DNA of 64,000 bases from Candidatus Peribacteria bacterium (GTDB lineage Bacteria > Patescibacteriota > Gracilibacteria > Peribacterales > Peribacteraceae): the NCBI GenBank assembly GCA_023038255.1, contig CP082927.1:510146-574145 (forward strand), given 5' to 3'. The notes under the pieces were generated by a model. The model had not been told where the DNA came from, searched no databases, and worked only from the letters and a program-made list of their open reading frames with translations. The position numbers were made by a program, and so were the translations under genes. Below are positions 1 to 64,000 of this stretch, in pieces; position 1 is the stretch's first letter; each line of letters starts with the position of its first letter.

Positions 1-357
1 TTCAATAATCAGCGTGATGTCTTGAGATGCCTGTGAACTGCTTGAGGCTTCTTCCAGAGGGGCGGCAGGACGCAGGGAGGTATCTGCAACAACAGTCGAA
101 CGGACGGTTTGTCTCTTGGCTGCGCGTAATGTTCTCCGCAAAATTCTCTGTGCGAGTCTCTGCTGACGGAGAGACGGCTTTGGTGTCACGGACACGGCGT
201 TCCTGCTGGCAACAAAAATCGGTTGCTGCAGTAATCGCGCATGGAACTGTGTGGACTGGAGTGAAACCTGCAAAAATATACCGATACCCACTCCCCACAG
301 GAAGATGCGGGCATAGAATCTGGTCTTGTCTGTGAGTGTGTGTATGTTTGTGACCAT
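1..357 (-). CDS. Membrane-anchored protein, N-terminal part (cut by window edge)
   Basis: An open frame of 119 codons runs from ATG at 357 off the left edge with no stop. The N-terminus has a short hydrophilic stretch (MVTNIHTLTDKTRFYAR) followed by one hydrophobic segment at about residues 18-34, so a single-pass membrane anchor or uncleaved signal is likely. The following region is rich in Arg, Gln and Lys, then Ser/Ala. I recognise no domain in the visible part. A TATAAT box on the minus strand (366-371) lies 8 nt before the ATG and no Shine-Dalgarno is seen, matching the near-leaderless starts elsewhere here. It is divergent from the TrpR-family gene. That the gene is real is supported by the promoter, the hydrophobic profile and the uninterrupted frame; its function is unknown. 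Confidence 0.55.
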   Translation of the reverse strand, partial: MVTNIHTLTDKTRFYARIFLWGVGIGIFLQVSLQSTQFHARLLQQPIFVASRNAVSVTPKPSLRQQRLAQRILRRTLRAAKRQTVRSTVVADTSLRPAAPLEEASSSSQASQDITLIIE

Positions 358-489
358 TTCTTGTTATTATACATTATTTAGACATATTTAGCAATAAGTG
401 GAATAGTACTAAAATGGTGAAAAGAGCATCAAAAGACCAATATTCTGTAGCCAGTTGCTGTGTAGGGCATCTGTGCCTAGAGTAGGGGT

Positions 490-924
490 ATGAAGCGTCG
501 TTTCACTGAAGACAGCTGGCGCAAAGAACCCTGGTTTCTCAGCCTCTGTGCAGCCATGAATTCCTGCAAAAATGAGGAAGAAATCGCGAATCTCTTCCGG
601 GATATTGCGACATTGAGCGAATTGCAGGCAATGGGGGAACGTCTGGAAGTGGCAAAACTTCTCAGCCAGGGCCTCAGTTACCGCCAGGTAGCGGCAAAAA
701 CCGGTGCCAGCACCACAACCGTCACCCGCGTAGCCAATTTCCTGGAAAACGGCGAAGGGGGCTATAGAAAGGTCTTAAACACGCATCGGCACCATAGAAT
801 GAAAGTGGGGATGAAAAGGATCGACACTGCAGAAAAGCCGGATTCCGATCCAACGCCTTCAGAGCAAAAGAAAGACGTTTTACCCATCAAAAAGACTGCG
901 TTGCAGAAGTATTTGGGGTCATAA
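490..924 (+). CDS. yerC: TrpR-family regulator, YerC/YecD type
   Basis: This 144-residue protein matches the YerC/YecD branch of the TrpR superfamily: an all-helical N-terminal part (residues 1-50) and a helix-turn-helix near residues 60-85 with the pattern LSYRQVAAKTGASTTTVTRV. About 50 C-terminal residues (roughly 95-144) are polar, probably disordered and variable. YerC-type proteins are DNA-binding repressors, and TrpR-family members have been proposed to control histidine genes in some bacteria. Here the gene lies directly upstream of hisG in the same direction, which fits a local regulator, but a terminator hairpin at 961-990 separates the two. AGTAGGGG just before the ATG could act as a ribosome site. 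Family assignment is firm; control of hisG is inferred from position. Confidence 0.85.
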   Translation: MKRRFTEDSWRKEPWFLSLCAAMNSCKNEEEIANLFRDIATLSELQAMGERLEVAKLLSQGLSYRQVAAKTGASTTTVTRVANFLENGEGGYRKVLNTHRHHRMKVGMKRIDTAEKPDSDPTPSEQKKDVLPIKKTALQKYLGS

Positions 925-960
925 GGCTAGATAAACTGTGACATCTCGTTGACACACTAA

Positions 961-990
961 GAGGCGGGACTTAGAATGCGCCTCCTTTTT
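961..990 (+). terminator. Rho-independent terminator after yerC
   Basis: GAGGCG (961-966) pairs with CGCCTC (979-984) around a 12-nt loop and is followed by CTTTTT. It lies 37 nt after the yerC stop and ends that transcript, so hisG is probably transcribed from its own promoter. Confidence 0.7.
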
Positions 991-1023
991 AAGAAGGTTG
1001 TTTGCTTGTTGCAGACGTAAAAA

Positions 1024-1064
1024 CCATGAACCGCGTTGGATTCATGGGAAAATGTGATCGATCA
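1024..1064 (+). promoter_or_regulatory. Inverted repeat and palindrome upstream of hisG
   Basis: CCATGAA (1024-1030) and TTCATGG (1041-1047) form a perfect 7-bp inverted repeat with a 10-nt spacer. TGATCGATCA (1055-1064) is a perfect 10-bp palindrome. Both lie 28-68 nt before the hisG ATG. Either could be an operator, possibly for the neighbouring TrpR-family protein, or part of a leader hairpin. Function is inferred only from position and symmetry. Confidence 0.35.
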
Positions 1065-1091
1065 TTGAAAGCATGAATAAGGATGTAGGAA

Positions 1092-1952
1092 ATGCTGCGT
1101 TTTGTTTTACCCACTGGATCGTTGGCAGATGCAGTCAGGAAGTATCTCGCGACGGCTGGCTACCTTGTTCCTCAGCCAGAACGCACTGGTTTGTGCGGGG
1201 TTGTAAATGAGGTCGAGTTTTACCAGCTTGACCGGCGAATGATTCCCCTCTTTTTGCACAGCGGTGAGTATGATGCCGGCCTCACGGGAGAGGATCTGGT
1301 TTTGGCGAGCGGTGTTACACACTTGCGGCCAATTGCCAGGTTTAACTTCTCCCGCGCTAGCGAGCGGCCGACGAAATGGGTGTTGGCTCAAAAAGCCGGT
1401 GCCACCTTTTCCACAGACCGGATTGTGAAAATCGGATGTGAATTGCCTGAGTTTGCGAGACGGATTGTCGGTGAGCGGATTCGCCGGTACACCATTGTTC
1501 CCATCTCCGGCAGCGAAGAACAATGTGTGAGTGCTGGCATCATCGACATGGTGCTGGTGGTGACGGAGAGCGGATCGTCCATCAAGGCGAATGGGCTGGA
1601 GATTGTCCCGGGGTGTGAGAATTTGTTTGAGAGCATGCCAGTGATTGTGGCGCGTCCCGATATCGGAGATGCTGAAAATGAAGCACTCGCGGCGTTGTCC
1701 ATCGCTCTGAGATCAGTTGTCGGCGCCAAAAGCCACATCATGATCACCTTTGACTTCCCGGCGGCGAAGGATGTGATGGAATTGGAACTTCCGGCAGCCG
1801 TTGCTCCAACCATGGCAAAAACAACTAATAACGAGTGGAATGCATGCACCATCTGCGTTCCCATTGCCTTGCAGGGGACGATTCTTGCCAAGATTTCAAA
1901 CGCAGGAGGAAAGAGTATCGTCGTGAGCCCGGTGCAGGGTTACATCTCTTAA
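1092..1952 (+). CDS. hisG: ATP phosphoribosyltransferase, long form (HisG)
   Basis: HisG catalyses the first step of histidine synthesis, joining ATP and PRPP to give phosphoribosyl-ATP. The 286-residue length fits the long, hexameric form. The catalytic part includes GEYDAGLTGEDLV (about residues 58-70) and the PRPP-binding region with GSEEQCVSAGIIDMV and TESGSSIKANGLEIV (about 138-178). The last ~75 residues (about 210-286), ending KSIVVSPVQGYIS, correspond to the ACT-like regulatory domain that binds histidine in long-form enzymes, so feedback inhibition is expected. AAGGAT lies 7-12 nt before the ATG. No other his biosynthesis gene lies in the window. A strong terminator at 2008-2039 follows. 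The family call is firm. Confidence 0.93.
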   Translation: MLRFVLPTGSLADAVRKYLATAGYLVPQPERTGLCGVVNEVEFYQLDRRMIPLFLHSGEYDAGLTGEDLVLASGVTHLRPIARFNFSRASERPTKWVLAQKAGATFSTDRIVKIGCELPEFARRIVGERIRRYTIVPISGSEEQCVSAGIIDMVLVVTESGSSIKANGLEIVPGCENLFESMPVIVARPDIGDAENEALAALSIALRSVVGAKSHIMITFDFPAAKDVMELELPAAVAPTMAKTTNNEWNACTICVPIALQGTILAKISNAGGKSIVVSPVQGYIS

Positions 1953-2007
1953 TCTGCTGATGCGTTGATCAACCCGTGTCTGTGCCCAAAAAGCCCAGAT
2001 GCAACGC

Positions 2008-2039
2008 CCCCGATTTTCGACAGAAGATCGGGGTTTTTT
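2008..2039 (+). terminator. Rho-independent terminator of hisG
   Basis: CCCCGAT (2008-2014) pairs with ATCGGGG (2027-2033), followed directly by six T. The ribD -10 box begins only 4 nt later, so hisG and ribD are separate transcripts. Confidence 0.9.
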
Positions 2040-2042
2040 CTG

Positions 2043-2048
2043 TATACT
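2043..2048 (+). promoter_or_regulatory. -10 box of ribD, leaderless start
   Basis: TATACT lies exactly 6 nt before the ATG at 2055. Transcription starting about 7 nt downstream of the box would begin at the A of the start codon. The box sits just after the hisG terminator, so longer versions of the ribD frame starting upstream would overlap the terminator and are unlikely. Confidence 0.7.
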
Positions 2049-2054
2049 GAAGCC

Positions 2055-3026
2055 ATGCATCACCTGTTTATGCACCGGTGTCTGGAACTTGCCGCGCTTG
2101 GCCGCAAGGATATTGGCAATGGCGCGCTCGTCGGGAGTGTCTTGGTGCGTGACGGAAAAATTATTGCCGAAGGATATCATCGTGCGTTCGGTGAGGCGCA
2201 TGCGGAACGAGCTCTTTTGGAATTATTCACGGATGACATCAGGTCTGATGATAGTCTGTATGTGAATCTGGAGCCGTGCTGCCATCACGGAAAGACGCCG
2301 CCATGCACGGACATCATCATCGAACGCGGTATCAAGCATGTTGTCTACGGAATGTCTGATCCGGATACACGTGTGAGCGGGGAGGGGATTGCGATTCTTC
2401 GGAAAAACGGCATCACCGTCGAAGGTCCTGTGCTGCACGCAGAGTGCGAGTGGTTCAACAGGGGATTTATCTCTGTACGCACAAAGCAGCGTCCGTGGAT
2501 TACTGTGAAAATGGCGAAGACGGGTGATGGAAAAATCGCGAATGACGATGGATCACCGCTTGCAATTACATCACCGCAGCAGAACAAATGGTCGCACGAA
2601 TTTTTGCGAGCACGACATGATGTGATTCTTGTTGGGGTGCAGACAGTTATTAACGACGGTCCTGTTCTGGATGCAAGACTCACTGATCATTCTGATTATC
2701 ATCCGTGGCGCATTGTGCTTGATCCACACGGAAGAATTCCTCATGATGCGAAAGTAGTGAGTGATGATCACGCATCATCAACAATCATTGTTGTCGATCC
2801 ATTGCATCAGAAAAACGTTGAAGCACTGCGGAAAAACGGGGTGCATATTTTTGAAGTACCATCACAGAATGGCATGTTTGTGTGGCAAGAATTGTGGGAG
2901 AAGTTATTGGGATCAGAAGGGGATTTTCGTGGTGTCACGTCGATACTGGTAGAGGGAGGAAGTAAAACATCGGCCATCTTCAAAGATGCATCGATGGTGG
3001 ATATGGATATCAGTCTGATCGGATAG
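2055..3026 (+). CDS. ribD: Riboflavin biosynthesis deaminase/reductase RibD, short C-terminus
   Basis: RibD deaminates the pyrimidine produced by GTP cyclohydrolase II and then reduces its ribosyl side chain. The deaminase domain (about residues 1-145) has the zinc and catalytic motifs GEAHAE and EPCCHHGKTPPC. The reductase domain (about 150-323) has RPWITVKMAKTGDGKIA, a GVQTVINDGPVLDARL segment and ILVEGG near the end. The start at 2055 is chosen because the frame upstream crosses the hisG terminator and the -10 box. Unusually, the protein ends only about 20 residues after VEGG, with SLIG; typical RibD continues some 30-40 residues. Its TAG stop is formed at the edge of a repeat element (3024-3053), which may have truncated the gene. 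It converges on ribBA. Confidence 0.92.
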   Translation: MHHLFMHRCLELAALGRKDIGNGALVGSVLVRDGKIIAEGYHRAFGEAHAERALLELFTDDIRSDDSLYVNLEPCCHHGKTPPCTDIIIERGIKHVVYGMSDPDTRVSGEGIAILRKNGITVEGPVLHAECEWFNRGFISVRTKQRPWITVKMAKTGDGKIANDDGSPLAITSPQQNKWSHEFLRARHDVILVGVQTVINDGPVLDARLTDHSDYHPWRIVLDPHGRIPHDAKVVSDDHASSTIIVVDPLHQKNVEALRKNGVHIFEVPSQNGMFVWQELWEKLLGSEGDFRGVTSILVEGGSKTSAIFKDASMVDMDISLIG

Positions 3027-3098
3027 TGTCACCCTGAGGTCGCTCGAAGGGTGATCATAGACGTGTGCATACTTCGAGTGTCCTCAGCATGACACTTA
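3024..3098. repeat. Inverted pair of REP-like hairpin elements between ribD and ribBA
   Basis: Copy 1 (+ strand, 3030-3053) is CACCCT, a 12-nt loop GAGGTCGCTCGA, and AGGGTG. Copy 2 (minus strand, 3068-3091) is CATGCT, loop GAGGACACTCGA, and AGTATG. Both begin with (A)AGTGTCA. Stem bases differ between copies but still pair. The outer edges supply the stop codons of ribD (TAG, 3024-3026) and ribBA (TAA, 3096-3098). The element probably acts as a two-way terminator or RNA-stabilising hairpin. A third copy lies at 34457-34480. Confidence 0.75.
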
Positions 3099-4304
3099 CA
3101 TATCCAGCAAATGCCCCATCCGCGTTTTTTTCGTGTGCAGATATTTCTTCTGCCTGTCCGACGATGGCTCAATCTGAATCGGCAGTTGCTCTGTGACTTC
3201 CAGTCCAAAGCCCTCCAGTCCGGAAATCTTTTTCGGGTTATTCGTAAGAAGCCGCATGGACCGCACGCCGAGCATTGAGAGAATCTGCGCACCAATACCG
3301 TATTCCCGCAGATCCATCGGGAAACCGAGTTTGATGTTGGCGTCGACCGTATCCAGTCCTTCTTTCTCCTGCAGATCGTACGCGCGGATTTTGTTTGCGA
3401 GGCCAATACCACGTCCTTCCTGGCGCATGTAAATAATCACGCCATTGCCTTCGTCATGAATGCGTTTCATCGCAGCGTCGAGCTGCTCGCCGCAATCGCA
3501 GTGGACAGATCCGAACACATCACCAGTCAGACATTCTGAATGCACGCGAACGAGTGTGGATTTATGTTCGTTGATGATGCCTTTCACAAGTGCAACATGC
3601 TCCGCACCGTGCACTGTATCTTTAAACACTTTCAGCTGCCACGGTCCGGTTTTTGTATCCAGCTTTGCTTCGGATTCTAAAAACACCAGTTCCTCATGCT
3701 GACGGCGATACGCGATTAAATCTGCAATCGTAATGACGAGAAGATTGTGTGCTTTTGCAAACGCCTCAATCGCATCGCGACGCATCATGGTGCCATCGTC
3801 ATTCATCAGTTCACAACCAACCGCGGCCGGTTTGAATCCGGCGAGCCTGGCGAGATCGACCGATGCTTCCGTGTGGCCGGAGCGCACAAGCACACCGCCG
3901 TTTTTGGCACGGAGGGGGAAAATATGACCCGGCCTGCGGAGATCGCCTGGCTGGGCATTTTCTTTAATGGCAGCCAGAATCGTCGCAGTGCGGTCTTTGG
4001 CGGATACGCCTGTTGTCACTCCTTCAGCCGCTTCAATCGAGACCGTAAATGGTGTGCCGAACTTGGATGTGTTGTCTTCGACCATCGGCGGCAGCTCGAG
4101 ATGATGGGCGATCCCCTCGCTCACTGCGAGAAAGACAATGCCGCTCGTGTGGCGGATGATAAACGTCATGGCATCTTCGCTGATCATCTCTGCCGGCATG
4201 ACAAGATCACCTTCATTCTCGCGGTCTTCATCATCAACCACAATGATCATTTTTCCGTTGCGGAGATCGTCCAGCGCAGTGTTGATGGTTGCAAAGTCGG
4301 ACAT
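3096..4304 (-). CDS. ribBA: Bifunctional DHBP synthase / GTP cyclohydrolase II (RibBA)
   Basis: The 402-residue fusion provides both riboflavin precursors. The N-terminal half (about 1-200) is 3,4-dihydroxy-2-butanone-4-phosphate synthase, with DDEDRENEGD near residue 24 and RSGHTEASVDLARLAG near 140. The C-terminal half (about 205-402) is GTP cyclohydrolase II, with zinc cysteines in SECLTGDVFGSVHCDCG and the catalytic RQEGRGIGL. Length and motifs are complete. It is the last gene of the minus-strand set ribE-ribH-ribBA; the 32-nt gap to ribH is filled by heptamer repeats. No FMN riboswitch-like leader is visible in front of this set. It converges on ribD across the hairpin pair. Confidence 0.96.
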   Translation of the reverse strand: MSDFATINTALDDLRNGKMIIVVDDEDRENEGDLVMPAEMISEDAMTFIIRHTSGIVFLAVSEGIAHHLELPPMVEDNTSKFGTPFTVSIEAAEGVTTGVSAKDRTATILAAIKENAQPGDLRRPGHIFPLRAKNGGVLVRSGHTEASVDLARLAGFKPAAVGCELMNDDGTMMRRDAIEAFAKAHNLLVITIADLIAYRRQHEELVFLESEAKLDTKTGPWQLKVFKDTVHGAEHVALVKGIINEHKSTLVRVHSECLTGDVFGSVHCDCGEQLDAAMKRIHDEGNGVIIYMRQEGRGIGLANKIRAYDLQEKEGLDTVDANIKLGFPMDLREYGIGAQILSMLGVRSMRLLTNNPKKISGLEGFGLEVTEQLPIQIEPSSDRQKKYLHTKKTRMGHLLDM

Positions 4305-4313
4305 TATCTTTTT

Positions 4314-4345
4314 GGTTACAGGTGATAGGTTATGGGTTATCGGGA
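4314..4345. repeat. Heptanucleotide tandem repeat, ribH-ribBA gap
   Basis: Successive 7-nt units read GGTTACA, GGTGATA, GGTTATG, GGTTATC, then a degenerate GGGATTC. The ribH stop codon (complement of tta, 4337-4339) falls inside one unit. The units belong to the GGTTATG/GGTGATT family seen near 19.5 and 23.6 kb. Confidence 0.75.
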
Positions 4346-4819
4346 TTCTTTGATTGAGCTCAAACTAGAAAGACTGTGAAGCACTGCAAGGGCGGCTTCA
4401 ATTCCTTTGCTTTCATTGCCGAAACAGCGCCTGCGTGCGTCTTCGATAGTGTTGACGTAGAGCACTTCGAACGCAAACGGAATATGGTACGTGAGCTGCG
4501 TTTCCATTATGCCGTTTGTTGCTGCTTCTGCGAGGAGTCTTGCGTGATGTGTTTCGCCTTCAACAATAATGCCGAAGCCAATCAGCGCATCGACCTTTTC
4601 CTCTTCTGCAAGCGCTGCGCCGATCAATGGGATTTCAAAAGAACCGGGAGCCGGATACACAATAATGTTCGCATCACTGAGTCCTGCAGCAACAAATGTT
4701 TTCTTCGCACCCTCAATCAATCCATTGATTTCTTCCTCATAATACGACGACGCGACGATGCCGATTTTCCAATTGGAATCGACGGCAGCCGGAAAGGAAA
4801 TGGTGTGATCTTTTTTCAT
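4337..4819 (-). CDS. ribH: 6,7-dimethyl-8-ribityllumazine synthase (RibH)
   Basis: RibH condenses the RibD product (after dephosphorylation) with dihydroxybutanone phosphate to give lumazine. It usually assembles as pentamers or 60-mer shells. The 160 residues include APGSFEIPL (about 57-65) for substrate binding and GIIVEGETHHARLL (about 83-96) with the catalytic histidine pair. The start ATG at 4819 overlaps the ribE stop as ATGA, so translation is probably coupled. No Shine-Dalgarno is visible. The last residues (SLSSLSSIKESR) are low-complexity. Confidence 0.95.
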   Translation of the reverse strand: MKKDHTISFPAAVDSNWKIGIVASSYYEEEINGLIEGAKKTFVAAGLSDANIIVYPAPGSFEIPLIGAALAEEEKVDALIGFGIIVEGETHHARLLAEAATNGIMETQLTYHIPFAFEVLYVNTIEDARRRCFGNESKGIEAALAVLHSLSSLSSIKESR

Positions 4820-5382
4820 AGACGGGAGGAAAGAATGTAACGACCGAGAATATCTGTTTCAATATTCACACGATCACCGGTCTTGAGTGATCCGAGTGTC
4901 GTGTTGGAAAGTGTATGCGGAATAAGAGCGACCGTACACACTGCATCGACCATAGATGCAACTGTCAGCGACACACCATCAATCGCAATCGAACCCTTCT
5001 CAATCACAAACGGAACCAGCGCATCAGGAAGAACAATTTCCAAGACCCCAATGTCCAATGTCCAATGTCCAATGTCCGTCGTCCCCTCCACATGCCCCTG
5101 CACAATATGTCCTTCAAAACGATCGCTGACTTTGAGTGCTCTTTCCAGATTCACAACATCACCACTTTTGAGATCACCAAGTGTTGTTTTGCTCAACGTT
5201 TCATCAATCACATCAAACCGCATCGACTGATCATCAAATGCCACAATGCTCAGACACACGCCGGAGACGCAGATGCTCGCACCGAGTTTGATATCGTCAA
5301 ACATTGCCGGGCGTTCAAGAATGAGGCTTCCGTCAGTGCTTTTCAGCACTCCTGCCGTTGCTTCAATAATTCCGGTAAACAT
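4816..5382 (-). CDS. ribE: Riboflavin synthase alpha chain (RibE) with internal heptamer repeat
   Basis: Riboflavin synthase converts two lumazines into riboflavin. Two lumazine-binding barrels are visible: MFTGIIEATAGV at the N-terminus, ETLSKTTLG, and IVQGHVEGT in the first; SIAIDGVSLTV and NTTLG in the second. From ATG at 5382 the length is 188 residues, slightly short of the usual ~200. The start is supported by TATACT at 5391-5396 on the minus strand, 8 nt upstream (near-leaderless); longer frames upstream lack MFTGIIE context. A perfect fourfold CCAATGT repeat (5048-5075) encodes the DIGHWTLDIG segment at about residues 102-111 between the barrels. Gain or loss of one unit would shift the frame. 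It overlaps ribH by 4 nt. Confidence 0.94.
   Translation of the reverse strand: MFTGIIEATAGVLKSTDGSLILERPAMFDDIKLGASICVSGVCLSIVAFDDQSMRFDVIDETLSKTTLGDLKSGDVVNLERALKVSDRFEGHIVQGHVEGTTDIGHWTLDIGVLEIVLPDALVPFVIEKGSIAIDGVSLTVASMVDAVCTVALIPHTLSNTTLGSLKTGDRVNIETDILGRYILSSRL
5048..5075 (-). repeat. Four perfect 7-nt repeats inside ribE
   Basis: CCAATGT is present four times in a row on the + strand (ACATTGG on the coding strand). It lies within the inter-barrel linker of riboflavin synthase. A 7-nt unit in coding DNA is prone to slippage with a frameshift. Confidence 0.9.
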
Positions 5383-5434
5383 GGCAATACAGTATAGCAA
5401 AATTTCCTCATTCCTATCCCTCAATTGCGCTCTT

Positions 5435-6145
5435 TTACTGCACTTTACTAATCGGATACATAATGCGGTTTCCCACTCTGTAGAGGAATTCAAACCACTT
5501 ATGCAGGAGCTCCTGGGTAACAGGCAGTCTGCCGTTTTCCGCATGATACTGTGCGGACGCCGCAAATTTTCCGCCGTACTTTTTCATCAGTGCCAGGCTG
5601 GCCGGACGCTGGTCGACAACCAGGCCGAACTTTCCTTTTGCAGGAGTACAGCGTGCTTCGAAGTGTCGCATGATCACCGTGCCGCCGTAGTACTTCATTG
5701 CTTCCGCGACGTGCAGTGTGGTGAGGTACATGAGTGCTTTCCACGCGATCATCGGAGCGCCACCAGTGAAGATGAGTCCGATTGGTTTGCCCTTAAACTG
5801 TCCTTTGGAATGCGTCTCGTGATCCAGTCCAAACGCGCCCATGCGGTCGATGAGATTTTTGAGATGCGCGGGGACGGAGAAATTCCAGATGGGACTGGCA
5901 AACACAATGCCGCTCGCATCACTCAGAATGGTTTTGATGCGCTGATAATCGGGCTCTGTTGCATTGTCCGGCTCGTAGTCTGCGAGCGTGAAGTGATGGA
6001 GCGACAGATCTTTCAGTCTGATTTTTTCAAACGTCACGCCGGGAACCTGTTTTGTTCCCTCGATAAAAGAGTCGGCAAGGACGTTGGCGTTGCTAGGATC
6101 GTTCATGCCGGCAACGACGACGGCGATCATACAGGGTTTTGTCAT
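5435..6145 (-). CDS. NAD(P)H-dependent FMN reductase / flavodoxin-fold protein
   Basis: The 236-residue protein has the NADPH-dependent FMN reductase fold: an initial strand MIAVVVAGMNDPSNANVLADS with phosphate-binding Ser/Asn, then the family hallmark VFASPIWNFSVPAHLKNLID at about residues 82-101, and IGLIFTGGAP near 123. Such enzymes bind FMN and reduce flavins or quinones in the cytoplasm. The C-terminal ~60 residues (YGGKFAAS to the end) form an extension with a hydrophobic tail. It lies upstream of ribE on the same strand with a 52-nt gap, so a flavin-related role is plausible, but ribE has its own -10 box. The substrate is unknown. Confidence 0.85.
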   Translation of the reverse strand: MTKPCMIAVVVAGMNDPSNANVLADSFIEGTKQVPGVTFEKIRLKDLSLHHFTLADYEPDNATEPDYQRIKTILSDASGIVFASPIWNFSVPAHLKNLIDRMGAFGLDHETHSKGQFKGKPIGLIFTGGAPMIAWKALMYLTTLHVAEAMKYYGGTVIMRHFEARCTPAKGKFGLVVDQRPASLALMKKYGGKFAASAQYHAENGRLPVTQELLHKWFEFLYRVGNRIMYPISKVQ

Positions 6146-6371
6146 ACAGTGAAGTATGGATCATTGTTGCCTTTGCATCAAATCTATCTTTCGTATGTTT
6201 TGTGCCCGGGACACACAACCCCTAGGTCCGGAACTTCCCCTTTTCAGGAATTCCGAGACATGCTGCAACATGCATTTTGCGGAGACGATTTCGTCGGGTT
6301 TGGGTCTGTACAGAGCGAGCTTTGACAGGTGTCCACAACGCTGCTCATTAATTCTTGCCGGATGTGGGGAC

Positions 6372-6419
6372 CTACAATATCTTGGGGTTTCAGTCGTCTA
6401 CAGGCACTACATCGTGTAT
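6372..6419 (+). promoter_or_regulatory. Pair of NrdR-like boxes upstream of nrdJ
   Basis: CTACAATATCTTGGGG (6372-6387) and GCACTACATCGTGTAT (around 6404-6419) both resemble NrdR operators. Their 11-nt cores (6374-6384 and 6406-6416) agree at 8 positions, and the centres are 32 bp apart, the three-helical-turn spacing known for paired NrdR sites. They lie 27-74 nt before the nrdJ ATG. NrdR itself is not in the window. Apart from these boxes the 300-nt gap 6146-6445 shows no other feature I can name. Confidence 0.7.
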
Positions 6420-6445
6420 TTTACTTGTCATTCCTCCCTTGCTTT

Positions 6446-9400
6446 ATGAACCCCACTGCAACGTCTGCATCTACCCAGACCGATGACCTGACGCAGGCAT
6501 CTGTTCCTGCTGCCGCTCCTGCCAAAGGAACGAAGGTGGGTCTCTCCATTGAGCGCGTCTTCACGACGCCGGGCAGTGATCCTCTGGAAGAGATTGCGTA
6601 TGAAAAGCGCACCAGCCGTATCAAGAATACGGATGGCAGCGTGGTGTTTGAAATGGAGAACGCGGAAATTCCGGCAACGTGGAGCCAGGTTGCAACAGAC
6701 ATTGTGGTCAGCAAGTACTTCCGTAAGGCCGGTGTCCCGCAGCGCGACGCTGATGGCAATCTGATCCGCGATGAAAAGGGGAATGTGGTGACAGGTCCGG
6801 AGCGGTCTGTGAAGCAGGTTGTCCGCCGTCTCGCTGGTTGCTGGAGGTTCTGGGGAGAGACACATGGCTACTTTGCAACGACACAGGATGCACAGGCGTT
6901 TGAAGATGAACTCAGCTACATGCTCGTTCGCCAGATGTCTGCGCCCAACAGCCCGCAGTGGTTCAACACGGGTCTGCACTATGCGTACGGCATCACCGGA
7001 CCGGCACAGGGTCACTACTACTGCGATCCGGTCACCGGAGAAGTGAAGCGCAGCACCGATGCCTACACCCACCCGCAGCCGCATGCGTGTTTCATCCAGT
7101 CTGTGGATGACGACATGGTGAATGAAGGAGGAATCATGGACCTCTGGGTCCGTGAGGCGCGTCTCTTCAAATTCGGTTCCGGAACGGGAACAAACTTCAG
7201 TAATCTCCGCGGAGCAGGCGAGCCTCTCAGTGGAGGTGGAACAAGCGGAGGATTGATGAGCTTCCTCAAAATCGGTGACCGCGCAGCGGGCGCCATCAAG
7301 TCCGGAGGCACGACACGTCGTGCAGCCAAAATGGTGTGTCTTGATCTGGATCATCCGGATATTGAAGACTTCATCAACTGGAAGGTGAACGAAGAGAAGA
7401 AGGTCGCCGCTCTCGTAAAGGCCGGCTACGACAACGACTTCAACGGCGAGGCATACACAACCGTGTCGGGTCAGAATTCCAATAACTCCGTCCGCGTCGC
7501 TCATGACTTCTTCGAAAACGTTGAGCGCGATGGCGACTGGAACCTCTACTGGCGCACCGAACTCCGCAAGGCAAAGGCAGAAAACCGCGAACCGAAGCCC
7601 TGCAAGACGCTCAAGGCGGCGGCACTCTGGGATCAGATCGGCTACGCAGCGTGGGCCTGTGCGGATCCGGGACTCCAGTACGACACGACCATCAATGACT
7701 GGCACACCTGTCCTGCAGACGGACGCATCAATGCATCAAACCCGTGCAGCGAATACATGTTCCTCGATAACACGGCCTGTAATCTCGCATCCCTCAACCT
7801 GCTCAAATTCTACGACAACGAGCATGGGACATTCGAAGTTGAAAACTTCCAGCACGCTGTCCGTCTCTGGACCATTGTCCTCGAAATCTCTGTGCTTATG
7901 GCGCAGTTCCCGAGCAAGGAAATTGCAGAACTCAGCTACAAGTACCGTACGCTCGGACTCGGCTACGCCAACCTCGGCGCAATGCTGATGCGCATGGGTA
8001 TTCCGTACGACTCCGTAAAGGGCCGCGCCATCTGTGGTGCTATCACCGCTATCCTCACGGGTGAGTCCTACGCCACCTCTGCAGAAATGTCCCGCAGCCT
8101 CGGTGCTTTCCCGGGCTACATGAAGAACCGCGACAGCATGCTGAAAGTCATGCGCAACCACCGTCGTGCCGCGTATGACGCTCCGCAGAAAGAATACGAA
8201 GGTCTGCATGTGACACCGGTCGGACTCGATCAGAATGAAGTGCCGGAGTATCTCCTGCGTCCTGCCAAGGAAGTATGGGACCGCGCACTCGCAATGGGTG
8301 AGGAACATGGTTACCGCAATGCACAGACCACCGTTATTGCGCCGACAGGCACCATCGGACTCCTGATGGACTGTGACACCACTGGTGTCGAGCCGGACTT
8401 TGCGCTTGTGAAATTCAAGAAGCTTGCCGGAGGCGGATACATGAAGATTGCAAACCAGTCTGTCGAGCCCGCTCTCGTGGCGCTTGGCTACGATCAGACA
8501 CAGGTGAAAGACATCATGCGCTACGTGATGGGCACGCTCAGCCTGGAAGGCGCTCCGCACATCAACCGTGCGAGCCTGCGTGAGAAAGGATTCACCGATG
8601 AAGATATCGCAAAAATCGAGAAGCAGCTTCCGGCTGTGTTCGAACTCAGCTTCGCCTTCAACCGCTTTGTGCTTGGAGATGAACTGATGAAGAAACTCGG
8701 ATTCACGGATGAGCAGCTGAACGATCCGTCCTTCAATCTGCTCAGAGCGCTCGGATTCACAAAAGAACAGATCGAAGAGGCGAACGTTGTCATCTGCGGT
8801 CATATGACCGTCGAAGGCGCACCACACCTCACGACAGAGCAGCTTGCAGCGTTTGATTGCGCCAACAAGTGCGGCAAGATCGGACAGCGCTTCATCAGCG
8901 CCGAAGGACACATCCGCATGATGGCGGCCGCTCAGCCGTTCATTTCCGGAGCTATCAGTAAAACCATCAACCTCCCGAACGAGGCAACGGTCGAAGACAT
9001 CAAGAATGCCTACTTCCTGAGCTGGAAACTCTGTCTGAAGGCAAACGCTCTCTATCGCGACGGATCCAAGCTCAGCCAGGCTCTCAGTAACAAATCAGAT
9101 AAAAAGGACGAAGAGAGCAAGGAAATTGTCGACAGAGTCGTCGAGAAAATCGTCTACAAAGAAGTGCCCCGCCGCAGAAAATTGCCGGCCGAACGCATGG
9201 CGATTGCTCACAAGTTCTCTATTGCAGGACACGAAGGCTACGTGCACGTCGGTATGTACGAAGACGGCGCGCCGGGTGAGATCTTCATCAAAATGAGCAA
9301 AGAGGGTTCCACGCTCTCCGGTGTCATGGATACGCTCGCACTGAGCCTCAGTATGAACCTCCAGTACGGTGTGCCGCTCGATGTACTGTGCGAGAAGCTG

Positions 9401-9826
9401 GTCCACACACGCTTCGAACCGATGGGTATGACCGCCAACAAAGAAATCCCGATGGTCAAATCCGTTATGGATTATCTCGGACGCTGGCTTGCCCTCAAGT
9501 TCATGACCAAAGAGAAGGCAATGATGTTCCACAACCACGACCTGGTGGAGAAGTCCTACAAGGACGGTACGAAGAGCAAGGATGCCTTTGCAATGCGTCT
9601 CCCCGTCGTCGACGAAGGGTCGACGGCTCCAAGCCTGTTTGAGGACACAGTAGCCTTGCCGGCCGTAGCTTCCGAAGAAGCGGAGGCTGGACCCACCACT
9701 CTCGAAATCGCCAAGCAGCAGGGATTCACCGGAAGCATCTGCGGCAGCTGTGCCTCCACGAAAATGAAGCGCAATGGTAGCTGTGAAGTGTGTCTGGATT
9801 GCGGGGCAACGTCCGGTTGCAGCTGA
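6446..9826 (+). CDS. nrdJ: Adenosylcobalamin-dependent (class II) ribonucleotide reductase
   Basis: This 1126-residue enzyme reduces ribonucleotides to deoxyribonucleotides with a coenzyme-B12-generated thiyl radical, so no oxygen or NrdB subunit is needed. Visible motifs are SAPNSPQWFNTG (about 168-179), FGSGTGTNFSNLRG (about 243-256), NPCSEYMFLDNTACNL (about 432-447) with the active-site Cys and Glu, and APTGTIGLLMDCDTTGVEPD (about 632-651). A TSCPD-type domain follows (about 910-1030, GHEGYVHVGMYEDGAPGE). The C-terminus has a cysteine cluster (CGSC, CEVCLDCG) typical of the redox-active tail. ATG 6446 is preferred over upstream frame starts because the NrdR-like boxes lie before it. No cobalamin synthesis gene is seen here, so B12 is probably scavenged. 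Confidence 0.95.
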   Translation: MNPTATSASTQTDDLTQASVPAAAPAKGTKVGLSIERVFTTPGSDPLEEIAYEKRTSRIKNTDGSVVFEMENAEIPATWSQVATDIVVSKYFRKAGVPQRDADGNLIRDEKGNVVTGPERSVKQVVRRLAGCWRFWGETHGYFATTQDAQAFEDELSYMLVRQMSAPNSPQWFNTGLHYAYGITGPAQGHYYCDPVTGEVKRSTDAYTHPQPHACFIQSVDDDMVNEGGIMDLWVREARLFKFGSGTGTNFSNLRGAGEPLSGGGTSGGLMSFLKIGDRAAGAIKSGGTTRRAAKMVCLDLDHPDIEDFINWKVNEEKKVAALVKAGYDNDFNGEAYTTVSGQNSNNSVRVAHDFFENVERDGDWNLYWRTELRKAKAENREPKPCKTLKAAALWDQIGYAAWACADPGLQYDTTINDWHTCPADGRINASNPCSEYMFLDNTACNLASLNLLKFYDNEHGTFEVENFQHAVRLWTIVLEISVLMAQFPSKEIAELSYKYRTLGLGYANLGAMLMRMGIPYDSVKGRAICGAITAILTGESYATSAEMSRSLGAFPGYMKNRDSMLKVMRNHRRAAYDAPQKEYEGLHVTPVGLDQNEVPEYLLRPAKEVWDRALAMGEEHGYRNAQTTVIAPTGTIGLLMDCDTTGVEPDFALVKFKKLAGGGYMKIANQSVEPALVALGYDQTQVKDIMRYVMGTLSLEGAPHINRASLREKGFTDEDIAKIEKQLPAVFELSFAFNRFVLGDELMKKLGFTDEQLNDPSFNLLRALGFTKEQIEEANVVICGHMTVEGAPHLTTEQLAAFDCANKCGKIGQRFISAEGHIRMMAAAQPFISGAISKTINLPNEATVEDIKNAYFLSWKLCLKANALYRDGSKLSQALSNKSDKKDEESKEIVDRVVEKIVYKEVPRRRKLPAERMAIAHKFSIAGHEGYVHVGMYEDGAPGEIFIKMSKEGSTLSGVMDTLALSLSMNLQYGVPLDVLCEKLVHTRFEPMGMTANKEIPMVKSVMDYLGRWLALKFMTKEKAMMFHNHDLVEKSYKDGTKSKDAFAMRLPVVDEGSTAPSLFEDTVALPAVASEEAEAGPTTLEIAKQQGFTGSICGSCASTKMKRNGSCEVCLDCGATSGCS

Positions 9827-9867
9827 TCTCGACTACGCTCGATCTGAGGATCTATGTTAAGAAAAAC

Positions 9868-9900
9868 GAAAGCCGCTGACATCCTGTCGGCGGCTTTTTT
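9868..9900. terminator. Bidirectional terminator between nrdJ and a small minus-strand gene
   Basis: AAAGCCG and CGGCTTT pair with further internal TGAC/GTCG pairing and are followed by T runs on the plus strand; GTTTTTC follows on the minus strand. It serves nrdJ and the converging peptide gene at 9932-10042. Confidence 0.8.
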
Positions 9901-9931
9901 GGCAATCACGCGACTGCCGGCTCCTCTTTGG

Positions 9932-10042
9932 TTAGCGGTCTTTGGGTGTAAATGCACAGACAAGTGCTACTGCACCTACGGCTCCTACTACAATGACCGA
10001 ACCGCCAAACTTCCCAACCATTCCGAACACAATGCACGCCAT
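9932..10042 (-). CDS. Small hydrophobic membrane peptide (36 aa)
   Basis: From ATG at 10042 the frame encodes MACIVFGMVGKFGG, a hydrophobic helix of about 20 residues (VIVVGAVGAVALVCAF) and a short charged tail TPKDR. Directly upstream is TTTGGGGACAGAGAG, nearly the same as the sequence before the peptide gene at 10330 (TGTGGGGACAGAGCG), with CTCT/AGAG pairing around the G run. The gene ends just before the bidirectional terminator. A longer reading from 10126 exists but would include the conserved upstream sequence. No family is recognised; a type I toxin-like peptide or a small membrane protein are both possible. That it is real is inferred from the paired architecture and terminator. Confidence 0.45.
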   Translation of the reverse strand: MACIVFGMVGKFGGSVIVVGAVGAVALVCAFTPKDR

Positions 10043-10137
10043 CTCTCTGTCCCCAAAGAGAACTTGTGAAAGGATCACGGCTGATCCATCTGCAAACATC
10101 ATCGACCTACGCACGCAGAGTGTCAATAATCATTGTC

Positions 10138-10167
10138 ATAAAGAAAACCGCAGATCCATCTGCGGTC
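10138..10167 (-). terminator. Rho-independent terminator after the second small peptide
   Basis: Read on the minus strand, ACCGCAGAT pairs with ATCTGCGGT across a 2-nt loop and is followed by TTTTCTTT. It lies 14 nt after the stop at 10181. Confidence 0.8.
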
Positions 10168-10180
10168 GGTTTGCATCCCC

Positions 10181-10330
10181 TTAGGATGCGTCTTTGGGAC
10201 TCTGTCTCACTCCATTAGGTCGTGTGAATGCCATAATAGTGCCAGTCAGAATGCCTCCGATTATCCAGATCCATAACCAGCCGGGCATTCCTCCCCAATC
10301 CGCACAGATACATTCCCATATGTATAGCAT
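10181..10330 (-). CDS. Small Trp-rich membrane peptide (49 aa)
   Basis: From ATG at 10330 the peptide begins MLYIWECICADWGGMPGW, has a hydrophobic segment LWIWIIGGILTGTIMAF and a polar tail ending SPKDAS. A perfect CTCTGT-GGGG-ACAGAG hairpin lies immediately before the start, covering where a ribosome would bind. The same motif precedes the peptide gene at 10042, suggesting two related units in tandem. A strong terminator follows. No family is recognised. The hairpin could limit translation. An upstream start at 10414 would add 28 residues but passes through this hairpin and another inverted repeat (AGTTCC/GGAACT at 10363-10377). Confidence 0.45.
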   Translation of the reverse strand: MLYIWECICADWGGMPGWLWIWIIGGILTGTIMAFTRPNGVRQSPKDAS

Positions 10331-10458
10331 CGCTCTGTCCCCACAGAGGTACAAAGATCGAAGTTCCCGCGGAACTCCTGAAAAAAGTATTGCCAATTTT
10401 ACTTTACCTGTCAATGCACCTAGCTGCGCTTCCTGATTGCATCCTCTATACTCTCCTC

Positions 10459-10896
10459 ATGTCCGATTACGTCGATCACCTCCCGTCCCACGAACGCGCA
10501 CGCATCCGTCAAAAAATGCGGAGCCCCGAAGCGTATGAGCGTCTGCGTGAAAAAGTGAAAGGTCCCGAAGACCTGGAAAATGAAATGAAGAAAAGCGAGC
10601 AGCTGGCTGAGTTGCATTTTGCATTGGAGAGTGATCGCAGCGTTGGTGAAAAAATCAAAGCGTCTATCGACAAAGATATCCGTGAACAAGGCATCGAACA
10701 TATCGTCGATGCGGATGCGCTCTCACCGGAAGTAAAAACACAACTCGAACAAGGGAAATTCACACTCGTCGTCTCTGCCCATCCCTCAACTCATGAGGAT
10801 ACATTGATGCTTCTGCCCGAGGGAAATATCCAAGAAAAAATTCCCGTGAAGACAAGCTTCAGTGAACAGTATGCGGGACAGGTTCTCAGCCGATAA
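10459..10896 (+). CDS. Conserved-looking hypothetical protein (145 aa)
   Basis: ATG 10459 is chosen because TATACT (10447-10452) lies exactly 6 nt before it, implying a leaderless transcript; the longer frame from 10390 contains this box. The N-terminal two thirds (residues 1-95) are highly charged and probably helical or coiled (ARIRQKMRSPEAYERLREKV, LENEMKKSEQLAEL). The C-terminal part looks like a small strand-rich region (FTLVVSAHPSTHEDTLMLLPEG). No signal peptide or membrane segment is seen. I do not recognise the family. The clean frame, codon use like its neighbours and the promoter support a real cytoplasmic protein. Confidence 0.7.
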   Translation: MSDYVDHLPSHERARIRQKMRSPEAYERLREKVKGPEDLENEMKKSEQLAELHFALESDRSVGEKIKASIDKDIREQGIEHIVDADALSPEVKTQLEQGKFTLVVSAHPSTHEDTLMLLPEGNIQEKIPVKTSFSEQYAGQVLSR

Positions 10897-11217
10897 AGTG
10901 GTTGTTTGTGAGTTCAGAGAATGTGTAACCGTTTTTACATGGTCATAAACAACACCCCGAAAGCACAGACGAATAAGAAGAGCTTCATGAGGACCGAAGA
11001 GTAGATGATCACCTAATGTGTTCACAAGAGGGGAGAGTAAAACACCCCTTGCGTCTCAGATAAAAGATGAACAAATTAGTATATCAGTGATCAATTTTCT
11101 GGCGATTATTTTTCTGAGTATTTTTGGTGTTCACTCTTGCAGGATGCCGAGAAAGTGGCGGAGAGTGAATGGTTGTACACCGCATAGTTTTGTGTACATC
11201 TGATCACCACGAAAACG
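10897..11217. other. Intergenic region without a supported gene
   Basis: Between the hypothetical gene and the RNHCP gene only weak open frames occur. There is an imperfect inverted repeat (GTTGTTTGTGA near 10902 and TCATAAACAAC near 10943) and an AGGGG/CCCCT pair near 11030-11053 that could form hairpins. The last ~170 nt are more AT-rich than the surroundings. Confidence 0.4.
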
Positions 11218-11526
11218 TCAGTTGCTCTCTTTGGGAATTTTGTTCATATCATCATCCGGTGCCATGCGGTTTGTAATCTTTTTTTGACATCGCACACACT
11301 CATGCACAATCATCCACCCACCTTTCTTTGCATCGTAGTCGATGCCGACAGGTTGCATCAACCCCTGGCACAGAGATTCGCGGTCACCGGGACCTGTGTT
11401 ATCGACGTGTTTGCTCCAGAGGCAGATCGGGCAATGATTGCGGTATGTACCTTTACCGAGTGGTTCGACTGCTGCATTGCAGTGTTCACAGATGAATGGC
11501 TCTTCTCGGGCTATAAATATTGTCAT
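11218..11526 (-). CDS. RNHCP-domain zinc-ribbon-like protein
   Basis: The 102-residue protein carries the family signature YRNHCPICLWSKHVD (about residues 28-42), followed by PGDRESLCQGLMQPVG and a C-terminal HECVRCQKK. Cysteine pairs (CEHC, CPIC, CVRC) suggest zinc binding. The RNHCP family is small and cytoplasmic with no established reaction; nucleic-acid binding is a guess from the zinc-ribbon look. A GA-rich repeat block begins right at its 5' side (11527 onward). Confidence 0.85.
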   Translation of the reverse strand: MTIFIAREEPFICEHCNAAVEPLGKGTYRNHCPICLWSKHVDNTGPGDRESLCQGLMQPVGIDYDAKKGGWMIVHECVRCQKKITNRMAPDDDMNKIPKESN

Positions 11527-11529
11527 AAG

Positions 11530-11974
11530 GAAGACGAGGATGACGAAGAAGACGAAGAGTACGAGGAATTTTATAGAATAGAAGATCGTAATTTATTAAG
11601 CAGATAACTCACACGGTGAATGTGATCATTTGCTTTTTCAAATATCACTTGATCGATATATTCCAAACCAAGAGCGATTCTGCATTGGCAATGCAACTCA
11701 TCGAGAGATCCTATTCCTATTTCAAAGTAACGTGCCTTATCTTTTTGTGATCTCTTCGCATTCCCTTCGGCTATGTTCATAGGAATACTTTGAGCTGAGC
11801 GCCTCATTTGATCGATTAGGGCGAATTTTTCTTCAGCCGGAAAATTCTTAGTGATTTTATAAATCCACAAACATAAAGAAAAAGATTCCTGCCAAGCCAC
11901 CAGTTTTTCATACGTTTTAAGTTCCATAAGAGAAGATCATACAAAAGTCATTCTTCTTCGTCATCCTCGTCTTC
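11530..11974. repeat. 23-bp GA/TC-rich inverted repeats flanking a four-helix gene
   Basis: The 23 nt at 11530-11552 (GA strand, core GACGAGGATGACGAAG) recur exactly in inverse orientation at 11952-11974. Each sits in a longer GA-rich or TC-rich block of about 45-60 nt. The pair encloses the gene 11571-11927. A related block lies at 21831-21916. Confidence 0.85.
11571..11927 (-). CDS. Four-helix bundle protein (S23 / 23S rRNA intervening-sequence family)
   Basis: The 118-residue protein matches the four-helix bundle family first seen in 23S rRNA intervening sequences and related to Avd accessory proteins: KLVAWQESFSLCLWIYKITK, then FALIDQMRRSAQSIPMNIAEGNAKRS (the hallmark region, about residues 36-61) and ARYFEIGIGSLDELHCQ. 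Function is unknown, probably RNA or nucleic-acid binding. A TATGAT box (minus strand, 11936-11941) lies 8 nt before the ATG. The gene is clearly more AT-rich than neighbours and is enclosed by 23-bp inverted repeats, so it looks like an acquired cassette. It is not inside an rRNA gene here. Confidence 0.88.
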   Translation of the reverse strand: MELKTYEKLVAWQESFSLCLWIYKITKNFPAEEKFALIDQMRRSAQSIPMNIAEGNAKRSQKDKARYFEIGIGSLDELHCQCRIALGLEYIDQVIFEKANDHIHRVSYLLNKLRSSIL

Positions 11975-12002
11975 TTCGTACTCCTTGTACTCCTCATGAT
12001 CT

Positions 12003-13097
12003 TCATACATTGAAACGGAAATGCATAATGTCGCCATCTTTCACGATGTACTCTTTTCCTTCCGCACGCATCTTGCCTGCCTCTTTCGCTTTGAGTTCCG
12101 ATCCTGCAGCAATGTAGTCATTGAAGGCGATGGTTTCTGCGCGGATGTATCCTTTTTCAAAATCCGTATGAATGGCACCTGCTGCCTGCGGGCCGGTGGA
12201 CCCGATCGGAATGTTCCATGCGCGGACTTCCTGCACGCCTGCCGTGAAGTAGGTCATGTAGCCGAGAGCTTTGTACGCAGCGGTAATCAGGCGGTCGAGT
12301 CCGGAAGAAGTTACGCCGAGTGATTCCAAAAATTCCTGCGCGTCTTCTGCAGAAAGATCCTGCAGATCTTCTTCGATTTTTGCGGAAATGAGCACGAGTT
12401 CATCGGAAGGGGAAAGTCCCAGCTGCCCTTTGAGTACAGTCACATCAAGTCCTGCCATCTGATCTTCAGCCACGTTTGCAGCGTAGAGCATCGGTTTGAA
12501 TGTCAGCAGCTGAAAAGATTTTGCGATAGCGGTCTCATCTTTTTCCAGTTCCGTCATGCGTGCGAGGTGTCCTTCGTTCAGCGTCACAAATAATTTCTCT
12601 GCAACAATCAGCTCGGCTTTTTTGTCTTTATCACCATGCTCAGCAACTTTTTTTGTTTTTTCAATACGCTTGGTGATGCTCTGTAAATCGGCGAGCACAA
12701 GTTCGGTTTCAATAATCTCACGGTCGCGCTTCGGATCAACCGTTCCTTCCACGTGAATAATGTCGCCGCCGGTAAAGACGCGGACAACGTGGCAGATGGC
12801 ATCGACTTCGCGGATGTGGCTGAGGAAGGCATTTCCCAGTCCTTCGCCTTTGCTGGCTCCTTTCACAAGTCCTGCAATATCCACAAATTCGATCGCAGCG
12901 GGCACGATCTTCTCCGGATGGATCAGGTCAGCCAATTGCTTCAAGCGCACGTCCGGGACCTCCACAATGCCGATATTCGGCTCAATGGTGCAGAAAGGGT
13001 AATTGGCAGCCTGTGCGCCTTTCGTGCGGGTGAGGGCGTTGAAAAGCGTGGATTTGCCGACGTTCGGGAGGCCGACGATACCGATCTGGAGAGCCAT
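12003..13097 (-). CDS. ychF: Ribosome-associated GTPase/ATPase YchF
   Basis: YchF (Ola1-type) is an Obg-family P-loop NTPase that binds ribosomes and prefers ATP. The 364 residues include the P-loop GLPNVGKST near residue 8, switch region NYPFCTIEPNIGIV (about 34-47), the G3 motif DIAGLVKGAS (about 73-82) and an altered G4 position (YAANVAED instead of NKxD), as expected for this ATP-using family. The C-terminal TGS domain covers about 280-364 and ends IVKDGDIMHFRFNV. The start at 13097 is the only one that keeps the N-terminal strand MALQIGIVG. The gene is complete. Confidence 0.96.
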   Translation of the reverse strand: MALQIGIVGLPNVGKSTLFNALTRTKGAQAANYPFCTIEPNIGIVEVPDVRLKQLADLIHPEKIVPAAIEFVDIAGLVKGASKGEGLGNAFLSHIREVDAICHVVRVFTGGDIIHVEGTVDPKRDREIIETELVLADLQSITKRIEKTKKVAEHGDKDKKAELIVAEKLFVTLNEGHLARMTELEKDETAIAKSFQLLTFKPMLYAANVAEDQMAGLDVTVLKGQLGLSPSDELVLISAKIEEDLQDLSAEDAQEFLESLGVTSSGLDRLITAAYKALGYMTYFTAGVQEVRAWNIPIGSTGPQAAGAIHTDFEKGYIRAETIAFNDYIAAGSELKAKEAGKMRAEGKEYIVKDGDIMHFRFNV

Positions 13098-13249
13098 AGA
13101 GACAGGATTGAAGCGGGATAGCCGGGATATCCTACAGGATTTGAGGGGATTGATAAGGTGTGATGGAATCGGGCATTGGCCACAAAGAATGGGCTGATTT
13201 TCCTCTGAAAATGACGCTATAGCCTTTATAATTGTTTTTTATCAGTATG

Positions 13250-13278
13250 TTGACAAAATGTAATTATATTACTATAGT
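13250..13278 (+). promoter_or_regulatory. Consensus sigma-70 type promoter of the sortase gene
   Basis: TTGACA (13250-13255), a 17-nt spacer and TATAGT (13273-13278) form a near-perfect promoter. The ATG follows only 11 nt after the -10 box, so the leader would be about 4-5 nt. Confidence 0.8.
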
Positions 13279-13289
13279 AACCTTCCTCT

Positions 13290-14426
13290 ATGTCAAAGCG
13301 CCTCTTTCTGATCGCCGTGCTTGTCTTAACTGTCGGGTTCTTCACGCGCGCTTTTGCCTTTGCACAGGATATGCAGGTTGCTGACCAAACCCAGCCTCTG
13401 ACTCGCGCAGAAGCCGTTGCGCTCCTTATAAATGCCCATCCGAACGGTTTGGAGCGTGTTCGTTGGTTTGCCGCCCATATGCCGCCTATGCCGCTTTTTG
13501 CGGATACAACGCAAACGGAATGGTATGCACCGTATCTGGAAGCTGCATTTGAAAGCGGTTTGATTGAAGGAAACGCAGTTGATCCGCAGTTTCACCCAGA
13601 TGAGCCCTTAAAGGAGGAAGAAGCCATCAGTTTGGCTATCCGTTACAAGGAAATGACAAACCCGTCCGCAGAGGCATATCTCGTCATTCCGACGGATCAG
13701 GGCAATATCCTGAATAAAACCGTCTCCGAGGCCCAGGCAAACGGCATCAAAATGCCTTTCCCGATCCGTCCGGGGCAGCCCATTTCCCGCATTGCCCTCT
13801 ACGACATGATGGCCTCTGCTGGCGTCCAGAACCCTCAGGGCATCACAATTGCCCGTATCCCGGTCACGACAGAATTCATCACCGTCGCCTCCGTCCAGCC
13901 TATTCTGCAGCCTACAACATCCACTCAGAACCCGAATCCTCTGACTGCAGACCTCACTGCCGGAGAGACACCGGATAGCGCAGACGAGAACACCTATTTC
14001 GCCATCAGCATGCCGACACTCGGCGTCGAAGACCTCCTCATCAGCCATCCGACAGACCTTACCCATAACGGCCTTCTCGTTCCGCTCCAGACCGGTGTCG
14101 GACACTTGTTCAGCTATCCGGGTCAGAACGGAAAAATCCTCGTCTACGGACACAGTAGCAGTTATCCGTGGGATACATCCGAATTCACCAAGATCTTCCG
14201 CCAGATCAATAAACTGCAGGTTGGTGAGAGAGTGTACGTGAACTACCACGGCACCGTGTACATTTACGAAGTGACCAACAAGCAGACCGTTCCCGCAAAC
14301 GACACGAGCGCCTACGCTCAGGAAGGAAAAGAAGAACTGATCCTCTATACATGCTGGCCGCCTGACAGCGTGAAGCAGCGGTACCTCGTGCATGCGAAGC
14401 TGGTGGAGGTTGTGGCGCAGAAGTAA
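13290..14426 (+). CDS. Sortase with N-terminal SLH-like module
   Basis: The 378-residue protein has a signal peptide or anchor (residues 1-26, LFLIAVLVLTVGFFTRAFAFA) and an S-layer-homology-like region (about 36-125: LTRAEAVALL, TEWYAPYLEAAFESGLIEG, FHPDEPLKEEEA). After a Thr/Pro linker comes a sortase domain (about 240-378) with catalytic His in LVYGHSSSYPW, Cys in LILYTCWPP and Arg in KQRYLVHAK. Sortases are cysteine transpeptidases that attach proteins to the cell surface or to pili. SLH modules hold proteins at the wall, so this enzyme probably sits outside the membrane. No sorting-signal substrate was obvious in the window. A strong promoter lies just upstream. Confidence 0.9.
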   Translation: MSKRLFLIAVLVLTVGFFTRAFAFAQDMQVADQTQPLTRAEAVALLINAHPNGLERVRWFAAHMPPMPLFADTTQTEWYAPYLEAAFESGLIEGNAVDPQFHPDEPLKEEEAISLAIRYKEMTNPSAEAYLVIPTDQGNILNKTVSEAQANGIKMPFPIRPGQPISRIALYDMMASAGVQNPQGITIARIPVTTEFITVASVQPILQPTTSTQNPNPLTADLTAGETPDSADENTYFAISMPTLGVEDLLISHPTDLTHNGLLVPLQTGVGHLFSYPGQNGKILVYGHSSSYPWDTSEFTKIFRQINKLQVGERVYVNYHGTVYIYEVTNKQTVPANDTSAYAQEGKEELILYTCWPPDSVKQRYLVHAKLVEVVAQK

Positions 14427-14430
14427 GTAT

Positions 14431-14817
14431 ATGGAAGAGGCATCACATTTCATTTTCGTCGGTGGACCACAGGCTCCGGTCGGATTTCATATGAGGCCAT
14501 GCTACGACGTTTCACGTTTTTCAGGTGAACTGGAGTGGCAATACCCGGACATCCGCACCTTTCTTTTTGTGCCCGATGATCAGGAACAAAAGGATATATC
14601 TCCTGATGATTATGCTGAATCAACGACATCCATGTTGCGCCTGCTGTCATCCACTCTTCCTGCATTTAGCTGCTCCGTTCGAAAGAGATTGTGTTACGTT
14701 CTGCAGGGTCCTGCAGAGACCATTCAGCAGATTGCAGCTGATGTTGAACAGGAGTTCAGGAAAATGGCTGACAACTGGAAAAACTGTGAGTACTTGTATG
14801 ACAATGATGTTATCTAA
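14431..14817 (+). CDS. Hypothetical protein (128 aa) downstream of sortase
   Basis: ATG 14431 begins 4 nt after the sortase stop, so co-transcription is likely; the frame also extends upstream inside the sortase gene, which is not a likely start. The protein (MEEASHFIFVGGPQ...) has no signal peptide or membrane helix, a strand-rich start, a central VPDDQEQKDISPDDYAES stretch and a C-terminal helix (AETIQQIAADVEQEFRKMAD). I do not recognise a family. It ends shortly before a near-palindromic hairpin shared with the converging ATPase gene. Confidence 0.6.
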   Translation: MEEASHFIFVGGPQAPVGFHMRPCYDVSRFSGELEWQYPDIRTFLFVPDDQEQKDISPDDYAESTTSMLRLLSSTLPAFSCSVRKRLCYVLQGPAETIQQIAADVEQEFRKMADNWKNCEYLYDNDVI

Positions 14818-14853
14818 ATACTAAGATTACATTCCGAGACTAATAAAGAAATA

Positions 14854-14880
14854 CCATAAAAAGTCTAAGACTCTTTATGG
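14854..14880. terminator. Hairpin between convergent genes
   Basis: CCATAAA (14854-14860) pairs with TTTATGG (14874-14880), and inner AGTCT pairs with AGACT. The 27-nt near-palindrome separates the converging genes ending at 14817 and 14885 and probably terminates both. It has no long U tract. Confidence 0.55.
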
Positions 14881-14884
14881 AATA

Positions 14885-17350
14885 TTAAATGCCAATACGC
14901 CGCAGAATCTCACGACTCACGAAATCCCTCGAGCGACCATACTTCAAACGACTGAGCTGCTTGTATGCTTCGCCTGCCTGTTCATCTTTCAGGTACGTCT
15001 TATCCAGCCACGGACGCGGCACTTCGAGTGTGAATGGACGACTGGGCTGACCGTTGATACAGAGTTTCATGGAACCCTTGAACGCATCCATGTTCACAAG
15101 GTCCTGCTCAGAGAATGTCGGAGCCATTTCTTTGGCGGCAACCTCTGCATCCTGCGGACCGATTTTATACATCATCATGGTACCGACGTTACCGAAGATG
15201 GCACCTTTCAAGCTCACGGCGCCGCTCAATTTACTGTCCTTCTCCAACTGGTCGATATACTGGTGCGCGAGGATCAACCCGAGACGGTATTTACGGGCCT
15301 CAGACAGAATCGATTCAATCGACGGCGTCACGAAGTTCTGGAATTCATCGATGTACAGGAAGAAGTCTTTGCGCTTGTCTGCAGTCTCGCGCTGGCGGCG
15401 CATAGCGGCGACCTGGATTTTATTCACGACAATCATACCAAGCAGCGTCGAGTTGATGTCTCCGATGAGACCTTTCGAGAGGTTCATCAGAATAATCTTG
15501 CCGCTGTTCATACACTCACCGACATCGAACGAACTCTTTGTCTGTCCCACAATGTTACGCATCAGGGTATTGGTCACGAACTGTCCGAACTTCGCGGCGA
15601 AGTAGGGGATCATTTCCTGCTTTTCGCGCTGACCGGTTTTCGCCATCTGGTTTTCCCAGAAACTGCGCACGACCGGATTCTTCACTTTGCTCACTTTATA
15701 CTTGCCCCATTCATCATCGGTAAAGAGGCGCACAAGGTCGGTAATCGCACCTCCTTCTTCTTCATCTTCCATCAGGGTCAGACAACCGTTCCGGAAGTAG
15801 TCCTGAATACGCGGACCGAAGATTTCTTCACCGTACATTTTCACCATCATGTTCATCGCATCGAGCGCGATGAGGTCACGTTCTTCGGGAGTTTTTCCTT
15901 CAAGGAGATTGAGTCCCATCGGGCGTTCGGTGTCGGCAGGATTGAAGTAGATGACGTCATCCGCGCGTTCGCGGGGAATATACGGCAGAATATTTTCAAT
16001 CAGTGATCCGTGCGGGTCGACCACACAGATACCTTTGCCATTATGCAGATCCTGGCGTGCCATCAATTCAATGATCGATGACTTACCCGTGCCCGTCTGT
16101 CCGATGATGTAGAAGTGACGGAAGCGGTCTTCGTTATTCATGAAAATTTTCTTCTTCTCACCACGGTAGGTGTTGGTTCCCAGGTACAGACCGTCTTCGG
16201 GAATATTTTTCGGTGCAGGACCAACTTTAAAATTCTGCCACTTGATGGTTTCCACTTTGTTGTACTTCACGTTCGGCAGATGGAACATGCTCGCAAGTTC
16301 CGCAGAACCGAGCAGCATTTTCGGAGCCTGCAGCCATTCACCGATCGTGCGGCGCGGGGTGCGGCGGATGAAGCGCTGCACAACTTTGCGCTTACTTTCC
16401 ACCTTGAGTTCGTGGAAACTGTTTCCGCGGACATCATTGAACTGACTGAATCCGGCAGCGACGGTATCGAGAATAAGATGTGCGCGGTGCGCGGAGTTAC
16501 CGGATGTCACAATGCGTGCCACGCAGGTGAAGCCCGGATTGCCGGCTTTCTCATCGACAGCTTTGCTGTATTCCTCGACCATCTGCGACACGCGTTCATT
16601 TTTTGCATGACTCTCGCCCGGTTCAGATGCGCTGAAGATAGACAGTAAACCGGAAATCCAGGTGAGGGGATTGAGCATTGAGCCACTCTGTTCTTTCGGA
16701 TTCAGAAGCTCCATCGCTTCTTTCTGCAGTTTCTTCTGCCATCCGGATGTGGCCGGCTGCAGGACAAACTGCACAGCGGCACCTTCATCACTCTCCAGTT
16801 TGGAAAACGCGTTTGTGATTGCATTCAATGGATCGCTCTTGAGCTGCTGATAGGTTTTGAAAACGTGTGTATACGGATGATGCGCGACAACGGTGCGTGC
16901 GCTCACAATCGATTTCTCTGTAAAAATATTGTAGTCCTCGACTTCATCAATAATCGTGTCCGGGTAAAATGACGTGATCTGCTTTTCGACAAGAGGTGCG
17001 AGTCTGCGCGGACAGACGACAAAGAAGAGAATCTCTCCGGCAAGCGCGGCATATTCAAGCGACACGAACGGTTGTCCTTTCCAATAGCGGTTGATGTTCG
17101 AGTTGTAGATGGAATGCAGAGACTGGAACAGGTGATCCATGACGCCGATCACTTCTTTGTAGTCGCGGCCGAACTGGTCGGATTCAGAATCTTTTTCTTC
17201 CCGGCTTTCTTTTTTGGGAACAAGCAACTGCAGAAAAATAACGTCCTCTTCGCGCTTGCGCTCAGCCAGATAGCGCATCAGTGCGAGCCACAAAAAGGAC
17301 GCAGCACTGAGGCCAAGAAGCGTGCCAATGACGATCAGAATATTCTGCAT
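14885..17350 (-). CDS. Membrane-anchored TraG/VirD4-like type IV secretion ATPase 1
   Basis: From ATG at 17350 the protein has 821 residues. A transmembrane helix (about 4-26, LIVIGTLLGLSAASFLWLAL) precedes a long N-terminal region, then a HerA/FtsK/TraG-type ATPase with Walker A GQTGTGKSS near residue 417, a VDPHGSLIENILPYIP region and Walker B FFLYIDEFQNF near 655, followed by LAHQYIDQL. It resembles coupling ATPases of type IV secretion that move DNA or protein. A frame start at 17374 is rejected because TATACT (minus strand 17364-17369) lies inside it. A full-length paralogue lies at 52711-55344. No VirB4-like or relaxase gene is adjacent. The substrate is unknown. Confidence 0.88.
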   Translation of the reverse strand: MQNILIVIGTLLGLSAASFLWLALMRYLAERKREEDVIFLQLLVPKKESREEKDSESDQFGRDYKEVIGVMDHLFQSLHSIYNSNINRYWKGQPFVSLEYAALAGEILFFVVCPRRLAPLVEKQITSFYPDTIIDEVEDYNIFTEKSIVSARTVVAHHPYTHVFKTYQQLKSDPLNAITNAFSKLESDEGAAVQFVLQPATSGWQKKLQKEAMELLNPKEQSGSMLNPLTWISGLLSIFSASEPGESHAKNERVSQMVEEYSKAVDEKAGNPGFTCVARIVTSGNSAHRAHLILDTVAAGFSQFNDVRGNSFHELKVESKRKVVQRFIRRTPRRTIGEWLQAPKMLLGSAELASMFHLPNVKYNKVETIKWQNFKVGPAPKNIPEDGLYLGTNTYRGEKKKIFMNNEDRFRHFYIIGQTGTGKSSIIELMARQDLHNGKGICVVDPHGSLIENILPYIPRERADDVIYFNPADTERPMGLNLLEGKTPEERDLIALDAMNMMVKMYGEEIFGPRIQDYFRNGCLTLMEDEEEGGAITDLVRLFTDDEWGKYKVSKVKNPVVRSFWENQMAKTGQREKQEMIPYFAAKFGQFVTNTLMRNIVGQTKSSFDVGECMNSGKIILMNLSKGLIGDINSTLLGMIVVNKIQVAAMRRQRETADKRKDFFLYIDEFQNFVTPSIESILSEARKYRLGLILAHQYIDQLEKDSKLSGAVSLKGAIFGNVGTMMMYKIGPQDAEVAAKEMAPTFSEQDLVNMDAFKGSMKLCINGQPSRPFTLEVPRPWLDKTYLKDEQAGEAYKQLSRLKYGRSRDFVSREILRRIGI

Positions 17351-17426
17351 GAAGGTATCGTACCAGTATACCATGTTTTGGACGGCTATACACGGCGATT
17401 TTTTGCTGTTTTGCTATACTCCTTGC

Positions 17427-18602
17427 ATGCGATGGACCCCCTTTTCCCTTCGACGCCTGCAAAGCCGCGGTTTTGCGAGCATGCTTCGCGGGACTCTCCG
17501 CTATCTCTTCGGCAAGCGCGGACAGCGTCTGATTGCCGGTTTGCAGCTCTTTTACGAGCTCCGTATCCAGTTTTTGCTGCGCACAGGAGAGCCGATTGCG
17601 AGGCTGGCGAGAGGGAACGAAGTCCGTGTATGGGTCGATGGCGAAGAATCGTTTAGGCGTCTCGAAAGACTGCTCCGGCGTGCCAAATACAGCATTGTTA
17701 TCCAAATGTTCATCTGGAAGGACGATACGACGGGCCGGCATATGGCGAGCGTCCTCCTGGAAGCGGCGAAGCGCGGTGTGCAGATTGATATCACCAAAGA
17801 GGCCGTTGGCGACTTTTTTGAATTCGATGGTGATTTCCTGAGTACCAAAGATGCAAAGAGCGGCATCTGGAAGGAATTCTGGAGCCACCCGCGCATCCGC
17901 ATTACGTACTCAACAAACAACGATCATGCGAAAGTATATGTGATTGACGGTCAGATCCTGCTTCTGACCGGTATGAATATTGCAGATGAATACCGTCATC
18001 AGTGGCACGATTACATGGTCGAATTGCGCGGGACGGAATACGTCACGCAATTTCTGACACGCGGTTCGTATCCGACCCATGCAGGAAGTGTGGAACTCGT
18101 CATGAATACAGACGAGCGCAAAGACATCCGTGCCGCACTACACTCATTGCTCGATTCTGCAGTGGAATCCGTTGTCGTAGAACACTGTTACATATCTGAT
18201 CCGGATATCAACGATCACCTCATCAGGCTCAGCAAGCGGCATGTCCGTGTGACTATCATCGTGCCGTCCTACGTCGATCTGCATTATCATGCGAATATGA
18301 ATACGATCGGCAGACTGATTGCGGAAGGGGACAGTGCGCATCTGCGCGTGCTTCTGTATCCGCGCATTTTCCATGCAAAAATCATTCTGGTCGACCACAA
18401 GAAAGCCTTTGTAGGATCAGCAAATCTCATGCGCCGCTCGCTTGATGATATGGGCGAAGTGAATGTCCTCATTCAGGGCAAACAGCGTGCCATCTGGAAA
18501 CTCCGCGAAGCATTGCGTCAGGACGCTCTCAAAAGCCGCGCACTCAGTTCATCACCGTCGTTCCTCTGGATGTCGCGGTGGCTGGCGTGGCTGGGCTTAT
18601 AA
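17427..18602 (+). CDS. Phospholipase D family protein, cardiolipin synthase-like
   Basis: The 391-residue protein has two HKD motifs: HAKVYVID followed by GQILLLTGMN (about 168-186), and FHAKIILVD followed by KKAFVGSANL (about 310-330). These define the PLD superfamily; cardiolipin or other phosphatidyl-transfer activity is most likely, but nuclease members exist. No clear transmembrane helices precede the first domain; the N-terminus is basic (RRLQSRGFASMLRGTLRYLFGKRG) and could bind membranes. ATG 17427 is 6 nt after TATACT (17415-17420) with an extended TGC, a leaderless arrangement. The gene ends 3 nt before the converging gene at 18606, leaving no room for a terminator. Confidence 0.88.
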   Translation: MRWTPFSLRRLQSRGFASMLRGTLRYLFGKRGQRLIAGLQLFYELRIQFLLRTGEPIARLARGNEVRVWVDGEESFRRLERLLRRAKYSIVIQMFIWKDDTTGRHMASVLLEAAKRGVQIDITKEAVGDFFEFDGDFLSTKDAKSGIWKEFWSHPRIRITYSTNNDHAKVYVIDGQILLLTGMNIADEYRHQWHDYMVELRGTEYVTQFLTRGSYPTHAGSVELVMNTDERKDIRAALHSLLDSAVESVVVEHCYISDPDINDHLIRLSKRHVRVTIIVPSYVDLHYHANMNTIGRLIAEGDSAHLRVLLYPRIFHAKIILVDHKKAFVGSANLMRRSLDDMGEVNVLIQGKQRAIWKLREALRQDALKSRALSSSPSFLWMSRWLAWLGL

Positions 18603-18605
18603 GAG

Positions 18606-19460
18606 TTACTTGCTCAGCATTTCTGCGAGTGCGTCTCTCTGCACGATGCACATGCTTTGTGCTTCCTCATCCAATTCCAGGTAAGCGGGGCTTTTCATGT
18701 ATTGCACATACGCTCCGTAAATATTCCGTAACTCATTTTTGTCTCCATCGTAGTTTTTAGCTGCGCGCAGCAATGCTTGGAGCGTCTTATCCACGCGGAT
18801 GCCGATAATCTCATTGCCGTGATTCTGAAATTTGCAGATAAATTCTTTGCCGAGCATCCCGGCAAGCGGTGAGGTGTTTTTCAGTGTGTAATCAGGCAAA
18901 TCTCCGGAGGACGCACTCCATCCCACTTTCTGCGTATCCCGATTCACAATACTGCTGATTTCCACTCGCTCTGTGCCCCGCAGAAGAGAGCGCATAATAG
19001 TGGCGCCTAGTTTATTTTCTTTAAGACCGCCCATAAACACACTCATCAAATCCATCAGCTTTTCGTCGATCATAAAATTACATTCAATCTCTACATCCGT
19101 ATCTGCAGGTGATGTAATGCGTATGTACACGAGAGCGTTATTCCGCTTTGGAAATGAAAACGAAACGTTAAACGGAATATCACCCAACGTGAATATATCT
19201 TCCACTTTTGGTTCCCCCTGCTGTAATCGCTCCAGCGCTGCAGCAACATCGAGCACTTCGTCCAACTTTCCCTTTTCAAAAGACGTCACCAAAGAAAGCA
19301 TGGTTGGTCGTTCAATAGCAGGCTCAGATGTATTCTGTAACACATCAGCGACACGTGTTCGTGTTTCTTTTTCTCTTCGTCCAATACCTCTCTGCACCAA
19401 AGAGGAGAACCTATCCCAGAGCTGTACCACCAGTGATTCTTTTGGTTTGCCTGTTTCCAT
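18606..19460 (-). CDS. Hypothetical cytoplasmic protein (284 aa)
   Basis: ATG 19460 is chosen because TATAAT (minus strand, 19469-19474) lies 8 nt upstream; a TTG one codon earlier is less likely. There is no signal peptide or membrane helix. The middle (about residues 90-150) is strand-rich (IPFNVSFSFPKRNNALVYIR, VEIECNFMIDEKLMDLMSVF), and the C-terminal part carries FICKFQNHGNEIIGIRVDKT and a helical end. I recognise no domain. Regular codon use and promoter support a real gene. Confidence 0.7.
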   Translation of the reverse strand: METGKPKESLVVQLWDRFSSLVQRGIGRREKETRTRVADVLQNTSEPAIERPTMLSLVTSFEKGKLDEVLDVAAALERLQQGEPKVEDIFTLGDIPFNVSFSFPKRNNALVYIRITSPADTDVEIECNFMIDEKLMDLMSVFMGGLKENKLGATIMRSLLRGTERVEISSIVNRDTQKVGWSASSGDLPDYTLKNTSPLAGMLGKEFICKFQNHGNEIIGIRVDKTLQALLRAAKNYDGDKNELRNIYGAYVQYMKSPAYLELDEEAQSMCIVQRDALAEMLSK

Positions 19461-19510
19461 CAATGGTTATTATACCACAAAACAAACATTCAAAAAAGAG
19501 TTCCAGAACC

Positions 19511-19566
19511 CCATAACCCATAACCAATCACCAATCACCCATAACCCATAACCAATCACCCGTTAC
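19511..19566. repeat. Eight consecutive heptanucleotide units
   Basis: Units read CCATAAC, CCATAAC, CAATCAC, CAATCAC, CCATAAC, CCATAAC, CAATCAC, CCGTTAC: an A-A-B-B-A-A-B pattern with the last unit degenerate. The stop codon of the receiver-domain gene (tta, 19563-19565) falls in the last unit. This is the clearest member of the heptamer family in the window. Confidence 0.9.
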
Positions 19567-19949
19567 GGATGCATCCGCTTCCACTGCTCATACACGCGCT
19601 CCACCATTTCGAGAAGCGACTTGATGGTCATATCTTTCTTGATGAAATAGTCATCTGCACCAAGTTCCTTGCCGCGTGCGCGGGAGTTTTCATCTGCAAA
19701 GTTTGTCAGCATGATGACCGGGAACGGGCGGGACTGGGCTGGATACTGTTCCAGAACCTGGAAACCATCCATCTTCGGCATATGAATATCAAGCACAAGA
19801 ACCTGCGGTGCCTGCTTGGCGATTTCTGCAACAGCCTGTTCACCATCTTCCACGGCGCGGATCATGTACCCGGCGACGGAAAACTTTTTGATGTACAGGT
19901 TCCGAAGAACCGGATCATCTTCTGCAATCAGGATATCTGCTTTGGACAT
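19563..19949 (-). CDS. Single-domain response regulator (CheY-like receiver)
   Basis: From ATG at 19949 the protein has 128 residues, just one receiver domain: the acidic pair in ILIAEDDPVLRN, the phospho-acceptor Asp in VLVLDIHMPKMDG (about residue 53), the Thr in IMLTNFAD and the conserved Lys in DDYFIKKD. There is no output domain, so it works by protein contacts. TATACT (minus strand, 19957-19962) lies 7 nt before the ATG, so a longer frame to 20075 is rejected. No histidine kinase is in the window. The 3' end runs into heptamer repeats. Confidence 0.92.
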   Translation of the reverse strand: MSKADILIAEDDPVLRNLYIKKFSVAGYMIRAVEDGEQAVAEIAKQAPQVLVLDIHMPKMDGFQVLEQYPAQSRPFPVIMLTNFADENSRARGKELGADDYFIKKDMTIKSLLEMVERVYEQWKRMHP

Positions 19950-20151
19950 AACTCTTAGTATAGAGGAAAAATGCTCCTTTGACCAGAGGCCTCTTCCACG
20001 CTGATGTGGAAAATGCCGGAAATGCACGTCCCGAAAAGGAGAAAACGGTTTTTGTATTTTGGCGCAAATCGCCATAGCAACATGTTATATATCTTTGACA
20101 ATATAAATGCTGGGCAAAAAATCAGAATTCTGCTATACTGGGGAGAAATAT

Positions 20152-21825
20152 ATGCACAAACACAAGACACTCTTCGTTGTTCTCGGCGCACTGTCTCTCG
20201 TGACGCTCGGTCTGCTTCAGACACAGGAGCGTATGCAGGCAAGTGTCATTACAGACTGTCTGGATAAGCCGTACGGCACAGCAGGATGTCCGGTAAAGGC
20301 AGCAAGCAGCAGTTCGGCAAACCCGCTCTGTGGAAACGGTGCAGTAGACAGTGGTGAGGAATGTGATTACGGAAAATTGCGGAACGGTCTGAGTAATTGT
20401 ACGACGAGTTGTGTACTTCTTTATTGTGGTGATGAAGTAATTTCTCCGCAGCTCGGGGAAGAGTGTGAGCCGGATACGGAGGAAGTCTACGTTCTGGATC
20501 CTGCAACCGGACAGCTGACGACCGAAGTACGGTATCTGCAGCATTCCTGTGGCACCGTTTGTACAGTGCCGACGTGTGACATGAATAATTCGTGTGTCGG
20601 TGGCTGTAAGAGAAAGTTCCTTGCTGCCTGTCCTGCAGACCAGACGGTAACACTTGCAGCTACATCGTCATCGTCTTCACAGGCAACATCTGCCTCATCA
20701 GCTGCTGCGACAGTTGTGAGTCCGTCGTCTTCATCGTCCCAGGCAGTTGCCGCTCCGGTCAGCTCCCTGATCCCACGCTGTGGTAACACTGTTGTGGAAC
20801 CGGGTGAACAGTGTGATGACGGCATCCAGAATGCAAACCTGCCGGGTGCACGCTGCCGCGTCGACTGTACACTGCCAAAATGTGGTGACTCTATTACAGA
20901 CACCGCACGCGGTGAACAGTGTGACGACGGTCCGAATAACTCGAATCTCCCGAACGCACACTGCCGCATGGATTGTTCCATTCCGAAGTGCGGAGACGGA
21001 TATATTGATACCTCCCGCGGTGAACAGTGTGACGACGGTCCGAATAATGCCAATGTGCCGAACGCACACTGCCGTCTGGATTGTGTCATGCAGCGCTGCG
21101 GTGACGGTGTGGCAGACCAGGGCGAAGAATGTGATGCAGGAAGCGCGAACTCCGACCTTCCGAACGCCCGTTGTTCCAAGAGTTGTACACTGCCAAAGTG
21201 TGGTGATGGCGTCGTGCAACCGGGAGAGCAGTGTGATGCAGGGACGAATAACTCCAATGAACCGAACGCCTTCTGCCGTATGAACTGTTCCCTGCCGAAG
21301 TGCGGCGACAGTATTGTCGATCCGTCCCGCGGTGAAGTCTGTGACGCAGGTCCGAATAACTCGGATCTTGCGGGTGCTACCTGCCGTATGAACTGTTCTA
21401 TGCCGAAATGCGGTGATGGCGTCGTACAGGCCAATGAGGACTGTGATGACGGAACCAAAAATTCAGACACACGCCCGAATGCCTGCCGCACGGATTGCCG
21501 CGCTCCGCGCTGTGGCGACAAGATAGTCGATGCAGACGAACAGTGCGACAACGGCGACAAAAACGGAACCGATGGCGATTCCTGCTCCATGCAGTGTGAA
21601 ACATTGAAGTCGGCAGCATCCCTTTCGTCTATAACATCCGGTGGATTCTCCCCAATGGCTCCGTACGCAATTGCGCTTGCAGGTCTTGGTACAGCCGGAG
21701 TCCTTGCGTACCTCTTCCGCCGCAGAGTGCACACACTTGTGAGTTCTCTGGCAGGAGAGAAAGTCGCAGAATCGATCGACGATATTCCTTTGGATCAGAT
21801 CGAGATGCCGTGGCATAAGTGGTGA
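20152..21825 (+). CDS. Surface protein with about ten cysteine-rich repeats (DUF4215-like) and C-terminal anchor
   Basis: The 557-residue protein has a signal peptide (MHKHKTLFVVLGALSLVTLG), two N-terminal degenerate cysteine repeats, a Ser/Ala linker (about 170-205) and then eight tandem repeats of roughly 35 residues built on CGD-x-GEQCDDG-x-N-x-CR-x-DC-x-PK. The repeats match the Myxococcus-type cysteine-rich repeat (DUF4215) of secreted proteins; each should form internal disulfides. A C-terminal helix (MAPYAIALAGLGTAGVLAYL) and basic RRR stop-transfer anchor it, leaving a ~35-residue cytoplasmic tail. ATG 20152 follows extended -10 TGCTATACT by 12 nt; the longer frame from 20107 includes that box. 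Likely role: adhesion or surface binding; the ligand is unknown. Confidence 0.87.
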   Translation: MHKHKTLFVVLGALSLVTLGLLQTQERMQASVITDCLDKPYGTAGCPVKAASSSSANPLCGNGAVDSGEECDYGKLRNGLSNCTTSCVLLYCGDEVISPQLGEECEPDTEEVYVLDPATGQLTTEVRYLQHSCGTVCTVPTCDMNNSCVGGCKRKFLAACPADQTVTLAATSSSSSQATSASSAAATVVSPSSSSSQAVAAPVSSLIPRCGNTVVEPGEQCDDGIQNANLPGARCRVDCTLPKCGDSITDTARGEQCDDGPNNSNLPNAHCRMDCSIPKCGDGYIDTSRGEQCDDGPNNANVPNAHCRLDCVMQRCGDGVADQGEECDAGSANSDLPNARCSKSCTLPKCGDGVVQPGEQCDAGTNNSNEPNAFCRMNCSLPKCGDSIVDPSRGEVCDAGPNNSDLAGATCRMNCSMPKCGDGVVQANEDCDDGTKNSDTRPNACRTDCRAPRCGDKIVDADEQCDNGDKNGTDGDSCSMQCETLKSAASLSSITSGGFSPMAPYAIALAGLGTAGVLAYLFRRRVHTLVSSLAGEKVAESIDDIPLDQIEMPWHKW

Positions 21826-21830
21826 TGATG

Positions 21831-21916
21831 AAAGATGACGAGGATTAGAAGGAATACGAAGAAGACGAGGAAGTTTTGATTGTTCCTCGTACTCATCGTC
21901 TTCTTCGTCATCTTTG
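21831..21916. repeat. GA-rich inverted repeat / hairpin between convergent genes
   Basis: The left arm begins AAAGATGACGA and ends ACGAGGAA (to 21872); after a GTTTTGATTG loop the right arm begins TTCCTCGT and ends TCGTCATCTTT. It shares GACGAAGAAGACGA-type sequence with the inverted repeats near 11.5 and 11.95 kb. It probably terminates both the surface protein gene and tsf. Confidence 0.7.
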
Positions 21917-21927
21917 CACTCTTTTTA

Positions 21928-22704
21928 TTACGCGACCGATGCGCGGATATACGCCGTGATCTTCGCATCACCGAGGTGCTGTTCGACGGTCTTGCTCGGA
22001 TCCTTCACGAAGTTCTGCTTGGTGATGGAGCTTTCCTCACGGAATTTCTTTTCCTTTCCTTCCATGATCTTGTCCCACATTGCTTCCGGCTTGTTGTCTT
22101 TCTTCATCTGTTCGCGCCAGATTTCGCGCTCCTTTTCGATGGCATCCATGCCGACCTGTTCCGGGTGAATGTAGGCGGGGCTCAATGCTGCTGCGTGCAT
22201 CGCGATGTCGCGGGCCATATCGCGTGTACCACCGTCCAGACCGATGATCACACCGATCTTTGCGTTGGAGTGTAGGTAGGCACCGACCACAGGGGCTTCG
22301 ATGGAGTGCATGTCATCAACCGTGATGTTTTCACCGAGCTTCTGCACAAGTTCCGGAAGCTTCTGTTCGGCGACTGTCTTTGCGGCGTCCATGCCCTCTG
22401 CAAAGAGAGTGGCGAGAATAGCCTGTCCGGCCTCGGTGAATCCGCTGTCGCGGGCAACGAAGTCGGTTTCGCAGCGGAGGATGATGAGAGCTGCTTTCGA
22501 TCCTTCTTCTTTCATAAAGACGAGACCTTCGCCCTGTTCGCGTGCTGCTTTCTTTGCAGCCTGCGCAATACCGCGCTTGCGGAGCAGTTCGATGGCCTTT
22601 TCCTCGTCACCCATTGCCTCTTCGAGCGCTTCCTTCACTGCGGAGATGGAAACACCTGTGCGGGCACGGAGGGACTGGATGGCGGCGGCTGAAATGTTAG
22701 ACAT
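21928..22704 (-). CDS. tsf: Translation elongation factor Ts
   Basis: EF-Ts exchanges GDP for GTP on EF-Tu. The 258-residue protein has the N-terminal UBA-like domain (SLRARTGVSISAVKEALEEA), the signature LRKRGIAQAAKKA, and the conserved core IILRCETDFVARD (about residues 73-85), followed by IGVIIGLDGGTRDMARDIAMH in the second subdomain. The C-terminal region is complete (SITKQNFVKDPSKTVEQHLG). It lies downstream of rpsB with a 75-nt gap that contains its own possible -10 (TTTATACT just after the rpsB stop), so both shared and separate transcription are possible. No Shine-Dalgarno is visible. Confidence 0.97.
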   Translation of the reverse strand: MSNISAAAIQSLRARTGVSISAVKEALEEAMGDEEKAIELLRKRGIAQAAKKAAREQGEGLVFMKEEGSKAALIILRCETDFVARDSGFTEAGQAILATLFAEGMDAAKTVAEQKLPELVQKLGENITVDDMHSIEAPVVGAYLHSNAKIGVIIGLDGGTRDMARDIAMHAAALSPAYIHPEQVGMDAIEKEREIWREQMKKDNKPEAMWDKIMEGKEKKFREESSITKQNFVKDPSKTVEQHLGDAKITAYIRASVA

Positions 22705-22779
22705 AGTATTTGGTGGTAATGGTGGGAAATGATGAGACCGGAGATCAGAGATCCCTGGTCGGGTACTAGTATAAACGGA

Positions 22780-23529
22780 CTAGTACGAACTTGCGATCAC
22801 CTGGCCGGATGATTCAACCACAGGGGCTGCTTTCGGCTCAACTTTTGCTGCCGGCTTTGCACCGGAGAGTTCAACGAGAACGGTGTGCAGGATAATGTCG
22901 ATGGACTTCACTGCATCATCGTTTGCAGGAACGCAGGATGTGTATTCCTCAGGATCGGCGTTGGAATCACAGATACCGAAGACAGGGATACCGAGCTTGC
23001 GTGCTTCTGCAACTGCAACGTGGTCACGGACGCCGTCGACCACAAAGAGTGCGTCAGGCAGACCGGCCATGTGCGCCACACCGGAGAGGGCGGCATCGAG
23101 CTTGGTGAGTTCCTTGCGGAGTGCTGTCTGCTCTTTCTTCGTGTACTTCTCAACCGTACCGGTCTGGAAGGATGTGCGGAGATCAAGATAGTACTGGAGA
23201 CGCTTTTTAATCGTAGGCCAGTTTGTCAGGAGTCCCGGAATCCATTTCTTGGTGACAACCGGCTGGTTCAGCTCCTGTCCCATCTGTTCAATCTGGGGGA
23301 TAGCCTGCTGCTTGGTGGAGACAAAGAGGATAACTTTGCCCTCAGCCTGAAGCTTCTTGAGGTGCTCACATGTTCTCTCAAGGCCTTCGCGGGTCTTGGT
23401 GAGATCAAAAATGTGGATGCCCTTGCGGGAACCGAAGAGATATTCAGCAATTCTCGGATTCCACTTCTGCTTCGGGTGACCGAAGTGGCACGCTGCGTCG
23501 AGCAGTTCTTTCTCGGATGGGATAGGCAT
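22780..23529 (-). CDS. rpsB: 30S ribosomal protein S2
   Basis: S2 binds the head-body junction of the small subunit. The 249 residues carry FGHPKQKWNPRIAEYLFGSR (about 16-35), IHIFDLTKTREGLERTCEHL, VTKKWIPGLLTNWPTIKKRL and PDALFVVDGVRDHVAVAEARKLGIPVFGICDSN, all S2 signatures. The C-terminal ~25 residues are Ala/Pro/Val-rich and probably flexible. It starts the rpsB-tsf unit. About 240 nt of structured leader lie upstream. Confidence 0.97.
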   Translation of the reverse strand: MPIPSEKELLDAACHFGHPKQKWNPRIAEYLFGSRKGIHIFDLTKTREGLERTCEHLKKLQAEGKVILFVSTKQQAIPQIEQMGQELNQPVVTKKWIPGLLTNWPTIKKRLQYYLDLRTSFQTGTVEKYTKKEQTALRKELTKLDAALSGVAHMAGLPDALFVVDGVRDHVAVAEARKLGIPVFGICDSNADPEEYTSCVPANDDAVKSIDIILHTVLVELSGAKPAAKVEPKAAPVVESSGQVIASSY

Positions 23530-23785
23530 ACGAACGGGTAGAAAAGAATAGGGGATAAGAATGCAGGACGGGTTATGGGTTACCAGTTATCGGTTATGGG
23601 GTTGTGGAATCTTTTTATATTCCTCATGGGCCCTCTAACTGAAGATTGGCACTCAAACAATGATAACGTCCTTGGGTCTAACCGGTAGCGTCATTTCGTC
23701 GGGTTGCGGAGGATTCCTCTTGCGAGGCCAGGACCGCTGCGATCGGCTACAGGTGAAGTAGAGACTTTATACAGAGTACAAAGTG
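23530..23785 (-). promoter_or_regulatory. Long structured leader of rpsB
   Basis: Read on the minus strand, a possible promoter with a TATAAA box lies near 23770, followed by about 240 nt before the rpsB ATG. The proximal part (about 23690-23760) is GC-rich with several short stems such as CCTCGCAAGAGG and GGAATCC nearby. The distal part (23571-23605) is heptamer repeat (GGTTATG-type units). Leaders of rpsB commonly bind S2 for autoregulation; that role here is inferred. No open frame on either strand is convincing. Confidence 0.45.
23571..23605. repeat. Heptanucleotide tandem repeat upstream of rpsB
   Basis: Units read GGTTATG, GGTTACC, AGTTATC, GGTTATG, GGGTTGT, the same family as near 4.3 and 19.5 kb. 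Confidence 0.75.
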
Positions 23786-23871
23786 TCTTTGCAAGTTTTA
23801 TGAACTCAAAATGCTTTATATTGGCAATATAGTAGCATTTGGTATACTATTTGTTACTTTCTCATCCTCTT

Positions 23872-24162
23872 ATGATCGCTGTGTCACAGCCGGATGAATC
23901 ACAGGGAATCGATCCAAAATGGCAAAAACAAACCGTACAAAGTGTCCAGGATGCGTTGTTAATTCTGAATTTTGCAACGATTCCGGATCAGGCAGCAAAA
24001 GTACATCAGAGATACGTCGCGCTCTTTGCAACAACGAAACGTGCCAAAATGCTGAGTGGGAGACTGGATCAGGAAAAATTGCTTGTTCGTCAAAACCTCG
24101 TTGCAGCCCGTGATATGTTACAGAATCTTTTCCGCAAGGAGCGACAGAAAAAGAAGCGGTAA
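23872..24162 (+). CDS. Hypothetical helical protein (96 aa)
   Basis: ATG 23872 is used because a promoter (TTGGCA 23821-23826, 16-nt spacer, TATACT 23843-23848) lies upstream, leaving a leader of about 17 nt; the frame from 23839 begins inside the promoter. The protein is soluble and mostly helical, with a basic C-terminus (LFRKERQKKKR). No family is recognised. It ends 11 nt before the converging methyltransferase gene. Confidence 0.6.
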   Translation: MIAVSQPDESQGIDPKWQKQTVQSVQDALLILNFATIPDQAAKVHQRYVALFATTKRAKMLSGRLDQEKLLVRQNLVAARDMLQNLFRKERQKKKR

Positions 24163-24173
24163 TAATCAGAGTA

Positions 24174-25385
24174 TTAATCAAACTCAAACCGCATCGGCAT
24201 AGTCCACTGTGGCCCTTTGCAGAAGAGGATCTGATACAGCTGCAATTCGCCGTAGCGGAATGCTGCCTCACAGACCTGCAGATAGTAGTCCCACATACGG
24301 AGGAATTCCTCATTATATTCGGGACCTATTGCTTTGATGGCAGTGCGGTTCCTGTTGAACTTTTCCTTCCAATGACGGAGCGTTTCTGCGTAATGCAGTT
24401 TCAGGTTTTCGACATGTCCCACTGTGAGTCCTGCGCGGCGCATTTCTTCAATGAGCTCTTCGAGACGGGGAAGACGGCCATCCGGGAAAATATACCGGTT
24501 GATCCATGCGTCTGTTGTTTCGTGCGGTGCTGCGGTGGAACCGATCGTGTGCACGAGTCCGACACCACCGTCTTTGAGGAGATCTGACACTTTCCCGATG
24601 AACGTCTCATAGCCACGCTGCCACGTATGTTCTGCCAGACCGATGGAGACGACGTGGTCGAATGAACCGGTCATATCCCGGTAATCTTTCAGATCAATAT
24701 GGATGTTGTCCTGCAGCCCCTCCTCTTTTATTTTGTTATTTCCCCATTCGTGCTGTCCTTCGCTGAGAGTGACGCCCACTCCGCTTATGCCAAAATGCTT
24801 CGCACCGTACCGGAGCATGCCCCCGAATCCGCACCCCAGATCGACAATATGTTCGCCGGGCTTGAGGCCGAGTTTGCGTGCGACGCGCTCATGCTTCTGG
24901 TCCTGCATCTGTTCGATCGTATCGTTTTTATCTTTCTGATAGCCGCACGTATAGGCCATGTTGGTATCCAGAAAAAGTTCATAGAAGTCATTGCCGACAT
25001 CATAGTGCTGTTGAATGTTTGCCTTACTGCGGCTGCGTGATCCGTTAGCAAGAATACGTGTGGCAACAGCAGAGAGAAGCAGGGAGGGGGAGACGCGAAT
25101 GGTGTTGTAGAGTTCATTGCACAGCATCGGGCCGATGCAGCTTGCAATATCATTGTCTTTTGCATCCCACCATCCTTCCATATAACTTTCGCCAAGACCC
25201 AGTGACCCCTGACTGATGACGCGATCGTAGAACTCGGGATTGTTGATGATCATTGTTCCTTCCGGCCCGGTCCCTTTTTTTCCGAACGCATGGGCCACAC
25301 CTGTTTCATCAATCATTGTAATATGACCGATTTTGATATGAGCAAGGATATCGTGAATGAATGATGCGGATCGGGCGGCAGACAT
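24174..25385 (-). CDS. cfa: Cyclopropane-fatty-acyl-phospholipid synthase family methyltransferase
   Basis: The family transfers a methyl group from S-adenosylmethionine onto double bonds of acyl chains in membrane phospholipids. From ATG at 25385 the protein has 403 residues (a start at 25421 would overlap the upstream gene). Visible motifs: QHYDVGNDFYELFLD, AYTCGY, the SAM site VDLGCGFGGMLRYGAKHFG, SIGLAEHTW, LVHTIG, WINRYIFPDGRLP and YYLQVCEAAFRYGELQLYQ. Cys, Glu, His and Tyr positions corresponding, as far as I recall, to the bicarbonate site of E. coli CFA synthase are all present (TCGY, AEH, VHT, HYAE). It follows a flavin oxidoreductase gene by 19 nt, so the two probably act on the same lipid. 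Confidence 0.88.
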   Translation of the reverse strand: MSAARSASFIHDILAHIKIGHITMIDETGVAHAFGKKGTGPEGTMIINNPEFYDRVISQGSLGLGESYMEGWWDAKDNDIASCIGPMLCNELYNTIRVSPSLLLSAVATRILANGSRSRSKANIQQHYDVGNDFYELFLDTNMAYTCGYQKDKNDTIEQMQDQKHERVARKLGLKPGEHIVDLGCGFGGMLRYGAKHFGISGVGVTLSEGQHEWGNNKIKEEGLQDNIHIDLKDYRDMTGSFDHVVSIGLAEHTWQRGYETFIGKVSDLLKDGGVGLVHTIGSTAAPHETTDAWINRYIFPDGRLPRLEELIEEMRRAGLTVGHVENLKLHYAETLRHWKEKFNRNRTAIKAIGPEYNEEFLRMWDYYLQVCEAAFRYGELQLYQILFCKGPQWTMPMRFEFD

Positions 25386-25404
25386 GGAAAGAGGGGAGGG
25401 GCAA

Positions 25405-26739
25405 TCAGGCACGGAGCACACATTTTTCGTACAGATCCTTCAGACGTTGTCCGGGGTCGTACCGGTGCTTGAGAGCAGTATAGACCGGTCCGTTGTAGAT
25501 GCGCCAGAACGTTTCCTTGTCATAAAATGCTTCAGAATAGAGCGATTTCAACCCATTCAGCTCCAGCGTTTTCTCTTCAACTTTCCTGTTAAAAAATCCA
25601 CGCGGATGCTTTTCCTTTGTTGTCACAAAATCCCAGAATCCGAAATCAATCTGCAATTCCGTGTGATGTACCGGGAAGAGAGGGAAGATCTTCGATGAAT
25701 CCGGAGACGCTGTCGGACAGGTCCAGATCGGGAAGATGCCGATCTCTTTATCCAGAAAATCCAGAAATGCCGGCGACTGACTCACGGGAATACAAATGTC
25801 CTGAATCACGGATTCGCTATGCGTCGAGGTAAACGGTTTGATGTATTGTTCGCTGAACTTCGTGCGGTTATTCCAGCGCATGATTTTCTGATACGTCACT
25901 GAATTCAACCGTCTGCGCCCCATCAGGAGCCGCAACAGGGGATTGTGCATGCCGAGATTCTTCGAACACCAGAACCAGTCCGTGTCCCAACGCCAAATGA
26001 AATCATGTGTCGTCAGATAATCATCATCACGCTGTTTGATGGACGTATAGAACATCTTCATCCATGTGTAATCACTGACGTATGGTGCTTCATCCACAAA
26101 TGTCCCGGTGACGAGCACCATCTCATTTTTGGAAAACACGACACCATCCACATACGTGGCGGTTGTGTCTTTGCAGGTGCGATTGAGATCGGCAAAGTAC
26201 AACGATGGATCGCTGTACTTTGTATACTGCAGATGCACGAACTTTTTCGCAGGAATCACTTTGGCGCGGACTTTGAGAATGTAACCGAGCGTGCCGTAGG
26301 AATTCGGCAGGCCGAAGAACAGATCTTTGTGCTCATTTGTCGGCGTTGCTTTCACGACGGTTCCGTCAGCAAGAAGGACCTCCATCTCCAGAACAGTGTC
26401 GTGCACAAGTCCTTCCTTAAAGGATGATGCTTCGATTCCCACACCGGAAATCGCGCCGCCGATTGTGATGGATCGCAGTTGCGGAACAACGGCCGGGACG
26501 CATCCGTGTTTCAGTGTCTCGTCAACGAGTGCTGCGAATGTTGTCATGCCTTCCACGTCCACCCAACCTTCCTGTGCATTCACTTCAAGCACATGAGAAA
26601 AATTGCGGACATCAAGCTTCACCTTTTTTTCTTCTGCGCGGTCGCGAAACAGATTGCTCGTTTCCTTCTGCAGACCGATCACCCCCTCAGAGAAGCGGAT
26701 GGTTGCAATAAGCTGCTGCTTACGGTCTTCGTAGGTCAT
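25405..26739 (-). CDS. FAD-linked oxidoreductase, DHCR24 / 10-methyl fatty acid reductase-like
   Basis: The 444-residue protein has the vanillyl-alcohol-oxidase/p-cresol-methylhydroxylase FAD fold: VDVEGMTTFAALVDETLKHG (about 60-79), PQLRSITIGGAISGVGIEAS (about 86-105, pyrophosphate loop), and GLPNSYGTLGYILKVRAKVIP (about 143-163). It most resembles delta-24-sterol-reductase-like oxidoreductases. In actinobacteria such an enzyme (TmsA/BfaA) pairs with a CFA-like methyltransferase (TmsB/BfaB) to make 10-methyl branched acyl chains. The same pairing occurs here, with the methyltransferase immediately downstream. A TATTAT box (minus strand 26748-26753) lies 8 nt before the ATG. The lipid role is inferred from context; other FAD oxidases are possible. 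Confidence 0.78.
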   Translation of the reverse strand: MTYEDRKQQLIATIRFSEGVIGLQKETSNLFRDRAEEKKVKLDVRNFSHVLEVNAQEGWVDVEGMTTFAALVDETLKHGCVPAVVPQLRSITIGGAISGVGIEASSFKEGLVHDTVLEMEVLLADGTVVKATPTNEHKDLFFGLPNSYGTLGYILKVRAKVIPAKKFVHLQYTKYSDPSLYFADLNRTCKDTTATYVDGVVFSKNEMVLVTGTFVDEAPYVSDYTWMKMFYTSIKQRDDDYLTTHDFIWRWDTDWFWCSKNLGMHNPLLRLLMGRRRLNSVTYQKIMRWNNRTKFSEQYIKPFTSTHSESVIQDICIPVSQSPAFLDFLDKEIGIFPIWTCPTASPDSSKIFPLFPVHHTELQIDFGFWDFVTTKEKHPRGFFNRKVEEKTLELNGLKSLYSEAFYDKETFWRIYNGPVYTALKHRYDPGQRLKDLYEKCVLRA

Positions 26740-26769
26740 AGACAGTTATAATAGCAGAGAGTCTTCCGC

Positions 26770-27066
26770 TCATTTTTCTACAAGGTTTGCATCAATGTAT
26801 TCTCGTCTATTTTGCTGTTTGACGCCTTTTGGAATAAGCCAGAACGCAAGCATCAGCAGAAACGGGACAATCGTCAGATCATCCAGTTGCCCAAGAAGCG
26901 GCAGGAAGTCCGGAATAAAATCCAGCGGCATGAAAAAATAGAGGAGCGCGAGCCAGGGCAGGGTTTTTGAAACACCCGGTGTGCGGGGGTCGCGCGCGAG
27001 TGCTCTGTAGAACATGAGGTATGCCTGCAGTTTTCCAAAAAGTGAGCGTTGCATAGGAAATAGCAT
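26770..27066 (-). CDS. DUF1232 (YkvA-type) membrane protein
   Basis: The small protein has two hydrophobic segments (LPWLALLYFFMPLDFIPDFL and IVPFLLMLAFWLI) and the DUF1232 signature PLDFIPD followed by LGQLDDL. Function is unknown; members are small inner-membrane proteins. The start is uncertain: ATG 27066 (MLFPMQRS) or 27054 are favoured, because the longest frame (27147) would overlap the glyS end by 35 nt. It lies directly downstream of glyS on the same strand and may be co-transcribed. Confidence 0.8.
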   Translation of the reverse strand: MLFPMQRSLFGKLQAYLMFYRALARDPRTPGVSKTLPWLALLYFFMPLDFIPDFLPLLGQLDDLTIVPFLLMLAFWLIPKGVKQQNRREYIDANLVEK

Positions 27067-27112
27067 CTGCTTTTCAGGCAGTTTTGCAATTATTTCCGCG
27101 ACTATTCGGTTC

Positions 27113-28513
27113 TCAGCATGTTTTGAGCTTTGCCACAAGTTCACCAATGGTGAGGCGCTCCTGTGTGAGCGTGTCGCGGTCGCGGATGGTCACGGTGTCG
27201 GGTGCGCCCTGCTCTGCATCTTCGCCCACAGTTCCAAAATCGATCGTGATGCACTTCGGTGTACCGATTTCATCCTGACGGCGGTAGCGCTTGCCGATGC
27301 TTCCGGTGAGGTCGACATCTACCTTCAGGTTGGTCTCTTTCACAATCGTCGTATAGAGCTCGTCTGCTTTTGCAATCAGCGCATCTTTCTTGCTGAGGGG
27401 CAGGATCGCAAGATCGAACGGAGCGACGAGTGGCTTGAGGTGCAGGACCGTACGGACATCACCGTCTGCGATTTCTTCGTCTGCGTATGCTTCGAGAAGA
27501 ATCGCAAGCACCGTGCGGGTCAGACCGAATGTCGGCTCGACCACGTACGGCACGAATTTCTTCGTCGGCTCGTCCGGGTCCTGATACGACATGTCCTGGC
27601 CGCTGAATTTTTGATGCTGTGTGAGATCGAAATCAGATCGGTTAGCGAGTCCGTAGAGTTCGCCCCATCCCCACGGATACAGATATTCAATATCGAGTGT
27701 CCGGGAGGAATAGTGCGAGAGTTCTTCTTTGGTGTGTTCACGGATGCGCAGACGCTCGGGAGAGAGTCCGATATCCAGACACCACTGCCACATTTCGTCT
27801 TTCCACTTTTCGAAGATCGGGCCTTCGGTTCCCGGTTCCACAAAGTACTCGATTTCCATCTGCTGGAATTCCCGTGTGCGGAACGTGAAATTTCCCGGCG
27901 TGATTTCGTTGCGGAAAACGGTTCCGACCTGTGCCACGCCAAACGGCAGACGCTTGCGGGAAGTCATCGCAATGTTTTTGAAGTTCACGAACATTCCCTG
28001 TGCTGTTTCCGGGCGCAGATAAATATCTGTTCCCTCTCCTTCAATCACGCCCTGCTGTGTGCGGAACATCAGGTTGAATTTTTTGGCAACAGCCCAGTCC
28101 ACACTGCCGCAGCTCGGACAGCCGATTTTTTCAGCGGTGAGCATTGGCTGCACTTGGTCGAGGGTGAGAACGGCGGCTGCCTCTACGCCCATTTTTTCTT
28201 CAATCAGTTTGTCGCCGCGGAAACGCTGTTTGCATTTCTTGCAGTCGACCAATGGGTCGCCGAAGTTGCTCACATGTCCGCTCGCCTCCCACACTTTCGG
28301 GTTCATCAGGATGCCTGTCTCAAGTCCCACCATATCGCGGCGCTGACGGACGAAGCGGTTCCACCACTCACGCTGAACGCGGTTTTTAATCTCCAGTCCC
28401 AGCGGTCCGTAGTCCCATGTGTTGGCAAGGCCGCCGTAAATATCGGAGCCCGGGAAGATAAATCCTCTGCGCTTGCAGAGGGAAACGAGAGTGTCGAGGG
28501 TGGATGCGGGCAT
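27113..28513 (-). CDS. glyS: Glycyl-tRNA synthetase, homodimeric type
   Basis: The enzyme charges tRNA-Gly. The 466 residues are of the single-chain class II type found in Gram-positives, archaea and eukaryotes, not the alpha2-beta2 form. Motifs: RRGFIFPGSDIYGGLANTWD near the N-terminus, two cysteine pairs (CKKC, CPSC), RPETAQGMFVNFKN (about 164-177), FRTREFQQMEIEYFV (motif 2 region, about 211-225), and motif 3 FGLTRTVLAILLEAY. The anticodon-binding domain occupies about the last 100 residues. TAGTAT lies about 8 nt before the ATG on the minus strand. Confidence 0.96.
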   Translation of the reverse strand: MPASTLDTLVSLCKRRGFIFPGSDIYGGLANTWDYGPLGLEIKNRVQREWWNRFVRQRRDMVGLETGILMNPKVWEASGHVSNFGDPLVDCKKCKQRFRGDKLIEEKMGVEAAAVLTLDQVQPMLTAEKIGCPSCGSVDWAVAKKFNLMFRTQQGVIEGEGTDIYLRPETAQGMFVNFKNIAMTSRKRLPFGVAQVGTVFRNEITPGNFTFRTREFQQMEIEYFVEPGTEGPIFEKWKDEMWQWCLDIGLSPERLRIREHTKEELSHYSSRTLDIEYLYPWGWGELYGLANRSDFDLTQHQKFSGQDMSYQDPDEPTKKFVPYVVEPTFGLTRTVLAILLEAYADEEIADGDVRTVLHLKPLVAPFDLAILPLSKKDALIAKADELYTTIVKETNLKVDVDLTGSIGKRYRRQDEIGTPKCITIDFGTVGEDAEQGAPDTVTIRDRDTLTQERLTIGELVAKLKTC

Positions 28514-28524
28514 AGGTCACGATA

Positions 28525-30405
28525 CTAGCGAAGATTCAACCGCTGCAAAAGGCTCTTCTGCCCCTTTTTGGCAGGCGCAAAGGGATGTATGGACCTGATC
28601 AGCGAGAAAAACTTCCAGGATAGTCCGCTGACCGTTCCCTTCTGATACACATGCAGATGTCGCCAGGTCACAAAGAAGACGATCATATTGGCAGTTGCAA
28701 TGGCTACAGCGTGGGATTTTCCGAAGGTTTCCTGCACCAGCACTCTGTCGAAATCCGAGAAGGCAACCAATGAAACAAGGTTCAGGAGGAAGAGGAAGGA
28801 GGCGCTCAGATACAGGAAGATTCCTTTGCGCCCCGTCATCACCAGCGGAAGTCCGAGAGCCATGTAGGCAAACAAATACCGCTCGTGCATTTCCGCGTTG
28901 AAGAGGAAGAATGAATAGGCAATCAGCGCAGCAGACAAAAAGACGACACCTGTTTTTCCTTTCATCTCAATATCATTCCTGATGGATCGCATCCATCCGA
29001 ACGTGACAGAGAGAATCACAATGCCCCACAGAATCAGTCCGACTGTGCGGTGCTCCATGACATTCAGGAAAAGATCCGTTGCGGATTTTCCGGTGTCTCT
29101 GGAGTAGAGCATGACCCACATGTTGTACGCGTTCGAACTGAGGCTTGAGTAATATCCGACGGAGTTCACGAAAATATCAACAAATTTGCCGGACATGTTT
29201 TTTGCAATAAACGGAATCATCACAGGAACAGTCACAATGGCGCCACCGGCAATCATCATCAGCCAGCGGTGCCAGTAGAGTCCTGCGATAATCGCAAGAA
29301 CCGGCAGGATAATAATCGCCTGCATTTTGAAGAGGAGTGCCGCCGTGACAGCCATGCCCGCAAACAGCCATCGGTGACGCTGTGCAGCAAGAAGGGACAG
29401 ACACATGAAGAGGGTAAACACGCTGTCGGTCTGACCCCAGATGCTGGAGTCGTGGAAGACGGCGGGATGCACGGCATACAGGAGCGCTGCAAAGAGCGCC
29501 TTCCTGCGGCCGGCCATCGGCACAAGGACAAGGAAGAGCACGACAACCGTTACAAGATCCGCAATCATGGCAGGCAATTTGATGATGATATCAAATGCCG
29601 GCAGTTCCGGATCGAAGTCCGGGGAGACGGTGTACTTGAAGAAATACCCGGCCGTCGCAAACATCAGAATATTGAGCGGCGGATAGTTTGGGAGCATGAC
29701 TTCCGGATTCACCTGTTCGTTATAGGACTGCACCATGCCAAGTTCGACAGCACTTCTCGACCATTCCTGATTGAGATGAATGTCGCCGCCGAATCCGCCG
29801 TGCCACGAAAGCGAGAGGCGGATGAGAAGACCGATCGCAATAAGAGCGGGCAGGAACGCAGCCTCTTTTGCTTTTTTTGAAAGCAGGATCAGACGGGCGC
29901 CAATCCAGGAGAAGAGTGCGGCCATGAAAAGGACAAGAGTCAGCAGCAAAGGATCAAGCCAGGATGTGCGCATCAGGAATCCTCCCTTACCACCGGTGTC
30001 ATGCACGCGGGCAGAGAGCATATTGTCTCCAGCCTTCAGTGCAGGCAGACGAATGGCGTGACCGGGACCCATATTGCACAGACCCGCGACGTTGTGGACC
30101 GTCTCACCATTCACGATCATTTCCTCCAGACAATCATCGGGTCCAATGACGAATGTGCTGGCATGCAATCTGTTGAGGGAAAAGTTCACGTTCACGGTGA
30201 AGTATTCACCCTCTCCGTCCATGGTAAAAGGAATGCCGACCTCATGCGATGCGCGATTGTCATACTGATACACAGCGGTCGCATTGTAAGCGCCGAGCGA
30301 GAGCGCGGCGGCAAGACTGCCGGCCATCAGGAGTGTGCAGACACAGATTTCTGCAATGAACGCTGCGGTCCAGCGGGATTGTGGAAGAGAGAAGCGGGAG
30401 AACAT
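28525..30405 (-). CDS. GT-C family membrane glycosyltransferase 1 (PMT/mannosyltransferase-like)
   Basis: The 626-residue protein has a signal-anchor helix, an extracytoplasmic strand-rich domain (about 45-150) and then about ten membrane helices. GT-C hallmarks include GFGGDIHLNQEWSR (acidic first loop), PNYPPLNILMF, SSIWGQTDSVFTLFM and AEMHERYLFAYMALG. Such enzymes transfer sugars from polyprenyl-phosphate donors outside the membrane. The extra N-terminal domain, with a probable jelly-roll-like strand pattern, is unusual and may bind the acceptor. The ATG directly follows the stop of the upstream gene (TAAATG), so the pair is co-translated. The donor and acceptor are unknown. Confidence 0.82.
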   Translation of the reverse strand: MFSRFSLPQSRWTAAFIAEICVCTLLMAGSLAAALSLGAYNATAVYQYDNRASHEVGIPFTMDGEGEYFTVNVNFSLNRLHASTFVIGPDDCLEEMIVNGETVHNVAGLCNMGPGHAIRLPALKAGDNMLSARVHDTGGKGGFLMRTSWLDPLLLTLVLFMAALFSWIGARLILLSKKAKEAAFLPALIAIGLLIRLSLSWHGGFGGDIHLNQEWSRSAVELGMVQSYNEQVNPEVMLPNYPPLNILMFATAGYFFKYTVSPDFDPELPAFDIIIKLPAMIADLVTVVVLFLVLVPMAGRRKALFAALLYAVHPAVFHDSSIWGQTDSVFTLFMCLSLLAAQRHRWLFAGMAVTAALLFKMQAIIILPVLAIIAGLYWHRWLMMIAGGAIVTVPVMIPFIAKNMSGKFVDIFVNSVGYYSSLSSNAYNMWVMLYSRDTGKSATDLFLNVMEHRTVGLILWGIVILSVTFGWMRSIRNDIEMKGKTGVVFLSAALIAYSFFLFNAEMHERYLFAYMALGLPLVMTGRKGIFLYLSASFLFLLNLVSLVAFSDFDRVLVQETFGKSHAVAIATANMIVFFVTWRHLHVYQKGTVSGLSWKFFSLIRSIHPFAPAKKGQKSLLQRLNLR

Positions 30406-32007
30406 TTAGCGGCGGGGAAGGGCGGTCGCGTAAAAATCAAAGATATGCAGATCATAAGACTCGTTATCGTAGCTTTCTATTTCATCTTTGTGGATGACAT
30501 ACGCGTCATAGTCTCTATCGGTACAACGTCCGAGTCCGAACGTGAAACGCCCGAAGGAGCGTGCCCATTGGAATTCTGCTCCGGGATTGTCGTACTGCAC
30601 GGTCTCAGCAAATTCGCGCGGACCGGTTTTGCTGTAAAAGAGCGCGAAGATATACGGCATATTTACACGATCCGTCACACAGATCGGACCATCCGTCGCA
30701 TCCACAGCTGTTTCAATGGCAGGACCGAGGCCTGTAAAGAAATCATCAGCAGCTTCTGTTTTGTACCAGGTGAAATAGGTGTGTGTGAAAAAGAGGAAGA
30801 AGATGAGGAACACGGCGACAATACCATTCCGTACAAATTTGCCTGTGGATGCTGCAGCCTGCACGCCGAGTGCACAGAAGAAAATGAGCGGCAGGAAGAT
30901 AATGTTAATGCGGTTCACATTGACCGATTGCAACGCTGCAAGAACGATTGATGAGAAGAGCCATGCAAGCAAAAAGATCAGCGGATCTTTTCCGCGATTC
31001 ATCCAGACCCGATGGATGGCAATCAGTAATCCCACAATCGCAAACGGCAGACCGATGAGATACAGAAGTCCGTATCCCGGCAAGCTATTCCAAATGAGCC
31101 CGTCATCCTGCCAGAGAAGCAGACGCCAGAAATCTGTGAGGTTATGCAATATTTCACTGCCATTTCCGCCAAACACACTTGAGACAGTCTGAAAACGCGG
31201 CACACCGCTCAAGCGCGGAATACTCATAAACGGCAGCACAATCGAACTCCACTGGAACTGGTTGATGAGCACGTAGAGGGCGATCGGTAATCCTGTGATG
31301 AATCCGACAATCGCAGAGAGCCCAAGCGTGGACCATGTTGTTTTCCAGAAGAGGCGCAGCGCGATGAGGGTCAGCAGAAGAAAGACCGGGACAACAACGT
31401 ACGCGGTTCCATACAAATAGAGGCATAGTCCGAGAACGAACGCGGCCCAGGGAAGATAGATGCGCTTCTGCAGCCCGAGGACGAGCAGAAACACTGCAAT
31501 GAGAAACATGCCCGGCAACACATTCGAATCAAGTCCCCAGCGGGAAATCATGATGTGCCAGGGGTTGATGCTGAGCAGGAAGAGCGCCATTACCGCGGTC
31601 GGTCTGTCGGTACAGCGGCGTGCAAGCGCATAGAAGAGGATCAAAGAGGCGATACCGAGCACGAGATGCGGCATGCGGATCGATACTTCCGAGAGTCCCA
31701 GAAAGAGCATGAACGGCCATGCGAGGTACCCGTTGAGCGCATACATACCCGATCCCCACGACACAAACATCACGGGAAACGGAAACGCATTGCGATCAAT
31801 CCCGTTCGTCAGTACAGCCCATGCGTCATAGCCCGTTGCGGCTTCATCCTGATTGAGTCCCGCAGGGATATCACCAAAAGCCCAGGTGCGCACGAGAATG
31901 CCGATCAGAAGGATGAGACAGATATCCCAGTTCCCGCGCAGAGTCCGGACGAAGTGTGACCACGTGAGGTGCGTTCTGAGAGCGTGAAGGATGCGTGCTT
32001 TCTTCAT
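30406..32007 (-). CDS. GT-C family membrane glycosyltransferase 2 (ArnT/PMT-like)
   Basis: From ATG at 32007 (with AGGA 6-9 nt upstream) the protein has 533 residues and about eleven membrane helices. The first extracytoplasmic loop carries GDIPAGLNQDEAATGYDAWA, the Asp/Glu signature of ArnT/PMT-type GT-C enzymes, and ISRWGLDSNVLPGM follows. A soluble C-terminal domain covers the last ~110 residues (AIETAVDATDGPICVTDRVN onward). A longer frame to 32193 overlaps the divergent GT2 gene and is unlikely. It precedes the GT-C gene at 28525 with no gap, so both likely serve the same surface glycosylation pathway. Confidence 0.82.
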   Translation of the reverse strand: MKKARILHALRTHLTWSHFVRTLRGNWDICLILLIGILVRTWAFGDIPAGLNQDEAATGYDAWAVLTNGIDRNAFPFPVMFVSWGSGMYALNGYLAWPFMLFLGLSEVSIRMPHLVLGIASLILFYALARRCTDRPTAVMALFLLSINPWHIMISRWGLDSNVLPGMFLIAVFLLVLGLQKRIYLPWAAFVLGLCLYLYGTAYVVVPVFLLLTLIALRLFWKTTWSTLGLSAIVGFITGLPIALYVLINQFQWSSIVLPFMSIPRLSGVPRFQTVSSVFGGNGSEILHNLTDFWRLLLWQDDGLIWNSLPGYGLLYLIGLPFAIVGLLIAIHRVWMNRGKDPLIFLLAWLFSSIVLAALQSVNVNRINIIFLPLIFFCALGVQAAASTGKFVRNGIVAVFLIFFLFFTHTYFTWYKTEAADDFFTGLGPAIETAVDATDGPICVTDRVNMPYIFALFYSKTGPREFAETVQYDNPGAEFQWARSFGRFTFGLGRCTDRDYDAYVIHKDEIESYDNESYDLHIFDFYATALPRR

Positions 32008-32187
32008 AGATTCCTGAAAGGGTACCTGCATACTGCAGAAAAACTGAGTGACAGAAGTATCGCAGGTTTTTACAATGTTAGCTATGATGCTTTGGTACAG
32101 CGCGTGAAGCCGCATGATTCGTGTGTCACGGAATGCCGGTGAAAACGTCTGAGAATCTGCAGTGCATTTTTCCTCCCGACTCTTCCC

Positions 32188-32871
32188 ATGCAACTCTCCA
32201 TTGTCCTCCCGTGTTATAACGAAGAAGAAAATATTGCCGCCGCCGTCGAAGATGTCCGTTCATGGATGGACAGTGCATCTATTGAAGGAGAGATTATTGT
32301 TGTCGATGACGGATCGAAAGACCGCTCGCTCGCGATTCTCGCAGATTTGAAAAAGAAGACGCCCCGCCTGCGCATTGTTGAACACAAGAAAAACGGTGGA
32401 TACGGAATCGCTGTCCGTTCGGGATGTGATGCTGCCACAACAGAGTGGATTGCGTTTATGGACAGTGACGGACAGTTCCTTGCGAAGGACTTTGAAAAGC
32501 TCCTGCCGTTTGCAAAAGACTACGCATTCGTTACCGGCCGCCGCGCGCGCCGCGCTGATTCCTTCATCCGCAACATGTTCGGAAAAGTGCTCGGGGGCAT
32601 GAACGTGCTCGTTCTCGGTCTCTGGGTCCGCGATGTGAACTGCGGCATGAAAATGTTCCGGAAAGACATCTGGCCGACTATCCGCCCGACACGGGGCGTG
32701 GAGAAACTCTTCAACACCGAAATGTTCCTGCGTCTGAAGCGCAACAAGATTCCCTGGAAGACCGTGAACGTCCCGCACTATCCGCGCCTGCGCGGCACAC
32801 CGACAGGGGGTTCGATCCGCGTGATCTTCCGCATGTTCAAGGAATTGTGGGATTTGCGGTTTACGGCCTGA
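32188..32871 (+). CDS. GT2 family glycosyltransferase, polyprenyl-phosphate-sugar synthase-like
   Basis: The 227-residue protein is a soluble DPM1-like GT-A enzyme: SIVLPCYNEEENIAAAVEDV (N-terminal nucleotide site), IIVVDDGSKDRS with the first Asp pair, GGYGIAVRSGCDAATTEW, and metal-binding FMDSDGQFLAKDFEKLLPF. No C-terminal membrane helices are seen, which fits the small Dol-P-Man synthase form. It would load sugar from a nucleotide donor onto a lipid carrier for the neighbouring GT-C enzymes (28525-32007) and the PMT (32893-34401). Confidence 0.9.
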   Translation: MQLSIVLPCYNEEENIAAAVEDVRSWMDSASIEGEIIVVDDGSKDRSLAILADLKKKTPRLRIVEHKKNGGYGIAVRSGCDAATTEWIAFMDSDGQFLAKDFEKLLPFAKDYAFVTGRRARRADSFIRNMFGKVLGGMNVLVLGLWVRDVNCGMKMFRKDIWPTIRPTRGVEKLFNTEMFLRLKRNKIPWKTVNVPHYPRLRGTPTGGSIRVIFRMFKELWDLRFTA

Positions 32872-32892
32872 GGAGCTGATTGATCATCGGTA

Positions 32893-34401
32893 TTAATTCG
32901 TCGCGGGTATCACGAGTGGATTATTTGACTGACAGCGCACACACTTCAGATCCCAGAGATCAATAATCGAACGCATCTTGAACGCATCATCAGAAATCGG
33001 TGTGTAGAAGGAGAGCGGGCGGTAGAACTGGAAGCTCAGGAATGCGCAGCAGGAGAATGCAAGAAGCAGTGCCGTCTTCCGAGAATCCGTCAGACGCCAG
33101 TTCCAGATCTGTGTGATTTCGTCGAACACCAGAGCGAGGATAAAGAAGCTGAAGGTGAGCGGCAGGAAGTAGTGGTACAGATACATGACGCGGTCGATGC
33201 TGGAGACGGCAATCATGTAACAGACGTAGAGTGTGCCGAATGCCAGAAGCAGGAACATGTTCTTCGGGCGCTGCGGGGTCGGGAGCAGGACCGAGGAAAA
33301 GACAATCATGAGACCCAGAAGGATGCCGGCAAATGCGGTGAGCCAGATGACAGGGTTGCTCTGCAGATACAGATATTTGTAAGCAGAGCCATCGGGGGTT
33401 TCCCAGCGGTAACTGATGGATCGCGCGCCAATGGGCCAGAGGAACCACGGGCTGCCGTTTTCGTCTGTCTTGCACATGTTGAGACGCGGAACACCGCGCT
33501 CGTAGTGCGTCACAAATGCCAAAGAGTCATCCAGCATTGTCGGGAAATTCAGGAGATTGCGTGTGCCTTTCTCATCAAGAATGGTCTTATATTCCGGTGA
33601 AGCCTGGTAATAACCATTATCCGGCAGCGATGGATTCACTGTTGTACCAACCGCAAAGTGGATGTACCAGATACCACAGAAGAACACGGTAAAGCTGATA
33701 CCTGCAGCCAGGACGAAACGGACCATCTTTCCAAACTGCGGCCAGAGTTTCCAGGCTATAAAAGGAAGCAGCATCACCATGATCAGGCCGAAAGCCTTCG
33801 TGGTCATCAGACAGGCGAATGCAAAGCCAAACAGAACGGACATCCAGAAAAAGCCGCGCTTGCTGTCTTTCCATTCCAGAAGCAGAAGGAAGGACAGAAT
33901 CAGCAGCGATGCAAAAAAGAGCATGGTCGATTCCAGCATCGCGGAGCGGTTGTGGACAATCAGCGCATTATCGAACAGATACAGGAAATCAAAGAGTAAC
34001 GCCCACGTCGCACGTCGTGTCAGGATCAGGAATATGAAGAAGAGGGGAATGGCGGTCCACCATGCAAAGAGTGCTGGGAAGAGGCGGTAGCCCGCAAAGG
34101 AAAATCCGTCAGGCGGGTTTTGTGCGTAGTCCGTTCCAATGAATTGGTTATCGACAGGATTCGGGTTCAGCACAATTTCTCCAAGGGCGATGAAGAGCTT
34201 TCCGAGAGGTGGATGCGGCTCCATGAAGTACACCCCGTTCAGATATTTCTGCGCGCTGGCGATGTGGTAGTTCTCGTCCCAGTAGAGGGCGGCGGGATTC
34301 TGATAATTAAAAACGTAGCTGAAGAACCCGGCGACGATGACGAACATCAGTGCGAGCCAGGTGCGGTTTTCATTCAAAAGAGTGCGGAGGCTTGTTTGCA
34401 T
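32893..34401 (-). CDS. Protein O-mannosyltransferase (PMT, GT39)
   Basis: The 502-residue membrane protein has the PMT signature in its first loop: YWDENYHIASAQKYLNGVYF followed by MEPHPPLGKLFIALGE (about residues 39-75), matching the DE...HPPLGK of GT39. Later it has IVHNRSAMLESTMLF and MYLYHYFLPL. PMTs transfer mannose from a polyprenyl-phosphate carrier to Ser/Thr of secreted proteins. The C-terminus contains LWDLKCVRCQS with two cysteines. The ATG follows a TAGACT box by about 7 nt on the minus strand. The Ser/Thr/Pro-rich surface proteins in this window are plausible substrates (inference). Confidence 0.88.
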   Translation of the reverse strand: MQTSLRTLLNENRTWLALMFVIVAGFFSYVFNYQNPAALYWDENYHIASAQKYLNGVYFMEPHPPLGKLFIALGEIVLNPNPVDNQFIGTDYAQNPPDGFSFAGYRLFPALFAWWTAIPLFFIFLILTRRATWALLFDFLYLFDNALIVHNRSAMLESTMLFFASLLILSFLLLLEWKDSKRGFFWMSVLFGFAFACLMTTKAFGLIMVMLLPFIAWKLWPQFGKMVRFVLAAGISFTVFFCGIWYIHFAVGTTVNPSLPDNGYYQASPEYKTILDEKGTRNLLNFPTMLDDSLAFVTHYERGVPRLNMCKTDENGSPWFLWPIGARSISYRWETPDGSAYKYLYLQSNPVIWLTAFAGILLGLMIVFSSVLLPTPQRPKNMFLLLAFGTLYVCYMIAVSSIDRVMYLYHYFLPLTFSFFILALVFDEITQIWNWRLTDSRKTALLLAFSCCAFLSFQFYRPLSFYTPISDDAFKMRSIIDLWDLKCVRCQSNNPLVIPATN

Positions 34402-34456
34402 GGTATAGAGTCTAGCGAAGATTGAAGAGAGCTCAATGTCTATTGGGGGTGTGTGT

Positions 34457-34480
34457 CATGCTGAGGACACTCGAAGCATG
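34457..34480 (+). repeat. Third copy of the REP-like hairpin element
   Basis: CATGCT, loop GAGGACACTCGA and AGCATG form a perfect hairpin preceded by GTGTGT. The loop is identical to copy 2 near 3.08 kb, and the single stem difference changes a G-T pair into G-C. Confidence 0.75.
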
Positions 34481-34542
34481 TCTGTACTATAATCTCTTCT
34501 CTTTCTATGTAGATTCCCTCCGGGGGCCGCTGCCGCGGGGGC

Positions 34543-34748
34543 ATTCTTTTTGCCCGTGCAGCAAAAAGAATCAAAAAGTGCGGTCCGGGCCAGCCGCCCC
34601 TCCGCTTGCCCCTTCACCCCCCGGGTGGCCGGACTCCACCCCGACGAAACCTCATTTTCCCTGCGGGAAAATGGACCTGGTGGAACTTCTTTTTTATTAG
34701 AGCAAACAGAACTCCCTCGCCCGTTCCGGGAGAGGGGCGGGGAGAGGG
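34543..34748. repeat. GC-rich intergenic block with three hairpins
   Basis: Perfect inverted repeats occur at 34543-34571 (ATTCTTTTTGC, 7-nt loop, GCAAAAAGAAT) and 34653-34673 (CATTTTCCC, loop TGC, GGGAAAATG). A third at about 34713-34732 pairs CTCCC with GGGAG inside a CCCTCGCCC...GGGGCGGGGAGAGGG stretch. The 417-nt gap 34402-34818 has composition unlike the genes (long C and G runs) and no convincing frame. Confidence 0.7.
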
Positions 34749-34818
34749 TTATACAAGCCATTTTCCCCCTCTATTCATCATTGAAAAAACAGCCCAAAAA
34801 TGCTATAATAACAAGAAT

Positions 34819-36186
34819 ATGTCTTTTCTCCCCACCACCATAGATTTCCTCAGTACCAAGTCACTTTTAGTCATTTTGGCCGTCGTTGCATTGGCCTCTG
34901 CGGATATGGTGCGCAGGTGGAAGCATAAGCAGACACATCTGCTCTTTGCGACCATTCTCGGAACGGTCTTGTCTTTGGGTTTGATTGTGACCGTGCGTGT
35001 CTTTTTGCAGCCTGGTTTACAGGAGAATCCGTACGCGATGGCGTTTGCGGTTCTGGTTGTCATTATGGCGTGGCGGGCACTGTTTGGTCCGTGGGAAGTG
35101 CAGACGAAGGCGACGATTCTCGGAACGTTTTTGTTCTGGATCACGCTGCATCTGTATGTCACTGACGATGGAGGCAATCATCTGGCGCGTCTCATTGCGG
35201 CGCTTACGGCGCTTGTTCCTGCGGTGATCTGGTGCAGGCTGTTCCTGCGGTATCACTCGGAACGGATCAGTGCGGTGCTTCTGATGTTTTTCTCCGGCAT
35301 GCTTGCGACTGCGCCTATTCTTTTCTATGACGCCCTCGTGCGTCGTGGCATTGAACTGCAGTTCTTTTTGTTCCGTCTGCAGCCTGAAAGCTTCAGTCAG
35401 GCATCCGTGACTTTTGTATCCGGACAGCTGTCCAATCCCGGCAGTGTCCAGAACATGATTGTCTCGACACTTATTTCCTTTGTGATTGTCGGTCTTATAG
35501 AGGAGCTCAGCAAGGCATGGGTGGTCGTGCACAGTGCACGTCAGCTCTTTTCCAGTATTGATGATGTGTTGCAGCTTTCCATTGTCGTTGCGATCGGATT
35601 TGCGTTTGCGGAGAACATTATCAATCCTGCGTACTTCACCGCGTTTGTGGAACAGCATCTCCTGAGTGGCCGCTCCCCGGACATTATGGCGTTCCTCAGC
35701 AATGTGCTGGGCCGCTCTGTGCTCACAACGATGGTGCATGTTGTGTCCACCGGTGTGATGGGCTACTTCCTGGGTCTCTCGATTTTCGCAGCGCCGTATC
35801 TGGAAGAGCGTCATGCACATGGAAAAGCATACCGTCTCATTGCCGCGATTCACCGTGTCCTGCGTCTGCGCGAGGTCTCCATCTTCCGCGTACAGATGAT
35901 GACGACCGGTCTTGTATCCGCCATCGCTATTCACGGACTCTTCAATTTCCTTGTCACAGTGCCGGATATTCTGCCGGGCAATCCGCAGTCCTTCCACGAT
36001 CTCTTCGGACCATCGTCTCCACTCTTCCTGCAGAACATTCCACTGCTTCTTCTTCCGTCTCTCTTGTATGTCGTCGGAGGATTCTGGTTGCTCACACATC
36101 TCTTCCTGAAAAAAGAGAACATGATCGAACGCGGGTATGTGGTGACGCGTGAAGTCCTTGTGCGGAACGAAGAGGGCAACGCGTAA
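34819..36186 (+). CDS. prsW: PrsW-family intramembrane metalloprotease
   Basis: PrsW proteases cleave membrane proteins such as anti-sigma factors. From ATG at 34819 (TATAAT at 34804-34809, 9 nt upstream) the protein has 455 residues and about ten membrane helices. Family motifs are VGLIEELSKAWVV (EExxK, about residue 224), IGFAFAENIINPAYF (about 255), MVHVVSTGVMGYF (about 306) and AIHGLFNFLV (about 372), giving the Glu/His ligands expected for zinc. An N-terminal extension of five or so helices precedes the core. It lies upstream of a C-terminal processing protease in the same direction, hinting at a joint envelope proteolysis role. Its substrate is unknown. Confidence 0.9.
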   Translation: MSFLPTTIDFLSTKSLLVILAVVALASADMVRRWKHKQTHLLFATILGTVLSLGLIVTVRVFLQPGLQENPYAMAFAVLVVIMAWRALFGPWEVQTKATILGTFLFWITLHLYVTDDGGNHLARLIAALTALVPAVIWCRLFLRYHSERISAVLLMFFSGMLATAPILFYDALVRRGIELQFFLFRLQPESFSQASVTFVSGQLSNPGSVQNMIVSTLISFVIVGLIEELSKAWVVVHSARQLFSSIDDVLQLSIVVAIGFAFAENIINPAYFTAFVEQHLLSGRSPDIMAFLSNVLGRSVLTTMVHVVSTGVMGYFLGLSIFAAPYLEERHAHGKAYRLIAAIHRVLRLREVSIFRVQMMTTGLVSAIAIHGLFNFLVTVPDILPGNPQSFHDLFGPSSPLFLQNIPLLLLPSLLYVVGGFWLLTHLFLKKENMIERGYVVTREVLVRNEEGNA

Positions 36187-36283
36187 GCATCAGTAATGAC
36201 AGATTGATGAGAATATATCCCGCTGATTTTTTCGCGTGCCTGTCTTTCTCCTGTACAATCTATTCATTCATTCCCCATCCTGC

Positions 36284-37585
36284 ATGTTCTTCAGTCGCCT
36301 CCGTGTTGCCTCTTCTCTTTTTGTTCTCTCATTGCTCGTGCCGGCAGGCCTCTTTACCGCTGATGCAGTGAATGCACAAACTCCGACGCTCACAGCCGCT
36401 GCGCAGTCGTCCTCAGTACGAACGCTCTCCCCGAATGCTGCCAGCCGCCGTGCACTCAGACAGTCCGGCATTTCCAGCCGAAGAGGAGTGACACGCAGTC
36501 AGTCTTCTTCCTCCGTTCCCACCATCAGCGTCACTATCACAAAGCCGCAGAATATTCTGCCGGATCAGGACATGCTTCAGGCGGTGTGGCAGCTTTTGAA
36601 TAACCAGTATCTGTACAACGCAAAAATTGATTCCAAAGAAGCTGCGTACAAAGCAGCCGAAGCAATGGTCGAAAGTCTGAAAGATCCGTACACCATGTTC
36701 CTGCGTCCGGCTCCGGCACAGGAATTCAAAGATCAGATCGGAGGACAGGTGACGGGTATTGGTGCGCAGGTAGAATATAAGGATAACGTCCTTACGATCG
36801 TCGCGCCTATTTCGGGTTCACCCGCAGAAAAGGCGGGGCTCAAGCCCGGTGACAAAATTCTTGAGGCTGACGGACTCAACATTACGAACATCGGATTTTT
36901 GGAATCCGTGAGCAAAGTACGCGGCCCGAAAGGAACGTCCGTGAAACTGCACATTGATCGCGGAGGGGTCGAGATGGATATCACCGTCATGCGCGATACC
37001 ATCAAGCTTCCGGAAATTGATGTGTCCTTCCAGGGAAGTGTTGCTGTCGTACGCCTCTCTCAGTTTGGAGAGACGACTGATCGCGAACTGCGTGGCATGC
37101 TTGAGGATGTCTCTGAGCGCAAGCCAACAGGTCTGATTCTGGACCTCCGCAATAATCCGGGTGGACTCCTGCATGCTGCCGATATTGTGGTCAGCAATTT
37201 CCTGCCGAAAGGAAGCACTGTTGCACACATCGTGTCCCGCAGCGGTGACACTCCGGAAACAACCAGAGACGAACCGACTATCGATGCAGATGTTCCTGTT
37301 GTCGTGCTGGTAAACAAGGGGTCTGCAAGCGCTGCAGAAATCACCGCAGGCGCACTGCAGGATGCAAAGCGTGCGACAGTGGTGGGGGAGCAGACATTCG
37401 GTAAAGGAACGGTGCAGCAGATTCTGCAGTTCCGCGACGGATCAGAATTGAAAATGACGATCGCTGAGTGGGAAACCCCGTTGCGCCGCAAGATCAATGG
37501 CATTGGTGTGAAGCCGGACTATATTATCCCTGCAAACGATGTACGTGACGATCAGATGGCAAAAGCTCTCGAACTTCTCCGTTAA
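36284..37585 (+). CDS. ctpA: C-terminal processing peptidase (S41) with PDZ domain
   Basis: The 433-residue serine protease has a signal peptide (FVLSLLVPAGLFTADAVNAQ), a Ser/Arg-rich linker, an N-terminal helical part (about 90-140), a PDZ domain (about 150-230, APISGSPAEKAGLKPGDKIL) and the S41 catalytic domain with LRNNPGGLLHAADIV (about 285-299), catalytic Ser in NKGSASAAEITAG (about 345-357) and Lys in EQTFGKGTVQQI (about 371-382). It acts outside the membrane, trimming or degrading proteins. The start ATG 36284 gives the best signal peptide; TACAAT lies 25 nt upstream. Confidence 0.94.
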   Translation: MFFSRLRVASSLFVLSLLVPAGLFTADAVNAQTPTLTAAAQSSSVRTLSPNAASRRALRQSGISSRRGVTRSQSSSSVPTISVTITKPQNILPDQDMLQAVWQLLNNQYLYNAKIDSKEAAYKAAEAMVESLKDPYTMFLRPAPAQEFKDQIGGQVTGIGAQVEYKDNVLTIVAPISGSPAEKAGLKPGDKILEADGLNITNIGFLESVSKVRGPKGTSVKLHIDRGGVEMDITVMRDTIKLPEIDVSFQGSVAVVRLSQFGETTDRELRGMLEDVSERKPTGLILDLRNNPGGLLHAADIVVSNFLPKGSTVAHIVSRSGDTPETTRDEPTIDADVPVVVLVNKGSASAAEITAGALQDAKRATVVGEQTFGKGTVQQILQFRDGSELKMTIAEWETPLRRKINGIGVKPDYIIPANDVRDDQMAKALELLR

Positions 37586-37599
37586 TTTTTTCATTTTGT

Positions 37600-38727
37600 A
37601 TGCACTCACTCGTCTTAGAACTTATCCACGATACCGAAGGTCCTTGCATTTCCGTCTACCTTCCTGTGCTTCCCGGCCTCACGCATGCCGTCGAAAACAT
37701 CGAGCGCCTGAACCGGATGCTCGATGACATGGAAGGAAAATTGCAGTCGTATGGACTGGAAGGGAAAGCAAAATCCCAGTTTCTTGCTTCTGCACGGGCG
37801 TATGCCGATACGGAACTTGCATCCGGTGTGGATGACGGATCGCTCGCGCTCTTTCTCTCACCATCGTCGTTCCATGCTGTCCTGCTCTCCGTCAAAACCA
37901 CAGAGCGGCTGATGATCGGACGGCGTTTTTATATCACACCACTTCTCTCCTTCCTCTTCAGTTCTATGCATTACTTTATTTTGGCCCTCAGCAGAAACAC
38001 TGCGCATTTCATGGAAGTCACCGGTACCACCATCGAATCCCGCGAGATAAGCGGTATGCCGCACAGCGTTGCAGAAGCGTGGGCAGGCATGGAACGTATG
38101 GAAGAAAACCAGCAATCGCACAGCTCCGGAAACGGCATGTCCGCTTTCCACGGACAGGGTGGTGCGAAAGATGAAAATGAAGTCGAGACAAAAGCGTACG
38201 TGCAGAAAATCGCGAAGAGTCTTCATGCATTTTTACACGAACAGCATGCACCGCTCGTTTTTGCAGGTGTCGAGGAACTCTACGGTATCTACAAACAGGT
38301 CGATACCTCCGGACGTCTGCTCGAAGAGTATATCCACGGCAATCCTGATCACATGCAGGGTGAAGATCTTGTCACACATGCAGAGCCGATTGTAAAAGCC
38401 GCTGCCGAGAAAAAGAATGTCGCAATGCTCGAAGCGTATGGAAACGTTGCCGGAACCGGACGCACCTCGACGGAACTGAACGATATCCTCGACGCTGCAG
38501 CAGCCGGAAAAGTAGAAACACTGTTTGTGGCAGAAGGCGCCGAGCAGTGGGGAACTTTTAATACTGAAAGCGGCAAAAAGGAACTGCATGAAGGCCCGGA
38601 AGGAGACAATGAAGAACTCCTCGGACTTGCCGCCAATCACACCCTGAAGCACAGAGGGCACGTTGTGGGTCTGCCTTTGGACACAATGCCGGAAGGAAAG
38701 CAGATTGCGGCTATATTAAGGTTTTAG
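37600..38727 (+). CDS. Bacterial archaeo-eukaryotic release-factor-like protein (baeRF family 3)
   Basis: The 375-residue protein matches the baeRF group, bacterial relatives of eRF1: an N-terminal domain with CISVYLPV near residue 16 and a helical LNRMLDDMEGKLQS stretch, a central region (MHYFILALSRNTAHFMEV, about 125-142) and a C-terminal part with HAPLVFAGVEELYGIYKQV and ANHTLKHRGHVVGLPLDTMP. No GGQ motif is visible, so it is not an ordinary peptide-release factor; the proposed role for the group is in ribosome rescue or stress but is unproven. It starts 14 nt after the protease stop and may be co-transcribed. The family call is moderately firm. Confidence 0.75.
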   Translation: MHSLVLELIHDTEGPCISVYLPVLPGLTHAVENIERLNRMLDDMEGKLQSYGLEGKAKSQFLASARAYADTELASGVDDGSLALFLSPSSFHAVLLSVKTTERLMIGRRFYITPLLSFLFSSMHYFILALSRNTAHFMEVTGTTIESREISGMPHSVAEAWAGMERMEENQQSHSSGNGMSAFHGQGGAKDENEVETKAYVQKIAKSLHAFLHEQHAPLVFAGVEELYGIYKQVDTSGRLLEEYIHGNPDHMQGEDLVTHAEPIVKAAAEKKNVAMLEAYGNVAGTGRTSTELNDILDAAAAGKVETLFVAEGAEQWGTFNTESGKKELHEGPEGDNEELLGLAANHTLKHRGHVVGLPLDTMPEGKQIAAILRF

Positions 38728-38728
38728 C

Positions 38729-38795
38729 TTCTAGCTTTCAGCTTTCAGGATGTTTTAGGGCACCTGGAAGCTAGAAGCCGAAAGCTGAAAGCTAA
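38729..38795. repeat. Heptamer repeats in inverted orientation after the baeRF gene
   Basis: Units TAGCTTC, TAGCTTT, CAGCTTT, CAGGATG (about 38727-38754) are followed by GGAAGCT, AGAAGCC, GAAAGCT, GAAAGCT (to about 38794). The two blocks are reverse complements of each other in large part and could form a terminator hairpin. Confidence 0.75.
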
Positions 38796-38843
38796 TAATT
38801 CCCTTGCATCCCGCCTTTTCCCTCCCTACAATCCCCGCACCCT

Positions 38844-39059
38844 ATGGCTATTTACGCAGTCAAACACGGCGAAGAATCAAACGACCGCTTGCAGCAGCGC
38901 TTCAAGCAGCAGGTCCAGAAATCCGGCCTCATTCGTATGCTCCGCGAGCGTGCGCACCTTCTCCGCAAGCCAAACACCCGCCTGATGCGCAAGCGCGCTC
39001 TGAAGCGCGAATCGTACCGCGCAGCAAACCGCAAGAAGAAGTTTTACAGCAACATGTAA
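38844..39059 (+). CDS. rpsU: 30S ribosomal protein S21
   Basis: The 71-residue basic protein begins MAIYAVKHGEESNDRLQQRF and ends with a Lys/Arg-rich tail (ANRKKKFYSNM), typical of S21. It binds near the anti-Shine-Dalgarno end of 16S rRNA. TACAAT (38827-38832) lies 11 nt before the ATG and there is no Shine-Dalgarno. A strong terminator follows. Confidence 0.94.
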   Translation: MAIYAVKHGEESNDRLQQRFKQQVQKSGLIRMLRERAHLLRKPNTRLMRKRALKRESYRAANRKKKFYSNM

Positions 39060-39083
39060 TCTTCCTCCCACTTCGATCCTAAG

Positions 39084-39109
39084 ACCACCGCGAACCGGTG
39101 GTTTTTTTG
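39084..39109 (+). terminator. Rho-independent terminator of rpsU
   Basis: ACCACCG (39084-39090) pairs with CGGTGGT (39096-39102) over a 5-nt loop, followed by a run of T. Confidence 0.92.
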
Positions 39110-39148
39110 TGCCAAACCACACCTTGACCATTATCTGAAAACTAATGA

Positions 39149-41308
<2,160 letters not shown>

Positions 41309-41323
41309 TTTTCTTTTAGAATT

Positions 41324-41746
41324 ATGGCAACAGGGGATTCCTCAACACTCTTCGTAGTTGGTAGAGATGATGACCCTGACTTTGCCGATACTTTATTATT
41401 CCGTGAGGTGGCAATGTTACGTCAGGAGCTAGAACTTGCAAAAAGCCATGCATCATTGATGCGCGTCTATCAAAATCTCTGTTCTTTTCGTACTCATCTC
41501 AATCAGATACTTGAGTCGCGTACAAAATTCGCACAGGGAACAGTCACTGTATTGCATGCGCTCTTTACCGATGCACTGGAATCAACAAAGGGTCTTGAAA
41601 GAATACCTATGCCCGACGCAGAAAAAGCGGCACAAGAATTACGTATTGCATTTATGACCGGAAAAGCGCGCTTCCAATCCAATACAATTACCATGGAACA
41701 CAGAATTACTCCCCCGGATCCACAAAGTTCCCCAGGTGGTCTTTGA
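41324..41746 (+). CDS. Hypothetical helical protein (140 aa) overlapping hisS end
   Basis: The frame begins 15 nt after gyrB and overlaps the converging hisS gene by 41 nt at its 3' end. The protein is soluble and mostly helical (LLFREVAMLRQELELAKSHA, AEKAAQELRIAFMTGKARF). No family is recognised. The stretch is more AT-rich than gyrB. It may be co-transcribed with gyrB. Confidence 0.6.
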   Translation: MATGDSSTLFVVGRDDDPDFADTLLFREVAMLRQELELAKSHASLMRVYQNLCSFRTHLNQILESRTKFAQGTVTVLHALFTDALESTKGLERIPMPDAEKAAQELRIAFMTGKARFQSNTITMEHRITPPDPQSSPGGL

Positions 41747-43055
41747 TCGTATAGTGGTCGAGCTGATCTTCTCCCAGTAACTTTTTTACGGTGGGGATTG
41801 CGTCTTTGAATTTGATCTCCTTCTGCTTACCGGCGCGCATATCGCGGAGAATAATGGTGCTGTTGCGCACTTCCATTTTTCCGAGCAGCAGCGTGTACTT
41901 TGACTCAAACTTGTCGGCCAGACGCATCTGGCTCTTGAGGCTCGCTTCACCGAGTGCACCGATCGTGTGCACGCCTTCTTCACGGAGCTGTGTAATAAGC
42001 TGCAGGCAGGTCTTTTTTGCCTCAGGACCGAGCTGTGCCACAAACACATCGACCTGATCTTTGTTCGGTGCTTTCACACCAGCTTCCTTCATGTGCCAGA
42101 TAATGCGTTCAATGCCGCACGCAACCCCGAGTCCCGGAGTCGGCTTGCCACCGAGGAGCTCAATAAGGGTGTCGTACCGTCCGCCACCACCCACAGAGTT
42201 CTGGGCGCCGGTGGAACTGTCCCAGTATTCAAAGACTGTCTGGTTGTAGTAATCGAGTCCGCGAACAAGCGTCGGATTGGATGTATATTCAATATTCAGT
42301 GCATCCAAATATTCGAGCACCGTTTCGTGATACTGACGGGATTCATCATCAATAAACTGGTCGAGCCTCGGTGCGTTCTTCAGAAGGACCTGCGTATCCT
42401 CTTCCTTGGAATCAAGCAGGCGCAGTGCGTTTCCTTCCAGACGGGAACGGTCGAGTTCCGGCAGGTGACGCTCTTTTCCGATGAAGAAATCTTTCAGAGC
42501 CTGTTCAAATGCTTTGCGGTTCTCGCTGTTACCGATGTTATTAATCTGGAGGCGCAGGCGCGGCAGGATCTGCAGATCAGATAAAATGAGATTGACGGTC
42601 TGAATAAGCTGGGCGTCCAGGCTTGGATCTTTGAGTCCAATAAGTTCCAGGTCCAGCTGGTGGAACTGGCGATAGCGTCCTTTCTGCGGACGGTCGTGGC
42701 GGAAACAGGGGCCGATTGCGTAGAACTCCACAGGCTGCGGCAATACCTGCATGCCGTGTTCAATGTACGCACGGCAGATGCCGGCAGTGAATTCAGGGCG
42801 CAGGGCAAACTCCGTTGCATCATCACTCTTCTGTTTGGCAGACACCAGGAAGAGCTCTTTCTGCACAACGTCTGTCTGTGAGCCAAGTCCACGCTCAAAA
42901 ATCGCACGGTTTTCGTAGATTGGCGGATCAATACGCTTATATCCAGCCTGACGTGCACGGTGACGAACCGCTTTCTTAATATACGTCATGTACTGCTGGT
43001 CATCCGGCAGAACATCGTGAACGCCTTTGGGAGTGCGGAAAAGTGGCTGCGACAT
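41706..43055 (-). CDS. hisS: Histidyl-tRNA synthetase
   Basis: The enzyme charges tRNA-His. The 449 residues carry class II motifs: RTPKGVHDVLPDDQQYMTYI at the N-terminus, YAIGPCFRHDRPQKGRYRQF (motif 2, about 107-126), HQLDLELIG, the histidine-specific LVRGLDYYNQTVFEYW (about 262-277), GGRYDTLIELLGG and GLGVACGIERIIW (motif 3). The C-terminal anticodon domain is about 335-430. The only tRNA gene in the window is tRNA-His, 2.2 kb away on the same strand. Confidence 0.96.
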   Translation of the reverse strand: MSQPLFRTPKGVHDVLPDDQQYMTYIKKAVRHRARQAGYKRIDPPIYENRAIFERGLGSQTDVVQKELFLVSAKQKSDDATEFALRPEFTAGICRAYIEHGMQVLPQPVEFYAIGPCFRHDRPQKGRYRQFHQLDLELIGLKDPSLDAQLIQTVNLILSDLQILPRLRLQINNIGNSENRKAFEQALKDFFIGKERHLPELDRSRLEGNALRLLDSKEEDTQVLLKNAPRLDQFIDDESRQYHETVLEYLDALNIEYTSNPTLVRGLDYYNQTVFEYWDSSTGAQNSVGGGGRYDTLIELLGGKPTPGLGVACGIERIIWHMKEAGVKAPNKDQVDVFVAQLGPEAKKTCLQLITQLREEGVHTIGALGEASLKSQMRLADKFESKYTLLLGKMEVRNSTIILRDMRAGKQKEIKFKDAIPTVKKLLGEDQLDHYTIKDHLGNFVDPGE

Positions 43056-43144
43056 ACGAGAATAGCCCTAAGGGCTCAAGAAAAGTACTTCATGAGGGTA
43101 GCAGAGTAAGGATTACTTGCCAAGGGTCTGCCGTATGGGTCAGA

Positions 43145-43723
43145 TCAGGGGATAACAGGTGATTTCTGAAGGAGTGGACGTACCCAGACCAGGTACACCA
43201 TGATCGATTCCATGAGCAAAAACCCGATCGGTTGGCTTGCGCCCGCAAGAGTCCAGGACGGAATGGCAATGACCTGCAGAACGCAGGAGACAAGCTGAAT
43301 CAGCCACGTCACCTTATTTTCATGCAGGGGGTTCTTCCAGGCAGAGACAAAGGTCGGAATGCACCCGATGAACATCACGCTGATATTCAGAAAAATACTG
43401 AGCGTTGCGTCGCCGGAAAATGTCCAGAGCAGAAGCCCGATCACTGCGCCTGCCACGCAGACAATATCCAGTGCTTTCCATCCGGATGTGCCGCGCACAA
43501 AGGCGAGGGTTGCAATGATGCCGGATCCTGCAGTTGCACCGATCATCTGTCCGCTCAAAACATCTTTTGAAAGCATGCCTGCAATCGTGATGATGTCGAG
43601 CGTCGCAAAAATCAGCCACGACGAGAGAACGGGCTTTGTTGTTCCTTTCAGAATCGAGTGGATGTATGGAATGTATCCAACGACATAGAGAATGCCTGCG
43701 GTCAGCGAGAGAAGCGCGGTCAT
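43145..43723 (-). CDS. Small multi-pass membrane protein with PQ-loop-like repeats
   Basis: From ATG at 43723, 6 nt after the upstream gene's stop, the protein has 192 residues and about six or seven membrane helices. Two similar blocks, GYIPYIHSILKGTTKPVLSS (about 17-36) and FIGCIPTFVSAWKNPLHENK (about 120-139), resemble the PQ-loop repeat of SWEET/cystinosin-type carriers with Pro in a helix. Transport of a small solute is possible, but the family call is only from pattern. It is transcribed with the caspase-like lipoprotein gene upstream. Confidence 0.65.
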   Translation of the reverse strand: MTALLSLTAGILYVVGYIPYIHSILKGTTKPVLSSWLIFATLDIITIAGMLSKDVLSGQMIGATAGSGIIATLAFVRGTSGWKALDIVCVAGAVIGLLLWTFSGDATLSIFLNISVMFIGCIPTFVSAWKNPLHENKVTWLIQLVSCVLQVIAIPSWTLAGASQPIGFLLMESIMVYLVWVRPLLQKSPVIP

Positions 43724-43728
43724 GATAG

Positions 43729-44820
43729 TTATTGCTGCATCTGCAGAATATTCCACGTCAGAATCGCCATGTCACCGCGTGAATACCACCTCTTGTGCGT
43801 GAAGTCATGTGTGAGGAGATTGTTCTGGGCGGCAAAATAAATTTCCCCATCATACGCTGTTGCAGACTTTTTGACCGGAGCGTTTACCGTCTCCAGTAAA
43901 AGTTTGAGTGCTGATGTATTGCGTACCAGTCCGGTCTCCGGATCGGCAAGCGTCTCGGTCTCACATGCAGCTTTTGGATTGATCACTTTGCAAAATGCCC
44001 GGGCATCTGCCGGAGTGATGGATTGGTAGGGAAAGAACGATGACCCCGTTCCCATATAGAGTCCGCGCTTCGTAAGCGCTGCAACGGCAGTATATGATTC
44101 CATCGACTGATGCACATCATCATAATACGCGCCGTTTGCAGGAGATGCGTCCAGTGTGATAAATCCTTTGTCGGAGAATGTTGGAATCATATACAGCGAT
44201 TCATCAATGAGTTTAGCCGGCAATTTTTCCAGCGTGCGTTCGTCTTTCTGAAACGAAAATTCCGTGGGTCCGGTTGATGCTCTGACTTTTGTACGGAAAT
44301 GATTTGCAAATTGCTCCGCAAAGGAATCGAGTCCGGGATCAGTTTGTGCAACGTTGCAGCCGTAAAAAAGTGCCGTGCTACCGGTTGCAAACAGTGTGCG
44401 TGGAAGATCATAAATGGATGCTGCGCGGAAACGTGCATTGATGATGGGATCATTCGCATACAATCCGCCATTAATATGCGGCGCCTGATTCACGTATAAT
44501 CCGACGGCATTGCCATGGCCGAAATACACGAACGACTCAATCGTTCCATGCTTTTTTCCAAACTCCCGCATCGCCCTTATAAACTCATCACCGTCATGCA
44601 CGGTAAATTTCTCACCGCCGTGTTCTTTCACATATGTGTCTGCAGCATACTGAAATAAATACCCCGATGTCCCGCCCTCGCCGACGATCACGAGCGGAGG
44701 AATGCCGCTTTTGAGTGTTGCTTCCGGAACGGCTGGGTGTCCCTCTTCTGATTTGTCATTCAATAAAACACAGCCCGTTGCAATAAGAAGAAGACCGATG
44801 CACAGGCTGCGGTAGTTCAC
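43729..44820 (-). CDS. Lipoprotein with caspase-like (clan CD) domain and SLH-like modules
   Basis: GTG at 44820 starts a 363-residue protein whose signal peptide ends in a lipobox (LLLIATGC, Cys17), so it should be lipid-anchored outside the membrane. The region about 40-215 looks like a clan CD / DUF4347-type fold: strand then His in ESFVYFGHGNAVGLYVN (about 94-110) and strand then Cys in TALFYGCNVAQTD (about 148-160). The C-terminal third carries SLH-like segments: YYDDVHQSMESYTAVAALTK with a following FFPYQSITPADARAFC, and a second ending HKRWYSRGDMAILTWNIL. Peptidase activity is a prediction from the His/Cys pair. A small membrane protein gene follows in the same unit. Confidence 0.72.
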   Translation of the reverse strand: MNYRSLCIGLLLIATGCVLLNDKSEEGHPAVPEATLKSGIPPLVIVGEGGTSGYLFQYAADTYVKEHGGEKFTVHDGDEFIRAMREFGKKHGTIESFVYFGHGNAVGLYVNQAPHINGGLYANDPIINARFRAASIYDLPRTLFATGSTALFYGCNVAQTDPGLDSFAEQFANHFRTKVRASTGPTEFSFQKDERTLEKLPAKLIDESLYMIPTFSDKGFITLDASPANGAYYDDVHQSMESYTAVAALTKRGLYMGTGSSFFPYQSITPADARAFCKVINPKAACETETLADPETGLVRNTSALKLLLETVNAPVKKSATAYDGEIYFAAQNNLLTHDFTHKRWYSRGDMAILTWNILQMQQ

Positions 44821-44852
44821 GGGTGGAATGGTACTTGCTTAAAATGACAGTA

Positions 44853-45128
44853 TCAATGATCTGGATGTATTATTTGAGGATCAGACTTCTGGAGCAAATG
44901 ATTTTTTCGGAAAGTGACGCCTGATCCGGACTTAAGATATTTTTCGAAAGCTATTGCCTGAGCTTTTTCTCTAAAACAACAAAACCATTCCACCTTCCAC
45001 GGCCTTCCTATTTTAGTTGAAGAAACATTTCCGATGTTATGTTCTTCTAATCTGGCATTAAGATCTTCTGTATAGCCTACATAGTTTCTTTGCCGTTCAT
45101 TTTTAAGTATGTATACAAAATAACGCAT
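44853..45128 (-). CDS. GIY-YIG domain endonuclease (small, stand-alone)
   Basis: The 91-residue protein matches the compact UvrC/YhbQ-like GIY-YIG family: FVYILKNERQRNYVGYTEDL (GIY-YIG as VYI and YVG) with RLEEHN and the C-terminal helix AIAFEKYLKSGSG. The catalytic Tyr, Arg and Glu (EKYLK) positions are present. Such small proteins are common in Patescibacteria and often sit in mobile or accessory spots. The gene is AT-richer than its neighbours and lies between a lipoprotein gene and tRNA-His in a gap with degenerate repeats, suggesting acquisition. Confidence 0.88.
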   Translation of the reverse strand: MRYFVYILKNERQRNYVGYTEDLNARLEEHNIGNVSSTKIGRPWKVEWFCCFREKAQAIAFEKYLKSGSGVTFRKNHLLQKSDPQIIHPDH

Positions 45129-45301
45129 AGCTTAAAATACTAACTGTTTATCTACCCATCGCCAATAATTATTTTTTTCATATAACAAAGCGGCCCGCCT
45201 TCGCACATGATGGCCTGCCATCCGTAGCGACGCGGCGATGTGCATAGAAAAATAACACGATGTTCATGCGCTACGGTGGGCACCCTACGCGTTGCGTAGG
45301 A
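45129..45301. other. Gap with GC-rich degenerate repeats next to tRNA-His
   Basis: It holds GCCCGCCTTCGC, GCCTGCCATCCGTAGCG and CTACGGTGGGC motifs like those of dispersed intergenic repeats, and a perfect hairpin CCTACGC (45284-45290), GTT, GCGTAGG (45294-45300) directly at the tRNA 3' side. No gene is supported. Confidence 0.5.
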
Positions 45302-45379
45302 TGGGGCGACCGAAGGGACTCGAACCCTCGACCCTCAGGACCACAACCTGATGCTCTAACCAACTGAGCTACGATCGCC
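45302..45379 (-). tRNA. tRNA-His (GTG anticodon)
   Basis: On the minus strand the gene begins with the extra G-1 at 45379, then GCGATCG acceptor (pairing with CGGTCGC), T8 A9, D-arm GCTC/GAGC, anticodon arm CAGGTTGTGGTCCTG with GTG, and T-arm GAGGGTTCGAGTCCCTT. Discriminator C73 is opposite G-1, the HisRS identity pair, and CCA is encoded (45302-45304). A 7-bp hairpin follows at 45284-45300 and may terminate transcription. Confidence 0.95.
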
Positions 45380-45436
45380 ATAAAAGAACGCGCGGGCAGT
45401 GTAGCAGCTTTACGCGCGTCCTCAACCAAAATTAGC

Positions 45437-48004
45437 TTACGATTGGCCTCCCTGAGGCTTATCCAGGCTTTCCGCTCTAATAATCGCAATCGGCGTATCG
45501 GCGGGTTTTTGCGGTGGGGTTGCAGGCAGAACAGGAGGTTTGATCTCCGGAACGGCCTGTTGCTGGATTGGAGCCTGCACAGGGGCGATAGGCTGGATAG
45601 GTGCTACCGGAACTGACTGAGCTGCGGGTGCCGCTATAGGAGCGGGAACCGGAGGAGTCTGAACAACTGGCGGCGTGACAGGTTTTGGCAGGACCGGAGG
45701 TGTCACAACTGGAGTGGGAGGAGCGACTGGTGCTGGCTTCGGAGTTTGGATTGGCTGTGGAACTGCAACAGGTGCTGTTGGCTTTGGAACAGCAGGGGCT
45801 ACCGGTGCCACAGGATTTTGTACTGGAGCAGAAGGCGTGCTTGCTGGAGCTGTCGGCAAGACAGGAGGCATCACGACAGGTTTCGGAGCTGGTGTCGGAG
45901 TAGTCACAGGAACCGGTGGCTTTGGTGTCACAACCGGGGCAGGTGTTTGCTGTGGAGCAGGTGTGGGTACCGGAGCTGGTTTTGGAACAGGGGGAACAAT
46001 CGGAGATGGTGTCGTTGCAACAGTTGTGGTGGGAGTCGGAACGACAGCAGGTGTTGGCTTTGCAACAGGTTGAGTGACAGGAGTTGTCGGAAGAACAGGA
46101 GGCTTCACAGGTGCAGTTGTCGGCATCGACGGAGCAACTGGAGCTGGCTTAGGGGCCGGCGCAACAACAGGAGTCGGAGGCGTCACAGGAGCTTTGACCG
46201 GCGCTGGGGTCGGCGTTTGCTGCGGAGCTGGTGCTGCTGGTGTTGGAACAGCAGCAGCAACTGCAGGCTGTGCAACGACAGGAGGCTTGGGCACAACCGG
46301 AGCGGGTGTCGGTACAGGGGTAGCAACCGGTGCAGGTTTTGGAGCAGCAGGAACATCAGGCTTTGACGGTGTTGCAGCAGGAGTTGCAGGAGGCGTCTGC
46401 AGCCATGACGGTGTGGGAGCTGTCGGAGTCGTTGCTGGTGCGGGTGTAGAGGCGGGTGTCGGTGCTGGAGTTGGTGCGGCAACAGGAGCAGGTTTCGCAG
46501 CAGCTGGTGTTGAAACGGCAGCTGGAGCCGGTGTTGCAGGCTTCGGTGCAGAATCCAGTCCTTTCTTCAGCCACTCTGGTGCAGCTTTTTCATCAATGCG
46601 CGGAGTGGCGGCAGGTGTCGGTGCACTGGCAGCGTTTTCTTCACGGATGGAAATGTCTTCTTTCGTCGGCACTGCAGGAGCAGGAGTTTTCACAACCTGC
46701 GTGGCAGTTGCCGGAATCACGAGAGCGGGAGGATTCTTTGCATCTTCCTCTTTTGCAACGATTGTTTTCTCCATGTCTGCAAATGTCTGATCCAGAGATT
46801 TTCCGCCGCGCAGTTTGCCAAGCAGGAATACGGCACCCAGACCAAGCACAACAAAGAGTGCAAAAATTCCAAGACCGATCAGGATGGACATGACAGGCAG
46901 GCCGGACAGGAATGATTCTCCGGACGGGGTACTCGTTTCACTGGATGCAGCACTTGCGGGCATGCCGCCAGCACCCTGAATCGTAATCTGCTGTTGGTCA
47001 ACTGCGACATCCTGACCATCAATCAGGTTTTTTACTTTCAGTGTGACGGTGTACACGCCATCTGCTGCATACGTATGCGCCGGGTTCATGATGAGACTTT
47101 CCTGACCGTCACCGAATGTCCAGGTGTAAAGGAGTGATGTCGACGTTGTTGCAGCATTGCCGGACACTGCTTCAAACGTGACAGCACCGTTTCCGGTCGG
47201 TGTGCTCTTGATGCGGATAGGGCTGACAACAATATTCTGCTGCTGTGCGTACTCCGTTGTGAACGTCTCAATATTCTGCACGCGTGCTGCGCCATCCGTT
47301 CCGACAGCAATGACAGACAGCATGCGGCTGGTGATCGGTTCTGCAAACCAGACGTAGAGTGGTTCAGCGTAAAGCTGGAAAAATGTCCCCTGATTCTCCA
47401 CGTCATTCGATGCATTGCCGTCTCCATCTGCATCAACGTTTACATTCAGATCCAGCGAGAGAGGTTTGAGTTCCGGATTGATAGGCGAGAGTTTCAGAAG
47501 CTGCTGACCGGTCCGCAAAATCACGCGCTCGTTCGTGTCCATCGGCGGATCGAGACGGACGAGGCCTGTCAGGTTTGCGTTGCTGCCGCTCTGTACCGAC
47601 GGCTGTCCTGTCACAATATTTCCTGCCGTGCGTGCTTTTGCGCTGATGACAAATGTGCGCAATACACTTCTCTGGCCGTCACCCGATTTGATTTCTGCAA
47701 TAAGCGAATATGTTCCCGGCTGGATGAAACGGTAGCGGAACATGCTCGTGCGTGCTGCCTGCAGGAACGTGCGGTCTTGTGTGAGGATCCAGGAATACAC
47801 AGGATCAGAAAAAGAATGCGAAGGAAGCACTTCCAGAATATCCCCGACAACGAGGCTGATCTGTTCTGAGCCGGTATCCGCAGAGACAGTCCCGGCCTGC
47901 GCGTCCATCATCAGTGTGTCCTGTGCACCGGCAATACCGATCTGCAAACAGAGTAATGATGTCATCAAGATTCCCGATACTGTGCGCTTGAATGTGTGCA
48001 TCAT
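45437..48004 (-). CDS. PKD-domain membrane protein with very long Pro/Ala/Thr-rich tail
   Basis: The 855-residue protein has a signal peptide (SGILMTSLLCLQIGIAGAQ), strand-rich extracellular domains (about 30-290), a PKD-type domain (about 290-345: LLYTWTFGDGQESLIMNPAH, TYAADGVYTVTLKVKN), and a membrane helix (about 372-395). The remaining ~450 residues are mostly Pro/Ala/Thr/Val with PAPVPTP- and PPVLP-type repeats. If the signal peptide is cleaved, this tail would be cytoplasmic, which is unusual for proline-rich stalks. The start overlaps the pilin stop as ATGATG/TGA, so the two genes are translationally coupled. Function: perhaps a structural partner of the type IV secretion pilin. Translation of so many Pro runs would need EF-P. 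Confidence 0.8.
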   Translation of the reverse strand: MMHTFKRTVSGILMTSLLCLQIGIAGAQDTLMMDAQAGTVSADTGSEQISLVVGDILEVLPSHSFSDPVYSWILTQDRTFLQAARTSMFRYRFIQPGTYSLIAEIKSGDGQRSVLRTFVISAKARTAGNIVTGQPSVQSGSNANLTGLVRLDPPMDTNERVILRTGQQLLKLSPINPELKPLSLDLNVNVDADGDGNASNDVENQGTFFQLYAEPLYVWFAEPITSRMLSVIAVGTDGAARVQNIETFTTEYAQQQNIVVSPIRIKSTPTGNGAVTFEAVSGNAATTSTSLLYTWTFGDGQESLIMNPAHTYAADGVYTVTLKVKNLIDGQDVAVDQQQITIQGAGGMPASAASSETSTPSGESFLSGLPVMSILIGLGIFALFVVLGLGAVFLLGKLRGGKSLDQTFADMEKTIVAKEEDAKNPPALVIPATATQVVKTPAPAVPTKEDISIREENAASAPTPAATPRIDEKAAPEWLKKGLDSAPKPATPAPAAVSTPAAAKPAPVAAPTPAPTPASTPAPATTPTAPTPSWLQTPPATPAATPSKPDVPAAPKPAPVATPVPTPAPVVPKPPVVAQPAVAAAVPTPAAPAPQQTPTPAPVKAPVTPPTPVVAPAPKPAPVAPSMPTTAPVKPPVLPTTPVTQPVAKPTPAVVPTPTTTVATTPSPIVPPVPKPAPVPTPAPQQTPAPVVTPKPPVPVTTPTPAPKPVVMPPVLPTAPASTPSAPVQNPVAPVAPAVPKPTAPVAVPQPIQTPKPAPVAPPTPVVTPPVLPKPVTPPVVQTPPVPAPIAAPAAQSVPVAPIQPIAPVQAPIQQQAVPEIKPPVLPATPPQKPADTPIAIIRAESLDKPQGGQS

Positions 48005-48402
48005 GATCCGACTTGGGAAGCGAGATAGACAGTAACCAGACCAACAATGACTCTGGAGAACAAAATAATGACGAGTCCGACGAGTGTGTACTGGATGATT
48101 TTTTTTGCTTTGTCCTTCGAGTCATCAGAGCCAAAACCCACAATCAGATACATACCTGCGATCACAATCGCAGCAACTGAAATGAGCGCCATGAATGACA
48201 AAATGGATGCGAGGAGATTTGTGATCACCACGCGTGGATCGGTATCCTGGGGAATGCCCGAGAGCCCGCTTGTGGCACTGACGCCCTCAAGTGGTCCGCC
48301 ACCTGTATACACCTGTGCAGCTGCAACATGCAGGGGAGCCAGAACAGACGCAAAAAGAATGGATTTCATGCGTGCCGGGGTAAGGAAAGGTGTGAAGGAC
48401 AT
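48001..48402 (-). CDS. Type IV secretion pilin-like membrane protein (CPR T4SS pilin family)
   Basis: The 133-residue protein has a signal peptide (MKSILFASVLAPLHVAAAQ after a short lead), then two membrane helices: VVITNLLASILSFMALISVA and IIQYTLVGLVIILFSRVIVG, separated by a basic loop (GFGSDDSKDKAKKI). This two-helix pattern is that of TrbC/VirB2-like pilins, as found across Patescibacteria. It is followed by the PKD protein with a 4-nt overlap. The two TraG-like ATPases of the window (14885-17350, 52711-55344) could belong to the same machine. Start 48402 is preferred because TATAAGGAG lies just upstream; 48369 would start directly at MKSIL. Confidence 0.78.
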   Translation of the reverse strand: MSFTPFLTPARMKSILFASVLAPLHVAAAQVYTGGGPLEGVSATSGLSGIPQDTDPRVVITNLLASILSFMALISVAAIVIAGMYLIVGFGSDDSKDKAKKIIQYTLVGLVIILFSRVIVGLVTVYLASQVGS

Positions 48403-48466
48403 TTCTCCTTATAGTAGCATAAATCGGCTCATTACGCTACTCTCTTTTCATTCTTTTCCAAGCCGT

Positions 48467-49456
48467 ATGCGCCCCCGTTCCCGTGCTTTACTCGCCAAAG
48501 CGCGCCTTCCTGCTCTTCTGGTCAGTAACCTGACAAATATCCGGTATCTGACCGGCATGAATCTGTCGAGCGGGCTGGTTCTGGTGTTGCCACGGGCATA
48601 TGTTCTTTTTACCGATAGCCGGTATACCGAAGCAGCAGCCGAGGGTGTGTGTGAGGATGTGGATGTGCGCAGCACTGATGATCTTCGCATGATGATGAAA
48701 AAAATCCCGCTCTGCGGATACGAAGAGGAGCAGGTGACCGTTGCGCGTCTGCGACGGTGGAAAAAGGCGTGGCCCGAGACAAAGCTTGTACGCAGCGATG
48801 AAGTGGTTGAGGAATATCGCCGCAGCAAAGATGACGCAGAATTGAAGCACATCCGCCGCGCGGAAAAAATCACCCGGGAGTTATTGCGCCGCATTCCGTC
48901 TGCACTGAAAACGGGCATCACAGAAATCGGTTTGGCATGGACGATTGAACAGTGGGCACGGGAGCTTGGGGCCGAGCGGATGTCTTTTGAATCGATCGTT
49001 GGATTTGGGGCTCACACAAGCCGTCCGCATCATCATCCCACTACAAAAAAACTGACAAAAAATATGATCGTGCAGATCGATATCGGTGTGGTTGTTCATG
49101 GATACTGCAGCGACAGAAGTGCTGTCTTTTTCACGGGTCCCATTCCGAAGGATCAGGAGCGTGCGTACAAAGCGGTACTCGAAGCAAAAGAAGCAGCGAA
49201 AAAAATATGCAAAGCGGGAGTGACCGCAAAAGCAATCGATGAAGCGGCGCGAAAAGTGTTGCGTTCGTACAGCATAGAAGAATATTTCACTCACTCCCTC
49301 GGACACGGGGTGGGTCTCGACATTCATGAAGGCGTCAGTCTGTCACCGCGCAGCAAGGAGCGCCTTTTGAAGAATGAAGTCATTACCATTGAGCCGGGAG
49401 TGTATTTCCCGGGAAAATTCGGTATCCGGCTGGAAGATATGGTTGTTGTAGCCTGA
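48467..49456 (+). CDS. Xaa-Pro aminopeptidase-like M24 metallopeptidase
   Basis: The 329-residue enzyme has an N-terminal creatinase-like domain (about 1-120, ALLVSNLTNIRYLTGMN) and a pita-bread catalytic domain with metal ligands in IDIGVVVHGYCSDRS (two Asp), HSLGHGVGLDIHEG (His), ITIEPGVYFPG (Glu) and GIRLEDMVVV (Glu). It removes N-terminal residues before proline or acts as a proline dipeptidase in the cytoplasm. ATG 48467 is used; the longer frame begins inside the divergent pilin gene. The pair is divergently transcribed from a 64-nt gap. Confidence 0.93.
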   Translation: MRPRSRALLAKARLPALLVSNLTNIRYLTGMNLSSGLVLVLPRAYVLFTDSRYTEAAAEGVCEDVDVRSTDDLRMMMKKIPLCGYEEEQVTVARLRRWKKAWPETKLVRSDEVVEEYRRSKDDAELKHIRRAEKITRELLRRIPSALKTGITEIGLAWTIEQWARELGAERMSFESIVGFGAHTSRPHHHPTTKKLTKNMIVQIDIGVVVHGYCSDRSAVFFTGPIPKDQERAYKAVLEAKEAAKKICKAGVTAKAIDEAARKVLRSYSIEEYFTHSLGHGVGLDIHEGVSLSPRSKERLLKNEVITIEPGVYFPGKFGIRLEDMVVVA

Positions 49457-49638
49457 AGAGCATCCATTTCCGGATTCTCCTTGCCATGATCTACGTATCG
49501 TCGTTTTCTTGAATGACAAATACACTTAGCAAAAAATAATTGAACCTTAATCACTCTTTTTGTCATGCCCCAGTGCAGGAAAGCAAAAGCATTTTATGGT
49601 ACTATATCTGGAAATCTATTCACACCCACACACATCCC

Positions 49639-51000
49639 ATGTTGCAGCAGTTCATCAGTAGCATTGTGCTCGTTTCCCTCGTGATGCCGGCCGTCGCGGT
49701 CGCCGCAGAAGCAGGAAGCGATGGATCCTATGAACAGGAATTCATTCTGACGGCGTATTACTCGCCGCTGCCGGATCAGTGTTGCTACATTAAGGGGAGT
49801 GAAGAAGCGGATAAGATCCTGAACGGAAACGGTACACACGGTGCAGACGGTACCGCTGTCTATCCGGGTATGCTCGCAGCGCCTCCGACGTATGCGTTCG
49901 GCACACGCATTGTCCTTCCTGGTCTTGGTACCATGACTGTGCATGATCGCGGTGGTGCTATTCAGGAACTGGAAAAGGCACATCGCCTGGATGTGTGGGC
50001 TGGTCATGGAGAAGAGGGCCTCGCCCGTGCACTGGAATTCGGTGTGAAGAAAATCCGCGGTCGTGTGTATCCGCCGAAAACGGTACAACCCGCTGAGGAT
50101 ATCGATCTTGCAAATCTCCCGGCACCGATCGATCAGCTCCAGCCTTATATTGTTGCAGAAAATACATTGCCAGCATCGGAGCCGGCCATGGGTGACAATG
50201 GCATGACTGTGTCCCAGATGCAGGAACAGCTCAAGATGCTTGGCCTCTTTACCGTGAAGGCAAACGGCAACTTCGGTGAGGAAACAAAGAAAGCGCTGGC
50301 AAAGTTCCAGGCAGACTATCAGCTGGAAGGGGACGGAACGAAGCTGACATCTATTACCGCTGCGTATCTCGTTGCTGCAACCAGCATGGATACCGACAAG
50401 CAGGACCCCGTGTCATTCATTGGAAAGGAAAGCACGACCGCAGATATCCAGCGCGCCCAGCGTCTGCTCCGTTACCTCGGGTACTACCGCGGCCGCACAG
50501 ACGGTCAATATACAGACGCCATTTTCGCGGCAATCCTGAAGTATCAGCAGGACCAGAAGCTGGTTGGCGATGCTGCATCTCCCGGAGCAGGACGCATTGG
50601 TCCAAAGACCCGTCTGCAGCTTGTGAACGACTGGCGCCGTCGCATGGTGGTGCAGCGTGCGGAAAAGATTATCGCACTCAAGCGCGTGAATGACGTGCTC
50701 GTCGAACGCGGTGCACTCGTGAATGCATTCCTGAACCAGGGTCAGAACAACAAGAACGTGCGCATGGCACAGACTCTGCTTGCATCGCTTGGTTTCTTTC
50801 CTGCAGATAAAGTGAACGGCAATTTTGGTGAGCTCACCAAAAAAGCAGTCACTGACTACCAGATTGCGCGTGGCCTCATAAAAACAGACAAAGACAAAGG
50901 CGCAGGGACCGTCGGCCCTGTCACACTCCGTCGCATGAAAGAAGATCAGGTGCTGCAGCTCTATCGTGTGGTGCGTGCTGCGGGGTGGGAGAGTATTTGA
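49639..51000 (+). CDS. Secreted 3D-domain protein with three peptidoglycan-binding domains
   Basis: From ATG at 49639 the 453 residues begin with a signal peptide (SSIVLVSLVMPAVAVAAE). The 3D domain (about 30-150) has TAYYSPLPDQCCYIKG, VYPGMLAAPP, TMTVHDRGGAIQ and RLDVWAGHGEEG, with the three Asp typical of Rpf/YabE-type wall-cleaving enzymes. Three PG_binding_1 modules follow: about 195-255 (MTVSQMQEQLKMLGLFTVKA), 275-345 (IQRAQRLLRYLGYYRGRTDG) and 385-440 (VRMAQTLLASLGFFPADKVN). It likely trims or binds the cell wall. Longer frames from 49540 only add a weak N-terminus. A hypothetical and an RlpA-like gene follow. Confidence 0.9.
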   Translation: MLQQFISSIVLVSLVMPAVAVAAEAGSDGSYEQEFILTAYYSPLPDQCCYIKGSEEADKILNGNGTHGADGTAVYPGMLAAPPTYAFGTRIVLPGLGTMTVHDRGGAIQELEKAHRLDVWAGHGEEGLARALEFGVKKIRGRVYPPKTVQPAEDIDLANLPAPIDQLQPYIVAENTLPASEPAMGDNGMTVSQMQEQLKMLGLFTVKANGNFGEETKKALAKFQADYQLEGDGTKLTSITAAYLVAATSMDTDKQDPVSFIGKESTTADIQRAQRLLRYLGYYRGRTDGQYTDAIFAAILKYQQDQKLVGDAASPGAGRIGPKTRLQLVNDWRRRMVVQRAEKIIALKRVNDVLVERGALVNAFLNQGQNNKNVRMAQTLLASLGFFPADKVNGNFGELTKKAVTDYQIARGLIKTDKDKGAGTVGPVTLRRMKEDQVLQLYRVVRAAGWESI

Positions 51001-51031
51001 CACTGATAAAAAACGGAGAAGAATGTGATGG

Positions 51032-51511
51032 ATGGAACATGAGACGCATGCAGAAGCAGGGCTCTTCACACTTCTAGAAGTGATTGGCCATTCGTGGTCT
51101 GATGCGCAGAAAAAGATCTTTCTGGAGAATCTTATCCATGCTGTTGAGTCAGTCAGACAATCGCTCACTGAACTGGAGACGCTCCATTACAGACGCGAAT
51201 TAAAGAAGGCATCTGAATATTTAAGTACATGCATTGATATCATTAGGTCCACCGGTCCAGATGCTGCGACTATTGAATATCATCTCATAGTGTTTTATCA
51301 ATTCATGCAGATGGAACCGACCATCAGGCACTATACGACTCCATCTGAATTGGATTGCCTGGAAGGGGATGCAGAAATGGCACTTCGGGTGTTATCTGAA
51401 AAAGAAGAGAACCCGAATCAGGTTTCTCTTATCACCACACAAAAACCCTCTGCCTCCGTTTTTACGGGCATCCATGAATGTATAAAAAAACTCCGAAGAA
51501 TACTGATCTAG
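51032..51511 (+). CDS. Hypothetical helical protein (159 aa)
   Basis: The soluble protein is almost entirely helical (SDAQKKIFLENLIHAVESVR, RRELKKASEYLSTCIDIIR). No signal peptide and no recognised family. It lies 31 nt after the 3D-domain gene and 39 nt before the RlpA-like gene, in the same direction; GGAG lies about 13 nt before the ATG. It is AT-richer than its neighbours. Confidence 0.65.
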   Translation: MEHETHAEAGLFTLLEVIGHSWSDAQKKIFLENLIHAVESVRQSLTELETLHYRRELKKASEYLSTCIDIIRSTGPDAATIEYHLIVFYQFMQMEPTIRHYTTPSELDCLEGDAEMALRVLSEKEENPNQVSLITTQKPSASVFTGIHECIKKLRRILI

Positions 51512-51550
51512 CATTGATTTCCGGAGCCCCTTTCTGCACTCTGTTCTCTC

Positions 51551-52627
51551 ATGCATCGCATCTCCCTCTTCATAGTTGCCCTGCTGCTTCCGGCTGTGAC
51601 ATTCGCACAAAGTTCGGCCGTGCCCATCAGCCGGTACGATGCGTTTGAATATGTCTGGAACAGTCTGCACCGTGCTGTCGGAAACACATCAGAAACACCG
51701 TATACCGATGTGCCGTCGAGTGACCCGATGTATAAAACAATCCGCTTCGCAAAATCCAGAAATATTCTCGGCGACTTTGAAACATTCCGTCCCGATGATT
51801 CACTCGATGTCATAACCGCCCTCATCTGGCTCTTCCGTTCCAGAAATATTGCGGACCCGGAAGAGATCACCGAAGAGACGCTGCCGGAATTTCTGACGGA
51901 ATATCAGATCGCGCGTCTGCCGGAAGAAGGCGAACCCGTGCCGGAACTGACGGAATCTCAATTCCTTTTCATGATGCAGTCTCTGGATGAACAGCTCGCG
52001 ACGACACCGCGGGAAATGAGTCTGTACAGCGAAAAATTCCATGGGAAGGGGACGGCGTTCGGTGAGTCATTCGACATGTACGCCATGACGGCTGCCAATA
52101 AATATCTGCCGCACAACACGCTCGTACTTGTGACCAATGTCGATAACGGAAAAAGTGTGACCGTGCGCATCAATGACCGCGGACCGTATGTGGAAGACCG
52201 GTACATGGATCTGAGTCTCGGTGCATTCACCACTATTGCTGACCGGTCGAAAGGCGTCATCCACGCAACCATGCAGAGACTCGGTGATGTGAATATTGTC
52301 GGACCGTGCGTGCAGCCGCCAGTGCTTCAGAAGCGTATTACACGTGATGTCATTCTGGCTCCCGGTCTTCCGCGCATTGTGCACATGGGAACCGAGCTCA
52401 CACTCAGCGCCAACAAATCATTCGTTGTCCGCAGTGTTGTCTATCCCGACGGATTTGTGTCCTCCATGCAAAACTGGATTCTTCCGGACGAAACATTCAC
52501 GCTCAAGCCTTCCATGCTTGGGGATTACACGTTCCATTTGAGCTCTGCAAACGGGCGTAATCGTGAGATGACGATGAAGGTGGTGGATTGTGCGGATGCT
52601 GCTGAATCGTCTGAAGGTGCTCAATAA
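51551..52627 (+). CDS. RlpA-like double-psi beta-barrel protein with SLH-like N-terminus
   Basis: The 358-residue secreted protein has a signal peptide (MHRISLFIVALLLPAVTFAQ), an SLH-like region (about 24-110: ISRYDAFEYVWNSL, YTDVPSSDPMYKTIRFAKSR, FRPDDSLDVITALIWLF), then an RlpA double-psi barrel (about 155-240: LYSEKFHGKGTAFGESFDMY, MTAANKYLPHNTLVLVTNVDNG, VRINDRGPYVEDRYMDLS), the latter with the conserved DRGP and DLS motifs. RlpA proteins cleave or bind denuded glycan strands. A third part (about 270-355) is strand-rich. It may hold to the wall through the SLH-like part. Confidence 0.87.
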   Translation: MHRISLFIVALLLPAVTFAQSSAVPISRYDAFEYVWNSLHRAVGNTSETPYTDVPSSDPMYKTIRFAKSRNILGDFETFRPDDSLDVITALIWLFRSRNIADPEEITEETLPEFLTEYQIARLPEEGEPVPELTESQFLFMMQSLDEQLATTPREMSLYSEKFHGKGTAFGESFDMYAMTAANKYLPHNTLVLVTNVDNGKSVTVRINDRGPYVEDRYMDLSLGAFTTIADRSKGVIHATMQRLGDVNIVGPCVQPPVLQKRITRDVILAPGLPRIVHMGTELTLSANKSFVVRSVVYPDGFVSSMQNWILPDETFTLKPSMLGDYTFHLSSANGRNREMTMKVVDCADAAESSEGAQ

Positions 52628-52710
52628 AGCATCAGAAACCCTGTTCTAAGAGACATATTTTGACTCCCCAAAACCCCCATTTTCTGCTATAATTAAATGA
52701 TTTTTCTGTA

Positions 52711-55344
52711 TTGTCTCTCACCAGAGAAATCTCTCAACAAATGGTTACATTCCTCAGATTCTTCTTCTGGCCGGTGGTGTGGATCGTGATTACGGTCGGT
52801 GGGTATGTGTTTCGCCCGGATTTGTGGAGCTGGATCTGGAACTGGTTTAGCGAAGACCCCATCAACAGACTGATTTTTCTTTCAACCGTGTATGTCGGCT
52901 GGAGAATCTTTAAGAGTGCCACCCGTTTTGCCGGTGAGTATCTGGATGCGAAGAGGTTGGTGAGCATGAAGGTGCTGCTCCCGCGTACGGATAGTAAGAT
53001 CGATCAGGAGAAGCGCACAGAAAAAGATTTCAAGGAAAAAGTCGCCATCATGGAGCAGCTGTATCGCGCGCTCTGGGAAGTGCGGAGTCTGTCTTTCTGG
53101 CAGTCACTGCATTACTGGATTTTTAGAAACATCACGATGAGCTTTGAAATGTATGCGGAGCACGGTGAGCTTGCGTTCTATGTCGTCACGCAGCCGAAGT
53201 TTGTGTCCATCATTGAAAAGCAGATCACGGCGTATTACCCGGATGCGGAGGTAACCATGAAACAGACGCCCGATATCTGGCCGAAGGGGTCGAAGCTTGT
53301 TGGATTCAACATGCAGCTGCAGAAAAAATTCATGTACCCCATCCGCACGTACGAGCACATGCAGGATGATCCGCTGAATGATCTGGCCAACGTGCTCAGC
53401 AAACTTGCTCCGGAAGATAAGGCTTGTATTCAGCTCGTCTTTAAGCCGTCATTCAGCAACAAGTGGTCCAAGAAAGCGCGTGCGTTTGCGAGCACGGCGT
53501 TCAAGGGAAAGAAGGCAAGTTGGGTCACTCGCATCCCGGTTATTTCCCCGATTGTATTATTCCTGATGGGATCGGATGCCAATGGTGAATCCAGTGCGCC
53601 GGGCGCATCACACGGAGATTCGTTCGTGCGTATGATTGCCCCGGAGGAAGAGCTGTATAAGCAGATGGGTGAGAAAGCCGGTATGAGCTGGTTCCACTGT
53701 TCCGTGCGTATTCTCGCAAGCTCAAAGACCATGAAGCAGGCGGTGGATGTGACAAACGGCATGCAGGTTGCCTTCAACGTCTTCAAGCACCTGTACGGAA
53801 ACGCGTTTGTGAACCGCCGCATGTTTGTGGAAATTTTCCCGCTCGCATGGAACGCACCGTTCATGTACTGGATGTGGAAGAACCGTATTAATGGACATCT
53901 GACCAAGGACTGTCTGCTTGTCGAAAAAGAACTCGCGGGATTGTTCCACTTCCCCGATAGTCGCTACAACAAAATGCCGATTCTGCAGTGGATCGCCTAC
54001 AAAGTACTGCCACCTCCGCCGGATGTCCCGAAAGAAGGAATTGTGATTGGCATCAACAAATACCGGGCATTGGAAACCCCCATCCGTTTCCATTCCAAGG
54101 ACCGCTCCCGTCACCAGTACATCATCGGTAAATCCGGTTCAGGTAAATCTGCGTTGCTCAGCTGGCAGTCCCGTCAGGACATCGCGAATGGTGAAGGTGT
54201 GTGTATTGTGGACCCGCACGGAGACCTGATTGAAGACGCACTCGCACACGTGCCGAAAGAGCGCGCGAAAGATGTGATCGTGTTCGATCCATCCGATACC
54301 GAACGTCCGCTCGGACTCAACATGCTTGAGGCAACAACGGATGAAGAGAAAGACCGCGCGTCTCTGGATGCGATGGAAATCTTCATCAAGCTCTTCGGTA
54401 ACGAAATCTTCGGACCGCGTATTCAGCACTACTTCCGCAACGGTTGTCTTACATTGATGGACGACGAAGAGGAGGGTGCCACGCTTATCGATGTGCCGCG
54501 TCTGTTCGTGGACGATGAATTCCAGCGCTACAAAGTTGCAAAGTGCAAAAACGTGGTGGTGCGCAGCTTCTGGGAGAATGAAATTGCGAAGACCGGTGCG
54601 CGCGAGAAAGAGGAAATGATTCCGTACTTCTCCGCAAAGTTCGGACCGTTCGTGACCAACTCCACCATGCGTAACATTATCGGTCAGCCGAAGAGTGCGT
54701 TCAACATCCGCCAGATCATGGACGAGGGAAAGATCCTGCTGGTGAACCTCAGCAAAGGAAAAATCGGTGATATCAACGCGCAGCTGCTCGGTCTTATCTT
54801 CGTGAATAAAATCAACATGGCCGCGATGTCCCGTGCATCCATCCCGCTGGACCAGCGCAAGCGTTTCTACCTGTACGTCGACGAATTCCAGAACTTCATC
54901 ACTGATGCATTTGCATCGATTCTCTCTGAAGCCCGCAAGTACGAACTCGCGCTGATCATGGCGCATCAGTACATCGGGCAGCTGGCAGACAAGACGTCTG
55001 CGTACGATGCGGCGAATACAAAGGTCCGCGACGCCGTCTTCGGTAACGTGGGTTCCATCATGAGCTTTAAGATCGGTGCGGAAGATGCAGAGTATATGGC
55101 GAAGGAATTTGCGCCCACTCTCGGTGAGCAGGATGTGATCGGTATTCCGAACTTCAACTGCTACGTGAAGCTCAACATCAATAACACCACCAGCCGCCCG
55201 TTCAGCATGGCAACCATCTACGACGAATCCCTGCGCAATGACAAGCGTGCGGGTCTCATCAAGGAATACAGCCGCATGAAATACGGTCGGAAGAAAATCT
55301 TTGTAGACCAAGAGATTGAGGACAGAATTGGGATTATCCGATAA
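52711..55344 (+). CDS. Membrane-anchored TraG/VirD4-like type IV secretion ATPase 2
   Basis: The 877-residue protein (TTG start at 52711; ATG 52741 also fits) has a hydrophobic N-terminus (VTFLRFFFWPVVWIVITVGG) and a second helix (RLIFLSTVYVGWRIF), a long N-terminal region and a TraG-type ATPase: Walker A GKSGSGKSA near residue 473, VDPHGDLIEDALAHVP, and Walker B FYLYVDEFQNF near 722 with LIMAHQYIGQL. It is a paralogue of the ATPase at 14885-17350, sharing YFRNGCLTLM, REKxEMIPYF and ILSEARKY blocks. Extended -10 TGCTATAAT lies 17 nt upstream of the TTG. It probably moves DNA or protein across the membrane with the pilin system; no relaxase is visible. Confidence 0.88.
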   Translation: MSLTREISQQMVTFLRFFFWPVVWIVITVGGYVFRPDLWSWIWNWFSEDPINRLIFLSTVYVGWRIFKSATRFAGEYLDAKRLVSMKVLLPRTDSKIDQEKRTEKDFKEKVAIMEQLYRALWEVRSLSFWQSLHYWIFRNITMSFEMYAEHGELAFYVVTQPKFVSIIEKQITAYYPDAEVTMKQTPDIWPKGSKLVGFNMQLQKKFMYPIRTYEHMQDDPLNDLANVLSKLAPEDKACIQLVFKPSFSNKWSKKARAFASTAFKGKKASWVTRIPVISPIVLFLMGSDANGESSAPGASHGDSFVRMIAPEEELYKQMGEKAGMSWFHCSVRILASSKTMKQAVDVTNGMQVAFNVFKHLYGNAFVNRRMFVEIFPLAWNAPFMYWMWKNRINGHLTKDCLLVEKELAGLFHFPDSRYNKMPILQWIAYKVLPPPPDVPKEGIVIGINKYRALETPIRFHSKDRSRHQYIIGKSGSGKSALLSWQSRQDIANGEGVCIVDPHGDLIEDALAHVPKERAKDVIVFDPSDTERPLGLNMLEATTDEEKDRASLDAMEIFIKLFGNEIFGPRIQHYFRNGCLTLMDDEEEGATLIDVPRLFVDDEFQRYKVAKCKNVVVRSFWENEIAKTGAREKEEMIPYFSAKFGPFVTNSTMRNIIGQPKSAFNIRQIMDEGKILLVNLSKGKIGDINAQLLGLIFVNKINMAAMSRASIPLDQRKRFYLYVDEFQNFITDAFASILSEARKYELALIMAHQYIGQLADKTSAYDAANTKVRDAVFGNVGSIMSFKIGAEDAEYMAKEFAPTLGEQDVIGIPNFNCYVKLNINNTTSRPFSMATIYDESLRNDKRAGLIKEYSRMKYGRKKIFVDQEIEDRIGIIR

Positions 55345-55517
55345 GTCGGGGAAGGGTTTAAAATGCCGTAAAGACACATGTCATACTGTAAACTATATTT
55401 GACAAAATAGTAATTTAGTGTAAATTGACACTACACAGTTCTAGAACGAAAAGATCAAAAGCCGGACTGTGTCGTCCGTTATTTGATCTTTTACATTACA
55501 GTAAAGGGAAGGCGATC

Positions 55518-56330
55518 ATGTTGGAAGTTGTAAACACCGTTTTGGATGTTACCAAGAAGAACTATCAGACATTACTATTGGGAGCAATTGATGAGAGCCG
55601 CAATGGTCGTATTTCTTCGTTCCATGGCGCGATGGGAGTGGTGGAGGCGTGCTTTGAAGAGAGCCCCCTCGACGTCGCCGTAGCGCTGAATCAGGTGCTA
55701 TTCTGGCTGCCTCATTTGCAGCCAGGAGTGCAGCAATGTGTCCTTGAAATTTTGCCGGAGGAATTGCCGACAAATCGTTTGACTGCTTTCTTCGGAGCCA
55801 TCCGCGGTTTTTATGCCGGGAAGGAGGATGCGGATGCAGACTGGGCTTCCATCTTGTCCGCATTCAATGCTCTTTTTGAATCTCGAGACGCCGCGCACAT
55901 TGCGCGACCAAGCGCCCTTGAAGATTTTCTGCGAAACTACTATCTGTTGCAGTGTCTCATTGAGACGGGAGCGACAGACGCCAACCTGAACATTTTAATC
56001 TCCACAAGTGTGGCGAAGATTTGCGAGTCTGGGTGGCGTGGCGAATTGCAGTCCTGCCTGATCAATCATTTTGAGTCTGGTCGGTGGTATGAGCGCAATG
56101 CAATTGGATCATACCAGTCTTATAATTGCTGCCTGAAAAGCTATCGACTGTTCTGCAGTGACTGTGGCATGAACAGCGATGACGCCCGCTTCATCAGTGT
56201 CGTCATCACCTATTGGTCACTGATCAAGCAGCATGCGATGCACCCGCATACAGTCCGAACCGCGCCTCTGGCGGTGGATCAGGAAGATGTCGAATGGCTG
56301 AAGACTCACTTCCCTCAAATCTGTACGTAA
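55518..56330 (+). CDS. Hypothetical protein (270 aa)
   Basis: ATG 55518 is chosen with GGGAAGG about 7-13 nt upstream; a TTG-started frame from 55425 is less likely. A promoter-like TTGACA at 55399-55404 lies upstream. The protein appears helical with no signal peptide and no membrane helix, and contains a cysteine-rich patch (YNCCLKSYRLFCSDCG, about 209-224). I recognise no family. It is followed by a strong terminator. Confidence 0.65.
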   Translation: MLEVVNTVLDVTKKNYQTLLLGAIDESRNGRISSFHGAMGVVEACFEESPLDVAVALNQVLFWLPHLQPGVQQCVLEILPEELPTNRLTAFFGAIRGFYAGKEDADADWASILSAFNALFESRDAAHIARPSALEDFLRNYYLLQCLIETGATDANLNILISTSVAKICESGWRGELQSCLINHFESGRWYERNAIGSYQSYNCCLKSYRLFCSDCGMNSDDARFISVVITYWSLIKQHAMHPHTVRTAPLAVDQEDVEWLKTHFPQICT

Positions 56331-56372
56331 AGGATAAAAGATAACGGACAAGGCCGAACACTTTCTGTTCGG

Positions 56373-56406
56373 AAACCGGGTTTCTCCCATGGAGAAGCTC
56401 GGTTTT
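56373..56406 (+). terminator. Rho-independent terminator after the 55518 gene
   Basis: AAACCGGGTTTCTCC pairs with GGAGAAGCTCGGTTTT in a long stem with small bulges, ending in a T run. A smaller CCGAACA/TGTTCGG hairpin precedes it at about 56354-56372. Confidence 0.8.
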
Positions 56407-56500
56407 AGTATGTATCCGTTTTGTTGTGCTCGGTTGGTAGTATGCTAGTATTTCCTCCCAACCCAACGTTTCAACTTTTAAACCTTTCAACCCCGTCTCT

Positions 56501-56803
56501 ATGTCCAGCTTCTCCCAAATGAAAGACATGTACCGCATCCAGCGGGACGCAAAACGTATCAAGAAAGAACTCAAGAATGTACATGTGGAAGCTGAGGCAA
56601 GTGGCGTGTCTGTGGTGGTGAACGCCGAGCAGGTGATTATTTCCATCGATATTGCACCGGATGTTGCCCGCGAGGATATCCCGCGCCTTACGATCGACGC
56701 ACTCAACCGCGCTCTTGGAAAGGCGCAGATTGTCGCTGCAGAACGCATGCAGACAATCATGAAGCAGATGGGTATGCCGACAGGTGAACTGCCGGAAGCC
56801 TGA
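56501..56803 (+). CDS. ybaB: YbaB/EbfC nucleoid-associated protein
   Basis: The 100-residue protein has the YbaB pattern: MKDMYRIQRDAKRIKKELKN, EASGVSVVVNAEQVIISIDI and DALNRALGKAQIVAAERMQT. YbaB dimers bind DNA and affect nucleoid structure; the gene often lies near recR/dnaX elsewhere, but not here. A TATGCT box lies about 60 nt upstream. Confidence 0.88.
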   Translation: MSSFSQMKDMYRIQRDAKRIKKELKNVHVEAEASGVSVVVNAEQVIISIDIAPDVAREDIPRLTIDALNRALGKAQIVAAERMQTIMKQMGMPTGELPEA

Positions 56804-56829
56804 TTTTTGTTTCTCTTCACGTAAAAAGC

Positions 56830-57840
56830 ATGAAGAAACTGATTGTTCCCGTCGTCCTTCTTTTTGTCGCCTTTGTCGCAGCCCGTGGCTGGTATACACA
56901 CGCACTCAGTCCTGTGGATGCAAGCGATGTGCGCACTGTCTTTACAGTGGAGAAAGGCGCATCCACCGCAACCATTGCCAACAATCTCGAGGAACAGAAT
57001 CTCATTCGCTCCGCTTTTGCATTTAAAATGCACGTAAAACTGAGCGGACAGGCGGGGGAGTTGAAGGCGGGAAGTTTTGTCCTGACATCATCTATGTCTG
57101 CAGAAGAAGTGGTGCAGACACTTGCAGGCGGAAAATCAACCGAGGAAATCATCACAATTCCGGAAGGATTTACGGTCGAGGATATCGATGCCATGCTCGC
57201 AGAAAAGGAGATTATCAAAGCAGGGGACTTGCAGAACTGCGCCCGCACCTGTGATTTTTCCGCATTCGATTTCCTACCAACAAGTACAAAGCTGGCTCCA
57301 CGCGGCGGAAAAATAGAGGGATATCTGTATCCGGATACGTATTACATCACGGCTGCAGAATTCGATCCAAAATTATTCATCGAGCGTCTGCTCCATACAT
57401 TCCGTGACCGTGTGATCAAAGATCTTGCTGCAGACATCAAGGCATCCGGCCGGTCGCTTGAGCAGATTGTGACTGTCGCATCACTGGTAGAGGAAGAAAC
57501 AAGAACCGCTGCTGAGCGTCCTGTCGTGTCGGGTATTATCTGGAAGCGTCTTGATGAACGCATGGTACTCGGGATTGATGCTGCAGTCCGGTACGTTGTC
57601 GATAAGCCGACCAGCGCAATCACACAGACAGATCTGCAGACAGATTCTCCGTACAACCTCCGCAAATTTGCAGGACTGCCTCCGGGGCCGATTGCAAACC
57701 CGAGTCTTTCAAGTATCAAAGCCGCTCTTCATCCACAAGCCAGTCCGTATTATTACTACCTGCACGGAAGCGATGGCGTCATCCGGTATGCTGTCACGAA
57801 CGATGAGCACAACGTGAACCGGGCAAAGTATCTGCAATAA
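56830..57840 (+). CDS. mltG: Endolytic transglycosylase MltG (YceG-like)
   Basis: MltG cleaves nascent glycan strands and ends peptidoglycan synthesis. The 336-residue protein has an N-terminal anchor (LIVPVVLLFVAFVAARGWY), a LysM-like part (about 35-115: VEKGASTATIANNLEEQNLI), and the catalytic domain with IEGYLYPDTYYI (about 162-173), the catalytic Glu in VASLVEEETRTAAERPVVSG (about 217-236) and NLRKFAGLPPGPIANPSLSS (about 276-295). It is complete and 26 nt downstream of ybaB, in the same direction. Confidence 0.95.
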   Translation: MKKLIVPVVLLFVAFVAARGWYTHALSPVDASDVRTVFTVEKGASTATIANNLEEQNLIRSAFAFKMHVKLSGQAGELKAGSFVLTSSMSAEEVVQTLAGGKSTEEIITIPEGFTVEDIDAMLAEKEIIKAGDLQNCARTCDFSAFDFLPTSTKLAPRGGKIEGYLYPDTYYITAAEFDPKLFIERLLHTFRDRVIKDLAADIKASGRSLEQIVTVASLVEEETRTAAERPVVSGIIWKRLDERMVLGIDAAVRYVVDKPTSAITQTDLQTDSPYNLRKFAGLPPGPIANPSLSSIKAALHPQASPYYYYLHGSDGVIRYAVTNDEHNVNRAKYLQ

Positions 57841-57930
57841 GCACGTAAACTGCACAGAAGCGCCAATGGCTTTATCTGGCCTAAATCCCCGTTTTCCGCT
57901 ATACTGTATACAGGTAACAAAAACCCTCCT

Positions 57931-58572
57931 ATGCACGCACTTCCTCATAGCAATAGCAGTGGAAACGAACACTATCACCGTTTGAAAATCGGTGTGATGG
58001 GTTCTGCCAGCGGTCCGCAGACTCTGGATGCATCTGCCCGTGCAAAGGCCCGCAAAGTCGGTGAGGAACTCGGAAAGCGCGGACATATTTTCATCAATGG
58101 TGCCTGTCCGGGTCTTCCGAATGATGCGCTGATCGGATGCAAGGAAGCCGGTGGTTTTTCTGTTGGAATCTCTCCTGCATTTTCCGAGCATCAGCATGTG
58201 CACGAATACATGTCGCCGCACGACCACGATATGATTATCTATACCGGCATGGGTTTCATGGAACGCGATATTATCAATATCCGTTCAGCAGACGGTGTGG
58301 TGATTATCGGTGGCGGTGTCGGCACACTCAATGAACTGACAATTGCGTACGACGAAGGACGCCCGATCGGCATTCTCACGAACTCCGGCGGTATCAGCAA
58401 CGCTATTCCGCATATTATCGAAGAACTGTGCAAACGTTCGATTCCACCGAACATGGTCTTCGATGACGATCCATCTTTGCTTCTCGATAAGCTGGAAACC
58501 GCGATCCGCGCATTCCCGCTCCCGATCCGTGAAGATGACCGTGTGGTGGAAAAGAAGGAGGGACGTGGATAA
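57931..58572 (+). CDS. LOG/TIGR00725 family nucleotide-binding protein
   Basis: The 213-residue protein has a Rossmann-like fold: IGVMGSASGPQ, GELGKRGHIFINGACPG, FMERDIINIRSADGVVIIGG and the family signature IGGGVGTLNELTIAYDEGRP. It belongs to the lysine decarboxylase/LOG superfamily, whose plant members release cytokinin ribosides; the bacterial role is a nucleotide-processing or purine-related one. TATACT lies at 57900-57905, 25 nt before the ATG, with a weaker TATACA at 57907-57912. The gene stops 5 nt before the converging TPR gene. Confidence 0.85.
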   Translation: MHALPHSNSSGNEHYHRLKIGVMGSASGPQTLDASARAKARKVGEELGKRGHIFINGACPGLPNDALIGCKEAGGFSVGISPAFSEHQHVHEYMSPHDHDMIIYTGMGFMERDIINIRSADGVVIIGGGVGTLNELTIAYDEGRPIGILTNSGGISNAIPHIIEELCKRSIPPNMVFDDDPSLLLDKLETAIRAFPLPIREDDRVVEKKEGRG

Positions 58573-58577
58573 GCGTC

Positions 58578-60452
58578 TTACCGGTTCTGTGATTCTATTG
58601 CCTGCAATAATTGCGTGGCGAACGTATTTGCGGGATCAATCGCAAGTATCCGCTGCAGCGTGCGAACAGTGTCATCCACTTTATTCTGCTCAGCGTAGAT
58701 TCCTGTCAGGGTTTGAAGTGTCTCAATCGTATCGCCTTCAATCGCGAGAGTGGTTTCATACTCAGCAGCAGCCTCCGCCAGTCTGCCGTTTTTTGTGTGA
58801 ATATAGGCAAGATTGAAATGTGCGTCAGCGTAATGCGGATTGATGCTCACCGCTTTTTCATATGCAGCCTGTGCAGCCGTCAGATCATTCTTCTGCACAT
58901 AGACAGAACCCATATTGGCGTAGACCGGAGCATAGACGGGGTTGATCTCTGTCACTTTTATATAAAGCGCCAGCGCCTCATCCAGTTTTTCCAGACGCTC
59001 GTAGAGCATTCCGAGGCTCATGTAGGAATCACGTTCACGTGGCTTGGCCGAGATTCCCTGCTGATACACGCTGATGGCATCGTCGATTCTTCCCTGCTTT
59101 TCATACACCAGTCCCATATTCGCAAACGCAAGCGCGCTGTCCGGTTCGCGCCGCAGCACAATGTCGAACTGCTCAAGTGCTTTGTCGTACATCTTTGATT
59201 CCCGGTACACATATCCGAGGTTCAGCCGAGCGGCCTGTGCATCGGGATGGTATTTCAGGGTTTGCAGAAAGAGAGTTTCCGTATTCTTCCAGACGAGCGA
59301 CTGGCGCATGGCAAGAACGCTGAGAATAAGAAGAATGATGCCCACGCCGGTATAGATGTACTCTTGTCTGTATCTGGCTGTCTGCCGCTCCAGAAGACGA
59401 TCAACAACAAAGAAGAGGGCCAGCAGCAGCCCGATCTGTGGAATATAGGCATAGCGGTCTGACGCGACATAAAAGTAATTGCCCTTCGCAAAATTGAAGA
59501 ACGTCGGGAAGAGGGTGATGAGGTAGAAGGCGATACCGACGCTGATTGGCCGGGCTTTTTTGAATGTCAGAATCATGATTCCAATCATTGCTGTCACCAG
59601 AAGAACCGGCACAAAAAAATCCGGGGATGCAAGAATGATCGGCTTTGAATACGGGTAGAGAACAGATAGCCGGTCCGGCCACAGATAGCTCCATACATAG
59701 AAGATGGTACTTTTGGCAGCCATCAGCATTTTTTCCACGATTGTCGATTGCGTGACAATATCCTGTTTCCCCAAAAGCGCGACAATACCGAAAATAATAG
59801 AGAGCACTGCATATGGAATTTTCTCATGGATCATTCTCTTCGACCATTGTCGGTTCTCATACAGATCCATCAGAATCAGTACAGCCGGCAGTGTCAGCAC
59901 CATCACTTTAGAAAGCAGACCAAGAAGAAAGAGAATAATGCTCACTGCATAGAGCATCCATTTCCTGTCACCATTTTTGCGGTACTGAAGATACACGATG
60001 AGAGAAGCCAGGAAGAAGAACGTGGAAAGAACATCTTTGAGTGCAGACGCCCACGAGACTGCTTCTGTATTGAGCGGATGCACCGCAAATACAAGTCCGC
60101 CAAGGATGCCTATCCATCGCTTTTTTGTCAGCATTGAGAGGACCACGCACACTCCAAGTGCATTGAGTGTGTGCAGGACCAGATTTGTGAAGTGATACAT
60201 AAACGGATCAATTCCACCGATCATGTAGTTGAACTGATACACCAGAAAAATCAACGGATCGTAGAGTTCCGGATCAAACGATGTAAACGCGCTAACCGTG
60301 TGTTCCCACGAAAATCCCTTGATGATCGCATTGGAAATAATCAGATAATTGTCATCCCATGCGACAAAATTGTTCCCGAGCGACAGTCCGTAAATGGCGA
60401 ACGTCACAAAGAAGAATCCAAGAATGGTGCCGATAATCTGTGAGCGGGACAT
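58578..60452 (-). CDS. TMTC-like membrane O-mannosyltransferase with TPR repeats
   Basis: The 624-residue protein has about ten membrane helices (1-400) then five to seven TPRs (about 400-620, e.g. QAARLNLGYVYRESKMYDKA, LAFANMGLVYEKQGRIDDAI). The membrane part has NNFVAWDDNYLI in the first loop, FAVHPLNTEAVSW and ASDRYAYIPQIGL, the pattern of eukaryotic TMTC O-mannosyltransferases (DUF1736 plus TPR). Such enzymes transfer sugars to secreted proteins from polyprenyl donors. The TPR block would be on the extracytoplasmic or donor-handling side, by analogy. It is a candidate fourth glycosyltransferase of the O-glycosylation set. Confidence 0.84.
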   Translation of the reverse strand: MSRSQIIGTILGFFFVTFAIYGLSLGNNFVAWDDNYLIISNAIIKGFSWEHTVSAFTSFDPELYDPLIFLVYQFNYMIGGIDPFMYHFTNLVLHTLNALGVCVVLSMLTKKRWIGILGGLVFAVHPLNTEAVSWASALKDVLSTFFFLASLIVYLQYRKNGDRKWMLYAVSIILFLLGLLSKVMVLTLPAVLILMDLYENRQWSKRMIHEKIPYAVLSIIFGIVALLGKQDIVTQSTIVEKMLMAAKSTIFYVWSYLWPDRLSVLYPYSKPIILASPDFFVPVLLVTAMIGIMILTFKKARPISVGIAFYLITLFPTFFNFAKGNYFYVASDRYAYIPQIGLLLALFFVVDRLLERQTARYRQEYIYTGVGIILLILSVLAMRQSLVWKNTETLFLQTLKYHPDAQAARLNLGYVYRESKMYDKALEQFDIVLRREPDSALAFANMGLVYEKQGRIDDAISVYQQGISAKPRERDSYMSLGMLYERLEKLDEALALYIKVTEINPVYAPVYANMGSVYVQKNDLTAAQAAYEKAVSINPHYADAHFNLAYIHTKNGRLAEAAAEYETTLAIEGDTIETLQTLTGIYAEQNKVDDTVRTLQRILAIDPANTFATQLLQAIESQNR

Positions 60453-60469
60453 GAGAGAAGTATATAGAA

Positions 60470-60550
60470 GTTTCTGGTTACTGGGTTCTTGTTCCTGGTT
60501 TCCCGAGAAAAGCTACCTCTAAATATAAACTAGTAACCAGTAACTGGTAG
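60470..60550. repeat. Heptamer repeats in inverted orientation, TMTC-der gap
   Basis: Units GTTTCTG, GTTACTG, GGTTCTT, GTTCCTG, GTTTCCC run from 60470 to 60504; AGTAACC, AGTAACT and GGTAGTC follow near 60531-60551 in the opposite sense. Both sets can pair as a hairpin. Confidence 0.65.
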
Positions 60551-60555
60551 TCTCC

Positions 60556-61902
60556 TCACCCCTCCTTCGTGACCCACCGGATGGGCGTTCCTTCAAAAGA
60601 AAATGTTTCACGGATGTTATTATCCAGGAAGCGCAACTGCGACACGCCGACCTGGCGCGGGTCTTTCACGAAAATCACGAACGTCGGTGGCACTTCTTCT
60701 GCCTGCGTCACGAACTTGCTCTTTCCAAGCTGGCGAGCCGGAATGTGGTGCACTGCCGTTTCGTACCAGCGCAGCAGTTCTTTGGTCGGAATACGGCGGA
60801 CACGGTTTCTGGATACAGCGTCTATCAGCAAAAAGAGTTTTGGCAGGTTTTCGCGTGTGACTGCCGACGTAAAGAGCAGCGGGGCATAGCGGCAGAAGGG
60901 GAAGGCGGCGCGGACTTCCAGTTCTTTTTCCGCACGCGTCGCTTTGTCCATCTGGTCACACTTGTTGATCACAATAATCACACCCTTTCCTTCAGTAATC
61001 GCCAGATTTGCAATGCGCTTGTCCTGCTTGCTCACGACTTCCATCGCATCCAGAATCAGGACTGTTACATCACTATCGGACATGGCCTGGATACTTTTGA
61101 CATTGCTCAGATACTCAAGATCCTCTTCCACACGCGCTTTGCGGCGGAGTCCTGCCGTATCCACAAAAATGTAATCCTTGTCCTCGTGGCGGACGATCGT
61201 ATCGGATGAATCGCGCGTGGTTCCCGGAATATCGGACACAATGCGGGAAGACAGCGCGCGCTGTGGATCGGACATCAGAGCATTGATAAGAGAGCTCTTT
61301 CCGACGTTCGGCTTTCCGATGAGCGCAATACGCGGAGGATTTGTATTTTCTATTTCTTCTTTTGGCTGCTTCATGAAATGCATTCCTTTCAGATATTTCA
61401 CAATCGCATCTTCCAATTCCGTCACGCCTGTCCGGTGTACAGCGCTTACGCCAATGACTTCTTCACTGATGCCCAGCGCGTAGTACTGCGGCAGGAGTTC
61501 TTCAATCACATCCGGGGTATCGCATTTTGTGGCAACGAGAATAACCGGCACGTGCGACTTCTTGTTCTTGCGGAGCATTTCGACCACAGCAGCATCACTC
61601 GCGGTCAGGTCTTCTTTGCTGTTGATGGTAAAGAGAATGAGGTCTGCTGATGACAGAGCGATGAGTGACTGTGTCGCCACGTCATCTTCCAGGTCCACAT
61701 CAGTCGACCCACCACCAATTCCACCTGTGTCGAGCAGCAGATAATCCATCTCCTCGCCTTCAACCTTATACACGACGTGATCGCGCGTGGTTCCGGCAAC
61801 GTCGCTTTCAATGGCACGGCGGCGTCCGACCATGCGGTTAAACAGGGTGGATTTTCCGGTATTCGGGCGGCCGATGATTGCGACAGTAGGGAGGCGGGCC
61901 AT
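60556..61902 (-). CDS. der: Ribosome biogenesis GTPase Der (EngA)
   Basis: Der has two tandem GTPase domains and assists 50S assembly. Residues: first P-loop IIGRPNTGKSTLF with GTTRDHV and LLDTGG; second at about 187 with IGKPNVGKSSLIN, DIPGTTRDSS and FVDTAGLRRKARVEEDLEYL; INKCDQMDKA is the second G4. The KH-like C-terminal domain starts at about 355 (RIPTKELLRWYETAVHHIPA). TATACT (minus strand, 61913-61918) lies 10 nt before the ATG, with the extended TGC. Confidence 0.96.
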   Translation of the reverse strand: MARLPTVAIIGRPNTGKSTLFNRMVGRRRAIESDVAGTTRDHVVYKVEGEEMDYLLLDTGGIGGGSTDVDLEDDVATQSLIALSSADLILFTINSKEDLTASDAAVVEMLRKNKKSHVPVILVATKCDTPDVIEELLPQYYALGISEEVIGVSAVHRTGVTELEDAIVKYLKGMHFMKQPKEEIENTNPPRIALIGKPNVGKSSLINALMSDPQRALSSRIVSDIPGTTRDSSDTIVRHEDKDYIFVDTAGLRRKARVEEDLEYLSNVKSIQAMSDSDVTVLILDAMEVVSKQDKRIANLAITEGKGVIIVINKCDQMDKATRAEKELEVRAAFPFCRYAPLLFTSAVTRENLPKLFLLIDAVSRNRVRRIPTKELLRWYETAVHHIPARQLGKSKFVTQAEEVPPTFVIFVKDPRQVGVSQLRFLDNNIRETFSFEGTPIRWVTKEG

Positions 61903-61987
61903 ATGAACCGACAGTATAGCAGATGCTACTCCATCGGTTCATGCCTTTTACGGTGTTTTGATGCGTTTTTTGGCTCTTTACTCAGGA

Positions 61988-62173
61988 TTATCCAATATGG
62001 GCGTAGCTTACTTCAAGTTTGGAATAGGCAAGTATCTGGTCATGTTCATCATTAAGGATTTTCAAAAGACTTGCATGTGGATCTGCCGGCTTATGCTTTA
62101 TAAGTTGCTGGAAAACATCAGATTCCGGTGAATCTTCCTGCGTATCATTGGTATTGTCGGGAGCAGTGTTCAT
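61988..62173 (-). CDS. Possible small protein (61 aa) between der and leuS
   Basis: From ATG at 62173 the frame gives an acidic, polar start (MNTAPDNTNDTQEDSPESDV) and a helical end (HASLLKILNDEHDQILAYS). There is no recognised family. It fills part of a 400-nt gap, but no clear promoter or Shine-Dalgarno is seen; a longer frame from 62254 exists. It could be a chance frame. Confidence 0.35.
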   Translation of the reverse strand: MNTAPDNTNDTQEDSPESDVFQQLIKHKPADPHASLLKILNDEHDQILAYSKLEVSYAHIG

Positions 62174-62300
62174 AGTGTGAATGGATGAAATAAAGCGCCG
62201 CAGTATTCCACTAATCCTCATGTGGTCAAATGTTTGGGGTATGCGAAGTCGCAAGATTCCTCATTTGTCGCTTCGGAAAGCTCTCTGTATACTCCGCGCG

Positions 62301-64000
62301 ATGTACAGAGACTATATTCCATCGGAGGTTGAAGCGAAGTGGCGCAAAGCCTGGGCGGATGCCGGGGTGTATGAAACAGATCTGAAAAATGCGAAAGATC
62401 CGTTTTACTCTCTGGTGATGTTCCCGTATCCGAGTGGAGACAAGCTCCACGTGGGTCACTGGTACAACTATGCTCCTGCCGATAGCTTTGCGCGTTACCA
62501 GCGCATGCTCGGAAAAGATGTCTTCAGTCCAATGGGATTTGATGCATTCGGATTGCCTGCAGAGAACTATGCGATCAAAACCGGCGTGAAGCCTGCAGAG
62601 TCCATCAAGAAAAATGTGGAGACAATGGTGGAGCAGCTCTCGAAAATCGGTTGCATGTACGACTGGAAGAAAATGGTGAACACGACAGACCCGTCGTATT
62701 ACAAATGGACACAGTGGCTGTTTTTGCAGATGCATAAGCACAAGCTCGCGTATCAGAAAGAGGGGAATGTGAACTGGTGCCCGAAAGACCAGACCGTACT
62801 TGCCAATGAACAGGTGAAGGATGGATGTTGCGAACGGTGTGGCACAGAAGTGATTCAAAAGTCATTAAAGCAGTGGTTCTGGAACATTTCCAAGTATTCA
62901 CAGAAATTGCTCGATGGACTCGAGACACTCGATTGGCCGGAAAAAACCAAACTGATGCAGCAACACTGGATCGGACGCAGTGAAGGGGCGGAGGTGCAGT
63001 TTGCGATTGAAGGATTCGACGACATCATCAAAGTATTTACCACACGCCCTGATACGTTGTTTGGAGTGACATACGTCGTCCTTGCGCCGGAGCATCCACT
63101 CGTCGAAAAAATCACACCGAAGGATCAGTGGGGAGTGGTTGCGGTGTACCGTGAACAAGCGAAGAAGAAAACCGCGATGCAAGTGGAGCTGGAGAAAACG
63201 AAAACAGGCGTGCCGACCGGTGCGTTTGCATTGCACCCGGTGACTGGTGAAAAACTGCCGATCTGGATTGCGGATTATGCACTGATGAATTATGGAACAG
63301 GAGCGGTGATGGCGGTGCCTGCGCACGATGAACGAGACTTTGCATTCGCCACTGTCTACAAACTCCCGATGATACAAGTTGTCGATGGGACTATGCCCGA
63401 TGCAACTGCCCTGACCGGTGATGGTATTGCTATCAATTCCGATTTCCTCAACGGTCTCAAAACGGCGGAAGTAAAAAAGAAGATGATTGCGTGGCTGGAG
63501 GATAATGATAAAGGCCGCGGACTTATTAACTACAGATTGAGAGACTGGCTCGTGTCCCGTCAGCGTTACTGGGGTGCCCCGATTCCGATTGTGTACGATC
63601 CGGAAGGCAATGCACACGAAATTCCTGAGAAGCATCTGCCGTGGCTTCTGCCGACCGATGTTGAATTCCTACCGACGGGAAAATCTCCTCTCTACGATTC
63701 CAAAGAATTCCGCGAGCGCACAGAAACAATTTTTGGTGCAGGCTGGACGCCCGAGTTCGATACCATGGACACTTTCGTCTGCAGCAGTTTTTACTATCTG
63801 CGTTACCTGATGGAAGGAAATCCGGATGCGTTTGTTGATCCTACACTCGAAAAGAAATGGATGCCGGTCGACATGTATATCGGCGGTCCGGAGCACGCGA
63901 CCATGCACCTCATTTATGCACGCTTCGTCATGATGGCACTGAAGGATTTCGGTTTCGTTTCCCACGATGAACCGTTCCAGCGCCTGGTGCATCAGGGGCT
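62301..64000 (+). CDS. leuS: Leucyl-tRNA synthetase, N-terminal part (cut by window edge)
   Basis: The class I enzyme charges tRNA-Leu and edits mischarged tRNA. The visible ~566 residues include MFPYPSGDKLHVGHWYNY with the HVGH signature (about 41-58), FSPMGFDAFGLPAENYA, NWCPKDQTVLANEQV with two cysteines in CCERC, and the CP1 editing domain (about 225-420: FTTRPDTLFGVTYVVLAPEH, NYGTGAVMAVPAHDERDFAF). After that LRDWLVSRQRYWGAPIPIVY and DTMDTFVCSSFYYLRYL follow. The frame continues past the edge; the KMSKS region is outside. TATACT (62288-62293) lies 7 nt before the ATG and there is no Shine-Dalgarno: a leaderless start. Confidence 0.96.
   Translation, partial: MYRDYIPSEVEAKWRKAWADAGVYETDLKNAKDPFYSLVMFPYPSGDKLHVGHWYNYAPADSFARYQRMLGKDVFSPMGFDAFGLPAENYAIKTGVKPAESIKKNVETMVEQLSKIGCMYDWKKMVNTTDPSYYKWTQWLFLQMHKHKLAYQKEGNVNWCPKDQTVLANEQVKDGCCERCGTEVIQKSLKQWFWNISKYSQKLLDGLETLDWPEKTKLMQQHWIGRSEGAEVQFAIEGFDDIIKVFTTRPDTLFGVTYVVLAPEHPLVEKITPKDQWGVVAVYREQAKKKTAMQVELEKTKTGVPTGAFALHPVTGEKLPIWIADYALMNYGTGAVMAVPAHDERDFAFATVYKLPMIQVVDGTMPDATALTGDGIAINSDFLNGLKTAEVKKKMIAWLEDNDKGRGLINYRLRDWLVSRQRYWGAPIPIVYDPEGNAHEIPEKHLPWLLPTDVEFLPTGKSPLYDSKEFRERTETIFGAGWTPEFDTMDTFVCSSFYYLRYLMEGNPDAFVDPTLEKKWMPVDMYIGGPEHATMHLIYARFVMMALKDFGFVSHDEPFQRLVHQG

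Follow-up and report, generated by a model that had tools for sequence, protein, structure and literature searches.

The gene at positions 43729–44820, on the minus strand of the window (the whole stretch of 64,000 nucleotides that was analysed), is an open reading frame with a GTG start in a closed genome of 1.24 Mb. It encodes a predicted lipoprotein of 363 amino acids with a DUF4347/C80-like domain and SLH modules. From the N-terminus, the protein consists of a signal peptide and lipobox-like sequence (residues 1–17, 44770–44820, minus strand), a caspase-like core domain (residues ~40–215, 44176–44703, minus strand), and a C-terminal part with one clear SLH module (residues 232–273, 44002–44127, minus strand) and one degenerate SLH module (residues ~318–352, 43765–43869, minus strand). 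A small, secreted protein from an ultra-small bacterium not yet in culture, in which a caspase-like domain is joined to a surface-holding SLH module, is a believable new combination of known parts. The preliminary description had already read the gene as a lipoprotein with a caspase-like His/Cys domain, a suggested link to DUF4347 and SLH-like segments; these elements hold, and the PQ-loop-like gene that it placed in the same unit is not a conserved partner.

That neighbour, a PQ-loop-like membrane protein that is not part of the system, lies at 43145–43723 on the minus strand. Its start is probably the ATG at 43723, six bases past the stop of the lipoprotein gene, since in alignments its homologs mostly begin at about residues 10–16 of the longer reading. 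The gene does follow directly, as had been described. Homologs occur, however, in 19 of the 70 genomes of the order, and 17 of these 19 have no SLH-lipoprotein gene; one genome that has both (G036) carries them on different contigs. An operon acting as a functional unit was thus rejected, as the pairing is not conserved. The PQ-loop-like protein itself has no Pfam match over the cut-off and several paralogs in the order. Just upstream of the lipoprotein gene, at 44853–45128 (minus strand), is a short protein with a GIY-YIG endonuclease domain, and at 45437–48004 (minus strand) a protein of 855 residues in which a PKD domain and a transmembrane segment are joined to a very long tail rich in Pro and Ala.

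Across the 353 genomes searched in the class there are six full-length members, the window protein included, with pairwise identities of 35–55%. The other five are at loci L001 (genome G036), L006 (G077), L032 (G601), L033 (G615) and L034 (G602). Full-length members were confined to this class in evenly drawn samples comprising 380 genomes of the phylum. The family is rare and patchy, a pattern that loss or horizontal transfer would fit alike. The neighbours of the five other loci are unrelated, with none shared among them, so a dedicated toxin–immunity or secretion context was rejected; likewise, no conserved partner, immunity or secretion gene was found around the family members. Among viral contigs, 31 stretches fitted a pattern, none of which encodes a relative; the whole protein had no match on plasmids, only chance-level matches in PHROGs and no match in PADLOC, and its sole NCBIfam match, to a beta-lactamase, was dismissed as meaningless. 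Conservation within the family is concentrated in the core, where 29% of the columns are invariant in the six members, against 19% in the SLH part, 11% in the segment joining the two, and 3% in the N-terminus.

The lipobox that had been noticed in the window protein is present as IATGC, residues 13–17, ending at Cys17. It needs a correction as regards the family: a PROSITE-style lipobox pattern is matched by three of the six members (the window protein and two orthologs) and is not matched by the other three, and the lipobox Cys is accordingly not invariant. The same genome encodes LspA and two Lgt-like proteins, so the window protein has both a lipobox and the genes expected of a bacterial lipoprotein, with the lipobox unconserved in half of its family.

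The core is linked to DUF4347 by several comparisons. For the window protein Pfam lists a single family, DUF4347 (PF14252; E = 0.00045), at 20.5 bits against a cut-off of 24.6. Four further members also match it below the cut-off, which no member reaches (21.9 bits in the G036 protein, lower in the others). Because the cut-off is not reached, we call the core a divergent relative of DUF4347. As a yardstick, eleven true DUF4347 domains were taken from cyanobacterial and proteobacterial plasmid records. When aligned to these by hhalign, the six-member core gave a probability of 93.6 and a score of 51, with the HG and GC positions aligned and conserved; 100 column-shuffled controls scored no more than 27.7, and the reversed alignment 13.4. 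In an alignment of 18 sequences (the six members, two proteins of the class near or over the DUF4347 cut-off, and ten DUF4347 domains), full invariance is limited to the columns of His102, Gly103, Cys155, Val179 and Ala181. At E values of up to 10, Pfam gave no match of the window protein to Peptidase_C80 (PF11713), and hence no direct similarity to that family; C80 is the second Pfam match of two canonical DUF4347 domains, weakly so (E = 0.012 and 0.099). The preliminary description had pointed to caspase, gingipain and DUF4347 folds for comparison. The DUF4347 link is borne out by the hhalign score, but neither caspase C14 nor gingipain C25 is listed for the window protein in Pfam at E up to 10. 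Judged by sequence, residues ~40–215 are a divergent DUF4347/C80-like domain, which forms a branch within the caspase-like (clan CD) cysteine peptidases, and the closest known relatives are DUF4347 and C80 rather than caspases or gingipains.

The putative catalytic residues are His102 in FGHG (44515–44517, minus strand) and Cys155 in YGCN (44356–44358, minus strand). Conservation of this His and Cys was one of the points on which the caspase-like reading could have failed, and both are invariant in all six members, at a constant spacing of 53 residues. His102 is the sole invariant His among nine or more in the window protein, and Cys155 is the sole invariant Cys of the core; the remaining invariant Cys residues, Cys277 and Cys286, belong to the SLH part. 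The other His residues are variable, as are the Cys residues of the N-terminus. A glycine-rich loop after β1, GEGGTSG (residues 47–53, 44662–44682, minus strand), has G47, G49, G50 and S52 invariant in the six members.

The connection to a solved structure was made with sequence profiles. A profile of Patescibacteria sequences of the class only, A9, had as its best PDB match 9qpe_G, a “DUF4347 domain-containing protein”, over the whole domain (E = 0.025), with the Gly-rich loop, the His and the Cys aligned. With rows of true DUF4347 domains added, the profile reached 9qpe_G at E = 2.8e-4; a PDB search with the profile of the six members by itself did not recover 9QPE. The entry, a cryo-EM structure of Tce1, is cited in a study of PA0256/Tce1 in complex with Hcp3 (PMC13323088), and PA0256 carries DUF4347 (PMC8262886). 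The residues of 9qpe_G aligned to His102 and Cys155 are chain positions 77 and 131. With residue 110 as the first of the chain, which the resolved range implies, these would be His186 and Cys240 of Tce1. The authors of the Tce1 study matched His186 and Cys240 to the dyad of a C80 peptidase, and for Tce2 they report that toxicity in yeast is relieved by mutating the predicted active site (PMC13323088).

Structure prediction by AF2 was run on two-row alignments only, with four distant orthologs left out. Its confidence was low for the full-length protein (pLDDT 41) and better for the core (pLDDT 63.5, pTM 0.67). The models have the strand order β1-α-β2-α-β3-His … β4-Cys-α-β5, and each dyad residue directly follows a predicted strand (β3, residues 94–100; β4, residues 144–153), which agrees with the earlier observation that the dyad comes after hydrophobic strands. 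The clan CD dyad has been described at the ends of β3 and β4 (PMC4357240). The predicted strand order and dyad position match that description, with His102 and Cys155 at the C-terminal ends of β3 and β4, although the strand positions come from a model of low-to-moderate confidence.

Foldseek searches with both of these low-to-moderate-confidence models returned mainly Rossmann-type or unrelated folds, and the best matches of both were short-chain dehydrogenases, whose glycine loop resembles GGTSG. That the core is an oxidoreductase-like Rossmann fold in which GEGGTSG serves as nucleotide loop is nevertheless highly improbable: the Foldseek TM values are about 0.4 or less with nothing below E 0.001, sequence profiles match no dehydrogenase at E values up to 10, no YxxxK is conserved in the six-member alignment, and a similar GxSG loop is found in 9qpe_G, a solved structure that is not a dehydrogenase, where GDSGSAF partly matches the loop. 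Since Foldseek is uninformative here, the claim of a fold rests on the homology to 9QPE and DUF4347.

The SLH-like segments reported for the C-terminus comprise one clear module and one degenerate one. Module 1, compared by hhalign with 19 SLH domains taken from its own genome, has a probability of 95.9 and a score of 46.6, with 60 shuffles scoring 20.9 at most. Module 2 corresponds to a second hhalign alignment, whose score of 24.0 is just over that shuffle maximum, and many further proteins in the class match the C-terminal stretch containing it. In Pfam, one ortholog passes the cut-off for SLH (PF00395; 21.8 versus 20.8 bits), while the window copy, at 14.3 bits, is below it. The best PDB match of the full-length profile is the S-layer protein Sap. 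Between the modules, Cys277 and Cys286 (43963–43992, minus strand), both invariant in the six members, would probably form a disulfide. Across the genome there are 46 SLH matches, mostly over or near the cut-off, and a CsaB-type pyruvyl transferase is encoded as well. Given these genes, together with those for LspA and the Lgt-like proteins, lipidation and wall binding would be possible, and extracellular anchoring of the protein is plausible. Within the window, further SLH-domain proteins are encoded at 13290–14426 and 51551–52627 (both plus strand), with SLH matches at about 13497–13628 and 51698–51802.

As the likeliest reading, we propose that the protein is a cysteine peptidase of the DUF4347/C80 type at the cell surface. 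The best explanation, which we regard as reasonably probable, is an exported clan CD peptidase, held at the surface, that would cut envelope or nearby extracellular proteins. The protein would leave the cell by Sec, would probably carry a lipid at Cys17, and would be kept on the outer surface by that lipid and by its C-terminal SLH modules, which may bind a pyruvylated wall polymer. In the divergent peptidase domain, Cys155 would be the nucleophile and His102 the general base, and the cleavage targets may be proteins of the envelope or of its surroundings. The preliminary description had likewise suggested a wall-bound cysteine peptidase acting outside the cell; for this, the SLH part and the lipobox make the anchoring plausible, and from homology we infer the peptidase activity of the core. 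The idea, also from that description, that it acts on partner or host-cell proteins found no support in the analysis, which turned up no substrate. A narrower version, in which Peribacteria and other ultra-small bacteria related to them display on the S-layer a dedicated caspase-like protease of the DUF4347/C80 type that trims proteins of a partner cell or of their own S-layer, we hold to be unlikely.

If the dyad cut only its own chain, it would free the domain from the lipid or from the SLH anchor. C80 is an autoprocessing family found in large toxins (PMC4357240), self-processing has been proposed for large surface proteins with caspase-like domains (PMC3482391), and the segment between the core and the SLH part, with its 11% of invariant columns, is the least conserved besides the N-terminus. 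However, that segment has no conserved cleavage-site motif in the six-member alignment, and nothing lies downstream as cargo except the SLH part; we consider self-processing rather unlikely. It is also conceivable that the caspase-like fold is non-catalytic and serves the S-layer as a module for binding or for structure, since caspase-like repeats without catalytic residues exist in some bacterial secreted proteins, where they may only bind peptides (PMC3482391), and the SLH part points to a surface structure. We find this quite unlikely: His102 and Cys155 are invariant, while the remaining His residues and the Cys residues near the N-terminus are not.

The proposed surface-held peptidase can be set beside several known systems. 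It resembles DUF4347 proteins, including Tce1/PA0256 (9QPE), in the order of strands, in HG after β3, GC after β4 and V.A after β5, and Tce1 in particular in the dyad spacing (53 here, 54 in Tce1) and in a GxSG..F loop. It differs in being a small SLH lipoprotein rather than a large repeat protein or an injected effector, in a long conserved insert between the His and the Cys (GLYVNQ...YANDP), and in its score below the Pfam cut-off. With C80 of clan CD it shares the His/Cys dyad at the ends of β3 and β4, but it has no C80 match, is not within a large toxin, and gives no support for ligand activation. Gingipains (C25), clostripains (C11) and caspases (C14) have the same clan CD order, a His and then a Cys after successive strands, yet no similarity to them is detectable by Pfam. 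Like SLH-domain surface proteins (PF00395), of which the same genome has many, it carries C-terminal SLH modules; unlike them, it has one clear and one degenerate module, a conserved Cys pair and an enzyme-like cargo.

What is new, therefore, is the placement of a known domain in an SLH-lipoprotein architecture, and no paper describing this form of a DUF4347-like domain was found in the literature searched. DUF4347 was a label without a function until the recent effector structure, and here the same dyad occurs in a compact, surface-anchored form, in bacteria with small gene sets that may rely on other cells. A domain of 176 residues with two testable residues opens the question of whether the DUF4347 domains of large surface proteins are active peptidases. 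If true, the surface-protease reading would mean that the cell surface reuses a domain whose other reported settings are large secreted proteins and injected effectors. Two other proteins of the class carry related cores. One (L062:13-2364, genome G574) has a weak RHS-repeat match and a DUF4347 match over the Pfam cut-off (25.9 bits), a layout that resembles a polymorphic toxin. The other (L063:1402-3330, minus strand, genome G667) is a long protein with a DUF4347-like core at its end (GGHG ... SCST ... V.AP..PT), which hhalign aligns with the SLH-lipoprotein family at 86%.
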